Virus record (IMG/VR): IMGVR_UViG_3300019776_000079
Coordinates: 1-32,117 of that record
DNA: 32,117 bases
From: a virus
Direction: 5' to 3' (one strand)
Positions 1-32,117 of the stretch are shown one piece after another. The stretch's first letter is position 1, and each line of letters begins with the position of its first letter. The notes beneath the pieces were generated by a model. That model searched no databases and had not been told where the DNA came from. It was given only the letters and a program-made list of their open reading frames with translations. A program made the translations under genes and the position numbers.

Positions 1-97
1 AAAACTGCCCAAATGTCATTATACTTGATTCATTCATCATTACATATAATACGTATTCATAATGCAACTTAATGGCTTGTTGCCTGTGCATCTCTTT
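1..97. repeat. Terminal direct repeat, left copy (circular overlap)
   Basis: These 97 bases recur without a mismatch at the right end of the window. The reading frame of a 79-aa gene continues exactly through the join. The simplest reading is that a circular or circularly permuted genome of about 32,020 bp was written with an assembly overlap. A true short terminal repeat on virion DNA cannot be excluded from sequence alone, but an odd-numbered length below 100 inside a coding region fits a k-mer overlap better. Confidence 0.9.
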
Positions 98-208
98 GGC
101 TTTTTCAAGCAACTCTTGTATTTCATCTCCATTGCCTGTTAAAAATCCATTTTCATAAAGCAAAATTGCAAATTGCTCCACTGGCGTCTGTTGTTTATTG
201 TTGCTCAT
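1..208 (-). CDS. Small conserved phage protein, N-terminal part (gene crosses the circular junction)
   Basis: The start ATG at 206-208 overlaps the TGA of the upstream gene (205-207) as ATGA. The frame stays open to base 1 and continues at 32020, ending at 31989, for 79 aa in all. The protein opens MSNNKQQTPVEQF and ends in the motif FGQFYQQTYGKSKK. The N-terminal TPVEQF, the central acidic/basic helix and the C-terminal Q-F/Y-Y-x-x-T-Y-G motif resemble the genes at 205-441 and, more weakly, 1000-1239, so these are probably paralogues. Proteins with this pattern are common in Bacteroidota phages and have no known function. In this linear window the gene is split between the two ends. Confidence 0.8.
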   Translation of the reverse strand, partial: MSNNKQQTPVEQFAILLYENGFLTGNGDEIQELLEKAKEMHRQQAIKLHYEYVLYVMMNESSIMTFGQF

Positions 209-441
209 TGCTCACATCCTCCGTAGGTTTCGTCGTAGTATTGTTCAGGTGTTAATTCACTATCCCAATTTTGTAGACCTATTGTAAATGCTTTTTGAAT
301 TTCTAATCTGTGCAATTTACGAGCGCCCTCAATCATTGCGTTTGGTAGCGTCTTATACAAGATTTTATCTTCGCCATTCTTATAAGTACCCATAACTACT
401 TGCTCAATGAGATATTCTACGCTATTCAATTCTTTTGTCAT
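205..441 (-). CDS. Small conserved phage protein, paralogue of the junction gene
   Basis: This is a 78-aa soluble protein with no catalytic motif that I recognise. Residues 6-14 (NSVEYLIEQ) correspond to TPVEQFAIL of the junction gene. The C-terminal LTPEQYYDETYGG corresponds to its FGQFYQQTYG. The middle is a charged helix (ARKLHRLEIQKAF). The start overlaps the stop of 438-749 by 4 bases (ATGA), and the stop overlaps the start of the junction gene, so it is translationally coupled on both sides. Function unknown; several copies of this family often occur in one Bacteroidota phage genome. Confidence 0.8.
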   Translation of the reverse strand: MTKELNSVEYLIEQVVMGTYKNGEDKILYKTLPNAMIEGARKLHRLEIQKAFTIGLQNWDSELTPEQYYDETYGGCEQ

Positions 442-749
442 TGCTTCTTTCTTCGTTTAGGTTTTTGCTCATCGTCTGCGAGTTGTGCTTTCTCGATTGC
501 TTGCTGTTTTTCACGCCATTCTGCTTGTTCTTTGATTGAATCAAGTTTTTGATTTGCAAAAATGAGTAGAGAGAAATACGCTTCTACAAAACAGGTAGAA
601 CATGACGGCATACCACGACCATAGATTGATTGATAAATGATTCTAAGTTTGTGTGCTTCTTCAGGACTCAAACTCAACACTTGATTCTTTTTGTACAAAT
701 TGTACTTAGGCTCTAACGAGACTACAAATTCTATATCTTCAAAGTTCAT
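438..749 (-). CDS. Hypothetical phage protein with a CxxC motif and basic tail
   Basis: A 103-aa protein. Residues around 46-55 read GRGMPSCSTC, a CxxC pair that is conserved in similar phage proteins as I remember them. The last 25 residues are charged and end in KPKRRKKQ, which could bind nucleic acid or simply be disordered. The start overlaps the upstream membrane-protein gene by 4 bases. No catalytic motif is visible. The setting in a run of short coupled genes downstream of a sigma-like protein suggests an early accessory function. Confidence 0.75.
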   Translation of the reverse strand: MNFEDIEFVVSLEPKYNLYKKNQVLSLSPEEAHKLRIIYQSIYGRGMPSCSTCFVEAYFSLLIFANQKLDSIKEQAEWREKQQAIEKAQLADDEQKPKRRKKQ

Positions 750-1003
750 ATTTTAGTTTCTAAAAGTGCTACAATAATAGTTGAGATTGATGCGTATAGT
801 ACGCCAATGAGTCCGTATTGAATTACAAAATAAAATACTCCTATCCACCATGACATGCAGAATGCGCAGTCGAGAGGCTTCATTCGTTTCCAATTATACG
901 GATTGCGACCATACTTGATTGTTTTGATAATATCTGCCGGTTTGCCAAAGTTGACAAAGATGATTGATAAACAAGCGATGCCTAAAATTTGTAAATGTAT
1001 CAT
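746..1003 (-). CDS. Small multi-pass membrane protein with CAFCMSWW motif
   Basis: An 85-aa hydrophobic protein. There are membrane segments near residues 3-20, around 50-65 and 66-82. A basic loop between the first two contains YGRNPYNWKRMKPLDCAFC. The CxxC followed by SWW at the start of the second segment is a recurrent signature of small membrane proteins in Bacteroidota phages. Function unknown. It could act in superinfection exclusion or membrane remodelling, but nothing here shows that. It overlaps both neighbours by 4 bases. Confidence 0.75.
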   Translation of the reverse strand: MIHLQILGIACLSIIFVNFGKPADIIKTIKYGRNPYNWKRMKPLDCAFCMSWWIGVFYFVIQYGLIGVLYASISTIIVALLETKI

Positions 1004-1239
1004 TTGAAATTTTGCTTAAAGTATAACTCTGATAAGATGCGTGACTTTGTAGAGTGAGCGTTTTCTTTTGTTTCATAGCCATCGATGAATGCTTTCTTCA
1101 ATAACTCTTCTTCTTTGTCAATGTGCTCTTTGAAATTGTCTTGTATGCTCTTCACAAATTTTGCAGTAGTAGCATCGACATTTGATTGCAGATTCGTCAA
1201 AAATAAATCAACGAATTGCATTGGGGTTTGATTTTTCAT
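1000..1239 (-). CDS. Small helical phage protein, distant paralogue
   Basis: A 79-aa protein, mostly charged helix: residues 30-60 contain DNFKEHIDKEEELLKKAFIDGYE. The N-terminal QTPMQFVDLF resembles the TPVEQF start of the junction gene, and KKAFIDGYET resembles QKAFTIGL of the 205-441 protein, so it may be a diverged third member. The start codon follows the leader AACAGATATGA, which also precedes 7534 and 26995. The start lies inside the end of the sigma-like gene (32-base overlap). Function unknown. Confidence 0.75.
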   Translation of the reverse strand: MKNQTPMQFVDLFLTNLQSNVDATTAKFVKSIQDNFKEHIDKEEELLKKAFIDGYETKENAHSTKSRILSELYFKQNFK

Positions 1240-1747
1240 ATCTGTTAATTATTTGTTCTTTCATTAATTTAATCACACGAAGCACTTCACGAACTGAAAT
1301 GCCTGTCTTACGATGTATTGCACGAGCAGAATTGCCATCAAGCCACATCTTGAATAACTCACGCTCATACCAATGAGACTCTTCAATCGTAGTGTCATAT
1401 GACTTAATCTTTTTAAGTTCATCTTGATAGTTCTCTTCATCAACTAGATGGTCTTCAACTCCACTCGTGATATGCAATTCATAGACATCGTAGTTGTCGT
1501 ATATTCGATTTGCTTGAAATGGGTGGCGATTGCCATGTATTGCGGTGTGTAGCACTTTAATTGCCCACCATTGAAGATAACCATCTCTGTGTAATTTCTC
1601 GACATATAGTTCATCTTTTTCGAGTATGAGTAAGAAGAAGTATTGATAGAGTTCACGAGCAAGTTCTTTATTCTTTGAAATGCGAAGACAAGTGTCAAAT
1701 ACCCATGCTTGAGTTGTCAAGTTTTGAATGATTTGTTTCTTGTTCAC
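1208..1747 (-). CDS. Sigma-70-like or HTH transcription regulator
   Basis: A 179-aa protein beginning with GTG at 1745-1747, only 4 bases after the promoter -7 element. Residues 26-44 (NKELARELYQYFFLLILEK) recall sigma region 2. Residues about 130-165 (ELFKMWLDGNSARAIHRKTG, then ISVREVLRVI) form a convincing helix-turn-helix like sigma region 4. The total length and two-part layout fit an ECF-type sigma factor, though the central region is divergent. It is first in an operon with its own promoter and could direct late transcription. It could also be a DNA-binding protein of another type. Confidence 0.6.
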   Translation of the reverse strand: MNKKQIIQNLTTQAWVFDTCLRISKNKELARELYQYFFLLILEKDELYVEKLHRDGYLQWWAIKVLHTAIHGNRHPFQANRIYDNYDVYELHITSGVEDHLVDEENYQDELKKIKSYDTTIEESHWYERELFKMWLDGNSARAIHRKTGISVREVLRVIKLMKEQIINRYEKSNPNAIR

Positions 1748-1751
1748 TTTT

Positions 1752-1782
1752 CAAATATAGCAAAAGTTTTTTCAAATACAAA
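1752..1782 (-). promoter_or_regulatory. Bacteroidota-type promoter for the sigma-like operon
   Basis: On the minus strand, TTTG (1779-1782) is followed after exactly 19 bases by TATATTTG (1752-1759), a full match to the TTTG / TAnnTTTG consensus. The GTG start of the next gene is 4 bases downstream, so the mRNA is probably leaderless. The -33 element abuts the stop codon of the 48-aa gene. Confidence 0.75.
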
Positions 1783-1929
1783 TTATTTTTTCTCAATTAC
1801 AACAAACCACCCATCTTTCTCGTATCTCTTTTTGACTCTTAGCGCTTCTTCTTCAGTGTTCAACAAATGTATAGAGTGAATTACCTTTTTCGTGCAAGTA
1901 ACGACCCAATAGTTCCATTGTGAATTCAT
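1783..1929 (-). CDS. Hidden 48-aa conserved-looking protein
   Basis: The frame opens with ATG at 1927-1929 and ends with TAA at 1783-1785, overlapping the last 77 bases of the DnaA-like gene in another frame. The protein begins MNSQWNYWVVTCTKK and ends YEKDGWFVVIEKK, with NTEEEALRVKKRYE between. The pattern (a strand, then an acidic-basic helix, then a strand ending in WFVVIE) looks like a folded small domain. It explains all but a few bases between the DnaA-like gene and the next promoter. Function unknown; last gene of the replication operon. Confidence 0.7.
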   Translation of the reverse strand: MNSQWNYWVVTCTKKVIHSIHLLNTEEEALRVKKRYEKDGWFVVIEKK

Positions 1930-2326
1930 ATCGTTGTTTTGTTATTCTATCAAATTCTATCAAGTCACTTGCTTTGCTGACTGCATTGATAATCGTAGAA
2001 TGGTCTCGTGTGAGTATTCTACCAATCTCAGTCAAAGATATACACAAATGCTTTCTACATAAATAGCAAAACATATGTCGTGCAAATACAAACTCTTGTT
2101 TGCGACTTTGCGATTGTATTTCATCAGGTGTCATATTGAATACTTGACAAACTGCTTTCATGACATCGTGCCATGTTTGCTCATTCTTTTTGATATCGAG
2201 TCTAGGTTGTACTATCTCTTTTCTCAAACGCTTTACTTCTTCTGCATGCTTCTTCTGCATGTCGTAAATGATGAGTTTTAAGCGCTTGTTTTCTTGTCGA
2301 AGATTGTGTTGTTCGTTGTAGTTCAT
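1853..2326 (-). CDS. DnaA C-terminal-domain (domain IV)-like DNA-binding protein
   Basis: A 157-aa protein. The first 40 residues are a basic coiled coil (QENKRLKLIIYDMQKKHAEE). Residues about 60-140 match the DnaA domain IV pattern: VFNMTPDEIQSQSRKQEFVFARH, then the signature SLTEIGRILTRDHSTIINAV, where TRDHSTI/V is the DnaA-box recognition loop. The AAA+ ATPase domain is absent, so it could bind DnaA boxes in the host or phage origin but could not act as a full initiator. It may compete with host DnaA or load replication proteins at the phage origin. It lies in the replication operon; the start overlaps the glycosyltransferase stop as ATGA. Confidence 0.85.
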   Translation of the reverse strand: MNYNEQHNLRQENKRLKLIIYDMQKKHAEEVKRLRKEIVQPRLDIKKNEQTWHDVMKAVCQVFNMTPDEIQSQSRKQEFVFARHMFCYLCRKHLCISLTEIGRILTRDHSTIINAVSKASDLIEFDRITKQRYEFTMELLGRYLHEKGNSLYTFVEH

Positions 2327-3150
2327 ATCAGTTTGATTAATTTCATTCCATAGTTATCAATGCAATTCTCAATTTTAATGTCTTGCTTCTTGATGAGTTT
2401 GCTTTTAAATCTAGAGTAGTCTACTTCGTGATGCCATCTGTCATAACGCCATACAACTTGAGCGCAGTCAGGATGTTGTCTAACTAAAGATTCAGCGAAC
2501 TCTCTTCTATTGTCACCTGTGTTGTAGATTGTATCTGTATTGCCACCTTTCATTTTGAGTGTGCCTACTTTATTGCATAAGAATGCTTTGAATAACATTG
2601 TGACATATCCATCTTTTAAAATTCGCAGACTCAAATCTGTGTCTTCATTGTATCTACCTCGCCAACGATGCGAGATGCTGTTGTCTAATAAAATGCACGA
2701 ATAGATGCGTGTGTTTAAAACATAAGGAGGCATTTTAACTCTCTCAGGTGCAAAGTACCGATAGTCCATGCCTGCCATTGCTATATTTTCGTATCTATCT
2801 ACAAAGTCTTCTATCGCTCTGAATGTAGCATTTGAATCTACTTTGATTTTACGATTGCGATTTAATCGAATAAAGCCATCGATATTGTCGTCTAAAATCC
2901 AATGTCTTTTAAATCCACGCTCGATTGAGTTTTCAAATACCCAATTTCTAGCAGGTATTGAACCTTGGCCTAAATTAGAAAACGGCAACACAAGTATTTT
3001 GTTTTCATCAATCACGCTTGCATAGTCATTATACTCTTGCTCTTCTATGACAATAAAATAGTCTGTATTCATTTTCTCAAGTGCTTTGCTTGTTAAGCGA
3101 GAATCTGCACGACCTTTTGAGATGATGTATATAGGATATTTAGTCTTCAT
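2323..3150 (-). CDS. TET-associated-type glycosyltransferase (TAGT family)
   Basis: A 275-aa GT-A fold protein starting MKTKYPIYIISKGR (ATG at 3148-3150; an upstream ATG at 3180 would overlap the previous gene more). Visible family features are PIYIISKGRADSRLT at the nucleotide-sugar site, VIEEQEYNDY, NLGQGSIPARNW, HWILDDNIDGF (the DDN plays the DxD metal-binding role) and RGRYNEDTDLSLRIL with an acidic catalytic-type ED. Phage members of this family were proposed by comparative genomics to glycosylate modified bases in DNA. No base hydroxylase or hydroxymethylase is visible here, so the acceptor is open. Tightly coupled to replication genes, which fits DNA modification. Confidence 0.7.
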   Translation of the reverse strand: MKTKYPIYIISKGRADSRLTSKALEKMNTDYFIVIEEQEYNDYASVIDENKILVLPFSNLGQGSIPARNWVFENSIERGFKRHWILDDNIDGFIRLNRNRKIKVDSNATFRAIEDFVDRYENIAMAGMDYRYFAPERVKMPPYVLNTRIYSCILLDNSISHRWRGRYNEDTDLSLRILKDGYVTMLFKAFLCNKVGTLKMKGGNTDTIYNTGDNRREFAESLVRQHPDCAQVVWRYDRWHHEVDYSRFKSKLIKKQDIKIENCIDNYGMKLIKLI

Positions 3151-3403
3151 TTGTGTAGATAAAACTTGATGGTTTTTCAAGACCTAGTTTTGGCACCCAT
3201 AAACTTTTAGTCTTATATGTAATTCGTTGTTCAATCAAAAGAGCAAAATTGTCCCTATCTTCTTTTGTTTCAAAATGAATGATGACAGATTGAAACGGCT
3301 GAGCGTCTTCTTGTACAAATTCAGGCATTGATTGCCATTCTCGTTTCCAATCTTCTTCGCTACCAAGAGCATCAAAAAGATTCATTTGTTTGTTGTCTTT
3401 CAT
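3140..3403 (-). CDS. Conserved small protein paired with the glycosyltransferase
   Basis: An 87-aa protein with EWQSMPEFVQED at residues 22-33, then a ferredoxin-like pattern (QSVIIHFETKEDRDNFALLI) and QRITYKTKSLWVPK. I recall this 'MPEFVQED ... ITxKTKSLWxP' protein in many phages, often near DNA-modification or ParB-like genes, always uncharacterised. It overlaps the DnaB stop by 4 bases and the glycosyltransferase start by 11. The tight pairing suggests a shared role, for example as an accessory or targeting subunit, but this is inference. Confidence 0.8.
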   Translation of the reverse strand: MKDNKQMNLFDALGSEEDWKREWQSMPEFVQEDAQPFQSVIIHFETKEDRDNFALLIEQRITYKTKSLWVPKLGLEKPSSFIYTNED

Positions 3404-4635
3404 ATTTTCTGTTTGTATTCAGTTCTTTCTCCTATGAATTGCGTATCGATTGTAACGCTTTCACCATGACGATTTTTTGCTATTATCAACTCGCTATCTT
3501 CAATCTGTGGTTTCTCGCCTTGCTCATAGTACGCAGGTCTAAACGGAAACATTATCACATCAGCATCTTGCTCTACACTACCACTCTCACGAATGTCTGA
3601 TAGCATTGGTCGTTTATCTGCTCTCTCTTCACATTTACGACTTAATTGAGCAAGTACAATTATAGTAATTTGTAACTCTTTAGCAAGCAATTTAAGTGTG
3701 CGAGATATCTCTGCTATTTCTTGTTCTCTGTTTTGTTTAGTTCCTTTGACGAGTTGAAGATAATCGATTACAAGTAACTCAAGACCATGACGAGATTTGT
3801 GAATCTTTGCTTTCGATTTGATTTGTTGAATCGTGCAATCAGCATCGTCATCAATAAAAAATTGAATTGTTTGTGTGTTTGCAATGTTACATAGATAAGA
3901 TATCTCGTGTTGTTTTAGTGAGCCGTTGCGTATCTTCCAATTTGCGATGTCGCCTATCAATGAAATATATCTCTTTGCAAGTTGCTCGTTTGACATTTCG
4001 AGTGATAAGAAGAGCGCTTTGCCTCCTACTTCTGCGAATACTTTTGTGAGCGTTAACGCAAGCGCTGTTTTCCCCATTCCGGGACGACCTGCTAAGACAA
4101 TCAAATCGCCTCGATTATATCCACCTAAGATTCTGTCGAGAGATGACCATCCTGTTTGACGACCTGTTATCTTGTCGCCACGCTCAATGCCTTCGAGTAT
4201 AGTATCAACGACTTGATTTGTTACTTTAATAATCGATTTAGGGTCTTTTGCGCTACTCGTTTGACTTTCATCTATCAAGAGTTGAGTGTATGCAATTAAG
4301 TCGCTTAGAGACGCTGAAATGTTTATTTCTTGAATCTTAGATATGAACTTCTTTTGTAGATAATTTGATTCAAGTTCATATAGATAGCGTTGCACATTAG
4401 GCACCCCGTACACATTCTGTTGCATCTGTACGACTTTGATAATCTCAGTGCGTGAGAACTTACGAGATAAAGTCACAATGTCAATCGCTTCATTCTCAAA
4501 ATACATCAAAGTCAATACATCAATGATTTTACGATTTAGTTCATCGTTGAACCATTCTTTCTTCATCTTTGGTAGCAATGCTCGCTCGCTATCATAGAAG
4601 AGTATTTGTGAAACTACATAGTCTTCGCTATTCAT
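3400..4635 (-). CDS. dnaB: Replicative DNA helicase, DnaB family
   Basis: A 411-aa helicase that unwinds DNA ahead of the fork, probably loaded by the upstream initiator-like protein. The N-terminal helical domain occupies about residues 1-110. The RecA-like motor begins near 155 (TGWSSLDRILGG). Walker A is GRPGMGKT at 183-190; Walker B is LLVIDYLQLV near 285-295; motif H4 reads DIRESGSVEQDADVIM. Length is a little below bacterial DnaB (about 450-470), as in other phage forms, with a short C terminus. The phage has no visible polymerase or primase, so host enzymes must supply those steps. Confidence 0.95.
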   Translation of the reverse strand: MNSEDYVVSQILFYDSERALLPKMKKEWFNDELNRKIIDVLTLMYFENEAIDIVTLSRKFSRTEIIKVVQMQQNVYGVPNVQRYLYELESNYLQKKFISKIQEINISASLSDLIAYTQLLIDESQTSSAKDPKSIIKVTNQVVDTILEGIERGDKITGRQTGWSSLDRILGGYNRGDLIVLAGRPGMGKTALALTLTKVFAEVGGKALFLSLEMSNEQLAKRYISLIGDIANWKIRNGSLKQHEISYLCNIANTQTIQFFIDDDADCTIQQIKSKAKIHKSRHGLELLVIDYLQLVKGTKQNREQEIAEISRTLKLLAKELQITIIVLAQLSRKCEERADKRPMLSDIRESGSVEQDADVIMFPFRPAYYEQGEKPQIEDSELIIAKNRHGESVTIDTQFIGERTEYKQKI

Positions 4636-5200
4636 ATTCGCTAGGGTTATACGCTTTAGGTTTGTTATAAACTACTTGTGCTTGTTTTAAGTGATTAGGC
4701 TTCCATGTTCGCACTGCTGATTTCCAATCTTTCATTTTGTTTTTACCGATGAGCCAACCTTTAGATTCATAAAAGTCAAAAAATTTGTTTGATACATCTA
4801 GCATGTCTTGAGAAATCATATATTCTCTCAACTCATCTAGAGTTGGTTTAACAAATACTCTTTTATTTATATCTTTATCTTTATCATTATCAGTATCATT
4901 ATCATTATCGGCATTTTTCGTATCGTTTCGCATGCGGTCGTATGCGGTCGCATCCCATCGCTTACGAGCGTTATCCGAATTGCGCTTTCGTATGTCTTCG
5001 TACTTTACTAAATCTCTTTTAAGTTGCTGTTTGATAGGCTCAAAAGCAATCTTTGTGATGATATTATCTGTCTCAGGATTCTTGTCATTCACATATTGTA
5101 GTATGTGCTTAAACAAGTTACCGGCTTGTTCGTCAGTAAGTTGCTCTATCACATTTATTAAATCGCAATAGAGAAGAAATGATTTTTTGTCTTGTGCCAT
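4628..5200 (-). CDS. Replication initiator / helicase-loader-like protein
   Basis: A 190-aa protein. The N terminus (LLYCDLINVIEQLTDEQAGNLFKHI) matches the DUF6291-like domain found at the front of phage replication proteins. A low-complexity linker at about 90-112 is made of alternating D, N, T and K. The C-terminal half (LDELREYMISQDMLD...KFFDFYESKGW) resembles DnaD/DnaT-type regions that recruit helicase. The position directly before DnaB fits initiator plus loader. The linker DNA carries AT-rich hexamers and 10-base phased repeats like an internal origin (see 4868-4960). The ATG lies 4 bases after the U-run of a structured leader, which suggests controlled expression. Confidence 0.65.
   Translation of the reverse strand: MAQDKKSFLLYCDLINVIEQLTDEQAGNLFKHILQYVNDKNPETDNIITKIAFEPIKQQLKRDLVKYEDIRKRNSDNARKRWDATAYDRMRNDTKNADNDNDTDNDKDKDINKRVFVKPTLDELREYMISQDMLDVSNKFFDFYESKGWLIGKNKMKDWKSAVRTWKPNHLKQAQVVYNKPKAYNPSEYE
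4868..4960. other. Candidate replication origin inside the initiator gene
   Basis: Seven AT-rich hexamers (TATATC, TTTATC twice, ATTATC, AGTATC, ATTATC twice) fill 4868-4909. They are followed by TCG ending at 4910, 4920, 4930, 4940, 4950 and 4960, one per helical turn. The core decamers are TATCGTTTCG, CATGCGGTCG, TATGCGGTCG and CATCCCATCG. A 10-base period is not a codon multiple, so the coding sequence does not explain it. An AT-rich stretch beside iterons within the initiator gene is the arrangement of the lambda O origin. Inferred, not proven. Confidence 0.45.
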
Positions 5201-5204
5201 GAAT

Positions 5205-5297
5205 AAAAAAACCCTATCAAATTAACGCAGTAGGAGTGCGAAAATCTAATAGGGTAAATATCGTTTAACATACGAAGTCTCCTACACTTCTGTTAAC
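5205..5297 (-). ncRNA. Two-hairpin kissing-loop leader RNA / terminator-like element
   Basis: In minus-strand RNA, hairpin 1 (5296-5265) has stems UUAACA/UGUUAA and GAAGU/ACUUC, a 3-base bulge and loop GUAGGAG. Hairpin 2 (5255-5211) has a 13-bp stem (ACCCUAUUAGAUU with AAUUUGAUAGGGU), a U-U/U-U internal loop, a CGCA/UGCG stem and loop CUCCUAC. Seven U residues follow directly. The two 7-base loops are exact complements. Two pairs in hairpin 2 are G-U wobbles that would be A-C mismatches in RNA from the other strand, so the structure belongs to the coding-strand RNA. It may be a leader switch, an attenuator, or a small RNA of about 93 nt. Confidence 0.7.
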
Positions 5298-5301
5298 AAT
5301 T

Positions 5302-5332
5302 CGAAGATAGTATTTCTATTCTAAATAAAAAA
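5302..5332 (-). promoter_or_regulatory. Probable promoter of the structured leader and replication operon
   Basis: On the minus strand, TATCTTCG (5302-5309) has one mismatch to TAnnTTTG. It is preceded after 19 bases by TTTT (5329-5332), one mismatch to TTTG. With the usual spacing, transcription would begin near 5297, one base before hairpin 1. The match is weaker than at the four other promoters, but the spacing and position are right. Confidence 0.45.
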
Positions 5333-5533
5333 CTATTTTTTTGTTTCGATTGAATATCTGCCGTAGCCTTCTGTCTCATCACACACGATATCCATTCCTT
5401 CACGATGACGAAGAACATGTACAAGTGCGGCGAGTCTGAACGAGCCATAGAGATTTAATGCGTCAATCGGTGTGATAGATTTGCCACTTAATAAGTGATT
5501 TTTGACTTGTTTTAGTTGTGATTCTTTTTTCAT
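5333..5533 (-). CDS. Small helix-turn-helix protein (HTH_39-like)
   Basis: A 66-aa protein. Residues 5-40 read SQLKQVKNHLLSGKSITPID then ALNLYGSFRLAALVHVLR, the typical short HTH of phage 'SGKSITPxxALxxxG' proteins (Pfam HTH_39 pattern). The basic HVLRHR and the C-terminal hairpin (EGYGRYSIE) complete the fold. Likely a DNA-binding accessory or regulator. Its stop codon abuts the promoter of the replication operon, so it could act on that promoter; this is a guess from position. Confidence 0.75.
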   Translation of the reverse strand: MKKESQLKQVKNHLLSGKSITPIDALNLYGSFRLAALVHVLRHREGMDIVCDETEGYGRYSIETKK

Positions 5534-5534
5534 A

Positions 5535-5873
5535 TTATTTAAGTATTGTTTCTTCGACTTTTACAAACTCTTCAAAGTTGTCTCCAATTACTCTGAACGA
5601 TGCGTAGTTAATTGACTTGAACTCTGTATACACTTTCACAGGCATTGCATACGCTTCTTCTAGAGCATCTCTAATCAATTCAATAGTAGGTTCGTAGTCA
5701 AATGCACATATCAAGTCATTATCTTCGTTTATAAGCACATAAGCACGATTGTTCAAACGAGTTGCAAAATACTCAGCGTGTTTATAAGTTGTGAATCTAG
5801 CGACAAGTTCTGTGTCTTCATAGACACGATACTCGATGATGCCATTTACGGATGCTTGATTAATTGTGACCAT
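5535..5873 (-). CDS. Hypothetical protein
   Basis: A 112-aa acidic protein. The first 60 residues suggest a beta-rich fold with one helix (YRVYEDTELVARFTTYKHAE, then YFATRLNN). The second half is helix plus strands (TIELIRDALEEAY...VKVYTEFKSINY). No motif that I recognise. It starts 14 bases inside the upstream membrane-protein gene and stops one base before the HTH gene, so it is part of the small operon driven from 6284-6313. Confidence 0.7.
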   Translation of the reverse strand: MVTINQASVNGIIEYRVYEDTELVARFTTYKHAEYFATRLNNRAYVLINEDNDLICAFDYEPTIELIRDALEEAYAMPVKVYTEFKSINYASFRVIGDNFEEFVKVEETILK

Positions 5874-6075
5874 TGCCTTTGTACATTCTACGCTTTAAAA
5901 GATTGTTTGAAAACTCTTCAAATCCTGCAATGAACTCATCACGCTCAAATTCATAAGGTTTTGCTTCTTCAATCGTGTCTTCTCTATCAATAAGATAAAA
6001 GAAAAACTTTGTCAATCCCACTACTACTGCGAGTAGTGAGAATGACCATAGTGCGAAAGTAATAAAAAATTCCAT
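5860..6075 (-). CDS. Small single-pass membrane protein
   Basis: A 71-aa protein with one strong membrane helix at residues 2-28 (FFITFALWSFSLLAVVVGLT). An acidic cytoplasmic-type tail follows (DREDTIEEAKPYEFERDEF) and ends in basic residues. Type and topology cannot be fixed. Not an obvious holin because it lies in the early region. Function unknown. Confidence 0.7.
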   Translation of the reverse strand: MEFFITFALWSFSLLAVVVGLTKFFFYLIDREDTIEEAKPYEFERDEFIAGFEEFSNNLLKRRMYKGNGHN

Positions 6076-6084
6076 GTCGTTAGG

Positions 6085-6261
6085 TTAGTTAAAATCTTCG
6101 GCTTGTTTTTCGTCTCCGTTAATGTCGCAAATTGATAATAAAGTTGCTTTGTCTTTTTTGCCTAATTTGTTAAAAGCATCATTAAAATCTTTTGCTTTAA
6201 TTTTACGGCATCCATTGCCAAAAGAAGTTGATGTCCAAATAGTGAAGGTTTGTGTTTTCAT
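6085..6261 (-). CDS. Small hypothetical protein
   Basis: A 58-aa protein from ATG 6259-6261 (MKTQTFTIWTSTSFGNG...). A second in-frame ATG at 6277-6279, 4 bases after the promoter -7 element, would add six residues (MKTTQD) and give a leaderless message, so the start is undecided. Pattern: a strand, a turn (GNGCRKIKAKDFNDAF), a helix, and the ending SICDINGDEKQAEDFN. First gene of the unit driven by the promoter at 6284-6313. No known function. Confidence 0.65.
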   Translation of the reverse strand: MKTQTFTIWTSTSFGNGCRKIKAKDFNDAFNKLGKKDKATLLSICDINGDEKQAEDFN

Positions 6262-6283
6262 ATCTTGTGTTGTTTTCATATAG

Positions 6284-6313
6284 CAAAGATAGATATAGAA
6301 AATATATATGCAA
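6284..6313 (-). promoter_or_regulatory. Bacteroidota-type promoter with shared TTGCATATAT -33 region
   Basis: On the minus strand, TTG (6311-6313), 19 bases, then TATCTTTG (6284-6291). The -33 region reads TTGCATATAT, identical to that of the promoter at 27015-27045. Upstream sequence to 6370 is also shared with that promoter. Confidence 0.75.
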
Positions 6314-6346
6314 GCACTTTGAAAACTTTTTTTACAATTATTTTGC

Positions 6347-6370
6347 TTTATGACAATTCAATGACATTAG
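6347..6370 (-). promoter_or_regulatory. Upstream element with paired ATGACA repeats (copy 1)
   Basis: The plus strand reads TTTATGACAA, TTC, AATGACATTAG: two ATGACA units 11 bases apart. It matches 27079-27102 at 21 of 24 bases and lies the same distance (within one base) upstream of a promoter with the same TTGCATATAT. It overlaps the last codons and stop of the exonuclease gene. Likely an operator or activator site common to the two promoters. Confidence 0.55.
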
Positions 6371-6998
6371 ACAGCATTTGTCCTGCGTAGTGCAATCGCT
6401 CATCAATCAAGTCTTTGACATCATCTAGTTCAATCGTAGCAACATGTCTCTTGTGTGTGTCAGGCATTCTAGGGTCAAATGATACGAAGTACCCTACTTC
6501 ACAAGCAGTTGCTATCATGCCCATTTGCATCTGCCAATAATACTCAGGATGCAATGCTTTCAAATCGCTTGCATTCTCTATTGAGAAGTTGCGTAGATGA
6601 ATGCCACTATTGAACGGACATTTTAACTCAACGATGAAATCAGCGCCTAGAGCGTCAGGTGAATATCCGCCATAGTCTCCGTACTCGATGAAGATGTATG
6701 TCTCACCTCCGTAGTAAGTAGCAAGTGTCGAGAATGGGTCAAACGCATCATACGCTTGTCGCTCATGTTCGTTACCCCAATCTAAGGCACGACCAAAAAT
6801 TTCTGCTCGCTGATTTGTGAGTATCTCTGCGCCTTTCTCGTAGATAAATGTCTTCGCAGTCTCTGAGAGAACCTCGCTTTTGTTGCGAGGTGTTCCCATC
6901 AGTTTATAGATTTGAGATGCTGTGAAGCGTTTTCTACGAAGTTCTTGCCATGTAGACTCACTCAAAGAATGGTGAATTGTTTGAGATTCATGCTTCAT
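6348..6998 (-). CDS. YqaJ-type exonuclease
   Basis: A 216-aa PD-(D/E)XK nuclease that would resect double-stranded ends for the annealing protein encoded just upstream. Visible features: RRKRFTASQIYKLMGTPRNK at 21-40 (the YqaJ entry motif), GNEHERQAYDAF at 75-86 with a conserved Glu, D116, and VELKCPF at 123-129 supplying the ExK pair. YYWQMQMGMIAT near 153-164 is the Q-x-Q helix. The start overlaps the Erf stop as ATGA, the standard exonuclease-annealase pairing. Confidence 0.9.
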   Translation of the reverse strand: MKHESQTIHHSLSESTWQELRRKRFTASQIYKLMGTPRNKSEVLSETAKTFIYEKGAEILTNQRAEIFGRALDWGNEHERQAYDAFDPFSTLATYYGGETYIFIEYGDYGGYSPDALGADFIVELKCPFNSGIHLRNFSIENASDLKALHPEYYWQMQMGMIATACEVGYFVSFDPRMPDTHKRHVATIELDDVKDLIDERLHYAGQMLSNVIELS

Positions 6999-7534
6999 TT
7001 TTCACCTATTAAGAGTTTTTGATTGTATGCGCTGACTTCATACTTGTTTGTGATGTCACTCATCAAACCACCTGTCTTGAGATGCTCTACTGCTTTTGCC
7101 CAATTCGAGTGTTTAGGAGTCATCTCTTCTTTCTTCGGTGCGCTTGTTCTTCCCATTGCTTTCTCGCCATCATCATCGTCATCGATGTTAAGACCTAAGA
7201 TTGCACCTAGAGCATATCTGCGTGCGTATGTGATAGCAGAACCCATCGCTTGCGGGTCATTCTCTTTAGCGACAGGCATTACATAAGAACTTTCAATCCA
7301 TTCACCGCTATCGCTATGTATTAAAATAGTCGTCAATGCGTTCTCGTCAGGCATTTGCGAGAAAGCAAGATTCGCTTCACTCAAAGGCTTTTGAATCGTG
7401 TCTAGAATGTTTGACAACGAAGCGTACTTTGATTTGAAAAATGGGTTTGAAGATTCTTTTGCGACTTTGCCCATTGATGCTTGAAACTTGCACAATGCAA
7501 GACCAAGATTTTTGATTGATTCTGATTTTTTCAT
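6995..7534 (-). CDS. erf: Erf-family single-strand annealing protein
   Basis: A 179-aa recombinase that anneals complementary single strands, supporting recombination-dependent replication or circularisation. ERF signatures: LALCKFQASMGKVAKES, NPFFKSKYASLSNILDTIQ at residues 29-47, GEWIESSYVMP, and QAMGSAITYARRYALGAILG near 94-113, followed by the acidic DDDDDGE. The C-terminal part is short and variable, as is usual. The start follows the leader AACAGATATGA. It is coupled to the exonuclease by a 4-base overlap. Confidence 0.92.
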   Translation of the reverse strand: MKKSESIKNLGLALCKFQASMGKVAKESSNPFFKSKYASLSNILDTIQKPLSEANLAFSQMPDENALTTILIHSDSGEWIESSYVMPVAKENDPQAMGSAITYARRYALGAILGLNIDDDDDGEKAMGRTSAPKKEEMTPKHSNWAKAVEHLKTGGLMSDITNKYEVSAYNQKLLIGEK

Positions 7535-7547
7535 ATCTGTTGTTTAT

Positions 7548-7739
7548 TTATTGTTCGATTAAGTCAATGATTTCTTTTGCAGTCTTGAACACTTTCACTG
7601 CTGTCGGATGATACACATCACCATTCAAGTATTTACGAATTGTAGGTAAAGAAAGACCTGTTCTTTCTTGAATTGATTTTTGTAAGCCATGATAACGCTT
7701 ACTCTTTAGTTCGATTTGAATTTTTTCTATGTTAGTCAT
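7548..7739 (-). CDS. Small HTH DNA-binding protein
   Basis: A 63-aa protein. Residues 18-45 (GLQKSIQERTGLSLPTIRKYLNG, then DVYHP) form an XRE/LacI-like helix-turn-helix, followed by a helix (AVKVFKTAKEIIDLIEQ). Such minimal HTH proteins are frequent in Bacteroidota phages and probably regulate early genes. Its ATG lies 6 bases after the -7 element of its own promoter, so its mRNA is leaderless or nearly so. Candidate binder of the repeat element shared at 6347 and 27079, not shown. Confidence 0.8.
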   Translation of the reverse strand: MTNIEKIQIELKSKRYHGLQKSIQERTGLSLPTIRKYLNGDVYHPTAVKVFKTAKEIIDLIEQ

Positions 7740-7745
7740 ACTTCA

Positions 7746-7776
7746 CAAAAGTACAACTATTCTTTCAATTTACAAA
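7746..7776 (-). promoter_or_regulatory. Bacteroidota-type promoter for HTH-Erf-exonuclease unit
   Basis: Minus strand: TTTG (7773-7776), 19 bases, TACTTTTG (7746-7753), a complete consensus match. The HTH gene starts 6 bases downstream. Confidence 0.75.
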
Positions 7777-7789
7777 CTAAATAGAAAAA

Positions 7790-8338
7790 TTATTTTATAT
7801 CTACTGAGAAAATGCGATTGCCTAATTTAGTAGCAAGTTCATTTGAAATGTTGTTGAGTAGTTGTTGATTCCAAACATTTCTGATGAATTTTGTAGGCTT
7901 AATTCCTCTACGACCGATTGCGTTTGCGATAGCGACTGCCATGTTATGACGAGTTGTTGCTTCGTTTTGTGTTTTTGATTTACGAGTCTGAATGCCTTTG
8001 TCTAGAATCCATTGCTCGATTGTTGGTATTGGTGGGCGTTTGCCTCGTCTACGACCTCCGTCTACGAATAGCGCATAGTCTTCCATACCTAAGCGCATTG
8101 TCAACGATGTAGGTGTTCTAGTTGTCTCTAGCGGTTGTATCGATTGTCTCAACTTTCCGCTTGCATTTGAATCATAAGTGAATTTGCCACGCTTCTTCGG
8201 TTTATCAAGTTCATCTTGCAGTTGTACAATGACGCCATTCCAAAAGCGAGCGATGATTTGATTGAGTTCGCTATCACCTTCAGTGATAAAAGAGTCAGCG
8301 TTTTGACCTAATGAGTTGACAAATTCTTCTAAATTCAT
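7790..8338 (-). CDS. HK97 gp10-like tail completion / minor head-tail protein
   Basis: A 182-aa protein. The central DYALFVDGGRRRGKRPPIPTI at about 87-107, then EQWILDKGI and an alpha-helical region ending with GRRGIKPTKFI, is the pattern of HK97-gp10-like proteins that join head and tail. These normally lie just after the portal and connector genes. Here the gene comes after the amidase, separated by about 2.3 kb from the other connectors. The start overlaps the amidase stop as ATGA. Last gene of the structural unit. Confidence 0.6.
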   Translation of the reverse strand: MNLEEFVNSLGQNADSFITEGDSELNQIIARFWNGVIVQLQDELDKPKKRGKFTYDSNASGKLRQSIQPLETTRTPTSLTMRLGMEDYALFVDGGRRRGKRPPIPTIEQWILDKGIQTRKSKTQNEATTRHNMAVAIANAIGRRGIKPTKFIRNVWNQQLLNNISNELATKLGNRIFSVDIK

Positions 8339-8949
8339 AATGACTTGAGCATTGCAATTAATTTCGGATGAGGATATACATCAATCTTATCAGCACGCAC
8401 TGAGTTGTGTGTATATACGCCATTCTTTAGACTCAATGCTCGCTTAGTGACTTGCCATATATCTTCGTTGTATGTCAAATCGATTGCGTATTTGTCTCTG
8501 AAATGAATCAAAAGTTGACGAACACTATCAATTTGTTTGTCAGTGTAATTCTCAAAATGATGATAGCCTTTGTAAGCGACATCAAGTGTGCATACATCTT
8601 TGACTTCTTTGTTTGTATATGAGTAGAATTTGCCGTTCTTTTCAGTAAGAAAACCATAGTTCACTATCTCGATACCGATTGATTGCTTGTCAAGATTGAT
8701 ATAAGGTAAACCTTTGAAATGTGATGTTTTTAAGCCGAGATGATATGCCCAAAACTTAGAATCAAATCCTTGTACGATTGTGCCATCTTTAGAAATGACT
8801 ACACAAGTAGCGACATTCTCGCTATTTGAATCCCAATACTTAAATGTAGATTCTCCATCACCTGCGCCTGCGGTATGATGAAGATATACTTGCTTCTTAG
8901 GTTGCTCTTCGTTATAAAAACCTTTAAACGATACTATTTTCGTATTCAT
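8335..8949 (-). CDS. N-acetylmuramoyl-L-alanine amidase (endolysin)
   Basis: A 204-aa Amidase_2 / T7 lysozyme-like enzyme that cuts the lactyl-peptide bond of peptidoglycan for lysis. QVYLHHTAG at residues 20-28 holds the first zinc histidine. FWAYHLGL and SIGIEIVNYG form the substrate groove. THNSVRADKIDVYPHPK near 180-196 carries the second His, the catalytic Lys and the PHP ending. No signal peptide or cell-wall-binding repeats; holin-dependent release is expected. The start lies inside the DUF3310 gene by 26 bases. Confidence 0.92.
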   Translation of the reverse strand: MNTKIVSFKGFYNEEQPKKQVYLHHTAGAGDGESTFKYWDSNSENVATCVVISKDGTIVQGFDSKFWAYHLGLKTSHFKGLPYINLDKQSIGIEIVNYGFLTEKNGKFYSYTNKEVKDVCTLDVAYKGYHHFENYTDKQIDSVRQLLIHFRDKYAIDLTYNEDIWQVTKRALSLKNGVYTHNSVRADKIDVYPHPKLIAMLKSL

Positions 8950-9145
8950 GTGTGAGTCTATTTAGATACCAATTTGCTTTTTTTAAATCTTCAAGTTTAT
9001 TCTTTTTTTCAAAGCGCCAAATATATTTCAGAACATTGCCTTTGAGATAGCCGAAGAATGCTTCACGAGTCATTGATGAACGAATAGCATCTATCGCTTC
9101 GATTTCTCCTTTATAGTGTGATGGGTTTATTGCGCTTTCATCCAT
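8924..9145 (-). CDS. DUF3310 protein
   Basis: A 73-aa protein with the whole DUF3310 signature: INPSHYKGEIEAIDAI at residues 6-21, FFGYLKGNVLKYIWRFEKKN, then LEDLKKANWYLNRL. This family, often called phage nucleotide kinase or nucleotide-binding, is widespread in phages; biochemical function is weakly supported. It sits between a small hypothetical gene and the endolysin. Confidence 0.92.
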   Translation of the reverse strand: MDESAINPSHYKGEIEAIDAIRSSMTREAFFGYLKGNVLKYIWRFEKKNKLEDLKKANWYLNRLTHEYENSIV

Positions 9146-9360
9146 AGCCTTGCAAATTTGTCGTATTCGAAATCAATGATAAAAGTATGACCTCCGAGAG
9201 TGAATACTTGTGTATGCTCATGATAGTTTGAACATGCTACTACTTGTGATAAATCAAGAATGCCTTCTTCTATGTACTCTACAACATCAGGGTCAATTCC
9301 TAATTCACGAAATGAGTCATCATTGCGTTCTTCATACACGATATCAACTTTGATTTTCAT
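9127..9360 (-). CDS. Hypothetical protein
   Basis: A 77-aa protein from ATG 9358-9360 (MKIKVDIVYEERNDD), whose start overlaps the phosphoesterase stop as ATGA. A start at 9432 would overlap that gene by 76 bases and is less likely. Content: a strand, an acidic helix (VVEYIEEGILDLSQ), then beta strands (VFTLGGHTFIIDFEY). No recognised domain. Confidence 0.65.
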   Translation of the reverse strand: MKIKVDIVYEERNDDSFRELGIDPDVVEYIEEGILDLSQVVACSNYHEHTQVFTLGGHTFIIDFEYDKFARLWMKAQ

Positions 9361-10202
9361 AATGTTTTGTGAGTATAAGCGTGAACTTTTCGAGAAGAGT
9401 TTTCTGACCGGTATGGCTTCATGATTAACCAACGACCACCGATTGGTTTTGGTGATGCACCTCTTTCAATGTGCCAACCTTTTGAACCGTCTCCATATTC
9501 TTCTTTGTATGCAGAAGTACGAATCATCAAAATGTCACGAAGAATTACACTATCTCTATCCGTCAAAAATTCAACGCTATATGTCATCTCGTAGTCTTCG
9601 TGAACATGTCCCATCCAAATAGCGTCAGCGCCTTCAACATTTACACTCATACGATTGTGCTGTATTGTGCCTCGAGTTACTGCGCCTCCGCCTCCGAATC
9701 CATGCATATACTTAATCTTGTAAGATGTAGATGAGTCAGTTTCAGCATTGCGAAAAGAATAGCGAATCCATCCGCCATAGCCACCGACTTTGATGTCTGT
9801 CTTGCATTTGTAGTTAAGAAGAGTTACAAAGCGCTCGATAATGTCTGTTTCCTGACGCTTTAAAATTGAGGTTTCGTGGTTGCCGTAACCGACAAACTTG
9901 ATGAGATGAGCATAAGGAGAAAACCACTCAACAGCAGTCTCAATAATAGCATCAAAATAGTTTGCGACATTGTGTTCAACTCGTATATCGCTTTTGCTTT
10001 TGCGAGGGTCGTATGCTCCTTGCATCAAACAGAACAAATCACCGTTTATGAGTACATCATTCTCACCTTTAAGTGCTTCATCTAAATGTTTTTTGAGCAA
10101 ATCTCTATCGCATTTTGGGTTATCCCAATGCAAGTCAGAAATAAGTAGCACTTTAGTCTCTTCAAACTTTTTTTCAATCCTGATGACATTATTTTTTTTC
10201 AT
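9357..10202 (-). CDS. Calcineurin-like metallophosphoesterase
   Basis: A 281-aa enzyme with every metal-binding motif of the family: ISDLHWD (D23, H25), NGDLF (D55), GYGNHE (N108, H109), MHGFGGGG (His near 166), and MGHVHED (GHxH near 198-201). It hydrolyses phosphomono- or phosphodiesters with two metals; the phage substrate is unknown, and a role in nucleic acid processing or nucleotide turnover is possible. It is embedded between spanin-like genes and the lysis region. Confidence 0.93.
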   Translation of the reverse strand: MKKNNVIRIEKKFEETKVLLISDLHWDNPKCDRDLLKKHLDEALKGENDVLINGDLFCLMQGAYDPRKSKSDIRVEHNVANYFDAIIETAVEWFSPYAHLIKFVGYGNHETSILKRQETDIIERFVTLLNYKCKTDIKVGGYGGWIRYSFRNAETDSSTSYKIKYMHGFGGGGAVTRGTIQHNRMSVNVEGADAIWMGHVHEDYEMTYSVEFLTDRDSVILRDILMIRTSAYKEEYGDGSKGWHIERGASPKPIGGRWLIMKPYRSENSSRKVHAYTHKTL

Positions 10203-10540
10203 AAATATGTAGCGAAAATGACAAGCAATAACGATAGAGAGATAAGACGATAAGTCTTTACTTGCGATTTAAGCACATTTTCACGCTCTCTAAGTGCATC
10301 ATTTTGTTTTTGAGTAGATTGTATTGTTATTGCTTGAATCGTTTGAATAGAATCAAGTTTTGATATCTCGATTGAATCTAATTTGACTAGTTGTTTGTAG
10401 TCTATTAGTTTGCGTCTTGCTTTTGCGCCTTCAACGAGATAGTGATTCGCTTTCGATAGAGTCAATGTATCGATGCAAATTGATTGCGCTTTTGAGTCCA
10501 CGCAAATCGTGAGAATAAGTATCAAGATAAAGCGTGTCAT
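10199..10540 (-). CDS. Putative spanin-like protein with signal sequence and C-terminal membrane segment
   Basis: A 113-aa protein from the internal ATG at 10538-10540 (MTRFILILILTICVDSKAQS). An in-frame ATG at 10591 would place 17 polar residues before the signal sequence. There is a signal-like helix at 3-15, then a coiled coil rich in K, D, S and Q (residues 40-95), then a hydrophobic segment at the very end (LISLSLLLVIFATYL). The start is nested in the end of 10431-10736 by 110 bases, like Rz/Rz1 pairs. No clear lipobox cysteine, so the outer-membrane assignment is uncertain. Confidence 0.5.
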   Translation of the reverse strand: MTRFILILILTICVDSKAQSICIDTLTLSKANHYLVEGAKARRKLIDYKQLVKLDSIEISKLDSIQTIQAITIQSTQKQNDALRERENVLKSQVKTYRLISLSLLLVIFATYL

Positions 10541-10736
10541 AACTATGAATAGACTTTTTGATGAATTGTTTCTTGATGCGAATTGTTTCAATCGTATCTC
10601 TTAAGTATTTTATCGTATCTATTCGTATCTCTTTACGCTTCAATGGCTCGTAAGTCATCAAACCGTAAACGATACTAAACAGGCACAACGCAAGTATCGC
10701 TAGTGTAAGGTGATTGTATCGTGAATTGGAGTCCAT
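10431..10736 (-). CDS. Putative inner-membrane spanin-like protein
   Basis: A 101-aa type II membrane protein. A short polar N terminus is followed by a membrane helix at residues 10-28 (LTLAILALCLFSIVYGLM) and a charged periplasmic-type region predicted as coiled coil (IDTIKYLRDTIETIRIKK). The layout is that of an i-spanin (Rz). The next gene begins inside it in another frame. The start lies inside the end of 10675-11112. Identification rests on topology and nesting only. Confidence 0.5.
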   Translation of the reverse strand: MDSNSRYNHLTLAILALCLFSIVYGLMTYEPLKRKEIRIDTIKYLRDTIETIRIKKQFIKKSIHSYDTLYLDTYSHDLRGLKSAINLHRYIDSIESESLSR

Positions 10737-11112
10737 AGCCTGCTACTACATCAGTTTTTGCATCATAAAAAGGCTCAGCAGTCGATGACACAACAAGATT
10801 TAAGTTGTCGTCAAAGATTGCGAGTTCAATCATAGCAACTAAATCAATCATGATTTGTGCTGTGTCGCTTAATACTTCGATTGTATTTGCTTCGCTCTCG
10901 AATACTCTATCAAAAACTAGCAATGCAAAGCGATAAGTCACAAGCGCTTCTTGTGTTGAGAAATCAAATCCGTCAGGTACTAGCCATACTAATGGATAGT
11001 ATTTTACTTCATCGACTGCGAGATTGTATTCTGCGCCACAAGCAAACTTACCGACCATTTTATGGCTTTCTGCTTGCGCTTGTATTTTTGCTATTATTTG
11101 GTTTAGAGTCAT
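10675..11112 (-). CDS. Probable tail terminator / neck protein
   Basis: A 145-aa protein. The pattern KFACGAEYNLAVDEVKYYPL, then VWLVPDGFDF, then strands (YRFALLVFDRVFE) and the final YGLQFTIQSPY resembles tail-terminator or head-tail joining proteins found directly after connector genes. No motif is decisive. The position after portal and connector supports a neck role. Confidence 0.45.
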   Translation of the reverse strand: MTLNQIIAKIQAQAESHKMVGKFACGAEYNLAVDEVKYYPLVWLVPDGFDFSTQEALVTYRFALLVFDRVFESEANTIEVLSDTAQIMIDLVAMIELAIFDDNLNLVVSSTAEPFYDAKTDVVAGYGLQFTIQSPYTSDTCVVPV

Positions 11113-11153
11113 TCAGAAACTTTTGAAGTTTTGCTTCGTTGTTTTTTTGCCAC

Positions 11154-11717
11154 TTATTTGTGCGTGTCGGGTAAGTCAAGCCCCCATGTGCATTCGTCAT
11201 ATGAAGATGGTAAATAGATGCCTCCTTGAAAAGATGTATTCTTAGGTCTGATTGTGTCAAAAGTAGAGCCGGGATTTAAAAACAAAGGATATGAGTTTGT
11301 ATTTGCTCGCAAATAATCTCTCAAACGATTTGCATAGTATTCTGCTTTGTCACGATAGCGACCTTCGATGAGTGTCATTTCTTCTACGCTTATCGCTCTA
11401 GCATTATCACTCTCTCTAGATGCTACGCTTTTATTCATCAATTTAAAAGTCATAGGAAGCATCGCTTCTGTCAAAGTATAATACTTTAAGCAAGGTGCAA
11501 CATATGTGTCTAGAAGCGTTGTATTGAGCGCTGTGAGCGTTCCTGCAAATGCTTGTGTTTGCAACTCGTTGTACAAGCCACTACCGATGATATCACGAAT
11601 ATAAATCTCTTGAGACTCTTTGATTGATGTCTTTAAGAGTTTGTCGTCAACATTCTCGTTAACAGGCGTGTTATCTTTTAAATATGTAGTTGATATGAAG
11701 TAAACGAAGTTTGTCAT
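11154..11717 (-). CDS. Head-tail connector (DUF6712-like adaptor)
   Basis: A 187-aa protein, mostly helical. FISTTYLKDNTPVNENVDDK at the N terminus, then QEIYIRDIIGSGLYNEL and LKYYTLTEAMLPMTFKLMNK, match the DUF6712-type adaptor that follows the portal in Bacteroidota phages. It probably forms the ring below the portal. The start overlaps the portal stop as ATGA. C-terminal residues 150-187 look flexible. Confidence 0.65.
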   Translation of the reverse strand: MTNFVYFISTTYLKDNTPVNENVDDKLLKTSIKESQEIYIRDIIGSGLYNELQTQAFAGTLTALNTTLLDTYVAPCLKYYTLTEAMLPMTFKLMNKSVASRESDNARAISVEEMTLIEGRYRDKAEYYANRLRDYLRANTNSYPLFLNPGSTFDTIRPKNTSFQGGIYLPSSYDECTWGLDLPDTHK

Positions 11718-13603
11718 TTTTTGATTCTCCTTACGATTTTAGATGCCCAAATGTGACGACATGAAGGTCTGTGAACAGCAGGCGAAGAATCAGGTATTGT
11801 GTACCATCCACCACGACGCTTCCATACATCATATCCTAAGACGCTTGACATCATGTTGATGTCTTCTTTTGAGTATATACGATTTGCGTCTACTACTGCT
11901 TTGCAAAACTCACGAGATGTATCGATGATTATATCACCTTGAGCATCGCTACGCTTCTCATATTGATAACGAACTAGCAATTCTGTCTTGAGAGTCTTGA
12001 TTTCGTTTGAGCCTTTGTCAGTGATTTGAAGACCTCCTTCTGTTGGCTGAATCATTCCATTCTTTGTTAAGTTGTCTATCGCTTTAGACACTTTTGTTAA
12101 GTCTGCATTTACGATGTTAACAACTTCACCGATAGTGATGCCTTTGTTTTCTTTCAAGATATTAAGAACTGCGCTTTCGATAGCATCTGCAAAGTTCATA
12201 TCTACACGCTCGAAGAGAGAAGCATCTTCTCCGTATTGAGCAAAGACTTGAATGTCACGAGCATCGTTCCAACCGAAAGGATTTTCTTTTGACATCGCAA
12301 CAGGTGACGATGATGCAAGAGTGTCTCCGTTTGCGATTGGTGGCAAACCTGCAAGTTGTCTCTTTTCGTTGATTGTCATGTTTGACAATACATTGTTCGC
12401 TACTAAAGGACTCAATGAATTGATAGCATCGTTCAAGTTTGATTGAATCTTCACTTGTGAGATTGCAGGAAGACCCATCTCAGAGCGTGCTTCTTCATTT
12501 GAAATCAAACCACGAGTGAATAAGTCAAGATAGTCAAGACCTAGCGGTGGTTTGTTAATAGTCTCAAGTTCGACAGGCACGATGTAAGAGAAGAGATAAG
12601 TCATCTGCTCATCCATTTTTTCTTGACGAGGCTCTACATACGCTTGTTGAAACATCTCGTATGCTTCGATAAGTTCTGAGCGACCTCCAAGTTGACCTTC
12701 GACACGCACTCCAAATAACATTGGTGAGTTGACTTTGTGACCTACGAAAATCTCTTCTTGAACCGTTTTATTTAAGATATCAAATTGCTTGTCAAAATCG
12801 CTAGGTTGCAAATTAGAGATAACGCTTTCTCTCTCTTGTGGGTCGTTGTATTGAATAATCAATCCTCCTGCGTTGTCAGTGCCTTGATAATTCTCTTTGA
12901 ATCTACGAGCAGTTTGACGAGCCTCTTCAGGTGTAGGTATTCCTTTGAATAATTGAATGTGAGTTTGAGCAGAAAAGCCATTCTTGATTGAGTTCAAATG
13001 CCAATTTGAAATCTCAGTATCAATCTCGATGTACTTCATTGCACCTACATAATCAGGTAGCGGATATATGCCTTCACCCGGACGATACATCTTGTAATAA
13101 AACAACTGCTTTGACTCTCTAGTCGTAGCATTGAATGGCACATACTCGCAGATTTCTTCTCTACGATTCGCCCAATCTTCACTATAATAGTAATTGCCTT
13201 CGAGACCTACACGAACATTCTTAAATGGAATGTGATATAACTCAGCGATTGCTGTCTTTGATTTATTCCAAATTACTTCAACTGCAAAGCCATTGAATAA
13301 CTCTAAGTCGTAAGAGATTTTCTGCTTTACTTCTTCATAAGACTCATAAGTATTAATAGAAGCGAGTTTTGCTTCTGCTTTTGCTTTATCTTCTGTTGTT
13401 GAAGCGATGACACGAGTACCTACACCTGCTACATAAGACGCTTTTGCACTAACAATAGCGTTGTGTTTTGGTGATTTAGAAAACAAATCGACCAACAAAT
13501 CAGGGTAGAGATTATCAGCACCAAAATTGTATATGTCTTTAGACTTATTCTCCGTAAACTTCGGTAGCGTATTGTCGTGAAAGTTGAGTCTTTGAAATAT
13601 CAT
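11714..13603 (-). CDS. Portal protein with C-terminal winged-helix extension
   Basis: A 629-aa protein forming the DNA entry ring. The portal core (1-400) shows YNFGADNLYPDLLVDLFSKS at 26-45, KHNAIVSAKASYVAGVG, and YYKMYRPGEGIYPLPDY. Residues about 490-560 form a winged-helix-like unit (LKENKGITIGEVVNIVNADL, SKAIDNLTKNGMIQPTEGGL). The last 80 residues (SREFCKAVV...DVWKRRGGWY...CRHIWASKIVRR) resemble the end of Mu gpF-type morphogenesis proteins. The start follows the motif CGCTATTTA by about 5 bases. Larger than a bare portal (about 400-500 aa) because of the extension. Confidence 0.8.
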   Translation of the reverse strand: MIFQRLNFHDNTLPKFTENKSKDIYNFGADNLYPDLLVDLFSKSPKHNAIVSAKASYVAGVGTRVIASTTEDKAKAEAKLASINTYESYEEVKQKISYDLELFNGFAVEVIWNKSKTAIAELYHIPFKNVRVGLEGNYYYSEDWANRREEICEYVPFNATTRESKQLFYYKMYRPGEGIYPLPDYVGAMKYIEIDTEISNWHLNSIKNGFSAQTHIQLFKGIPTPEEARQTARRFKENYQGTDNAGGLIIQYNDPQERESVISNLQPSDFDKQFDILNKTVQEEIFVGHKVNSPMLFGVRVEGQLGGRSELIEAYEMFQQAYVEPRQEKMDEQMTYLFSYIVPVELETINKPPLGLDYLDLFTRGLISNEEARSEMGLPAISQVKIQSNLNDAINSLSPLVANNVLSNMTINEKRQLAGLPPIANGDTLASSSPVAMSKENPFGWNDARDIQVFAQYGEDASLFERVDMNFADAIESAVLNILKENKGITIGEVVNIVNADLTKVSKAIDNLTKNGMIQPTEGGLQITDKGSNEIKTLKTELLVRYQYEKRSDAQGDIIIDTSREFCKAVVDANRIYSKEDINMMSSVLGYDVWKRRGGWYTIPDSSPAVHRPSCRHIWASKIVRRIKK

Positions 13604-13609
13604 TACAAG

Positions 13610-13618
13610 TAAATAGCG
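13610..13618 (-). promoter_or_regulatory. CGCTATTTA motif before the portal gene
   Basis: The minus strand reads CGCTATTTA, C, TTGTA, ATG. One of five copies found 4-5 bases before structural-gene start codons. It may be a -7 element or an initiation signal. Confidence 0.45.
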
Positions 13619-13619
13619 T

Positions 13620-13784
13620 TTATTCTTTTTTGTCTTTGATAAAAAGCATCATAAAGCCACCACCTAAGAAAATAGACACATCGCTTAAAGTTGTTTTTTC
13701 AAGAAATACTAGCGTAAAACAAGCGACAAGTATAGATACTCCTAGTGCTGTTGTTTTCCAATTTTTGAAGATTCTGTCTATCAT
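13620..13784 (-). CDS. Small membrane protein, holin-like
   Basis: A 54-aa protein from ATG 13782-13784 to TAA 13620-13622. It starts MIDRIFKNWKTTALGVSILV; there are two hydrophobic helices at about 12-28 and 36-50, and it ends with the basic IKDKKE. Small proteins opening 'FKNWKTTxLG' are common in Bacteroidota phages and are usually marked as holin candidates. The start overlaps the stop of the basic 38-aa gene as ATGA. Lies between two other small genes and the portal. Confidence 0.7.
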   Translation of the reverse strand: MIDRIFKNWKTTALGVSILVACFTLVFLEKTTLSDVSIFLGGGFMMLFIKDKKE

Positions 13785-13897
13785 CCTTGTCCTTTATATT
13801 GCTTTGTGCTTTTATGCTTATTCTTGTGCTTTGTATGTCTACGAAGTTTGTTCTTCGTTTTGCGCTTAAACTGACTTACAAGATTAGTTTTTGCCAT
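13781..13897 (-). CDS. Very basic 38-aa protein
   Basis: ATG at 13895-13897, TGA at 13781-13783. It opens MAKTNLVSQFKRKTKNK and ends KQYKGQG; about half the residues are K, R or H. I recall similar short basic proteins ending in (Y)KGQG in Bacteroidota phages. It may neutralise DNA or assist head filling, but no function is shown. It overlaps the holin-like genes on both sides. Confidence 0.65.
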   Translation of the reverse strand: MAKTNLVSQFKRKTKNKLRRHTKHKNKHKSTKQYKGQG

Positions 13898-14075
13898 CTA
13901 TTTGGTCAATTTTTTTAGCGTAGTAACGAATCGCAAAAAGACCCGATACAATACCAACGAGAGCCAAAATAAGTGCAAAAACAGGTTGCCAAGTGTTCGC
14001 AAAATGCAAGACAGCAGAAGAACAAGAAATGCCCGTTGCGATGTTTGCGATTGTATCATTTTCTAGATGCTTCAT
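13884..14075 (-). CDS. Small two-helix membrane protein, holin candidate
   Basis: A 63-aa protein with hydrophobic segments at about 10-26 (NIATGISCSSAVLHF) and 28-50 (PVFALILALVGIVSGLFAI), and a short basic and acidic tail (YYAKKIDQIDGKN). Size and topology fit a class II holin, although the endolysin lies about 5 kb downstream. Start ATG overlaps the TAA of the upstream gene by one base. Confidence 0.65.
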   Translation of the reverse strand: MKHLENDTIANIATGISCSSAVLHFANTWQPVFALILALVGIVSGLFAIRYYAKKIDQIDGKN

Positions 14076-14302
14076 TATTTAGTAGGAGGAAATGGTGGTG
14101 GTGATGGTGGAATATACTCGGCTTCGGGCAAATCTAAAACCCAAGCGTATTCAGTGGTTGCAACGACTTGTTTGTCCTCATCGGAAAGGAATAAAAACCA
14201 AACTCCGTTAATATCTTGAACGCAATTAAAGAACTGATACTCCGAATAGTATTGTCCTTGAACTTGGTTGTATTCGTCTTGTGTAAGTTGATATCCTAAC
14301 AT
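14075..14302 (-). CDS. Small tail-fibre-associated protein
   Basis: A 75-aa protein: YQLTQDEYNQVQGQYYSEYQ, a strand pair (VWFLFLSDED), then a proline-rich end (YIPPSPPPFPPTK). Such proteins with the pattern 'DINGVWFLFLSxED...W...LP.AEYIPP' are commonly found directly after tail-fibre genes, and may be a fibre chaperone or small capping protein. Assignment by context. Confidence 0.55.
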   Translation of the reverse strand: MLGYQLTQDEYNQVQGQYYSEYQFFNCVQDINGVWFLFLSDEDKQVVATTEYAWVLDLPEAEYIPPSPPPFPPTK

Positions 14303-14313
14303 ATTTTTATTAA

Positions 14314-15138
14314 TTATACGGACCTCGACAAACTTACTTGGAACGCTTGTACTGCGGTGTAAAGGTTGGATGCTTGGGTATCGGTTAAGCCGTCACCTAA
14401 ATAAATAAAAGCAATTCTATTATTTGAAGGTTCTACTAATGAACCTGCATTATTTAATCCACATATCCAAACATTGTTTGAAGTTGGCGTTGATGATGTT
14501 ACGGTATAATTTGCATTAGTAGTATTTCTTTTTACAACATATGCGCTTGAACTTGTACGATATATTTGATAAAAACCTTTTGGCTCTGTAAAACTTGATG
14601 TACCTACTGCTATATCTTGGTTTGCTCTTGAATAATCTTTATTGTCACTATTTGCCATAGGTAACAAATAAAATCCATTTACAAACCCAATATTAGATGC
14701 TCCAAATAAAACATCAGTCCTTTGAGTATTTCCACTTGTGGCGTTTGCATTTACATATGCCCCACCACTAATACTATTTTGAGCAAGGTTTGAACTTGGA
14801 TTTAATCCCGTATTCATATAAGCACTCGTTCCGTTAGGCGTAACCCCCGTACTTGCAAATGTCCAACCGCTTGAAAATGTACCCGTAAAACTTGAACTCT
14901 TTAAGTTTTGAGCACACGCTGCCGCACTTGCCCCAACCATTGGATAAATGGCTTTCATTGAAGTCCAAATACCCGCTGATTTCATATCCAATACCAATTG
15001 ATTGGTTGCGTTCTTTTCGGTGGTTGTAAGTGTTCCACCCGCAGTTGTTACGCGGTCAAAAAATGCTTGTGCATCGGCATCATACGCACCTCCGCTACTT
15101 GCAGAAAATGAATTAACAGAAACGCCTACACGAATCAT
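14314..15138 (-). CDS. Tail-fibre / receptor-binding-like protein
   Basis: A 274-aa protein with N-terminal residues 17-50 reading YDADAQAFFDRVTTAGGTLT and EKNATNQLVLDMKSAG, a segment I associate with phage fibre and minor tail proteins. The rest is S/T/N/G-rich and beta-like, resembling a LamG / concanavalin-type lectin fold (YMNTGLNPSSN...FLPM). It probably touches the host surface. Overlaps its upstream neighbour by 4 bases. Codon and base use differ from the rest of the genome (more CCC and GGG). Confidence 0.6.
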   Translation of the reverse strand: MIRVGVSVNSFSASSGGAYDADAQAFFDRVTTAGGTLTTTEKNATNQLVLDMKSAGIWTSMKAIYPMVGASAAACAQNLKSSSFTGTFSSGWTFASTGVTPNGTSAYMNTGLNPSSNLAQNSISGGAYVNANATSGNTQRTDVLFGASNIGFVNGFYLLPMANSDNKDYSRANQDIAVGTSSFTEPKGFYQIYRTSSSAYVVKRNTTNANYTVTSSTPTSNNVWICGLNNAGSLVEPSNNRIAFIYLGDGLTDTQASNLYTAVQAFQVSLSRSV

Positions 15139-15404
15139 ATGTTGTACATTACGACTGAACCTGAAGTAAGAGTAATTGAAGAGATGTAATTGTCTTCACT
15201 TATGCTTATATAGATTCCTTGCTTTAATGTAACGCCACTCAATCCGATAGATGAAAGAAGTGAAGAACCGCTTTTGTCAAGTATAGCACTCACGACTGCA
15301 TCTGCGTTGACGATAAAACCACGAAATGAACCGGTGTTTGCGCTTGTGTTTGACACGACTTTACAACCTGTGAAGCCTGCCATAAATTCATTAGATGTAC
15401 TCAT
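15135..15404 (-). CDS. Hypothetical structural protein
   Basis: An 89-aa beta-rich protein (EFMAGFTGCKVVSNTSANTG, FRGFIVNADAVVSAI). It looks like a small fold of repeated strands with surface hydroxyl residues, as in capsid decoration or fibre proteins. The start follows CGCTATTTAA by 4 bases. Between two tail-fibre-type genes. No domain recognised. Confidence 0.6.
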   Translation of the reverse strand: MSTSNEFMAGFTGCKVVSNTSANTGSFRGFIVNADAVVSAILDKSGSSLLSSIGLSGVTLKQGIYISISEDNYISSITLTSGSVVMYNI

Positions 15405-15408
15405 AACT

Positions 15409-15418
15409 TTAAATAGCG
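15409..15418 (-). promoter_or_regulatory. CGCTATTTAA motif before a structural gene
   Basis: Minus strand CGCTATTTAA, AGTT, ATG. Perfect copy of the five-member set. Confidence 0.45.
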
Positions 15419-15423
15419 ATTTT

Positions 15424-15765
15424 TTAAATTGTGATTTGTTCTACTTGTGATGGATAGATTTGCTCTAAAGCGCTATACACTGCATTAATAAGTAAAGATT
15501 CAGCAGACAATTTCTCGTAGTTCTCTACACTTAATTCTAACGCACTGAAGGTAGTGTTAAAATCTTGAATCCCTTGAATCGGGGCTTTGCCTTCTGCCAA
15601 TGCTTGTACACTTGCAAAAACAAAGGTTGCGATTTGGGCGGGGATAATTCCGTCTTTTTGACTTTTTACATCGGCGTAACCTTCTGCGATTACTACTACT
15701 GAACCCGATGGGATTGATAAACCGCTTGTTAGGTTTACTGAACTTAAAATTTGTATGGCTTTCAT
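15424..15765 (-). CDS. Hypothetical tail-module protein
   Basis: A 113-aa protein. N-terminal strands (IQILSSVNLTSGLSIPSGSV, VVIAEGYADV) form a beta domain, followed by helices (ATFVFASVQALAEGKAPI; ESLLINAVYSALEQIYPS). Repeatedly seen beside fibre genes in related phages as I recall; no function known. Base composition matches the fibre island. Confidence 0.6.
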   Translation of the reverse strand: MKAIQILSSVNLTSGLSIPSGSVVVIAEGYADVKSQKDGIIPAQIATFVFASVQALAEGKAPIQGIQDFNTTFSALELSVENYEKLSAESLLINAVYSALEQIYPSQVEQITI

Positions 15766-15777
15766 ATTTTTACAAAA

Positions 15778-16791
15778 TTAGAATAAATCGTTCCAAGTGC
15801 TACCATTGTAGCAACATAGTTTGTTAGTTGTGGAATCGTACAACACCAATCCCGCGGCGGGTGATGCAATAGCGTTTTTTTGGGTTGTTGTCATTCTGGG
15901 TGGGAGGAATCCACGGGTTGTAGAACGAATGTCTAAAATTGCGGAAGCAACGGGAGCGGCTTGTTGACCAATTGTTGTACCTCCATCATTTTGACTCCAA
16001 AAACTATTACCATAAAAGATATTTCCAAAATTTATATTAGCCGTTGCCGTAAGACTTGCAGATTGCACTGCAAATCCAAAATTTACCGAACCATTGTCTT
16101 GAACTTTAAATAACTCTGTTCCCGCACTATTCTGCACCAAAAGCGATGTTGTGGCGGATGTTGAGCCGCTGCCTTGAATACCAAGTTTCGCCCCCATTGG
16201 AGAGTTTGATATGGAAAATTGGCTATTCCCCGTATTAAACATCGTCAGTTGAAGACGATTATTGGTTTGGTCAAAAACTTGATAAGCGTTTGTTGCTGAA
16301 TATGCCGTTCCCGAAAACCAATTTGAAGTTGAATTTTGTGCAATTATTCCCGATGTCCTTGATTGTGTAGTTTGAATTTTAACATAAATATCTGCGAGTG
16401 CGGTGTTGTAAAAATGTCCAATTTCACTTGGCGTGTTTGTTCCAACCCCCAACCTTTTATTGGTATTATCCCAAAAGAAGTTTGCCGCATCACTTGCAAA
16501 TGCACTTCCATTGCTGAACTGAATTGCACCACTGACGCCGCTTGGTGATGTTGTAGGAATTGAGATGTTACCACTACCTAAGATTGATGTAGAATTGACG
16601 GTCTTGATATTCGTTCCTGAAACGAGTGTATCTTGTTTTGTAGCAAGAGCAGTTGTCACAGCACTCTGAACAGGTAGATTGCCTAGTTGAACTTTTTGAG
16701 TAGTATTTGTCGCAATATCAACTACGGGAAATACATCGTCACTTGTCGGTGCCGTTAGTTCTGTTAAATCTGTGATTCTTTTGTTGCTCAT
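15778..16791 (-). CDS. Tail fibre protein
   Basis: A 337-aa protein. The first 35 residues (ITDLTELTAPTSDDVFPVVD, then IATNTTQKVQLGNL) match the attachment segment of many phage fibres. The middle contains an NKRLGVGTNTPSEIG motif, typical of fibre and chaperone-type repeats. The end (SILDIRSTTRGFLPPRM-like, then ASPAAGLVLYDSTTNKLCCY, NGSTWNDLF) is a recurring fibre tip module in Bacteroidota phages. The stretch is rich in S, T, N and G. Start overlaps the preceding gene by 4 bases. Confidence 0.75.
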   Translation of the reverse strand: MSNKRITDLTELTAPTSDDVFPVVDIATNTTQKVQLGNLPVQSAVTTALATKQDTLVSGTNIKTVNSTSILGSGNISIPTTSPSGVSGAIQFSNGSAFASDAANFFWDNTNKRLGVGTNTPSEIGHFYNTALADIYVKIQTTQSRTSGIIAQNSTSNWFSGTAYSATNAYQVFDQTNNRLQLTMFNTGNSQFSISNSPMGAKLGIQGSGSTSATTSLLVQNSAGTELFKVQDNGSVNFGFAVQSASLTATANINFGNIFYGNSFWSQNDGGTTIGQQAAPVASAILDIRSTTRGFLPPRMTTTQKNAIASPAAGLVLYDSTTNKLCCYNGSTWNDLF

Positions 16792-17093
16792 AATATGATA
16801 AAATTGCCGTCTTGCGTTCTTAAATAATCGTTTGAAGTTGTTAAAAGATAGTCATAAATCGTAGGTGCAATGATTTTCTCGCTCAAACTAGGCGTATAAT
16901 TCTTTGCACTTGTACTCACATTGTTTTGTTTTTCGACTAAAGTAGGATTGTATTGCTTTGAGTCTATGAATTGTATGCCATCAAATCCTAAATATAAGCC
17001 ATCTTGAGTCATTAACATCTCATCGCTTTGCGTTGCGAGATTAAAAAAGACATCAACAGCGCTTGTAGGCAATATGTCGTGTTGCTTATTCAC
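16788..17093 (-). CDS. Hypothetical tail-associated protein
   Basis: A 101-aa protein with two related segments, LMTQDGLYLGFDG near 27-39 and LRTQDGNFIIL at the end. The repeated 'xTQDGxx(L/I)' suggests a small internal duplication or two strands of a repeated structure. The middle (YTPSLSEKIIAPTIYDYLL) links them. Coupled to both neighbours by 4-base overlaps, between a likely tail protein and the fibre. Confidence 0.6.
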   Translation of the reverse strand: MNKQHDILPTSAVDVFFNLATQSDEMLMTQDGLYLGFDGIQFIDSKQYNPTLVEKQNNVSTSAKNYTPSLSEKIIAPTIYDYLLTTSNDYLRTQDGNFIIL

Positions 17094-17434
17094 GATGGCG
17101 TGTAGTATACTTCAGGTTGCTCTACTAACTGACATTTTAAGATACCAATCTCTACTAGTTCATTTGCTAGCGTAGGGTCTAAATTCGTTGCAGAAGTTTG
17201 AGCATAGACTTTGTACTCGTATTCTCCGTTTAAGAGAGTAAAAGTGACTCCTTCAGTGACAGCAAATTTGTTGTATCGCTCAGTATGTGTAGAGATATCT
17301 GTCAATATCACATTCACAACTTGGTCAGTCAATAAATGCGTCATGCTAAATAAGAACTTAGGCGTTGATATTGTCACTTTCTCAGTCAGTGTCAAATACC
17401 AATTTTTCGATTCTTGTTTAGTAATTTGTAGCAT
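17090..17434 (-). CDS. Hypothetical tail protein
   Basis: A 114-aa beta-rich protein: WYLTLTEKVTISTPKFLFSM, VVNVILTDISTHTERYNKF, GVTFTLLNGEYEYKVYAQ. The strand-turn-strand pattern with GEYxYKVYAQ is common in Bacteroidota phage tail modules. The start follows CGCTATTTAA by 5 bases and lies about 30 bases past the terminator at 17468-17497. Confidence 0.6.
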   Translation of the reverse strand: MLQITKQESKNWYLTLTEKVTISTPKFLFSMTHLLTDQVVNVILTDISTHTERYNKFAVTEGVTFTLLNGEYEYKVYAQTSATNLDPTLANELVEIGILKCQLVEQPEVYYTPS

Positions 17435-17439
17435 TGTAA

Positions 17440-17449
17440 TTAAATAGCG
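17440..17449 (-). promoter_or_regulatory. CGCTATTTAA motif before the first gene after the terminator
   Basis: Minus strand CGCTATTTAA, TTACA, ATG. A TTTG lies 18 bases before GCTATTTA, as it does at 26.07 kb. Its place just past a terminator favours a promoter role here. Confidence 0.5.
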
Positions 17450-17467
17450 AGAGATGAATGATGTAAC

Positions 17468-17497
17468 AAAAAAGAGAGACCTTGTGAGTCTCTCTCT
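17468..17497 (-). terminator. Intrinsic terminator after the tail tube gene
   Basis: Minus-strand RNA: AGAGAGAC, loop UCACAAG, GUCUCUCU, then UUUUU and a G. The 8-bp stem with a direct U-run is a standard rho-independent terminator. It lies between the capsid/tail-tube genes and the fibre module. Confidence 0.85.
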
Positions 17498-17527
17498 TTC
17501 GTTAAACAGATATGAAATTCAAATATA

Positions 17528-18034
17528 CTAAATTCCAAGAGTAGTAGCAACACTCGCTTGAAGTTTATAAGGCGCTTCTGCTTCGATAGCGCTCAAAGTT
17601 ACTTCATAGCCTGTGGAATCGCCCATAGCAGTTCCTGTGTTTGCTACCATTGCAGTGACATCGCATCCGTATTCTTTACCACACAACCAATACTCATCGT
17701 TGTTAGTTTTCACGATAGCGTAGCAACGACCTTGAGCAAGAAGTTTCATCTCATTTCTCTTAGTTGTTGCAAGTCTACGCAACTTGAAAGCGACATCGCA
17801 TTGATTGAAAGTAGTACCATTCTCGACACTCACATTTGTAGTGTTTGTGAGAGAGCCTGTACCTTTTGGCAATTCATAGGTGTAAACATCACCACTCACT
17901 ACGGTTGTAGCAGTAATTTCGCCACTAACTGCGGTGAACTTTGAAGTCACCCAACTGATAAGGTGGATGCTTTTGATACCCCCTACTGAATCTTTGCAGT
18001 CAAGAGTAAATCCTTGTGTTAATAAACAAGCCAT
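17528..18034 (-). CDS. Probable major tail tube protein
   Basis: A 168-aa protein starting MACLLTQGFTLDCKDSVGG, the recognisable opening of a protein that follows the capsid gene in many Bacteroidota phages. Residues 20-60 and 90-165 are beta strands (FKLRRLATTKRNEM; GRCYAIVKTNNDEYW; TGYEVTLSAIEAEAPYKL). Position just after the capsid and before a terminator agrees with a highly expressed tail tube subunit. The assignment rests on context and family memory. Confidence 0.6.
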   Translation of the reverse strand: MACLLTQGFTLDCKDSVGGIKSIHLISWVTSKFTAVSGEITATTVVSGDVYTYELPKGTGSLTNTTNVSVENGTTFNQCDVAFKLRRLATTKRNEMKLLAQGRCYAIVKTNNDEYWLCGKEYGCDVTAMVANTGTAMGDSTGYEVTLSAIEAEAPYKLQASVATTLGI

Positions 18035-18045
18035 CCTATATCAGA

Positions 18046-18975
18046 TTAAAGAGTGAAGTAAACGATTTCAGCAGGATAAGCAACCTGAACACCATACTTG
18101 AAGGTAGTCATGAAACGAACTTCATCGTTGTCTTGAGAATACCACAATTTGTATGCTTCTTCTTCATTTGCTAAGTCAGTACCTACGAAGAAGTTTGACA
18201 AAGAACCTGCAACAAGTTTGTTAGTTCCGCTCAAACCACCAACTGCAATCAATTTCATGTTAGTGCCGGGGTAAACCAACTCCATAGTCTGAGGAGCGTC
18301 AGCAACATAATGATACAAGTTTGCATTCTTCAAGTTAACCAACATCAATTTGAAAGCATCAACACCAATGAAACAAACCAAGTCACTCTTAGTCGCTACA
18401 CGAGCAGGCAACTGAGCGTAGATTTGGTCTAAAATGTCGTCAATGTTTGCGTTAGTGATTGAAGTGAAAGTAGTTGGGTTTGCGTTTCCAAGAGTTGGAG
18501 AAGCATTTGAGATAACTTTTACGAAACCATCAAAGCGGTTGATGTTTGGGTTACCGGATGCAGTATCACCTTGCCACATTGCGATTTCAATGTTTTCAGC
18601 GATAACAGCAGATTTTTCCATACCGATTTGCTCTTCAAAAGGCACAGCAGTAGGAGAACCCGCCATGATTTGAGTTTGCATCCACTTTGCTTCAAGAGTT
18701 TTAGGACACAAAGTTTCAGCAACTTTTACAGCACCAACGGTGATAACACGCTGAGTGAAAGTAGTAGCACCACTAGGAGTGTAGCCACAGCCGTCTGCTT
18801 GAAAGTAAACGGTAGAGTTCAACAAGTTCAAAGCAGAAGCAGATTTTACACCTACTTGTACTTGACCTGCAGATTGCAAAGTTGAAGCGGTTTTTGAACC
18901 GAACAACGCTTTAACCAACAAGTCAGTTGACTGCTCATTGGTGTAGTTTGCTAGAGAAGAAACAACGAATGACAT
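18046..18975 (-). CDS. Major capsid protein, HK97-fold type
   Basis: A 309-aa protein. It opens with a short arm (SFVVSSLANYTNEQST) and continues with features typical of Bacteroidota siphophage capsids: FTQRVITVGAVKVAETLCPK near 75-95, WMQTQIMAGS, PFEEQIGMEKSAVIAENIE near 112-130, AMWQGDTASGNPNINRFDGF, and an A-domain pattern ending EVRFMTTFKYGVQVAYPAEI. No long delta domain, so a separate scaffold is needed, which fits the preceding gene. An A-rich leader (AAAAAAACTATG) precedes the start. Confidence 0.88.
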   Translation of the reverse strand: MSFVVSSLANYTNEQSTDLLVKALFGSKTASTLQSAGQVQVGVKSASALNLLNSTVYFQADGCGYTPSGATTFTQRVITVGAVKVAETLCPKTLEAKWMQTQIMAGSPTAVPFEEQIGMEKSAVIAENIEIAMWQGDTASGNPNINRFDGFVKVISNASPTLGNANPTTFTSITNANIDDILDQIYAQLPARVATKSDLVCFIGVDAFKLMLVNLKNANLYHYVADAPQTMELVYPGTNMKLIAVGGLSGTNKLVAGSLSNFFVGTDLANEEEAYKLWYSQDNDEVRFMTTFKYGVQVAYPAEIVYFTL

Positions 18976-18987
18976 AGTTTTTTTATT

Positions 18988-19533
18988 TTATTTTTTTAGT
19001 GAGTTTGCGAATTTTTTCAAGTTCTCGAATTGAGTCTCTTGTTTTGTTGGAGTGTGTGGCTTTTTGGTAGGCTCGTCAGAAGGCAAGTCAATCATCTTCT
19101 CGCACAAGTCAACTACTTTGCTCATCGCTTCTTTGTGAGATGCTCTCTCTACGATAAGACTTTCGATTGCTTTGTTCAAGTCAGCGATTTTGCTTTCTAA
19201 TGATTCTACTACTTCATTGAATTTTGCGATAGTAGCGAACTCTTCAGCCGCAACAGGCATTTCAGGAGTTTCAGTCTCAGGCTCTACAATCTCAGTCACA
19301 ACGCCATCGAGTGTAGTTACAAGAGTACCATCTTCTAATTCGTGAGTAGCGTCAGGTGCAGGAATGTCACCATCAGCAGTTTGTACCATGATAGAAGTAC
19401 CTACTGCTAGTGTGCCTTCCCATGAAATAATTGTGCCATCAGTCAAAGTCGCAGTAGCGAACTCTACTTTGGCTTCTTCTTCAAATCCTAATAATACTCG
19501 GACTTGTTTCAAAGTGTCTTTTGCGTTCATCAT
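18988..19533 (-). CDS. Capsid scaffolding protein
   Basis: A 181-aa protein from ATG 19531-19533 (MMNAKDTLKQVRVLLG); a start at 19578 would add 15 residues and overlap the protease gene by 11 bases. It opens with a helix, then a small beta domain (DGTIISWEGTLAVGTSIMV, DGDIPAPDATHELEDGTLV), a P/E-rich linker (EPETETPEMPV) and a coiled coil (FNEVVESLESKIADLNKAIE), ending in a basic FANSLKK typical of scaffold tails that bind the capsid. Set between protease and capsid, the classic place. Confidence 0.7.
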   Translation of the reverse strand: MMNAKDTLKQVRVLLGFEEEAKVEFATATLTDGTIISWEGTLAVGTSIMVQTADGDIPAPDATHELEDGTLVTTLDGVVTEIVEPETETPEMPVAAEEFATIAKFNEVVESLESKIADLNKAIESLIVERASHKEAMSKVVDLCEKMIDLPSDEPTKKPHTPTKQETQFENLKKFANSLKK

Positions 19534-19567
19534 AGTTGAATATATTTTTTTTGTTAGTGTTGCAATT

Positions 19568-20560
19568 TTACTTTCCATCCCATTGAGACAAGACTCTCTT
19601 TAGTTCTTCGATGACTTTTAAATCTTCACTCATTTCAGAAACGAAATCAAAGACGCCTTCGACTGAGAAGCCTTTGAACTCACCTGATTTTACTCGTTGC
19701 CATACATCTTCATTGTCGATGAGATATGATACGAACCATGAGCCATCTGCTACATCTTCATAGCCTTTCGGTGGCATAACTCCTCGCTCTCTATCTACAA
19801 TGTAAGACTCAAATAAAGATACACCGTTTTGAATAGGCGTCTCGTGATGCTCATTCACTGCATCATACTTGTTGCTTCTTGCCCATTTCTTAGCAATCTT
19901 GAAAATAGACTCTTTATCGAAGACTACATAGTATTCACCACGAATTGCATCTCTGCGATAAATAGGCATGTCTGCAATCATCGCAACGCCACTGACGATG
20001 CGCTTTTCTTCGTCTTGAATTGCGAAGTTAAGACGAAACTTTTGACCGATAGAAGCAAGTGCTTTAACAACATCAGGGTTATTATCAAAATGCTTAGTAA
20101 TTCCTAGTTCTTTTACTTTAGCGATTTTCGCATCGTTTGAACCTAATGCAAAAATATGGTCTTCCGCAATATCAATTTTGATGTTATCTTTTGAGTCACG
20201 AGCAGAGATGATGTATACTTCATCGCCTTTAGCAATAGAGTCTAGAATTGCTTTTTTGCCACGAGCAGTTGAGCCTACGCCATCCCAATCATAAGAGATT
20301 TTTGCAAACTTTGAAGAATCCCATAATGAAGCGCAGATAGCAACTGCTTGCTCGCTGTCTTTGCCTTCATCGATGATATACTTTATGCAACGAGACATGA
20401 ACTCGTCTTGAGTTTCATTGCTATTCGGTTGTACAAACTCTTGTTTAAACGCTTGAAAGTCACGCTCAACAGCAGGAGATTCTACAAGAGACACAAAGTC
20501 TATTCCTGTTTCTTCATCAAATTCGTTGATGTCGAGTCTATAAATAGGTAAATTCATCAT
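19568..20560 (-). CDS. XkdF-type prohead protease fused to a HAD-like domain
   Basis: A 330-aa protein. Residues 1-50 form an N-terminal arm (LVESPAVERDF is the processing-type motif), and 51-80 carry the DEFMSRCIKY...QAVAICASLW segment found in phage head proteins. Residues 87-170 form a HAD-like unit: DWDG (D91, D93), IISAR (S119) and HFDNNPD (D159). Residues 180-330 match the XkdF serine protease: IVSGVAMIADMPIYRRD, EHHETP with its His, SWFVSYLIDNEDVW, and GFSVEG with the likely Ser. The second ATG (20557) fits the spacing of the motif CGCTATTTAA better. Confidence 0.75.
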   Translation of the reverse strand: MMNLPIYRLDINEFDEETGIDFVSLVESPAVERDFQAFKQEFVQPNSNETQDEFMSRCIKYIIDEGKDSEQAVAICASLWDSSKFAKISYDWDGVGSTARGKKAILDSIAKGDEVYIISARDSKDNIKIDIAEDHIFALGSNDAKIAKVKELGITKHFDNNPDVVKALASIGQKFRLNFAIQDEEKRIVSGVAMIADMPIYRRDAIRGEYYVVFDKESIFKIAKKWARSNKYDAVNEHHETPIQNGVSLFESYIVDRERGVMPPKGYEDVADGSWFVSYLIDNEDVWQRVKSGEFKGFSVEGVFDFVSEMSEDLKVIEELKRVLSQWDGK

Positions 20561-20562
20561 AC

Positions 20563-20572
20563 TTAAATAGCA
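20563..20572 (-). promoter_or_regulatory. TGCTATTTAA motif before the protease gene
   Basis: Minus strand TGCTATTTAA, GT, ATG, ATG. One mismatch to the set at the first base; it abuts the tape-measure stop codon. The 5-base spacing fits the second ATG. Confidence 0.4.
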
Positions 20573-22213
20573 CTATTCTACAATCGATACTTTTCGCAGA
20601 GCATTCACTCGTGTTTGAGTGCGTGAGATATCTCCTTCAGTTACATACACACGAGTCTCGTTTGTGAGATTATTGCCACCTTGTTGTAGCATTGAACTCT
20701 GAGTACGAGGTGCGCTCGTCTGTGGCACTCCTACGCCACTCATTTGACTAGGACTCGATGTATTGAACTTTGTTTTCTTAATTTTCGCAAGTTGAGCGAC
20801 ACCGAAGAGAGCGGCCGCAGTTGCTTGCACATAAGGATATCCGGGAAACATTGCAGTGATAGGAGATTTCTGCGCAGTTGTATAAGCGCCTTGAACACCC
20901 TCGATAGTGCTAAGAACGGTAGACGCATATCGCATCGCTTTGCCAATTTCAAATGCTCTACGCTGTGATGCTTCATCACGACCTGCAAAAGCGTCAGCGA
21001 GTTCTCCAATCGTGTTAAAGTAACTTGTTGTAGATTGAATCAATTCGTCATGATTTACTTTTGCGAAGAGTGTTAATTTTTCTTGATTTGAGTATTGACG
21101 CTTATATGAAAGTTCATCTAGTTTAACTGCATTTTCTACTTGTTTTCTTGCAAAGTCATCACGAAGTTTTGCTTCTTTTTCAATGCCTTGTTTGCGGATT
21201 GCGTATATGCTTTCAATTAATGCAACTTGTCTTTCGTATTCCTTTTCTGCATCCGATTTATTTTTTTCATTTTGTGCAGTTCTTTTGGCATTTATAGCAT
21301 CTTGTTTTGCTTGTTTTTTTGCTTCCTCTTGTTCTTCAATAGTACGAATTGCAGAACGAGTTTTTATTTCTTCATTGACTAGTTGTTCGCTTCTTAATTG
21401 ATTATCAAGCAACGCTTTTCTTAAAAGTTTTTCTCTTTCTTCATCTGCGTGAATCCCTGATAATGCTCTTGCTTGTTCAATAACTTTTAATTGCTTTTGT
21501 ATTTTAATATAGTTTTCAGCAAGTTGATTTTGTTCACTTTCAATGTCACGCAGTTGAGATTTCTTACCTGCTAATTCACCATATAAAAGAATTTCTCTTT
21601 CTGCATTTAATTGTTTAATACTCTGATTATACGCATCTTGTTCTGCTTTTGCTTTTTTAGTTTCTTCAGATACACCCATAATTGCGTATTTGATTTCATC
21701 CCAATACGCAACGATTGAACCTAATGCAACAACGAGTAACCCTATACCCGTAGACCCAATGCCTGCTTTGATTGCTAGAAACGCTCTTTTTGCGCCATTA
21801 GCAACACCATCAAAAATTGCTGTAAATTGTTGTTGGATTTTGCCTAAGCCTTCGAGACCATCTGCTAGCGCCATTGCGCCTTGCAGTTTTATTAAAGTCT
21901 TTTCTAAGTCTTTTGACTCTGTACCGAATAGAGCGACTGCACCTTGAGCGGCTTGAAATCCACGAGCGATACCTTGAACAACCGTTTGAACTTGAGCAAA
22001 CTTATCAGGATTGACTGCTTTTACCCTATCATTAAAATCTTCAATTCTATCTCTAAGAAGTGCTACTTTCTTTTCTGCTTCTATTGCTTGAGGTGAAAAT
22101 GCACCAAATTCTTTGACTGCATTCTGCGCTTCGAGTGTTAGTTGACGAAGTTCGCCTTTGAAGCCTTTGACATTTGATTTGACTTCGAGTTCTACCGTTG
22201 ATTTAATTGCCAT
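20573..22213 (-). CDS. Tape measure protein
   Basis: A 546-aa protein fixing tail length. The N terminus (VELEVKSNVKGFKGELRQLT) is typical, followed by coiled coil (AIEAEKKVALLRDRIEDFND), a hydrophobic stretch at about 148-170 (IGSTGIGLLVVALGSIVAYW), a long charged coiled coil (200-400), then GVQGAYTTAQKSPITAMFPG and AAALFGVAQLAKI, which recur near the end of tape measures. By the usual scaling the tail would be near 80 nm, so a short siphovirus tail. It follows the 906-aa tail protein rather than preceding it. Confidence 0.85.
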   Translation of the reverse strand: MAIKSTVELEVKSNVKGFKGELRQLTLEAQNAVKEFGAFSPQAIEAEKKVALLRDRIEDFNDRVKAVNPDKFAQVQTVVQGIARGFQAAQGAVALFGTESKDLEKTLIKLQGAMALADGLEGLGKIQQQFTAIFDGVANGAKRAFLAIKAGIGSTGIGLLVVALGSIVAYWDEIKYAIMGVSEETKKAKAEQDAYNQSIKQLNAEREILLYGELAGKKSQLRDIESEQNQLAENYIKIQKQLKVIEQARALSGIHADEEREKLLRKALLDNQLRSEQLVNEEIKTRSAIRTIEEQEEAKKQAKQDAINAKRTAQNEKNKSDAEKEYERQVALIESIYAIRKQGIEKEAKLRDDFARKQVENAVKLDELSYKRQYSNQEKLTLFAKVNHDELIQSTTSYFNTIGELADAFAGRDEASQRRAFEIGKAMRYASTVLSTIEGVQGAYTTAQKSPITAMFPGYPYVQATAAALFGVAQLAKIKKTKFNTSSPSQMSGVGVPQTSAPRTQSSMLQQGGNNLTNETRVYVTEGDISRTQTRVNALRKVSIVE

Positions 22214-22215
22214 GT

Positions 22216-24936
22216 TTAGTGTTGTGCTATGATAAAGTAATTGACTCCGTCAGTTGTTAATGTATGTGATGAATAGATTGCACTTTGTGAGTGCGAATTT
22301 AAGCCATCGATGAGTGCTGTTGTTGCTGTATCGATTGTGACTTGATGTCCTGTTGTGATTTTTTTCACGATAAATATCTTGCCACTCAAACCTGTAGGGT
22401 TAGGTAGTGTCACTACGACCTCGCCCATTGAAGTATCACACAAGAATAAATAATCGTCTTTTGTTGCTGAGTAATTTGCGGAGATTGTTTGAACTGCACC
22501 GCCACTCAAATAGTTAGGGCACATCTCATAGTTCGCAATATAAAGCGTATCACTCTTTGTCACTTCAAAGTCATTGCATATAATAGCAACGCTTGAATCT
22601 GTGCCGTTAGGAAATGCAGTGTCAATAGAACCTAGCGCTGAGTTGTTTGTCGCTTCGCTTGATTGCGTGATGTTTTGACCTACGAAAACGCCATTGCCTG
22701 ATGTCTGAGAGCCACCTACATTGACGCCTTTAATTCCCGGCTTTATCGGATTCGAACCCGATGGATAAATGTCGCCATAAATTTCACCTTCATTGCCTTG
22801 TGCTGTGCCTGCGCCTATTGTCTTTTGCGTAATAGTAGCAGGTTGTACAAACTGCGCAAGAATGAACTCGCAGAGATAGACTCCGTCAGCGACAGGATTG
22901 TAGTCTTCAATTTTGTTAAGACGCCAATACTGATTTTCAAAGAAGAACGCATTTGAGAAGCGTAGGTTAAAATAATCTAGCGGAGTAATACGAAAGTATG
23001 CTCGAATGATTTTCGAGTTCTTAGAAGTGATTTCTGTAAGAAAGCGATAGTAGTAATTATTGACAAGATTTGAGTTTGTGTATTTGTAGCCTGCACCTAC
23101 TCCTATCTCTTTAGGCATCCCAAACAATATGTCGTATGTAGGATTTGACAAAGAGTCATAGTGCAATGTCAACGGCAACGATGTTTGATTGACATACCCT
23201 ACATTCGCTAAATTATAGAACGCATATAAGCGCCATGATACGCCTGTTTGTAGACCTGCGTAGTAGAAAATGCGCAAATCGCCATCCTTTTGCGAGTCGA
23301 TGCTAGATAGAATAAAGTTCTTTTGAGCGTTATCGTATGATTTGACTTGCGTAGGCGAGAAAACTACATCGATTTTCTTCTCACTCTTGATGAATTGATT
23401 GTCAATTTCGTATGTACGAGAGCCATAAGTTGACTGATATTTCTCTTGATAGAACTTATTGTCGTTGTCGCTTGCTTCTTTGTAAGCGAACTTATACGGA
23501 TTTGCATCAAGTTCACCCATTGGCACTAATTCAACAGGCTGTGAATAGTCTAGTTTTGCTGTCCAATCGACTTGAGTGCCATTATAGAACTCGTCTCTAG
23601 GCACACATCTCAACATTCTAGGATTGTCTTTGTCTGCTTCGATATAAAGATTGAACATCTTGACGAATGACATCAACATTTCGCTCTGCTTTACTTCGCT
23701 GTTCAAGAAGACTGAGAAGTCTACCGTTTCGCCATAGCCATAAGTGAATGCACTGCAATTATTTTCAATGCTAGAGTTTGTGAGAATGTCTAGATTGAAC
23801 TCGCTATTGACTAGAGAGTGATTGTTGAGTGCATCGTATACTTGAACGAGTTTGAATGTAATGCTATCGCTTATGTTTGCTTGTGAAAGCGTGAGGTGAA
23901 TATCTTGTGTAAGAGGTGCGCCAAATGTTTGTTGAAATGTAGTAGTCTTGACGAGTGCGTTGTTGACATACATTCCTATTGCAATAGTAAATTCGCTAGG
24001 CATGTACACAGGCATATATGCGCCCATGCTACAAACGACATCAAGCGTCAAGTCAAAGACATAGTCACCTGCTACGGGTACAACATAAGCGCCTGTCGTA
24101 GTGTTGTAGTTATTTCCGTTGTCGTAGTTAGTGCCTGTCGTATCATCGTTGAAGATTAAAGAATAGCCTAAACTAAGCGATTGAGTTGTCGTGCGTGTTG
24201 CTTTAAATCTGCGTTGCTCTAGAACATCAGCGTCTACCGTCAAGCCATTTGGTAGCGGTATGACAAGTCGCTTGAATCTATCGCTATTGAAAAATGAATC
24301 GCTCGTATAAGTGAAGTTGTTTACAGAGAACATCTTGTCAACGATTGTCTTTGCGTACAAGCAAGGAGTCATCCATGACACTTCATACTGCGTAATGTTG
24401 CGTATGTTAGAATAACCTCTATCGAACATTGCATAGACATAGCCATCGCCATAAGAGAATGCTTGAGATGAGCCATTCTTGATGATTGATGTTGCCCATG
24501 AATTTACTACTGCACCGCTTGAAAGAGTGTGATTGTATTCACTGAAGCGTAGCGCATTTAGTTTTGTGTCTGCAAGTGCTGTGAACAAATCAGCGACTTG
24601 ACCATGAATTGAAACATGATAGACGATGTGAGTCGAGTCATCGATTGTAATTGATGTAAGACGAAGAATGCCTCGTAGTTGTTCTACGCCATCTGCAAAG
24701 ACGATACAATCTGCTTTAGTGTTAGGGTTGAACGATGTGCCAAATACCGTTTGCTCGACTTCAAATAGATACGAAAATAGTTGATTGTTGAGTTTCGTGC
24801 CGGGGACATCTATCGTCTTTGTCCATTCACTTGAGCGTGACGCAGGCTCTCTAATATCAGCAATCGAGCGTGTGATTAACACATCAGGCTCATTCGTAAA
24901 CTCAAGAACTTGATTGTTGACTATTACTTCTATCAT
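22216..24936 (-). CDS. Large tail protein with fibre-like C terminus
   Basis: A 906-aa protein, the largest in the genome. The first 150 residues (VLEFTNEPDVLITRSIADIR, EWTKTIDVPGTKLNN) suggest a distal-tail or baseplate hub domain; I recall this N terminus in many Bacteroidota phages. The middle is beta-rich. The last 90 residues (AVQTISANYSATKDDYLFLC, VVVTLPNPTGLSGKIFIVKK, HQVTID) form a fibre-tip beta module. It probably combines an anchoring tail part with host recognition. Coupled to the 376-aa gene by a 4-base overlap. Confidence 0.7.
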   Translation of the reverse strand: MIEVIVNNQVLEFTNEPDVLITRSIADIREPASRSSEWTKTIDVPGTKLNNQLFSYLFEVEQTVFGTSFNPNTKADCIVFADGVEQLRGILRLTSITIDDSTHIVYHVSIHGQVADLFTALADTKLNALRFSEYNHTLSSGAVVNSWATSIIKNGSSQAFSYGDGYVYAMFDRGYSNIRNITQYEVSWMTPCLYAKTIVDKMFSVNNFTYTSDSFFNSDRFKRLVIPLPNGLTVDADVLEQRRFKATRTTTQSLSLGYSLIFNDDTTGTNYDNGNNYNTTTGAYVVPVAGDYVFDLTLDVVCSMGAYMPVYMPSEFTIAIGMYVNNALVKTTTFQQTFGAPLTQDIHLTLSQANISDSITFKLVQVYDALNNHSLVNSEFNLDILTNSSIENNCSAFTYGYGETVDFSVFLNSEVKQSEMLMSFVKMFNLYIEADKDNPRMLRCVPRDEFYNGTQVDWTAKLDYSQPVELVPMGELDANPYKFAYKEASDNDNKFYQEKYQSTYGSRTYEIDNQFIKSEKKIDVVFSPTQVKSYDNAQKNFILSSIDSQKDGDLRIFYYAGLQTGVSWRLYAFYNLANVGYVNQTSLPLTLHYDSLSNPTYDILFGMPKEIGVGAGYKYTNSNLVNNYYYRFLTEITSKNSKIIRAYFRITPLDYFNLRFSNAFFFENQYWRLNKIEDYNPVADGVYLCEFILAQFVQPATITQKTIGAGTAQGNEGEIYGDIYPSGSNPIKPGIKGVNVGGSQTSGNGVFVGQNITQSSEATNNSALGSIDTAFPNGTDSSVAIICNDFEVTKSDTLYIANYEMCPNYLSGGAVQTISANYSATKDDYLFLCDTSMGEVVVTLPNPTGLSGKIFIVKKITTGHQVTIDTATTALIDGLNSHSQSAIYSSHTLTTDGVNYFIIAQH

Positions 24937-26063
24937 TGTCTTTGACGCTTATTTTCAAACGAATACACGACATCAAATTCAATGTTGAATACTTTGTCTT
25001 GCACATTCTTCTTTACTTCGTATGATGTAGTGTCTACATTGACAGCAACGAGCGTGACACCATCGTACATAAATACGACAGGCGATTCGATTAAATCACG
25101 CAACCATTCGCTTTGCTGTTCTGTTATCCAATTAGAGAATAGTTTTACTCTATGAGTTGAAATTGTATCGTATGTTTTTAACTTAAAAGATGATGTCTCG
25201 TAAGCGTATGAAGAGCCTAAAGTATACGGGTTTGATTTGTATTGCTTTCTCTCAACAGCGTATGTATCTCTACGCACTTTGTCAAAGCGAAATGAGTCGA
25301 ATCCGCCTAGAGAGTTTAAGAAGAAAATATCTGTTGTGTCGTATTTTGAACACTCATCTACTAGAGTGACACGATATGTTTCGCTGAGAGTAGTGCCACC
25401 ATTTTTGAGAACGATGTCGTAGTATGTAGCGTTTGACGGAATCGACAACTGAGAACCGATAGGAATGCGAACTACTTTGCTCGTAGGTAATGCAATCGTC
25501 TGCGTGCTACTATCGCTGTATGTGATGACTGCGCTTGTTGCTGTGTTGCGTATTGCGTAGAGCCAATCTTTTTGAGTGCGTGAGATTATCTTTGAGCGAA
25601 TAGGAGTCAAGAACTTGCCACTACCTGACATTGTGTATTGACCTGAGTACGATACTAAGTCAATAGGATTGAGTGACGCATTCCATACGCTACCGCTTGC
25701 GCTTGTAAGATTTAAGTATTCAGTAATTGAGCCTGTTGCTGACGCTGAGTATTCGTAACCAAATTCAATAGAATAGTCTTTGATTGAATTGACGCATCCA
25801 CTCGCTGATGAGTCATTTAAATTGAAGTCATACGAAACATAGTTTTCGAGAATGCGACCTATGTTGAATACGCCTTTGTTTGTCGAGCCATAGTAAATAG
25901 GTGTCTTTAACTTAGCGATAGATGCGCTGTTGATTTTGACATCACCTATGAACTTGAAATTGTCTTTCGTGTAGATTGCACCGCTTGATTCTGTGACTAC
26001 AAAGTTTGTGTCATTGTATGCCGGTGCATATGCGTTTGGTTGTTGTGTGATTGAGAGTGCCAC
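24933..26063 (-). CDS. Tail protein (baseplate-associated)
   Basis: A 376-aa protein starting with GTG (26061-26063): MALSITQQPNAYAPAYND. The N terminus repeats a strand pattern (NFVVTESSGAIYTKDNFKF, GDVKINSASIAKLKTP) with GVFNIGRILENYVSYDFN near 63-80. The C-terminal part (RVKLFSNWITEQQSEWLRDL, VVFMYDGVTLVAVNVDTTSY) resembles tail proteins of related phages preceding the large tail protein. The start is backed by CGCTATTTTAA 4 bases upstream. Probably part of the tail tip complex. Confidence 0.6.
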   Translation of the reverse strand: MALSITQQPNAYAPAYNDTNFVVTESSGAIYTKDNFKFIGDVKINSASIAKLKTPIYYGSTNKGVFNIGRILENYVSYDFNLNDSSASGCVNSIKDYSIEFGYEYSASATGSITEYLNLTSASGSVWNASLNPIDLVSYSGQYTMSGSGKFLTPIRSKIISRTQKDWLYAIRNTATSAVITYSDSSTQTIALPTSKVVRIPIGSQLSIPSNATYYDIVLKNGGTTLSETYRVTLVDECSKYDTTDIFFLNSLGGFDSFRFDKVRRDTYAVERKQYKSNPYTLGSSYAYETSSFKLKTYDTISTHRVKLFSNWITEQQSEWLRDLIESPVVFMYDGVTLVAVNVDTTSYEVKKNVQDKVFNIEFDVVYSFENKRQRQ

Positions 26064-26066
26064 TTC

Positions 26067-26077
26067 TTAAAATAGCG
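26067..26077 (-). promoter_or_regulatory. CGCTATTTTAA motif before a GTG-started tail gene
   Basis: Minus strand CGCTATTTTAA, GAA, GTG. This copy has one extra T, and TTTG lies 18 bases before GCTATTTT. It supports the GTG start of the tail gene. Confidence 0.45.
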
Positions 26078-26103
26078 AAGCAACACTCTCGTCTCAAAAT
26101 GAA

Positions 26104-26397
26104 CTACTTCATCTTCTTCAAGCACTTTGAACAAGTGACATCGCTCGCTGTCAGCGATAAGTCGCAGTCAAAGAAACTACGATATGTTTCAGCGCCACAA
26201 GTAGTACGATATGATGTAATGATTTTCTCGTTATTGTGTACGAGATACGATGCTCGTAAGCGATGCACACGCTCGCCTTGATGACCGATAATGCCATAGA
26301 TGTCAGTCTCACCGCATTGATGTAATTTCTCAAACTCTACTACTGACTCCCCTAGTTTGCGAGTCGGTAGTTTTTCGTGTCTTTTTGCTAGTCTCAT
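26104..26397 (-). CDS. Small zinc-ribbon-like protein
   Basis: A 97-aa protein. Basic N terminus (MRLAKRHEKLPTRKLG). Cysteine at about 68 (TTCGAETYRSFF), then the last residues SDVTCSKCLKKMK: a TCG ... VTCxxCL arrangement seen in many small phage zinc-binding proteins. The strand pattern VHRLRASYLVHNNEKIITSY precedes it. Likely binds nucleic acid or protein; function unknown. Second gene after the promoter at 27015-27045. Confidence 0.65.
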   Translation of the reverse strand: MRLAKRHEKLPTRKLGESVVEFEKLHQCGETDIYGIIGHQGERVHRLRASYLVHNNEKIITSYRTTCGAETYRSFFDCDLSLTASDVTCSKCLKKMK

Positions 26398-26437
26398 AAT
26401 TGTATATAGTGGGGGCTTTTATACCCCAATTTGGTTT

Positions 26438-26995
26438 TTATTTTTTCAACATCTTAGCAATATAGCGATAGTGAAATTCTTGAATGTTGTAGCCACCGCA
26501 AGGTACACAGCAAGTATAGAAGAATCGACCATCTGCAAGTTTTGTATTTACTTCAAAGCCTTTGCCACCAATGTGAGTTGTAACTTCTTGAGCGATATCT
26601 TCTGAAGTCAAAAACTTCTCTAGTGCGCTTTCTAATTTAGCAATACTAATCGCTCTAACTGATTCAATATGATATGCGAAAGTTTTTTCGTAGCGATTTA
26701 CTAAGCCATATACAAACTCTTGCAATCTCATACGGCGACCATATGTCATTGAATAAGCATATTTATTGTACCAATTATGACCTTTAGCATTTTCTTCATT
26801 CGCTAATTCTTCGTTGCAACCATTCATGATTAAGATTGTACGATAGACAGCATAGTCTTGAATCTCGTTAGGAAACTTAATTCTAAAGTCATTGTAAACC
26901 TGTAAAATGTTTGCGATGCGTTCTGTCTCTTTTTGAACAAGGATTTCAATTTGTCCTTTGTAAGATTCTCTGATTGTTTCGATTGCGTTTTTCAT
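26438..26995 (-). CDS. Hypothetical protein, first gene of the structural unit
   Basis: A 185-aa protein. Residues 1-60 are helical (ETIRESYKGQIEILVQKETE, YNDFRIKFPNEI), the middle is basic (YSMTYGRRMRLQEFVYGLVN) and the C-terminal third is beta-rich with two cysteines and a glycine pair (FFYTCCVPCGGYNIQEFHY). No domain recognised. It starts after the leader AACAGATATGA, 19 bases past a strong promoter -7 element, so it may be an abundant early product rather than a structural protein. Confidence 0.7.
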   Translation of the reverse strand: MKNAIETIRESYKGQIEILVQKETERIANILQVYNDFRIKFPNEIQDYAVYRTILIMNGCNEELANEENAKGHNWYNKYAYSMTYGRRMRLQEFVYGLVNRYEKTFAYHIESVRAISIAKLESALEKFLTSEDIAQEVTTHIGGKGFEVNTKLADGRFFYTCCVPCGGYNIQEFHYRYIAKMLKK

Positions 26996-27014
26996 ATCTG
27001 TTTGTATTATGATT

Positions 27015-27045
27015 CAAAAGTAGCACTTTTTTTGATATATGCAAT
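27015..27045 (-). promoter_or_regulatory. Bacteroidota-type promoter for the structural unit
   Basis: Minus strand: ATTG (27042-27045), 19 bases, TACTTTTG (27015-27022). The -33 region TTGCATATAT is identical to the promoter at 6284-6313. It leaves a leader of about 15-19 bases ending AACAGATATG. Confidence 0.75.
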
Positions 27046-27078
27046 ACACTTGCAAACTTTATTTTCTATTTATTTGTT

Positions 27079-27102
27079 TTTATGACAAATCTATGACAAT
27101 AG
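27079..27102 (-). promoter_or_regulatory. Upstream element with paired ATGACA repeats (copy 2)
   Basis: Plus strand TTTATGACAA, ATC, TATGACAATAG: two TATGACA units 11 bases apart. It matches 6347-6370 at 21 of 24 bases. Non-coding here. Confidence 0.55.
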
Positions 27103-27105
27103 CAT

Positions 27106-27218
27106 GTCACGCTTATTTGAATAAATGTGACTTAAATGTTGTCAGAAGTCATGCACTTACTCGACATATTATCGAGTTGTCGCATAGTTTGTAACAATTT
27201 ACGACATGATTTGTTACA
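27106..27218. repeat. Cluster of three inverted repeats in a non-coding stretch
   Basis: GTCAC (27106-27110) with GTGAC (27127-27131). ACTCGA (27159-27164) with TCGAGT (27172-27177), 7-base loop. TGTAACAA (27190-27197) with TTGTTACA (27211-27218), a perfect 8-bp stem with a 13-base loop that includes the stop codon of the chaperone extension. None has a U-run, so they are not plain intrinsic terminators. They may end transcription with Rho, or serve as protein or packaging sites. Confidence 0.55.
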
Positions 27219-27528
27219 GCATCTCGTTCAAGCACGCTGTCACATAAGCGTTGAATCCTTTTACGCTTGCGTTCTCTAAGCGCTTATTGCGCTCGTTTGT
27301 TTTTGCTTTGTAGAAAGCGATAGTATTAAAGAACTCGATGAGCGACATGTCTAGATAGAATTGCCATTGAGTGCGATTACCTCGTGACATTGAGTCAACT
27401 AGATTGAGCCATGAGAAAGGACTTATGTCGTCTCTAGTTTCTGCATCTCCTGTTTCAAATAAGACAGGGTAGCGTTCAACAATAGAGGATAGACTGCCAA
27501 AGAAAAAACTGCATAAGCATAAGCGATG
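27214..27528 (-). CDS. -1 frame extension of the tail assembly chaperone (frameshift product)
   Basis: This 104-codon open frame has no early ATG and lies in the -1 frame relative to 27423-27974, overlapping it by 106 bases and running 209 bases past its stop. The clearly protein-like part reads ERYPVLFETGDAETRDD, then SPFSWLNLVDSMSRGN, IEFFNTIAFYKAKTNERNKR. A U-run (G UUUUUU C, 27508-27503) lies at the start of the overlap. A slip there joins 157 residues of the first frame to 96 of this one (253 aa), as in lambda G/GT. Alternatives: a separate ORF from ATG near 27393, or a sequence error. Confidence 0.5.
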   Translation of the reverse strand, partial: HRLCLCSFFFGSLSSIVERYPVLFETGDAETRDDISPFSWLNLVDSMSRGNRTQWQFYLDMSLIEFFNTIAFYKAKTNERNKRLENASVKGFNAYVTACLNEML

Positions 27529-27974
27529 TCACATCTGAGTGATTTAAAGTCTTCACAGCGTTGTTCAAACTCTTGTGCTATTTTGCCTTTAGATATCTTG
27601 ACTCTACGATTGAAGATGTCAACTTTATATGACAGCATTGCTAGAATCTTGTGCAAGTTCTCTATGATGTTCTCTGCGTTGATTTGTTGCAATTCTATAA
27701 AGTGATGAGCATTCATCTCTTGAGCGTTTGCAATGAGACGATAGCGCTTGCCTAAATGCTTGAATTTGAACTTGACTTTCGATGTCGGTAGTTCATTCAA
27801 AAACGATAGTTTCTCAAAGCGCTTAAGCAAGTCTTCGAGAGTGAGTTCTTCTAGTACATCAATGTCTTCATTTGTGATGATAGCGAGAGTATGTAGTTTC
27901 TTCTCAATACCTTCAAAGTGTTCGATTGAATGTAGTTCTTGAAGTTGAGCGATGTTTATGTCTTTCCAATTCAT
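27423..27974 (-). CDS. Tail assembly chaperone-like protein (G-type)
   Basis: A 183-aa acidic helical protein: IAQLQELHSIEHFEGIEKKL, DVLEELTLEDLLKRFEKL, a beta core VKFKFKHLGKRYRLIANAQE, then HFIELQQINAENIIENLHKI. The 'GKRYRL...FIELQ...ENLHKILA' pattern fits tail assembly chaperones of Bacteroidota phages that coat the tape measure before assembly. A -1 frame open region continues past its stop. It follows the large terminase and lies before the promoter of the structural unit, separated from the tape measure by about 5 kb. Confidence 0.5.
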   Translation of the reverse strand: MNWKDINIAQLQELHSIEHFEGIEKKLHTLAIITNEDIDVLEELTLEDLLKRFEKLSFLNELPTSKVKFKFKHLGKRYRLIANAQEMNAHHFIELQQINAENIIENLHKILAMLSYKVDIFNRRVKISKGKIAQEFEQRCEDFKSLRCDIAYAYAVFSLAVYPLLLNATLSYLKQEMQKLETT

Positions 27975-27995
27975 AGCGTTTCAATTTGTAACGGG

Positions 27996-29183
27996 TTAAG
28001 CAAAGTAAAATGTGCCGGCTCTATTTCTCTTCTTGCAATCTAACGCAAGAGCAAGTGACATGACGCAGTCATCATGTAACCCGCTAGGTGCTGTGTATCT
28101 CACACCTGTTCTTGTGTACTCAAATTCAAATGACTCCATCTCGTAGCCAATAGGATTCTCAGGAAATCTTATCTCTTGTCTCTGAACTTCTAAGACTAAG
28201 CCTTCGATGAGTTGTTGCTTTGATTGTGTTGTGAATTTAAAGCCTTGCGCTCGTGTGCATTGTCGTTGTATCTGCTCGACTATCGGGTCACCTACGCCTG
28301 TCGAGTCAATAAACGCAGGCGTGTTCTGTATCAAGCGTATAATCTTTGATTGTGTTTGCCCCCAATCTGCTTGAAAGCGCTCGCAGTATGCTACTTCGTT
28401 GTGAGCGTTTAAGCCTATGATGACCGTATAATCTGAGTATTTTGCTAAGTCAATGCCATATGCTACTACTTGAGATTGAACTATGTCTTGATAGCATGCT
28501 TGAATGTTTGAGACACCGAATGGATTTGATTTGTCATCTTGTGGCTCTGCTAGATACAACTCATTGAACACATGAAGCGGTAAGTCTCGCTTCGCTTGCT
28601 CAATCTCTTCTAGTTGAAGTATACCTTCTTTGACTGCATCGTAAGCAGTTATCTTGAAATACTCATAGTCTTTCTCGCCTAGTTTTGCACGCTCTCCTAG
28701 TTTGTAGAACCAATTCTTTTTGCCTTTGACATTACCTATCAACTTGCATTTTCCTTGCGTTGCTGTGAGTGTAGAGCGAAGAGCGTACCATGACTCTTCT
28801 CTTGCACGAGACGCTTCATCAAAGACTGCGCTATACACATCATCGCCGTATAAGTTGTCAGGCTTCTCTGCGCTCTTGAACTCGATTCTCGCACCTGTCG
28901 GTAGCGTCAATGTTAACTTACTCTCGTTTGATTGAAAGAAGTTTCTGTCTGAGACTTGCGTCTTCATTCTACGAAATGCTATTTCTGCTTGCTGATATAC
29001 AGGCGCAACCCACCACACGCTCTGATTTTCTTTAAGAGCGAGCGCTTGTTCAAACAACCAAATGATGTGAGATGCAGTCTTACCTGTTTTAGTAGACGCA
29101 CTCGTGATTGTATACCTTGCTTTTGAGTTCAAGATATTTGTTTGATAGGATGTGAGTTTCGGTCTCGTATATTCTATTTGCAC
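27996..29183 (-). CDS. terL: Large terminase subunit
   Basis: A 395-aa packaging motor with ATPase and nuclease. Walker A-like SASTKTGKT at residues 28-36, the adenine region WWVAPVYQQA at 58-67, Walker B VFDEASRA near 121-128 (DE pair), coupling motif LIGNVKGKKNWF at 149-160. The RNase H-like nuclease shows YGIDLAKYSDY (Asp 246), FIDSTGVGD (Asp near 293) and GLHDDCVMSLALA (Asp near 371). The glycosyltransferase gene overlaps its start by 10 bases. Length is at the short end of the family. Confidence 0.95.
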   Translation of the reverse strand: MQIEYTRPKLTSYQTNILNSKARYTITSASTKTGKTASHIIWLFEQALALKENQSVWWVAPVYQQAEIAFRRMKTQVSDRNFFQSNESKLTLTLPTGARIEFKSAEKPDNLYGDDVYSAVFDEASRAREESWYALRSTLTATQGKCKLIGNVKGKKNWFYKLGERAKLGEKDYEYFKITAYDAVKEGILQLEEIEQAKRDLPLHVFNELYLAEPQDDKSNPFGVSNIQACYQDIVQSQVVAYGIDLAKYSDYTVIIGLNAHNEVAYCERFQADWGQTQSKIIRLIQNTPAFIDSTGVGDPIVEQIQRQCTRAQGFKFTTQSKQQLIEGLVLEVQRQEIRFPENPIGYEMESFEFEYTRTGVRYTAPSGLHDDCVMSLALALDCKKRNRAGTFYFA

Positions 29184-30169
29184 AAACTTTCGTAGAGTTT
29201 AAGTCGTGTGATATTGTGTAATTCTAGATTGTGGAATTTGCGACAATAGAGCGAATTAGATGCACCTAGATGCGAAGCGTGTTGAAGCGCTTGCATGATA
29301 GACTCATACCACTCGTCAGGCTTTGCGAATATAACACCGCCATTGTCGATGTGATTTGTGTACGGCTCAACTGCACTCACAACAATGGGCAATTCATAAG
29401 CGCTTGCTTCTAGAATCTTTAACTCGCTCTTGCATGAATTGAACGATGTTGCTGTCAAAGGTGCAACAACTAAGTCAAAGTGTTTGTAGACTTCGCCATA
29501 TGATGCCGCATTTGTGCCTCGTACTACATGAAACCAATCACCGCTAAACATGTTGACGATTTGATTCCATGTATCGCTCTCAGTGTAGCCACATAGATAG
29601 AAGTCAGCAATTCCTTCTTCGCCTATTCGAGTGATTGCATCTACAATGAGTTTCAAATCTTCGTGATGCGTGATGCCACCGACCCAACCTATTTTGAATT
29701 TGTCGTTTGCTAGTCGTGAGTGCTTCCATTGCTCATGCTCGTAGTCTAAGCAATTAGGTATTACAACGACATTCTTGTTGAACTCTTTGACTTTCTTTGC
29801 TAGTTGTGGTGTAGTGCAAGTCACAGCGTCAGCGTAGTAGATTGCGTCTTTAATTGCGCTCTTAATTCCTTGACGATACGCCCAATACGCAGGGTTGTAC
29901 TTAGGCAACACCCAATAATCATCTACATCGACAACATAAGGCGTCTTTGCTTTCGTTATCTTCTTCAAGATGTCATAGTGATACGGACCTAACCAACGAT
30001 TGAACACAATCAAATCATAGTCTTCAAAGCGTACTTCGTTGAGCATTGTATCGCTATCTTGCGCTATGTCGATAGTCGCATGATTATCGAGTTGTAAGCG
30101 CATGAGAGGCGTGTATATGCGATGATATATTACGCCATTCATTCCGTCTGCTAGTGCAAGTATTCTCAT
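29174..30169 (-). CDS. Glycosyltransferase, GT-B fold (GT4-like)
   Basis: A 331-aa protein from ATG 30167-30169 (MRILALADGMNGVIYHR), which overlaps the upstream stop as ATGA. GT-B features: PYVVDVDDYWVLPKYN near 85, AVTCTTPQLAKKV then VVVIPNCLD near 135-145 (domain boundary), KIGWVGGITHHEDLKLIVDA near 160-180, and the donor-site KSELKILEASAYELPIVVS near 270-290, whose E...E pattern is the GT4 signature. It may glycosylate capsid or tail proteins or host glycans. An unusual guest between small and large terminase genes. Confidence 0.85.
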   Translation of the reverse strand: MRILALADGMNGVIYHRIYTPLMRLQLDNHATIDIAQDSDTMLNEVRFEDYDLIVFNRWLGPYHYDILKKITKAKTPYVVDVDDYWVLPKYNPAYWAYRQGIKSAIKDAIYYADAVTCTTPQLAKKVKEFNKNVVVIPNCLDYEHEQWKHSRLANDKFKIGWVGGITHHEDLKLIVDAITRIGEEGIADFYLCGYTESDTWNQIVNMFSGDWFHVVRGTNAASYGEVYKHFDLVVAPLTATSFNSCKSELKILEASAYELPIVVSAVEPYTNHIDNGGVIFAKPDEWYESIMQALQHASHLGASNSLYCRKFHNLELHNITRLKLYESLCK

Positions 30170-30351
30170 TCGTGTGGGGCTATTGGAATTGGCATCCAAA
30201 ATTTGACATCTATTAGCCTGTTTGTGTATTCATCAATCCACATTTCATCGATGTATCTAGCAAGCGATATCTCGTCTTTGTATGTCATGATTAGTTTCAA
30301 GTCATCGTCTTGTGGCGGTAGTACATCTACGCCTCTCCATGTCTTTCTCAT
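30166..30351 (-). CDS. Small hypothetical protein with DUF551-like ending
   Basis: A 61-aa protein: TWRGVDVLPPQDDDLKLIM, then strands, then the end VKFWMPIPIAPHE. The 'W.P.P..P' ending recalls DUF551-type phage proteins of unknown function. Coupled on both sides by 4-base overlaps, within the packaging gene cluster. Confidence 0.6.
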   Translation of the reverse strand: MRKTWRGVDVLPPQDDDLKLIMTYKDEISLARYIDEMWIDEYTNRLIDVKFWMPIPIAPHE

Positions 30352-30551
30352 CTCGCTTTTGGTACTGAAAGTGAATGTGTCGCTTTTGACTTCTCGTGCA
30401 TTGCTTTCATACGATTGCAGTTGATACGCACATCACCGTATTGATTGACGATGAGTTCTCCGCTGTCGATAGCGTCTTGAAGTTTCTTGATGTTTAGTGA
30501 TAGGTTGAGTCCGTACTCATTCTCCCATGCGTTACCGATGTATGTTGTCAT
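30348..30551 (-). CDS. Small hypothetical protein
   Basis: A 67-aa protein: YIGNAWENEYGLNLSLNIKK, LQDAIDSGELIVNQYGDVRI, then a basic tail (NCNRMKAMHEKSKATHS). The middle resembles short phage proteins that modulate packaging or transcription, but no domain can be named. The start overlaps the stop of the terminase small subunit by one base (TAATG). Confidence 0.6.
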   Translation of the reverse strand: MTTYIGNAWENEYGLNLSLNIKKLQDAIDSGELIVNQYGDVRINCNRMKAMHEKSKATHSLSVPKAR

Positions 30552-30916
30552 TAGTCTAGTTTAAGTGTTATTTTGATTGGCTCTTCTGTTCTGATTGTAG
30601 TCTCTACTTCTTCTTTAGGTTTACCATGTACTCTAGTGAGCAATGTCTCAAGCGAATATAGTGAATTTTTGTCATGTGATTTTAATAGCGCACCTGCGAC
30701 AATTCTCTCTAGTATCGTATAGTCATTTGACTTGTCTATCGCTGTGAGTTCTTCTCGTGACATTGCGACCATGTTCATAAGAGTTTGATTGATATCGTCT
30801 TTTGAGTACCCTAGTCCTTTGAGTTGAGTCACTAGTTTCTTTGGTCTCCCATTAGGATTTGCGTTGTTACCTGCTTTGAAAGGTTTTAAGTTTTGTAGTT
30901 GTTTTTCTGTTGCCAT
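30551..30916 (-). CDS. Small terminase subunit-like protein
   Basis: A 121-aa protein. N-terminal FKAGNNANPNGRPKK at residues 13-27 is the DNA-contact segment seen in small terminase and DUF5681-type proteins. The helical middle (QLKGLGYSKDDINQTLMNMV) and LERIVAGALLKSHDKNSLYS carry the oligomerisation part, ending in the strand EPIKITLKLD. Position after HNH and near TerL agrees. It probably recognises the packaging site. Confidence 0.7.
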   Translation of the reverse strand: MATEKQLQNLKPFKAGNNANPNGRPKKLVTQLKGLGYSKDDINQTLMNMVAMSREELTAIDKSNDYTILERIVAGALLKSHDKNSLYSLETLLTRVHGKPKEEVETTIRTEEPIKITLKLD

Positions 30917-30932
30917 TGTTTTCTCGTTTTAC

Positions 30933-31196
30933 TCACGATTTTTGACACTTGCTCAAAGCAATTCGATGCTTCTCTTTAAGAAAGTCTTTGTGTCGTTTTT
31001 GGTCTCCAAATTTTGTGTGACATTCTCTGCACAGCGCTTGAAGATTTGTGATGATGTCTGCGTGTTTTGAGCCTCCCATGCCTCGTGCTTCGATGTGATG
31101 AATGTCAACAGCAGGTCTCTCACATACTTCACAAGCGATGTAGTCGCTTATAGCGTACTCAAAGTAGTCTAGATATATCTTCGTGTGCTTTTTCAT
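30933..31196 (-). CDS. HNH endonuclease
   Basis: An 87-aa protein from ATG 31194-31196 (MKKHTKIYLDYF), which overlaps the methyltransferase stop as ATGA; an upstream ATG (31217) would add 7 residues. Features: CEVCERPAVDIHHIEARGMG (C-x2-C, then the HH of HNH), NLQALCRECHTKFGDQ (Asn, then C-x2-C-H). HNH proteins beside terminases take part in cos cleavage and packaging in HK97-like phages, so cohesive-end packaging is suggested. Confidence 0.93.
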   Translation of the reverse strand: MKKHTKIYLDYFEYAISDYIACEVCERPAVDIHHIEARGMGGSKHADIITNLQALCRECHTKFGDQKRHKDFLKEKHRIALSKCQKS

Positions 31197-31774
31197 TTTG
31201 TGAAGAGTAGCGACCATGAAGTCGGATGCGTTATTCTAGAATGCAATTCAAATCCGCATTGAGTAAATAGTAAAATCCATTGCTCTTCAGATTTGATATT
31301 TATGTGTCCCCATTCTGCATCATAGTCTGTCGTGTGAGGCGTTGATGAAAAGTGAAAGTAGTCACATTTCAAATTTGTAAGAAACGGAATTAACTTCTTG
31401 TCTTCAATATGCTCCATTACTTCAATAGACGCTATTAAATCAAATTTCTTGAATGTTTGAGTAGTGAAGTCTTTTTCATAGATTTGAAGCGTTTGATTGT
31501 CGTGTATCGGCTTCAATCTTTTAGCAACATACTCGACATGATTATTGCTTAAATCTACATAAGTGCAATCAAGACCTTGTTCTAGCATTGCGAGTGTGTA
31601 TGCGCCCATGCCACCACCACAATCTAAGAATGTTTTTCCTTTTGTTATTTTGACAATTTCTTTTGCTGTCTCTTTGAATAGATTGACATAAGAGTCATTG
31701 TCTAAATTGATGCCTAAATCATTCTCATGATTAAAGCACTTTGTGTCATCCCAAGTTCCACCGAATGCGTTCAT
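31193..31774 (-). CDS. SAM-dependent methyltransferase
   Basis: A 193-aa Rossmann methyltransferase. Motif I at residues 49-60 is FLDCGGGMGAYT; motif II is CTYVDLSNNHVEYV; a post-motif is FDLIASIEVMEHI near 110-122, the usual class I small-molecule/sugar methyltransferase pattern. No DNA-methylase motif (DPPY/NPPY) is visible, so protein, sugar or small molecules are likelier targets, possibly with the neighbouring glycosyltransferase. Coupled to HNH and the upstream small gene. Confidence 0.85.
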   Translation of the reverse strand: MNAFGGTWDDTKCFNHENDLGINLDNDSYVNLFKETAKEIVKITKGKTFLDCGGGMGAYTLAMLEQGLDCTYVDLSNNHVEYVAKRLKPIHDNQTLQIYEKDFTTQTFKKFDLIASIEVMEHIEDKKLIPFLTNLKCDYFHFSSTPHTTDYDAEWGHINIKSEEQWILLFTQCGFELHSRITHPTSWSLLFTK

Positions 31775-31992
31775 AGTATCAAGCCTTCTTCTTTTAATGA
31801 TTGATGTAAAAAGTCACGCATAGTTGACAACGCTTCAATAACTTCGATAGATGTGTCATCTGATGGGTATTTTATTTTTGCTCTCAACTCGTTGTCAAGT
31901 TCAGATACGATACACTTCCACTTCCATCCATTTACTGAATCATCAAACTCGATGCGTTCTTCGTTCAAATTAAATTCAAGTATTGCTTTCAT
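31771..31992 (-). CDS. Small conserved phage protein
   Basis: A 73-aa acidic protein: MKAILEFNLNEERIEFDD, VNGWKWKCIVSELDNELRAK, IKYPSDDTSIEVIEALSTMR, DFLHQSLKEEGLIL. The opening 'MKAILEFNL' and the Y-x(6)-E...R-x(3)-H ending recur in phages of several groups. Unknown function. Its start overlaps the junction gene's stop as ATGA. Confidence 0.8.
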   Translation of the reverse strand: MKAILEFNLNEERIEFDDSVNGWKWKCIVSELDNELRAKIKYPSDDTSIEVIEALSTMRDFLHQSLKEEGLIL

Positions 31993-32117
31993 TTCTTAGA
32001 TTTTCCGTAGGTTTGTTGGTAAAACTGCCCAAATGTCATTATACTTGATTCATTCATCATTACATATAATACGTATTCATAATGCAACTTAATGGCTTGT
32101 TGCCTGTGCATCTCTTT
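31989..32117 (-). CDS. C-terminal part of the junction gene (continues at position 208)
   Basis: Right-hand piece of the 79-aa gene. The TGA is at 31989-31991. The frame is open from the window edge and, through the 97-base overlap, matches the gene starting at 208. It ends with the Y-Q-Q-T-Y-G-K-S-K-K tail of the paralogue family. Partial only because the circle is cut here. Confidence 0.8.
   Translation of the reverse strand, partial: KEMHRQQAIKLHYEYVLYVMMNESSIMTFGQFYQQTYGKSKK
32021..32117. repeat. Terminal direct repeat, right copy (circular overlap)
   Basis: Exact repeat of bases 1-97; see the left copy. The unique circle length is 32,020 bp. Confidence 0.9.

Follow-up and report, generated by a model that had tools for sequence, protein, structure and literature searches.

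Covarying, complementary hairpin loops in a predicted leader RNA ahead of the replication genes of Bacteroidota phages

Directly ahead of the replication genes of this virus, the minus strand codes for two hairpins, H1 and H2, whose seven-nucleotide loops are complementary over their whole length. The observation is confirmed, far beyond chance, and the comparison with related phages leaves us almost certain that the two loops really pair. This RNA family is widespread in Bacteroidota phages, as judged from the sequences of its members.

Two hairpins, a promoter box and a terminator tail in the window

The window (the whole 32,117-nt stretch of viral DNA analysed) had been described in a first-pass annotation as containing two hairpins with complementary seven-base loops, a U-run and a start codon, all of which we recovered at the same coordinates from sequence and fold (Table 1). 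In the RNA fold, H1 is built from a basal stem and an apical stem of 5 bp, with a bulge on the 3′ side. In H2, a UU/UU internal loop separates the 13-bp stem from a 4-bp stem that carries the 7-nt loop, and no base is claimed by both hairpins. For the 111-nt minus-strand RNA, the folding energy is −30.8 kcal/mol compared to −17.4±3.3 kcal/mol for shuffled sequences (z = −4.06, reached by 0 of 200 shuffles). Complementarity ends exactly at the loop edges, since the flanking bases form U-U and A-A mismatches. H2 fits the definition of an intrinsic terminator, being a stable hairpin with a G+C-rich base and a U-run directly after it, and the ATG of the downstream gene (position 5200) lies 4 nt past the U-run.

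The RNA had been proposed to start one base before H1. In Flavobacterium psychrophilum, the sigma-A box TAnnTTTG is located at −12 to −5 (PMC9723704); this rule puts the predicted +1 at 5297, which is the very base proposed and the one that opens GUUAAC. T1, A2, T5, T6 and G8 of the −7 box are invariant in an alignment of relatives (A2, see below), for which the motif was a scan requirement. In contrast, an upstream T/T/T/G (TTTG/TTG) box, which was no search criterion, is enriched in 46 distinct relatives at a distance of approximately 20 nt from TAnnTTTG. Of the 39 loop types, 23 have G at +1, and the H1 stem usually starts within a few nucleotides of the predicted +1, across divergent classes. 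It is strongly suggested that a Bacteroidota sigma-A promoter sets the predicted 5′ end of the RNA at H1. The claim that the element has its own promoter and an intrinsic terminator is likewise strongly suggested by the TAnnTTTG box, H2 and the U-run, in the window and in the relatives. The expected length of the RNA, predicted from +1 and the U-run, is about 93 nt.

Table 1. Positions of the predicted RNA element and of the neighbouring genes in the window.
Feature	Position	Strand	Details	Basis
−33-type box position	5329..5332	−	TTTT here, weak match to consensus TTTG/TTG	Position by analogy with relatives
−7 box	5302..5309	−	TATCTTCG; consensus TAnnTTTG, Bacteroidota sigma-A promoter	Sequence; box-position rule (PMC9723704)
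Predicted transcription start	5297	−	+1 = G	Prediction from the −12 to −5 rule
H1 hairpin	5265..5296	−	Basal stem 5296-5292/5269-5265; 3′ bulge 5273-5270; apical stem 5290-5286/5278-5274; loop 5285-5279	Fold
H1 loop	5279..5285	−	GUAGGAG (DNA GTAGGAG); 5′ half of kissing helix; partner 5236-5230	
H2 terminator hairpin	5211..5255	−	Stem 5255-5243/5223-5211; UU/UU internal loop; apical stem 5240-5237/5229-5226	Fold
H2 loop	5230..5236	−	CUCCUAC (DNA CTCCTAC); 3′ half of kissing helix	Sequence, relatives, alignment
Intrinsic terminator U-run	5205..5211	−	T-run after H2 also in relatives, but required by scans	Sequence
DUF6291 protein gene, directly downstream	4628..5200	−		PF19808, E 4e-26; weak PHROG primosomal-protein match
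DnaB-type replicative helicase, next gene	3400..4635	−		PF03796, E 9e-86
Winged-helix protein, upstream of element	5333-5533			

The position ahead of replication genes, also part of the original description, was borne out by the DUF6291 gene and the DnaB helicase gene that follow the element. The DUF6291 protein is a probable phage replication initiator or helicase loader, and relatives of it are annotated as ‘replication protein’ in Olleya phage Harreka and Flavobacterium phage elemoA. The early region of the window also codes for a TET-associated glycosyltransferase (2323-3180; PF20691, E 8e-46), hinting at hypermodified phage DNA. The phage protein encoded at 1853-2326 carries the C-terminal DNA-binding domain of DnaA (PF08299), and genes with this domain are also found in phages phi19:3, phi13:2, Harreka and tooticki.

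Relatives and covariation of the loops

The first relatives were found via the protein alone and had the same traits. Viral contigs were scanned with two kinds of protein, DUF6291 and another N-terminal type (MSKDPAVLFY, weakly DUF1376-like), which yielded more than 200 loci. Lax hairpin scans were noisy, with 786 matches compared to about 680 per shuffle, and 186 compared to about 64 per shuffle in another scan. As these counts were close to those of the shuffles or few-fold above them, the criteria were tightened to a promoter, an H1 stem, at least 6 complementary loop bases, a terminator stem and a T-run. Of 118 distinct regions ahead of DUF6291 genes, 54 carry the element by this strict scan, compared to 0/118 for shuffled regions and 5/118 for the opposite strands, the shuffle controls leaving sequence relatedness in place; the promoter, complementarity and T-run are scan criteria and thus no independent evidence within the scan set. 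By inspection, weaker versions of the element were also seen in regions scored negative (L039, L063, L190, L205, L222, L228 and L233). The set kept from all loci comprises 89 different elements, which represent about 39 loop pairs; complementarity was a search criterion, and a few of the elements may be due to chance. In these 89 elements the loops are 36-59 nt apart (mean 44, sd 4.4).

The loop words themselves vary. Relatives carry GUAGAAG/CUUCUAC, GUAGCAG/CUGCUAC, GUGCGAG/CUCGCAC, GUCGCAG/CUGCGAC, GUCAGAU/AUCUGAC, UGCGGG/CCCGCA and other pairs, and in two pairs of loci with near-identical flanks (L003 and L007, L127 and L128) the loops differ at matching positions on both sides. In alignment A2, which comprises 44 distinct rows, 85.8% of the cells of the whole structure are paired (67.3±0.8% when shuffled), 278 cells are changed on both sides (92±8 when shuffled), and the covariation score is 0.50, compared to 0.19 for shuffled rows and at most 0.19 for slid partners. 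Both-side changes occur in 15 of the 18 pairs of H2, in all five pairs of the H1 apical stem (91.8% paired) and in 5 of the 7 pairs of the kissing helix, which is 96.1% paired. The check called for at the outset, paired changes in the loops of related phages, therefore came out in favour of the element, the loops varying yet staying complementary; conserved stems with non-complementary loops, the outcome named as refuting it, were sought among the homologues and not found. The bases adjoining the loops in A2 are mostly mismatched (U-U, A-A), and this restriction of complementarity to the loops fits loop-loop kissing and not a competing long or alternative stem.

Which strand is under selection can be read from the wobble pairs. 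The stems contain 176 G-U cells compared to 41 A-C cells, indicating that the RNA of this strand is selected, as the first-pass annotation had claimed from the window; the kissing helix, with 11 G-U and 7 A-C cells, has too few for a strand call. By these comparative criteria, both hairpins and the loop-loop helix are shown to be selected as RNA. The same excess bears on a reading at the level of DNA, in which the loop words would bind a protein as an inverted repeat or belong to a replication origin, or the RNA would prime an origin. The element adjoins replication genes and is an inverted repeat by construction. However, stem G-U far exceeds A-C, the repeats fall exactly in the RNA loops, between promoter and terminator, and the GC skew, examined for an origin, revealed nothing clear and no clear switch at 5.2 kb. 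We hold this reading to be very unlikely.

Across the family the kissing helix measures 6-9 bp, some classes having larger loops of 10-14 nt with 8-9 kissing base pairs. The junction between the terminator stem and the kissing stem also differs: it is a 1-nt bulge in the A2 class, an AGUA/GAA loop-E-like module in 6 cases (including Olleya phage Harreka and Flavobacterium phage 11b) and a UGAA/GGA tandem-GA-like module in 12 cases, two of them doubtful. These names refer to sequence patterns only; neither module occurred in shuffles, and the tandem-GA pattern also matched L127/L128, where the junction is probably a different one.

Named phages carrying the element are Cellulophaga phages phi19:3 and phi13:2, Olleya phage Harreka, and Flavobacterium phages tooticki, snork, elemoA and 11b. 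The element of elemoA is closely preceded by a tRNA-Met gene (L074:866-939 and 1122-1239). The element is absent from gammaproteobacterial DUF6291 phages (PS_L5, Vibrio 1.074) and from Riemerella phage RAP44. Most chromosomal DUF6291 loci also lack it, and it is thus not needed for DUF6291 genes in general. Possible chromosomal cases are L165 and L269, which belong to one MAG and both have matching loops, L164 and L180. L164, on a Pedobacter chromosome, has a possible larger variant upstream of 2501, in which the complementary loop words are 9 nt long and an extra hairpin is inserted into a long terminator stem. Covariance model R1 returned no matches in 395 Bacteroidota genomes, a weak negative given strict filters and no positive control; among 26 genomes with DUF6291, two gave matches at E up to 1, and kissing loops were present only in the MAG of L165.

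Terminated RNA, attenuating leader or both

The reading we prefer, to which we give about an even chance, combines a terminated kissing RNA of about 93 nt with an attenuating leader of the replication operon. Host RNA polymerase would initiate from the TAnnTTTG promoter, and +1 would coincide with the first paired base of H1 or lie close to it. Once folded, H1 would catch the H2 loop with its own as H2 emerges; H2 would then zip up and end transcription, the kissing helix stabilizing or speeding the terminator fold. The product would be a compact RNA with both ends base-paired, kissing within one molecule. The replication genes would be transcribed only by read-through of H2, because the terminator lies directly before the ORF and leaves no room for another promoter, and the element would thereby double as an attenuating leader, restricting the expression of these genes or setting its timing. 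In most elements, H2 and its U-run end 0-25 nt ahead of the next ORF, an intrinsic terminator thus preceding the putatively regulated gene as in attenuators. Regulation by read-through is plausible, and a protein, phage copy number or the state of the host would be candidate influences on it. When transcripts cut after loop 2 were folded, loop-loop pairing showed up as an alternative in several folds, and no shared conserved antiterminator or mutually exclusive fold was found; the switching between termination and read-through suggested in the first-pass annotation is therefore unsupported.

Less probable, although a serious contender, is an independent small RNA, in which the terminated, end-protected kissing RNA would itself be the product and would bind a protein, RNA polymerase or another RNA, its place before the replication genes being positional only. 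Its own promoter and terminator and the predicted sealing of both ends in stems suit such a product, and the recurrent non-canonical modules suggest a defined three-dimensional shape. In tooticki and snork, which have two elements each, the second copy lies elsewhere in the early operon. The genes after the element also vary freely, including DUF6291 and DUF1376-like genes, ORFs of 67-80 aa and NUMOD4/HNH endonuclease genes, whereas the element keeps its place; it is therefore not an operator dedicated to a single protein. Where an HNH gene follows, the element may serve solely as a small-RNA gene. Against a purely positional placement, the element heads the replication module in most genomes, and its terminator abuts the next ORF in most cases, which makes read-through the only route to that gene.

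Two observations were made on these downstream genes. NUMOD4/HNH endonuclease genes or look-alike ORFs stand directly behind the element and before the replication gene at several loci (L089:2001-2504, L086, L091, L092, L151, L189, L215 and L076:196-675), as if homing endonucleases had repeatedly entered this spot. Replication proteins that differ in their N-terminal domain (DUF6291 or DUF1376-like) have an almost identical C-terminus, KFFDFYESKGWxIGKNKMKDWKSAVRTW (window 4628-5200; L018:3001-3546), which suggests swapping of initiator domains behind the same RNA.

The covariation fits pairing in cis as well as pairing in trans. Control of replication by the phage's own antisense RNA, along the RNAI/RNAII lines also suggested in the first-pass annotation, would use trans pairing: terminated copies would swap loops with nascent leaders or dimerize, with a loop code specific to every phage and every element, and initiator read-through would fall or rise with the number of phage templates, a feedback on initiator expression that grows with phage copy number. 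The fully paired 7-nt loops resemble those of the ColE1 type and the element precedes the initiator gene. The loops are also private to each element: the two elements found together in each of two groups have different loop pairs, and cross-pairing amounts to about 0 kcal/mol compared to −7 to −12 kcal/mol for self-pairing. However, the intramolecular partner is always there at a higher effective concentration, and the conserved loop spacing and hinge-like junctions suit pairing in cis. We regard the antisense reading as improbable, and the constant spacing, the hinge-like junctions and the private loops indicate that kissing is most likely intramolecular.

Leader-peptide attenuation, in which a short ORF through H2 would start from the AGGAG of loop 1 and an ATG that closely follows H1, is scarcely credible: the window does contain such a frame, but the loop word varies freely provided its partner follows, and the frame is not conserved in the alignment, some relatives having ATG-TAG at the loop and others no ATG.

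Relation to known RNAs

In ColE1, the seven-nucleotide loops of RNAI and RNAII pair over their whole length, near replication control; unlike these two antisense transcripts, the phage element has both loops in one transcript. Phi29 pRNA is a phage RNA with two interlocking complementary loops, but its size, fold and gene context differ from those of an element that is a terminator hairpin before replication genes. Rfam 15 gave no match in the window at gathering thresholds and none up to E 1 in ten loci with diverse elements, and our literature search found neither a described phage kissing-loop leader nor transcriptomes of these phages. The statement that no equivalent phage element had been described thus agrees with the Rfam and literature searches. 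HK022 putRNA, the nascent RNA of a phage early operon, suppresses pausing and termination (PMC9378689) and shares the setting of the element; however, put is not itself a terminator, whereas H2 of the phage element is itself a terminator, with kissing loops.

The nearest functional likeness is the corrinoid (cobalamin) riboswitch, in which the L5-L13 kissing loop stabilizes P13 and thereby steers terminator formation (PMC10653944). Both are leader RNAs with a loop-loop contact to the expression-platform hairpin, supported by covariation for the phage element, where this contact would likewise bear on terminator formation. The principle is common to the two and the aptamer is not: the corrinoid aptamer core is absent, and Rfam models including cobalamin gave no match in the window and the ten loci. 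The phage element is about 93 nt long, with two hairpins only and a kissing helix of 6-9 bp, its kissing loop sits on the terminator hairpin itself, and it is found at phage replication genes. On the evidence of its sequences, the element is a new RNA family, absent from Rfam, that is built on known principles.

With about 39 loop codes, this family offers unusually clear tertiary covariation. It also provides a small natural system for testing what a loop-loop contact does to an intrinsic terminator, an effect that was called unknown in 2023 for transcriptional corrinoid riboswitches (PMC10653944), and isolates with sequenced genomes carry it. For the phages of an abundant bacterial phylum, the element marks a likely control point of replication-gene expression.
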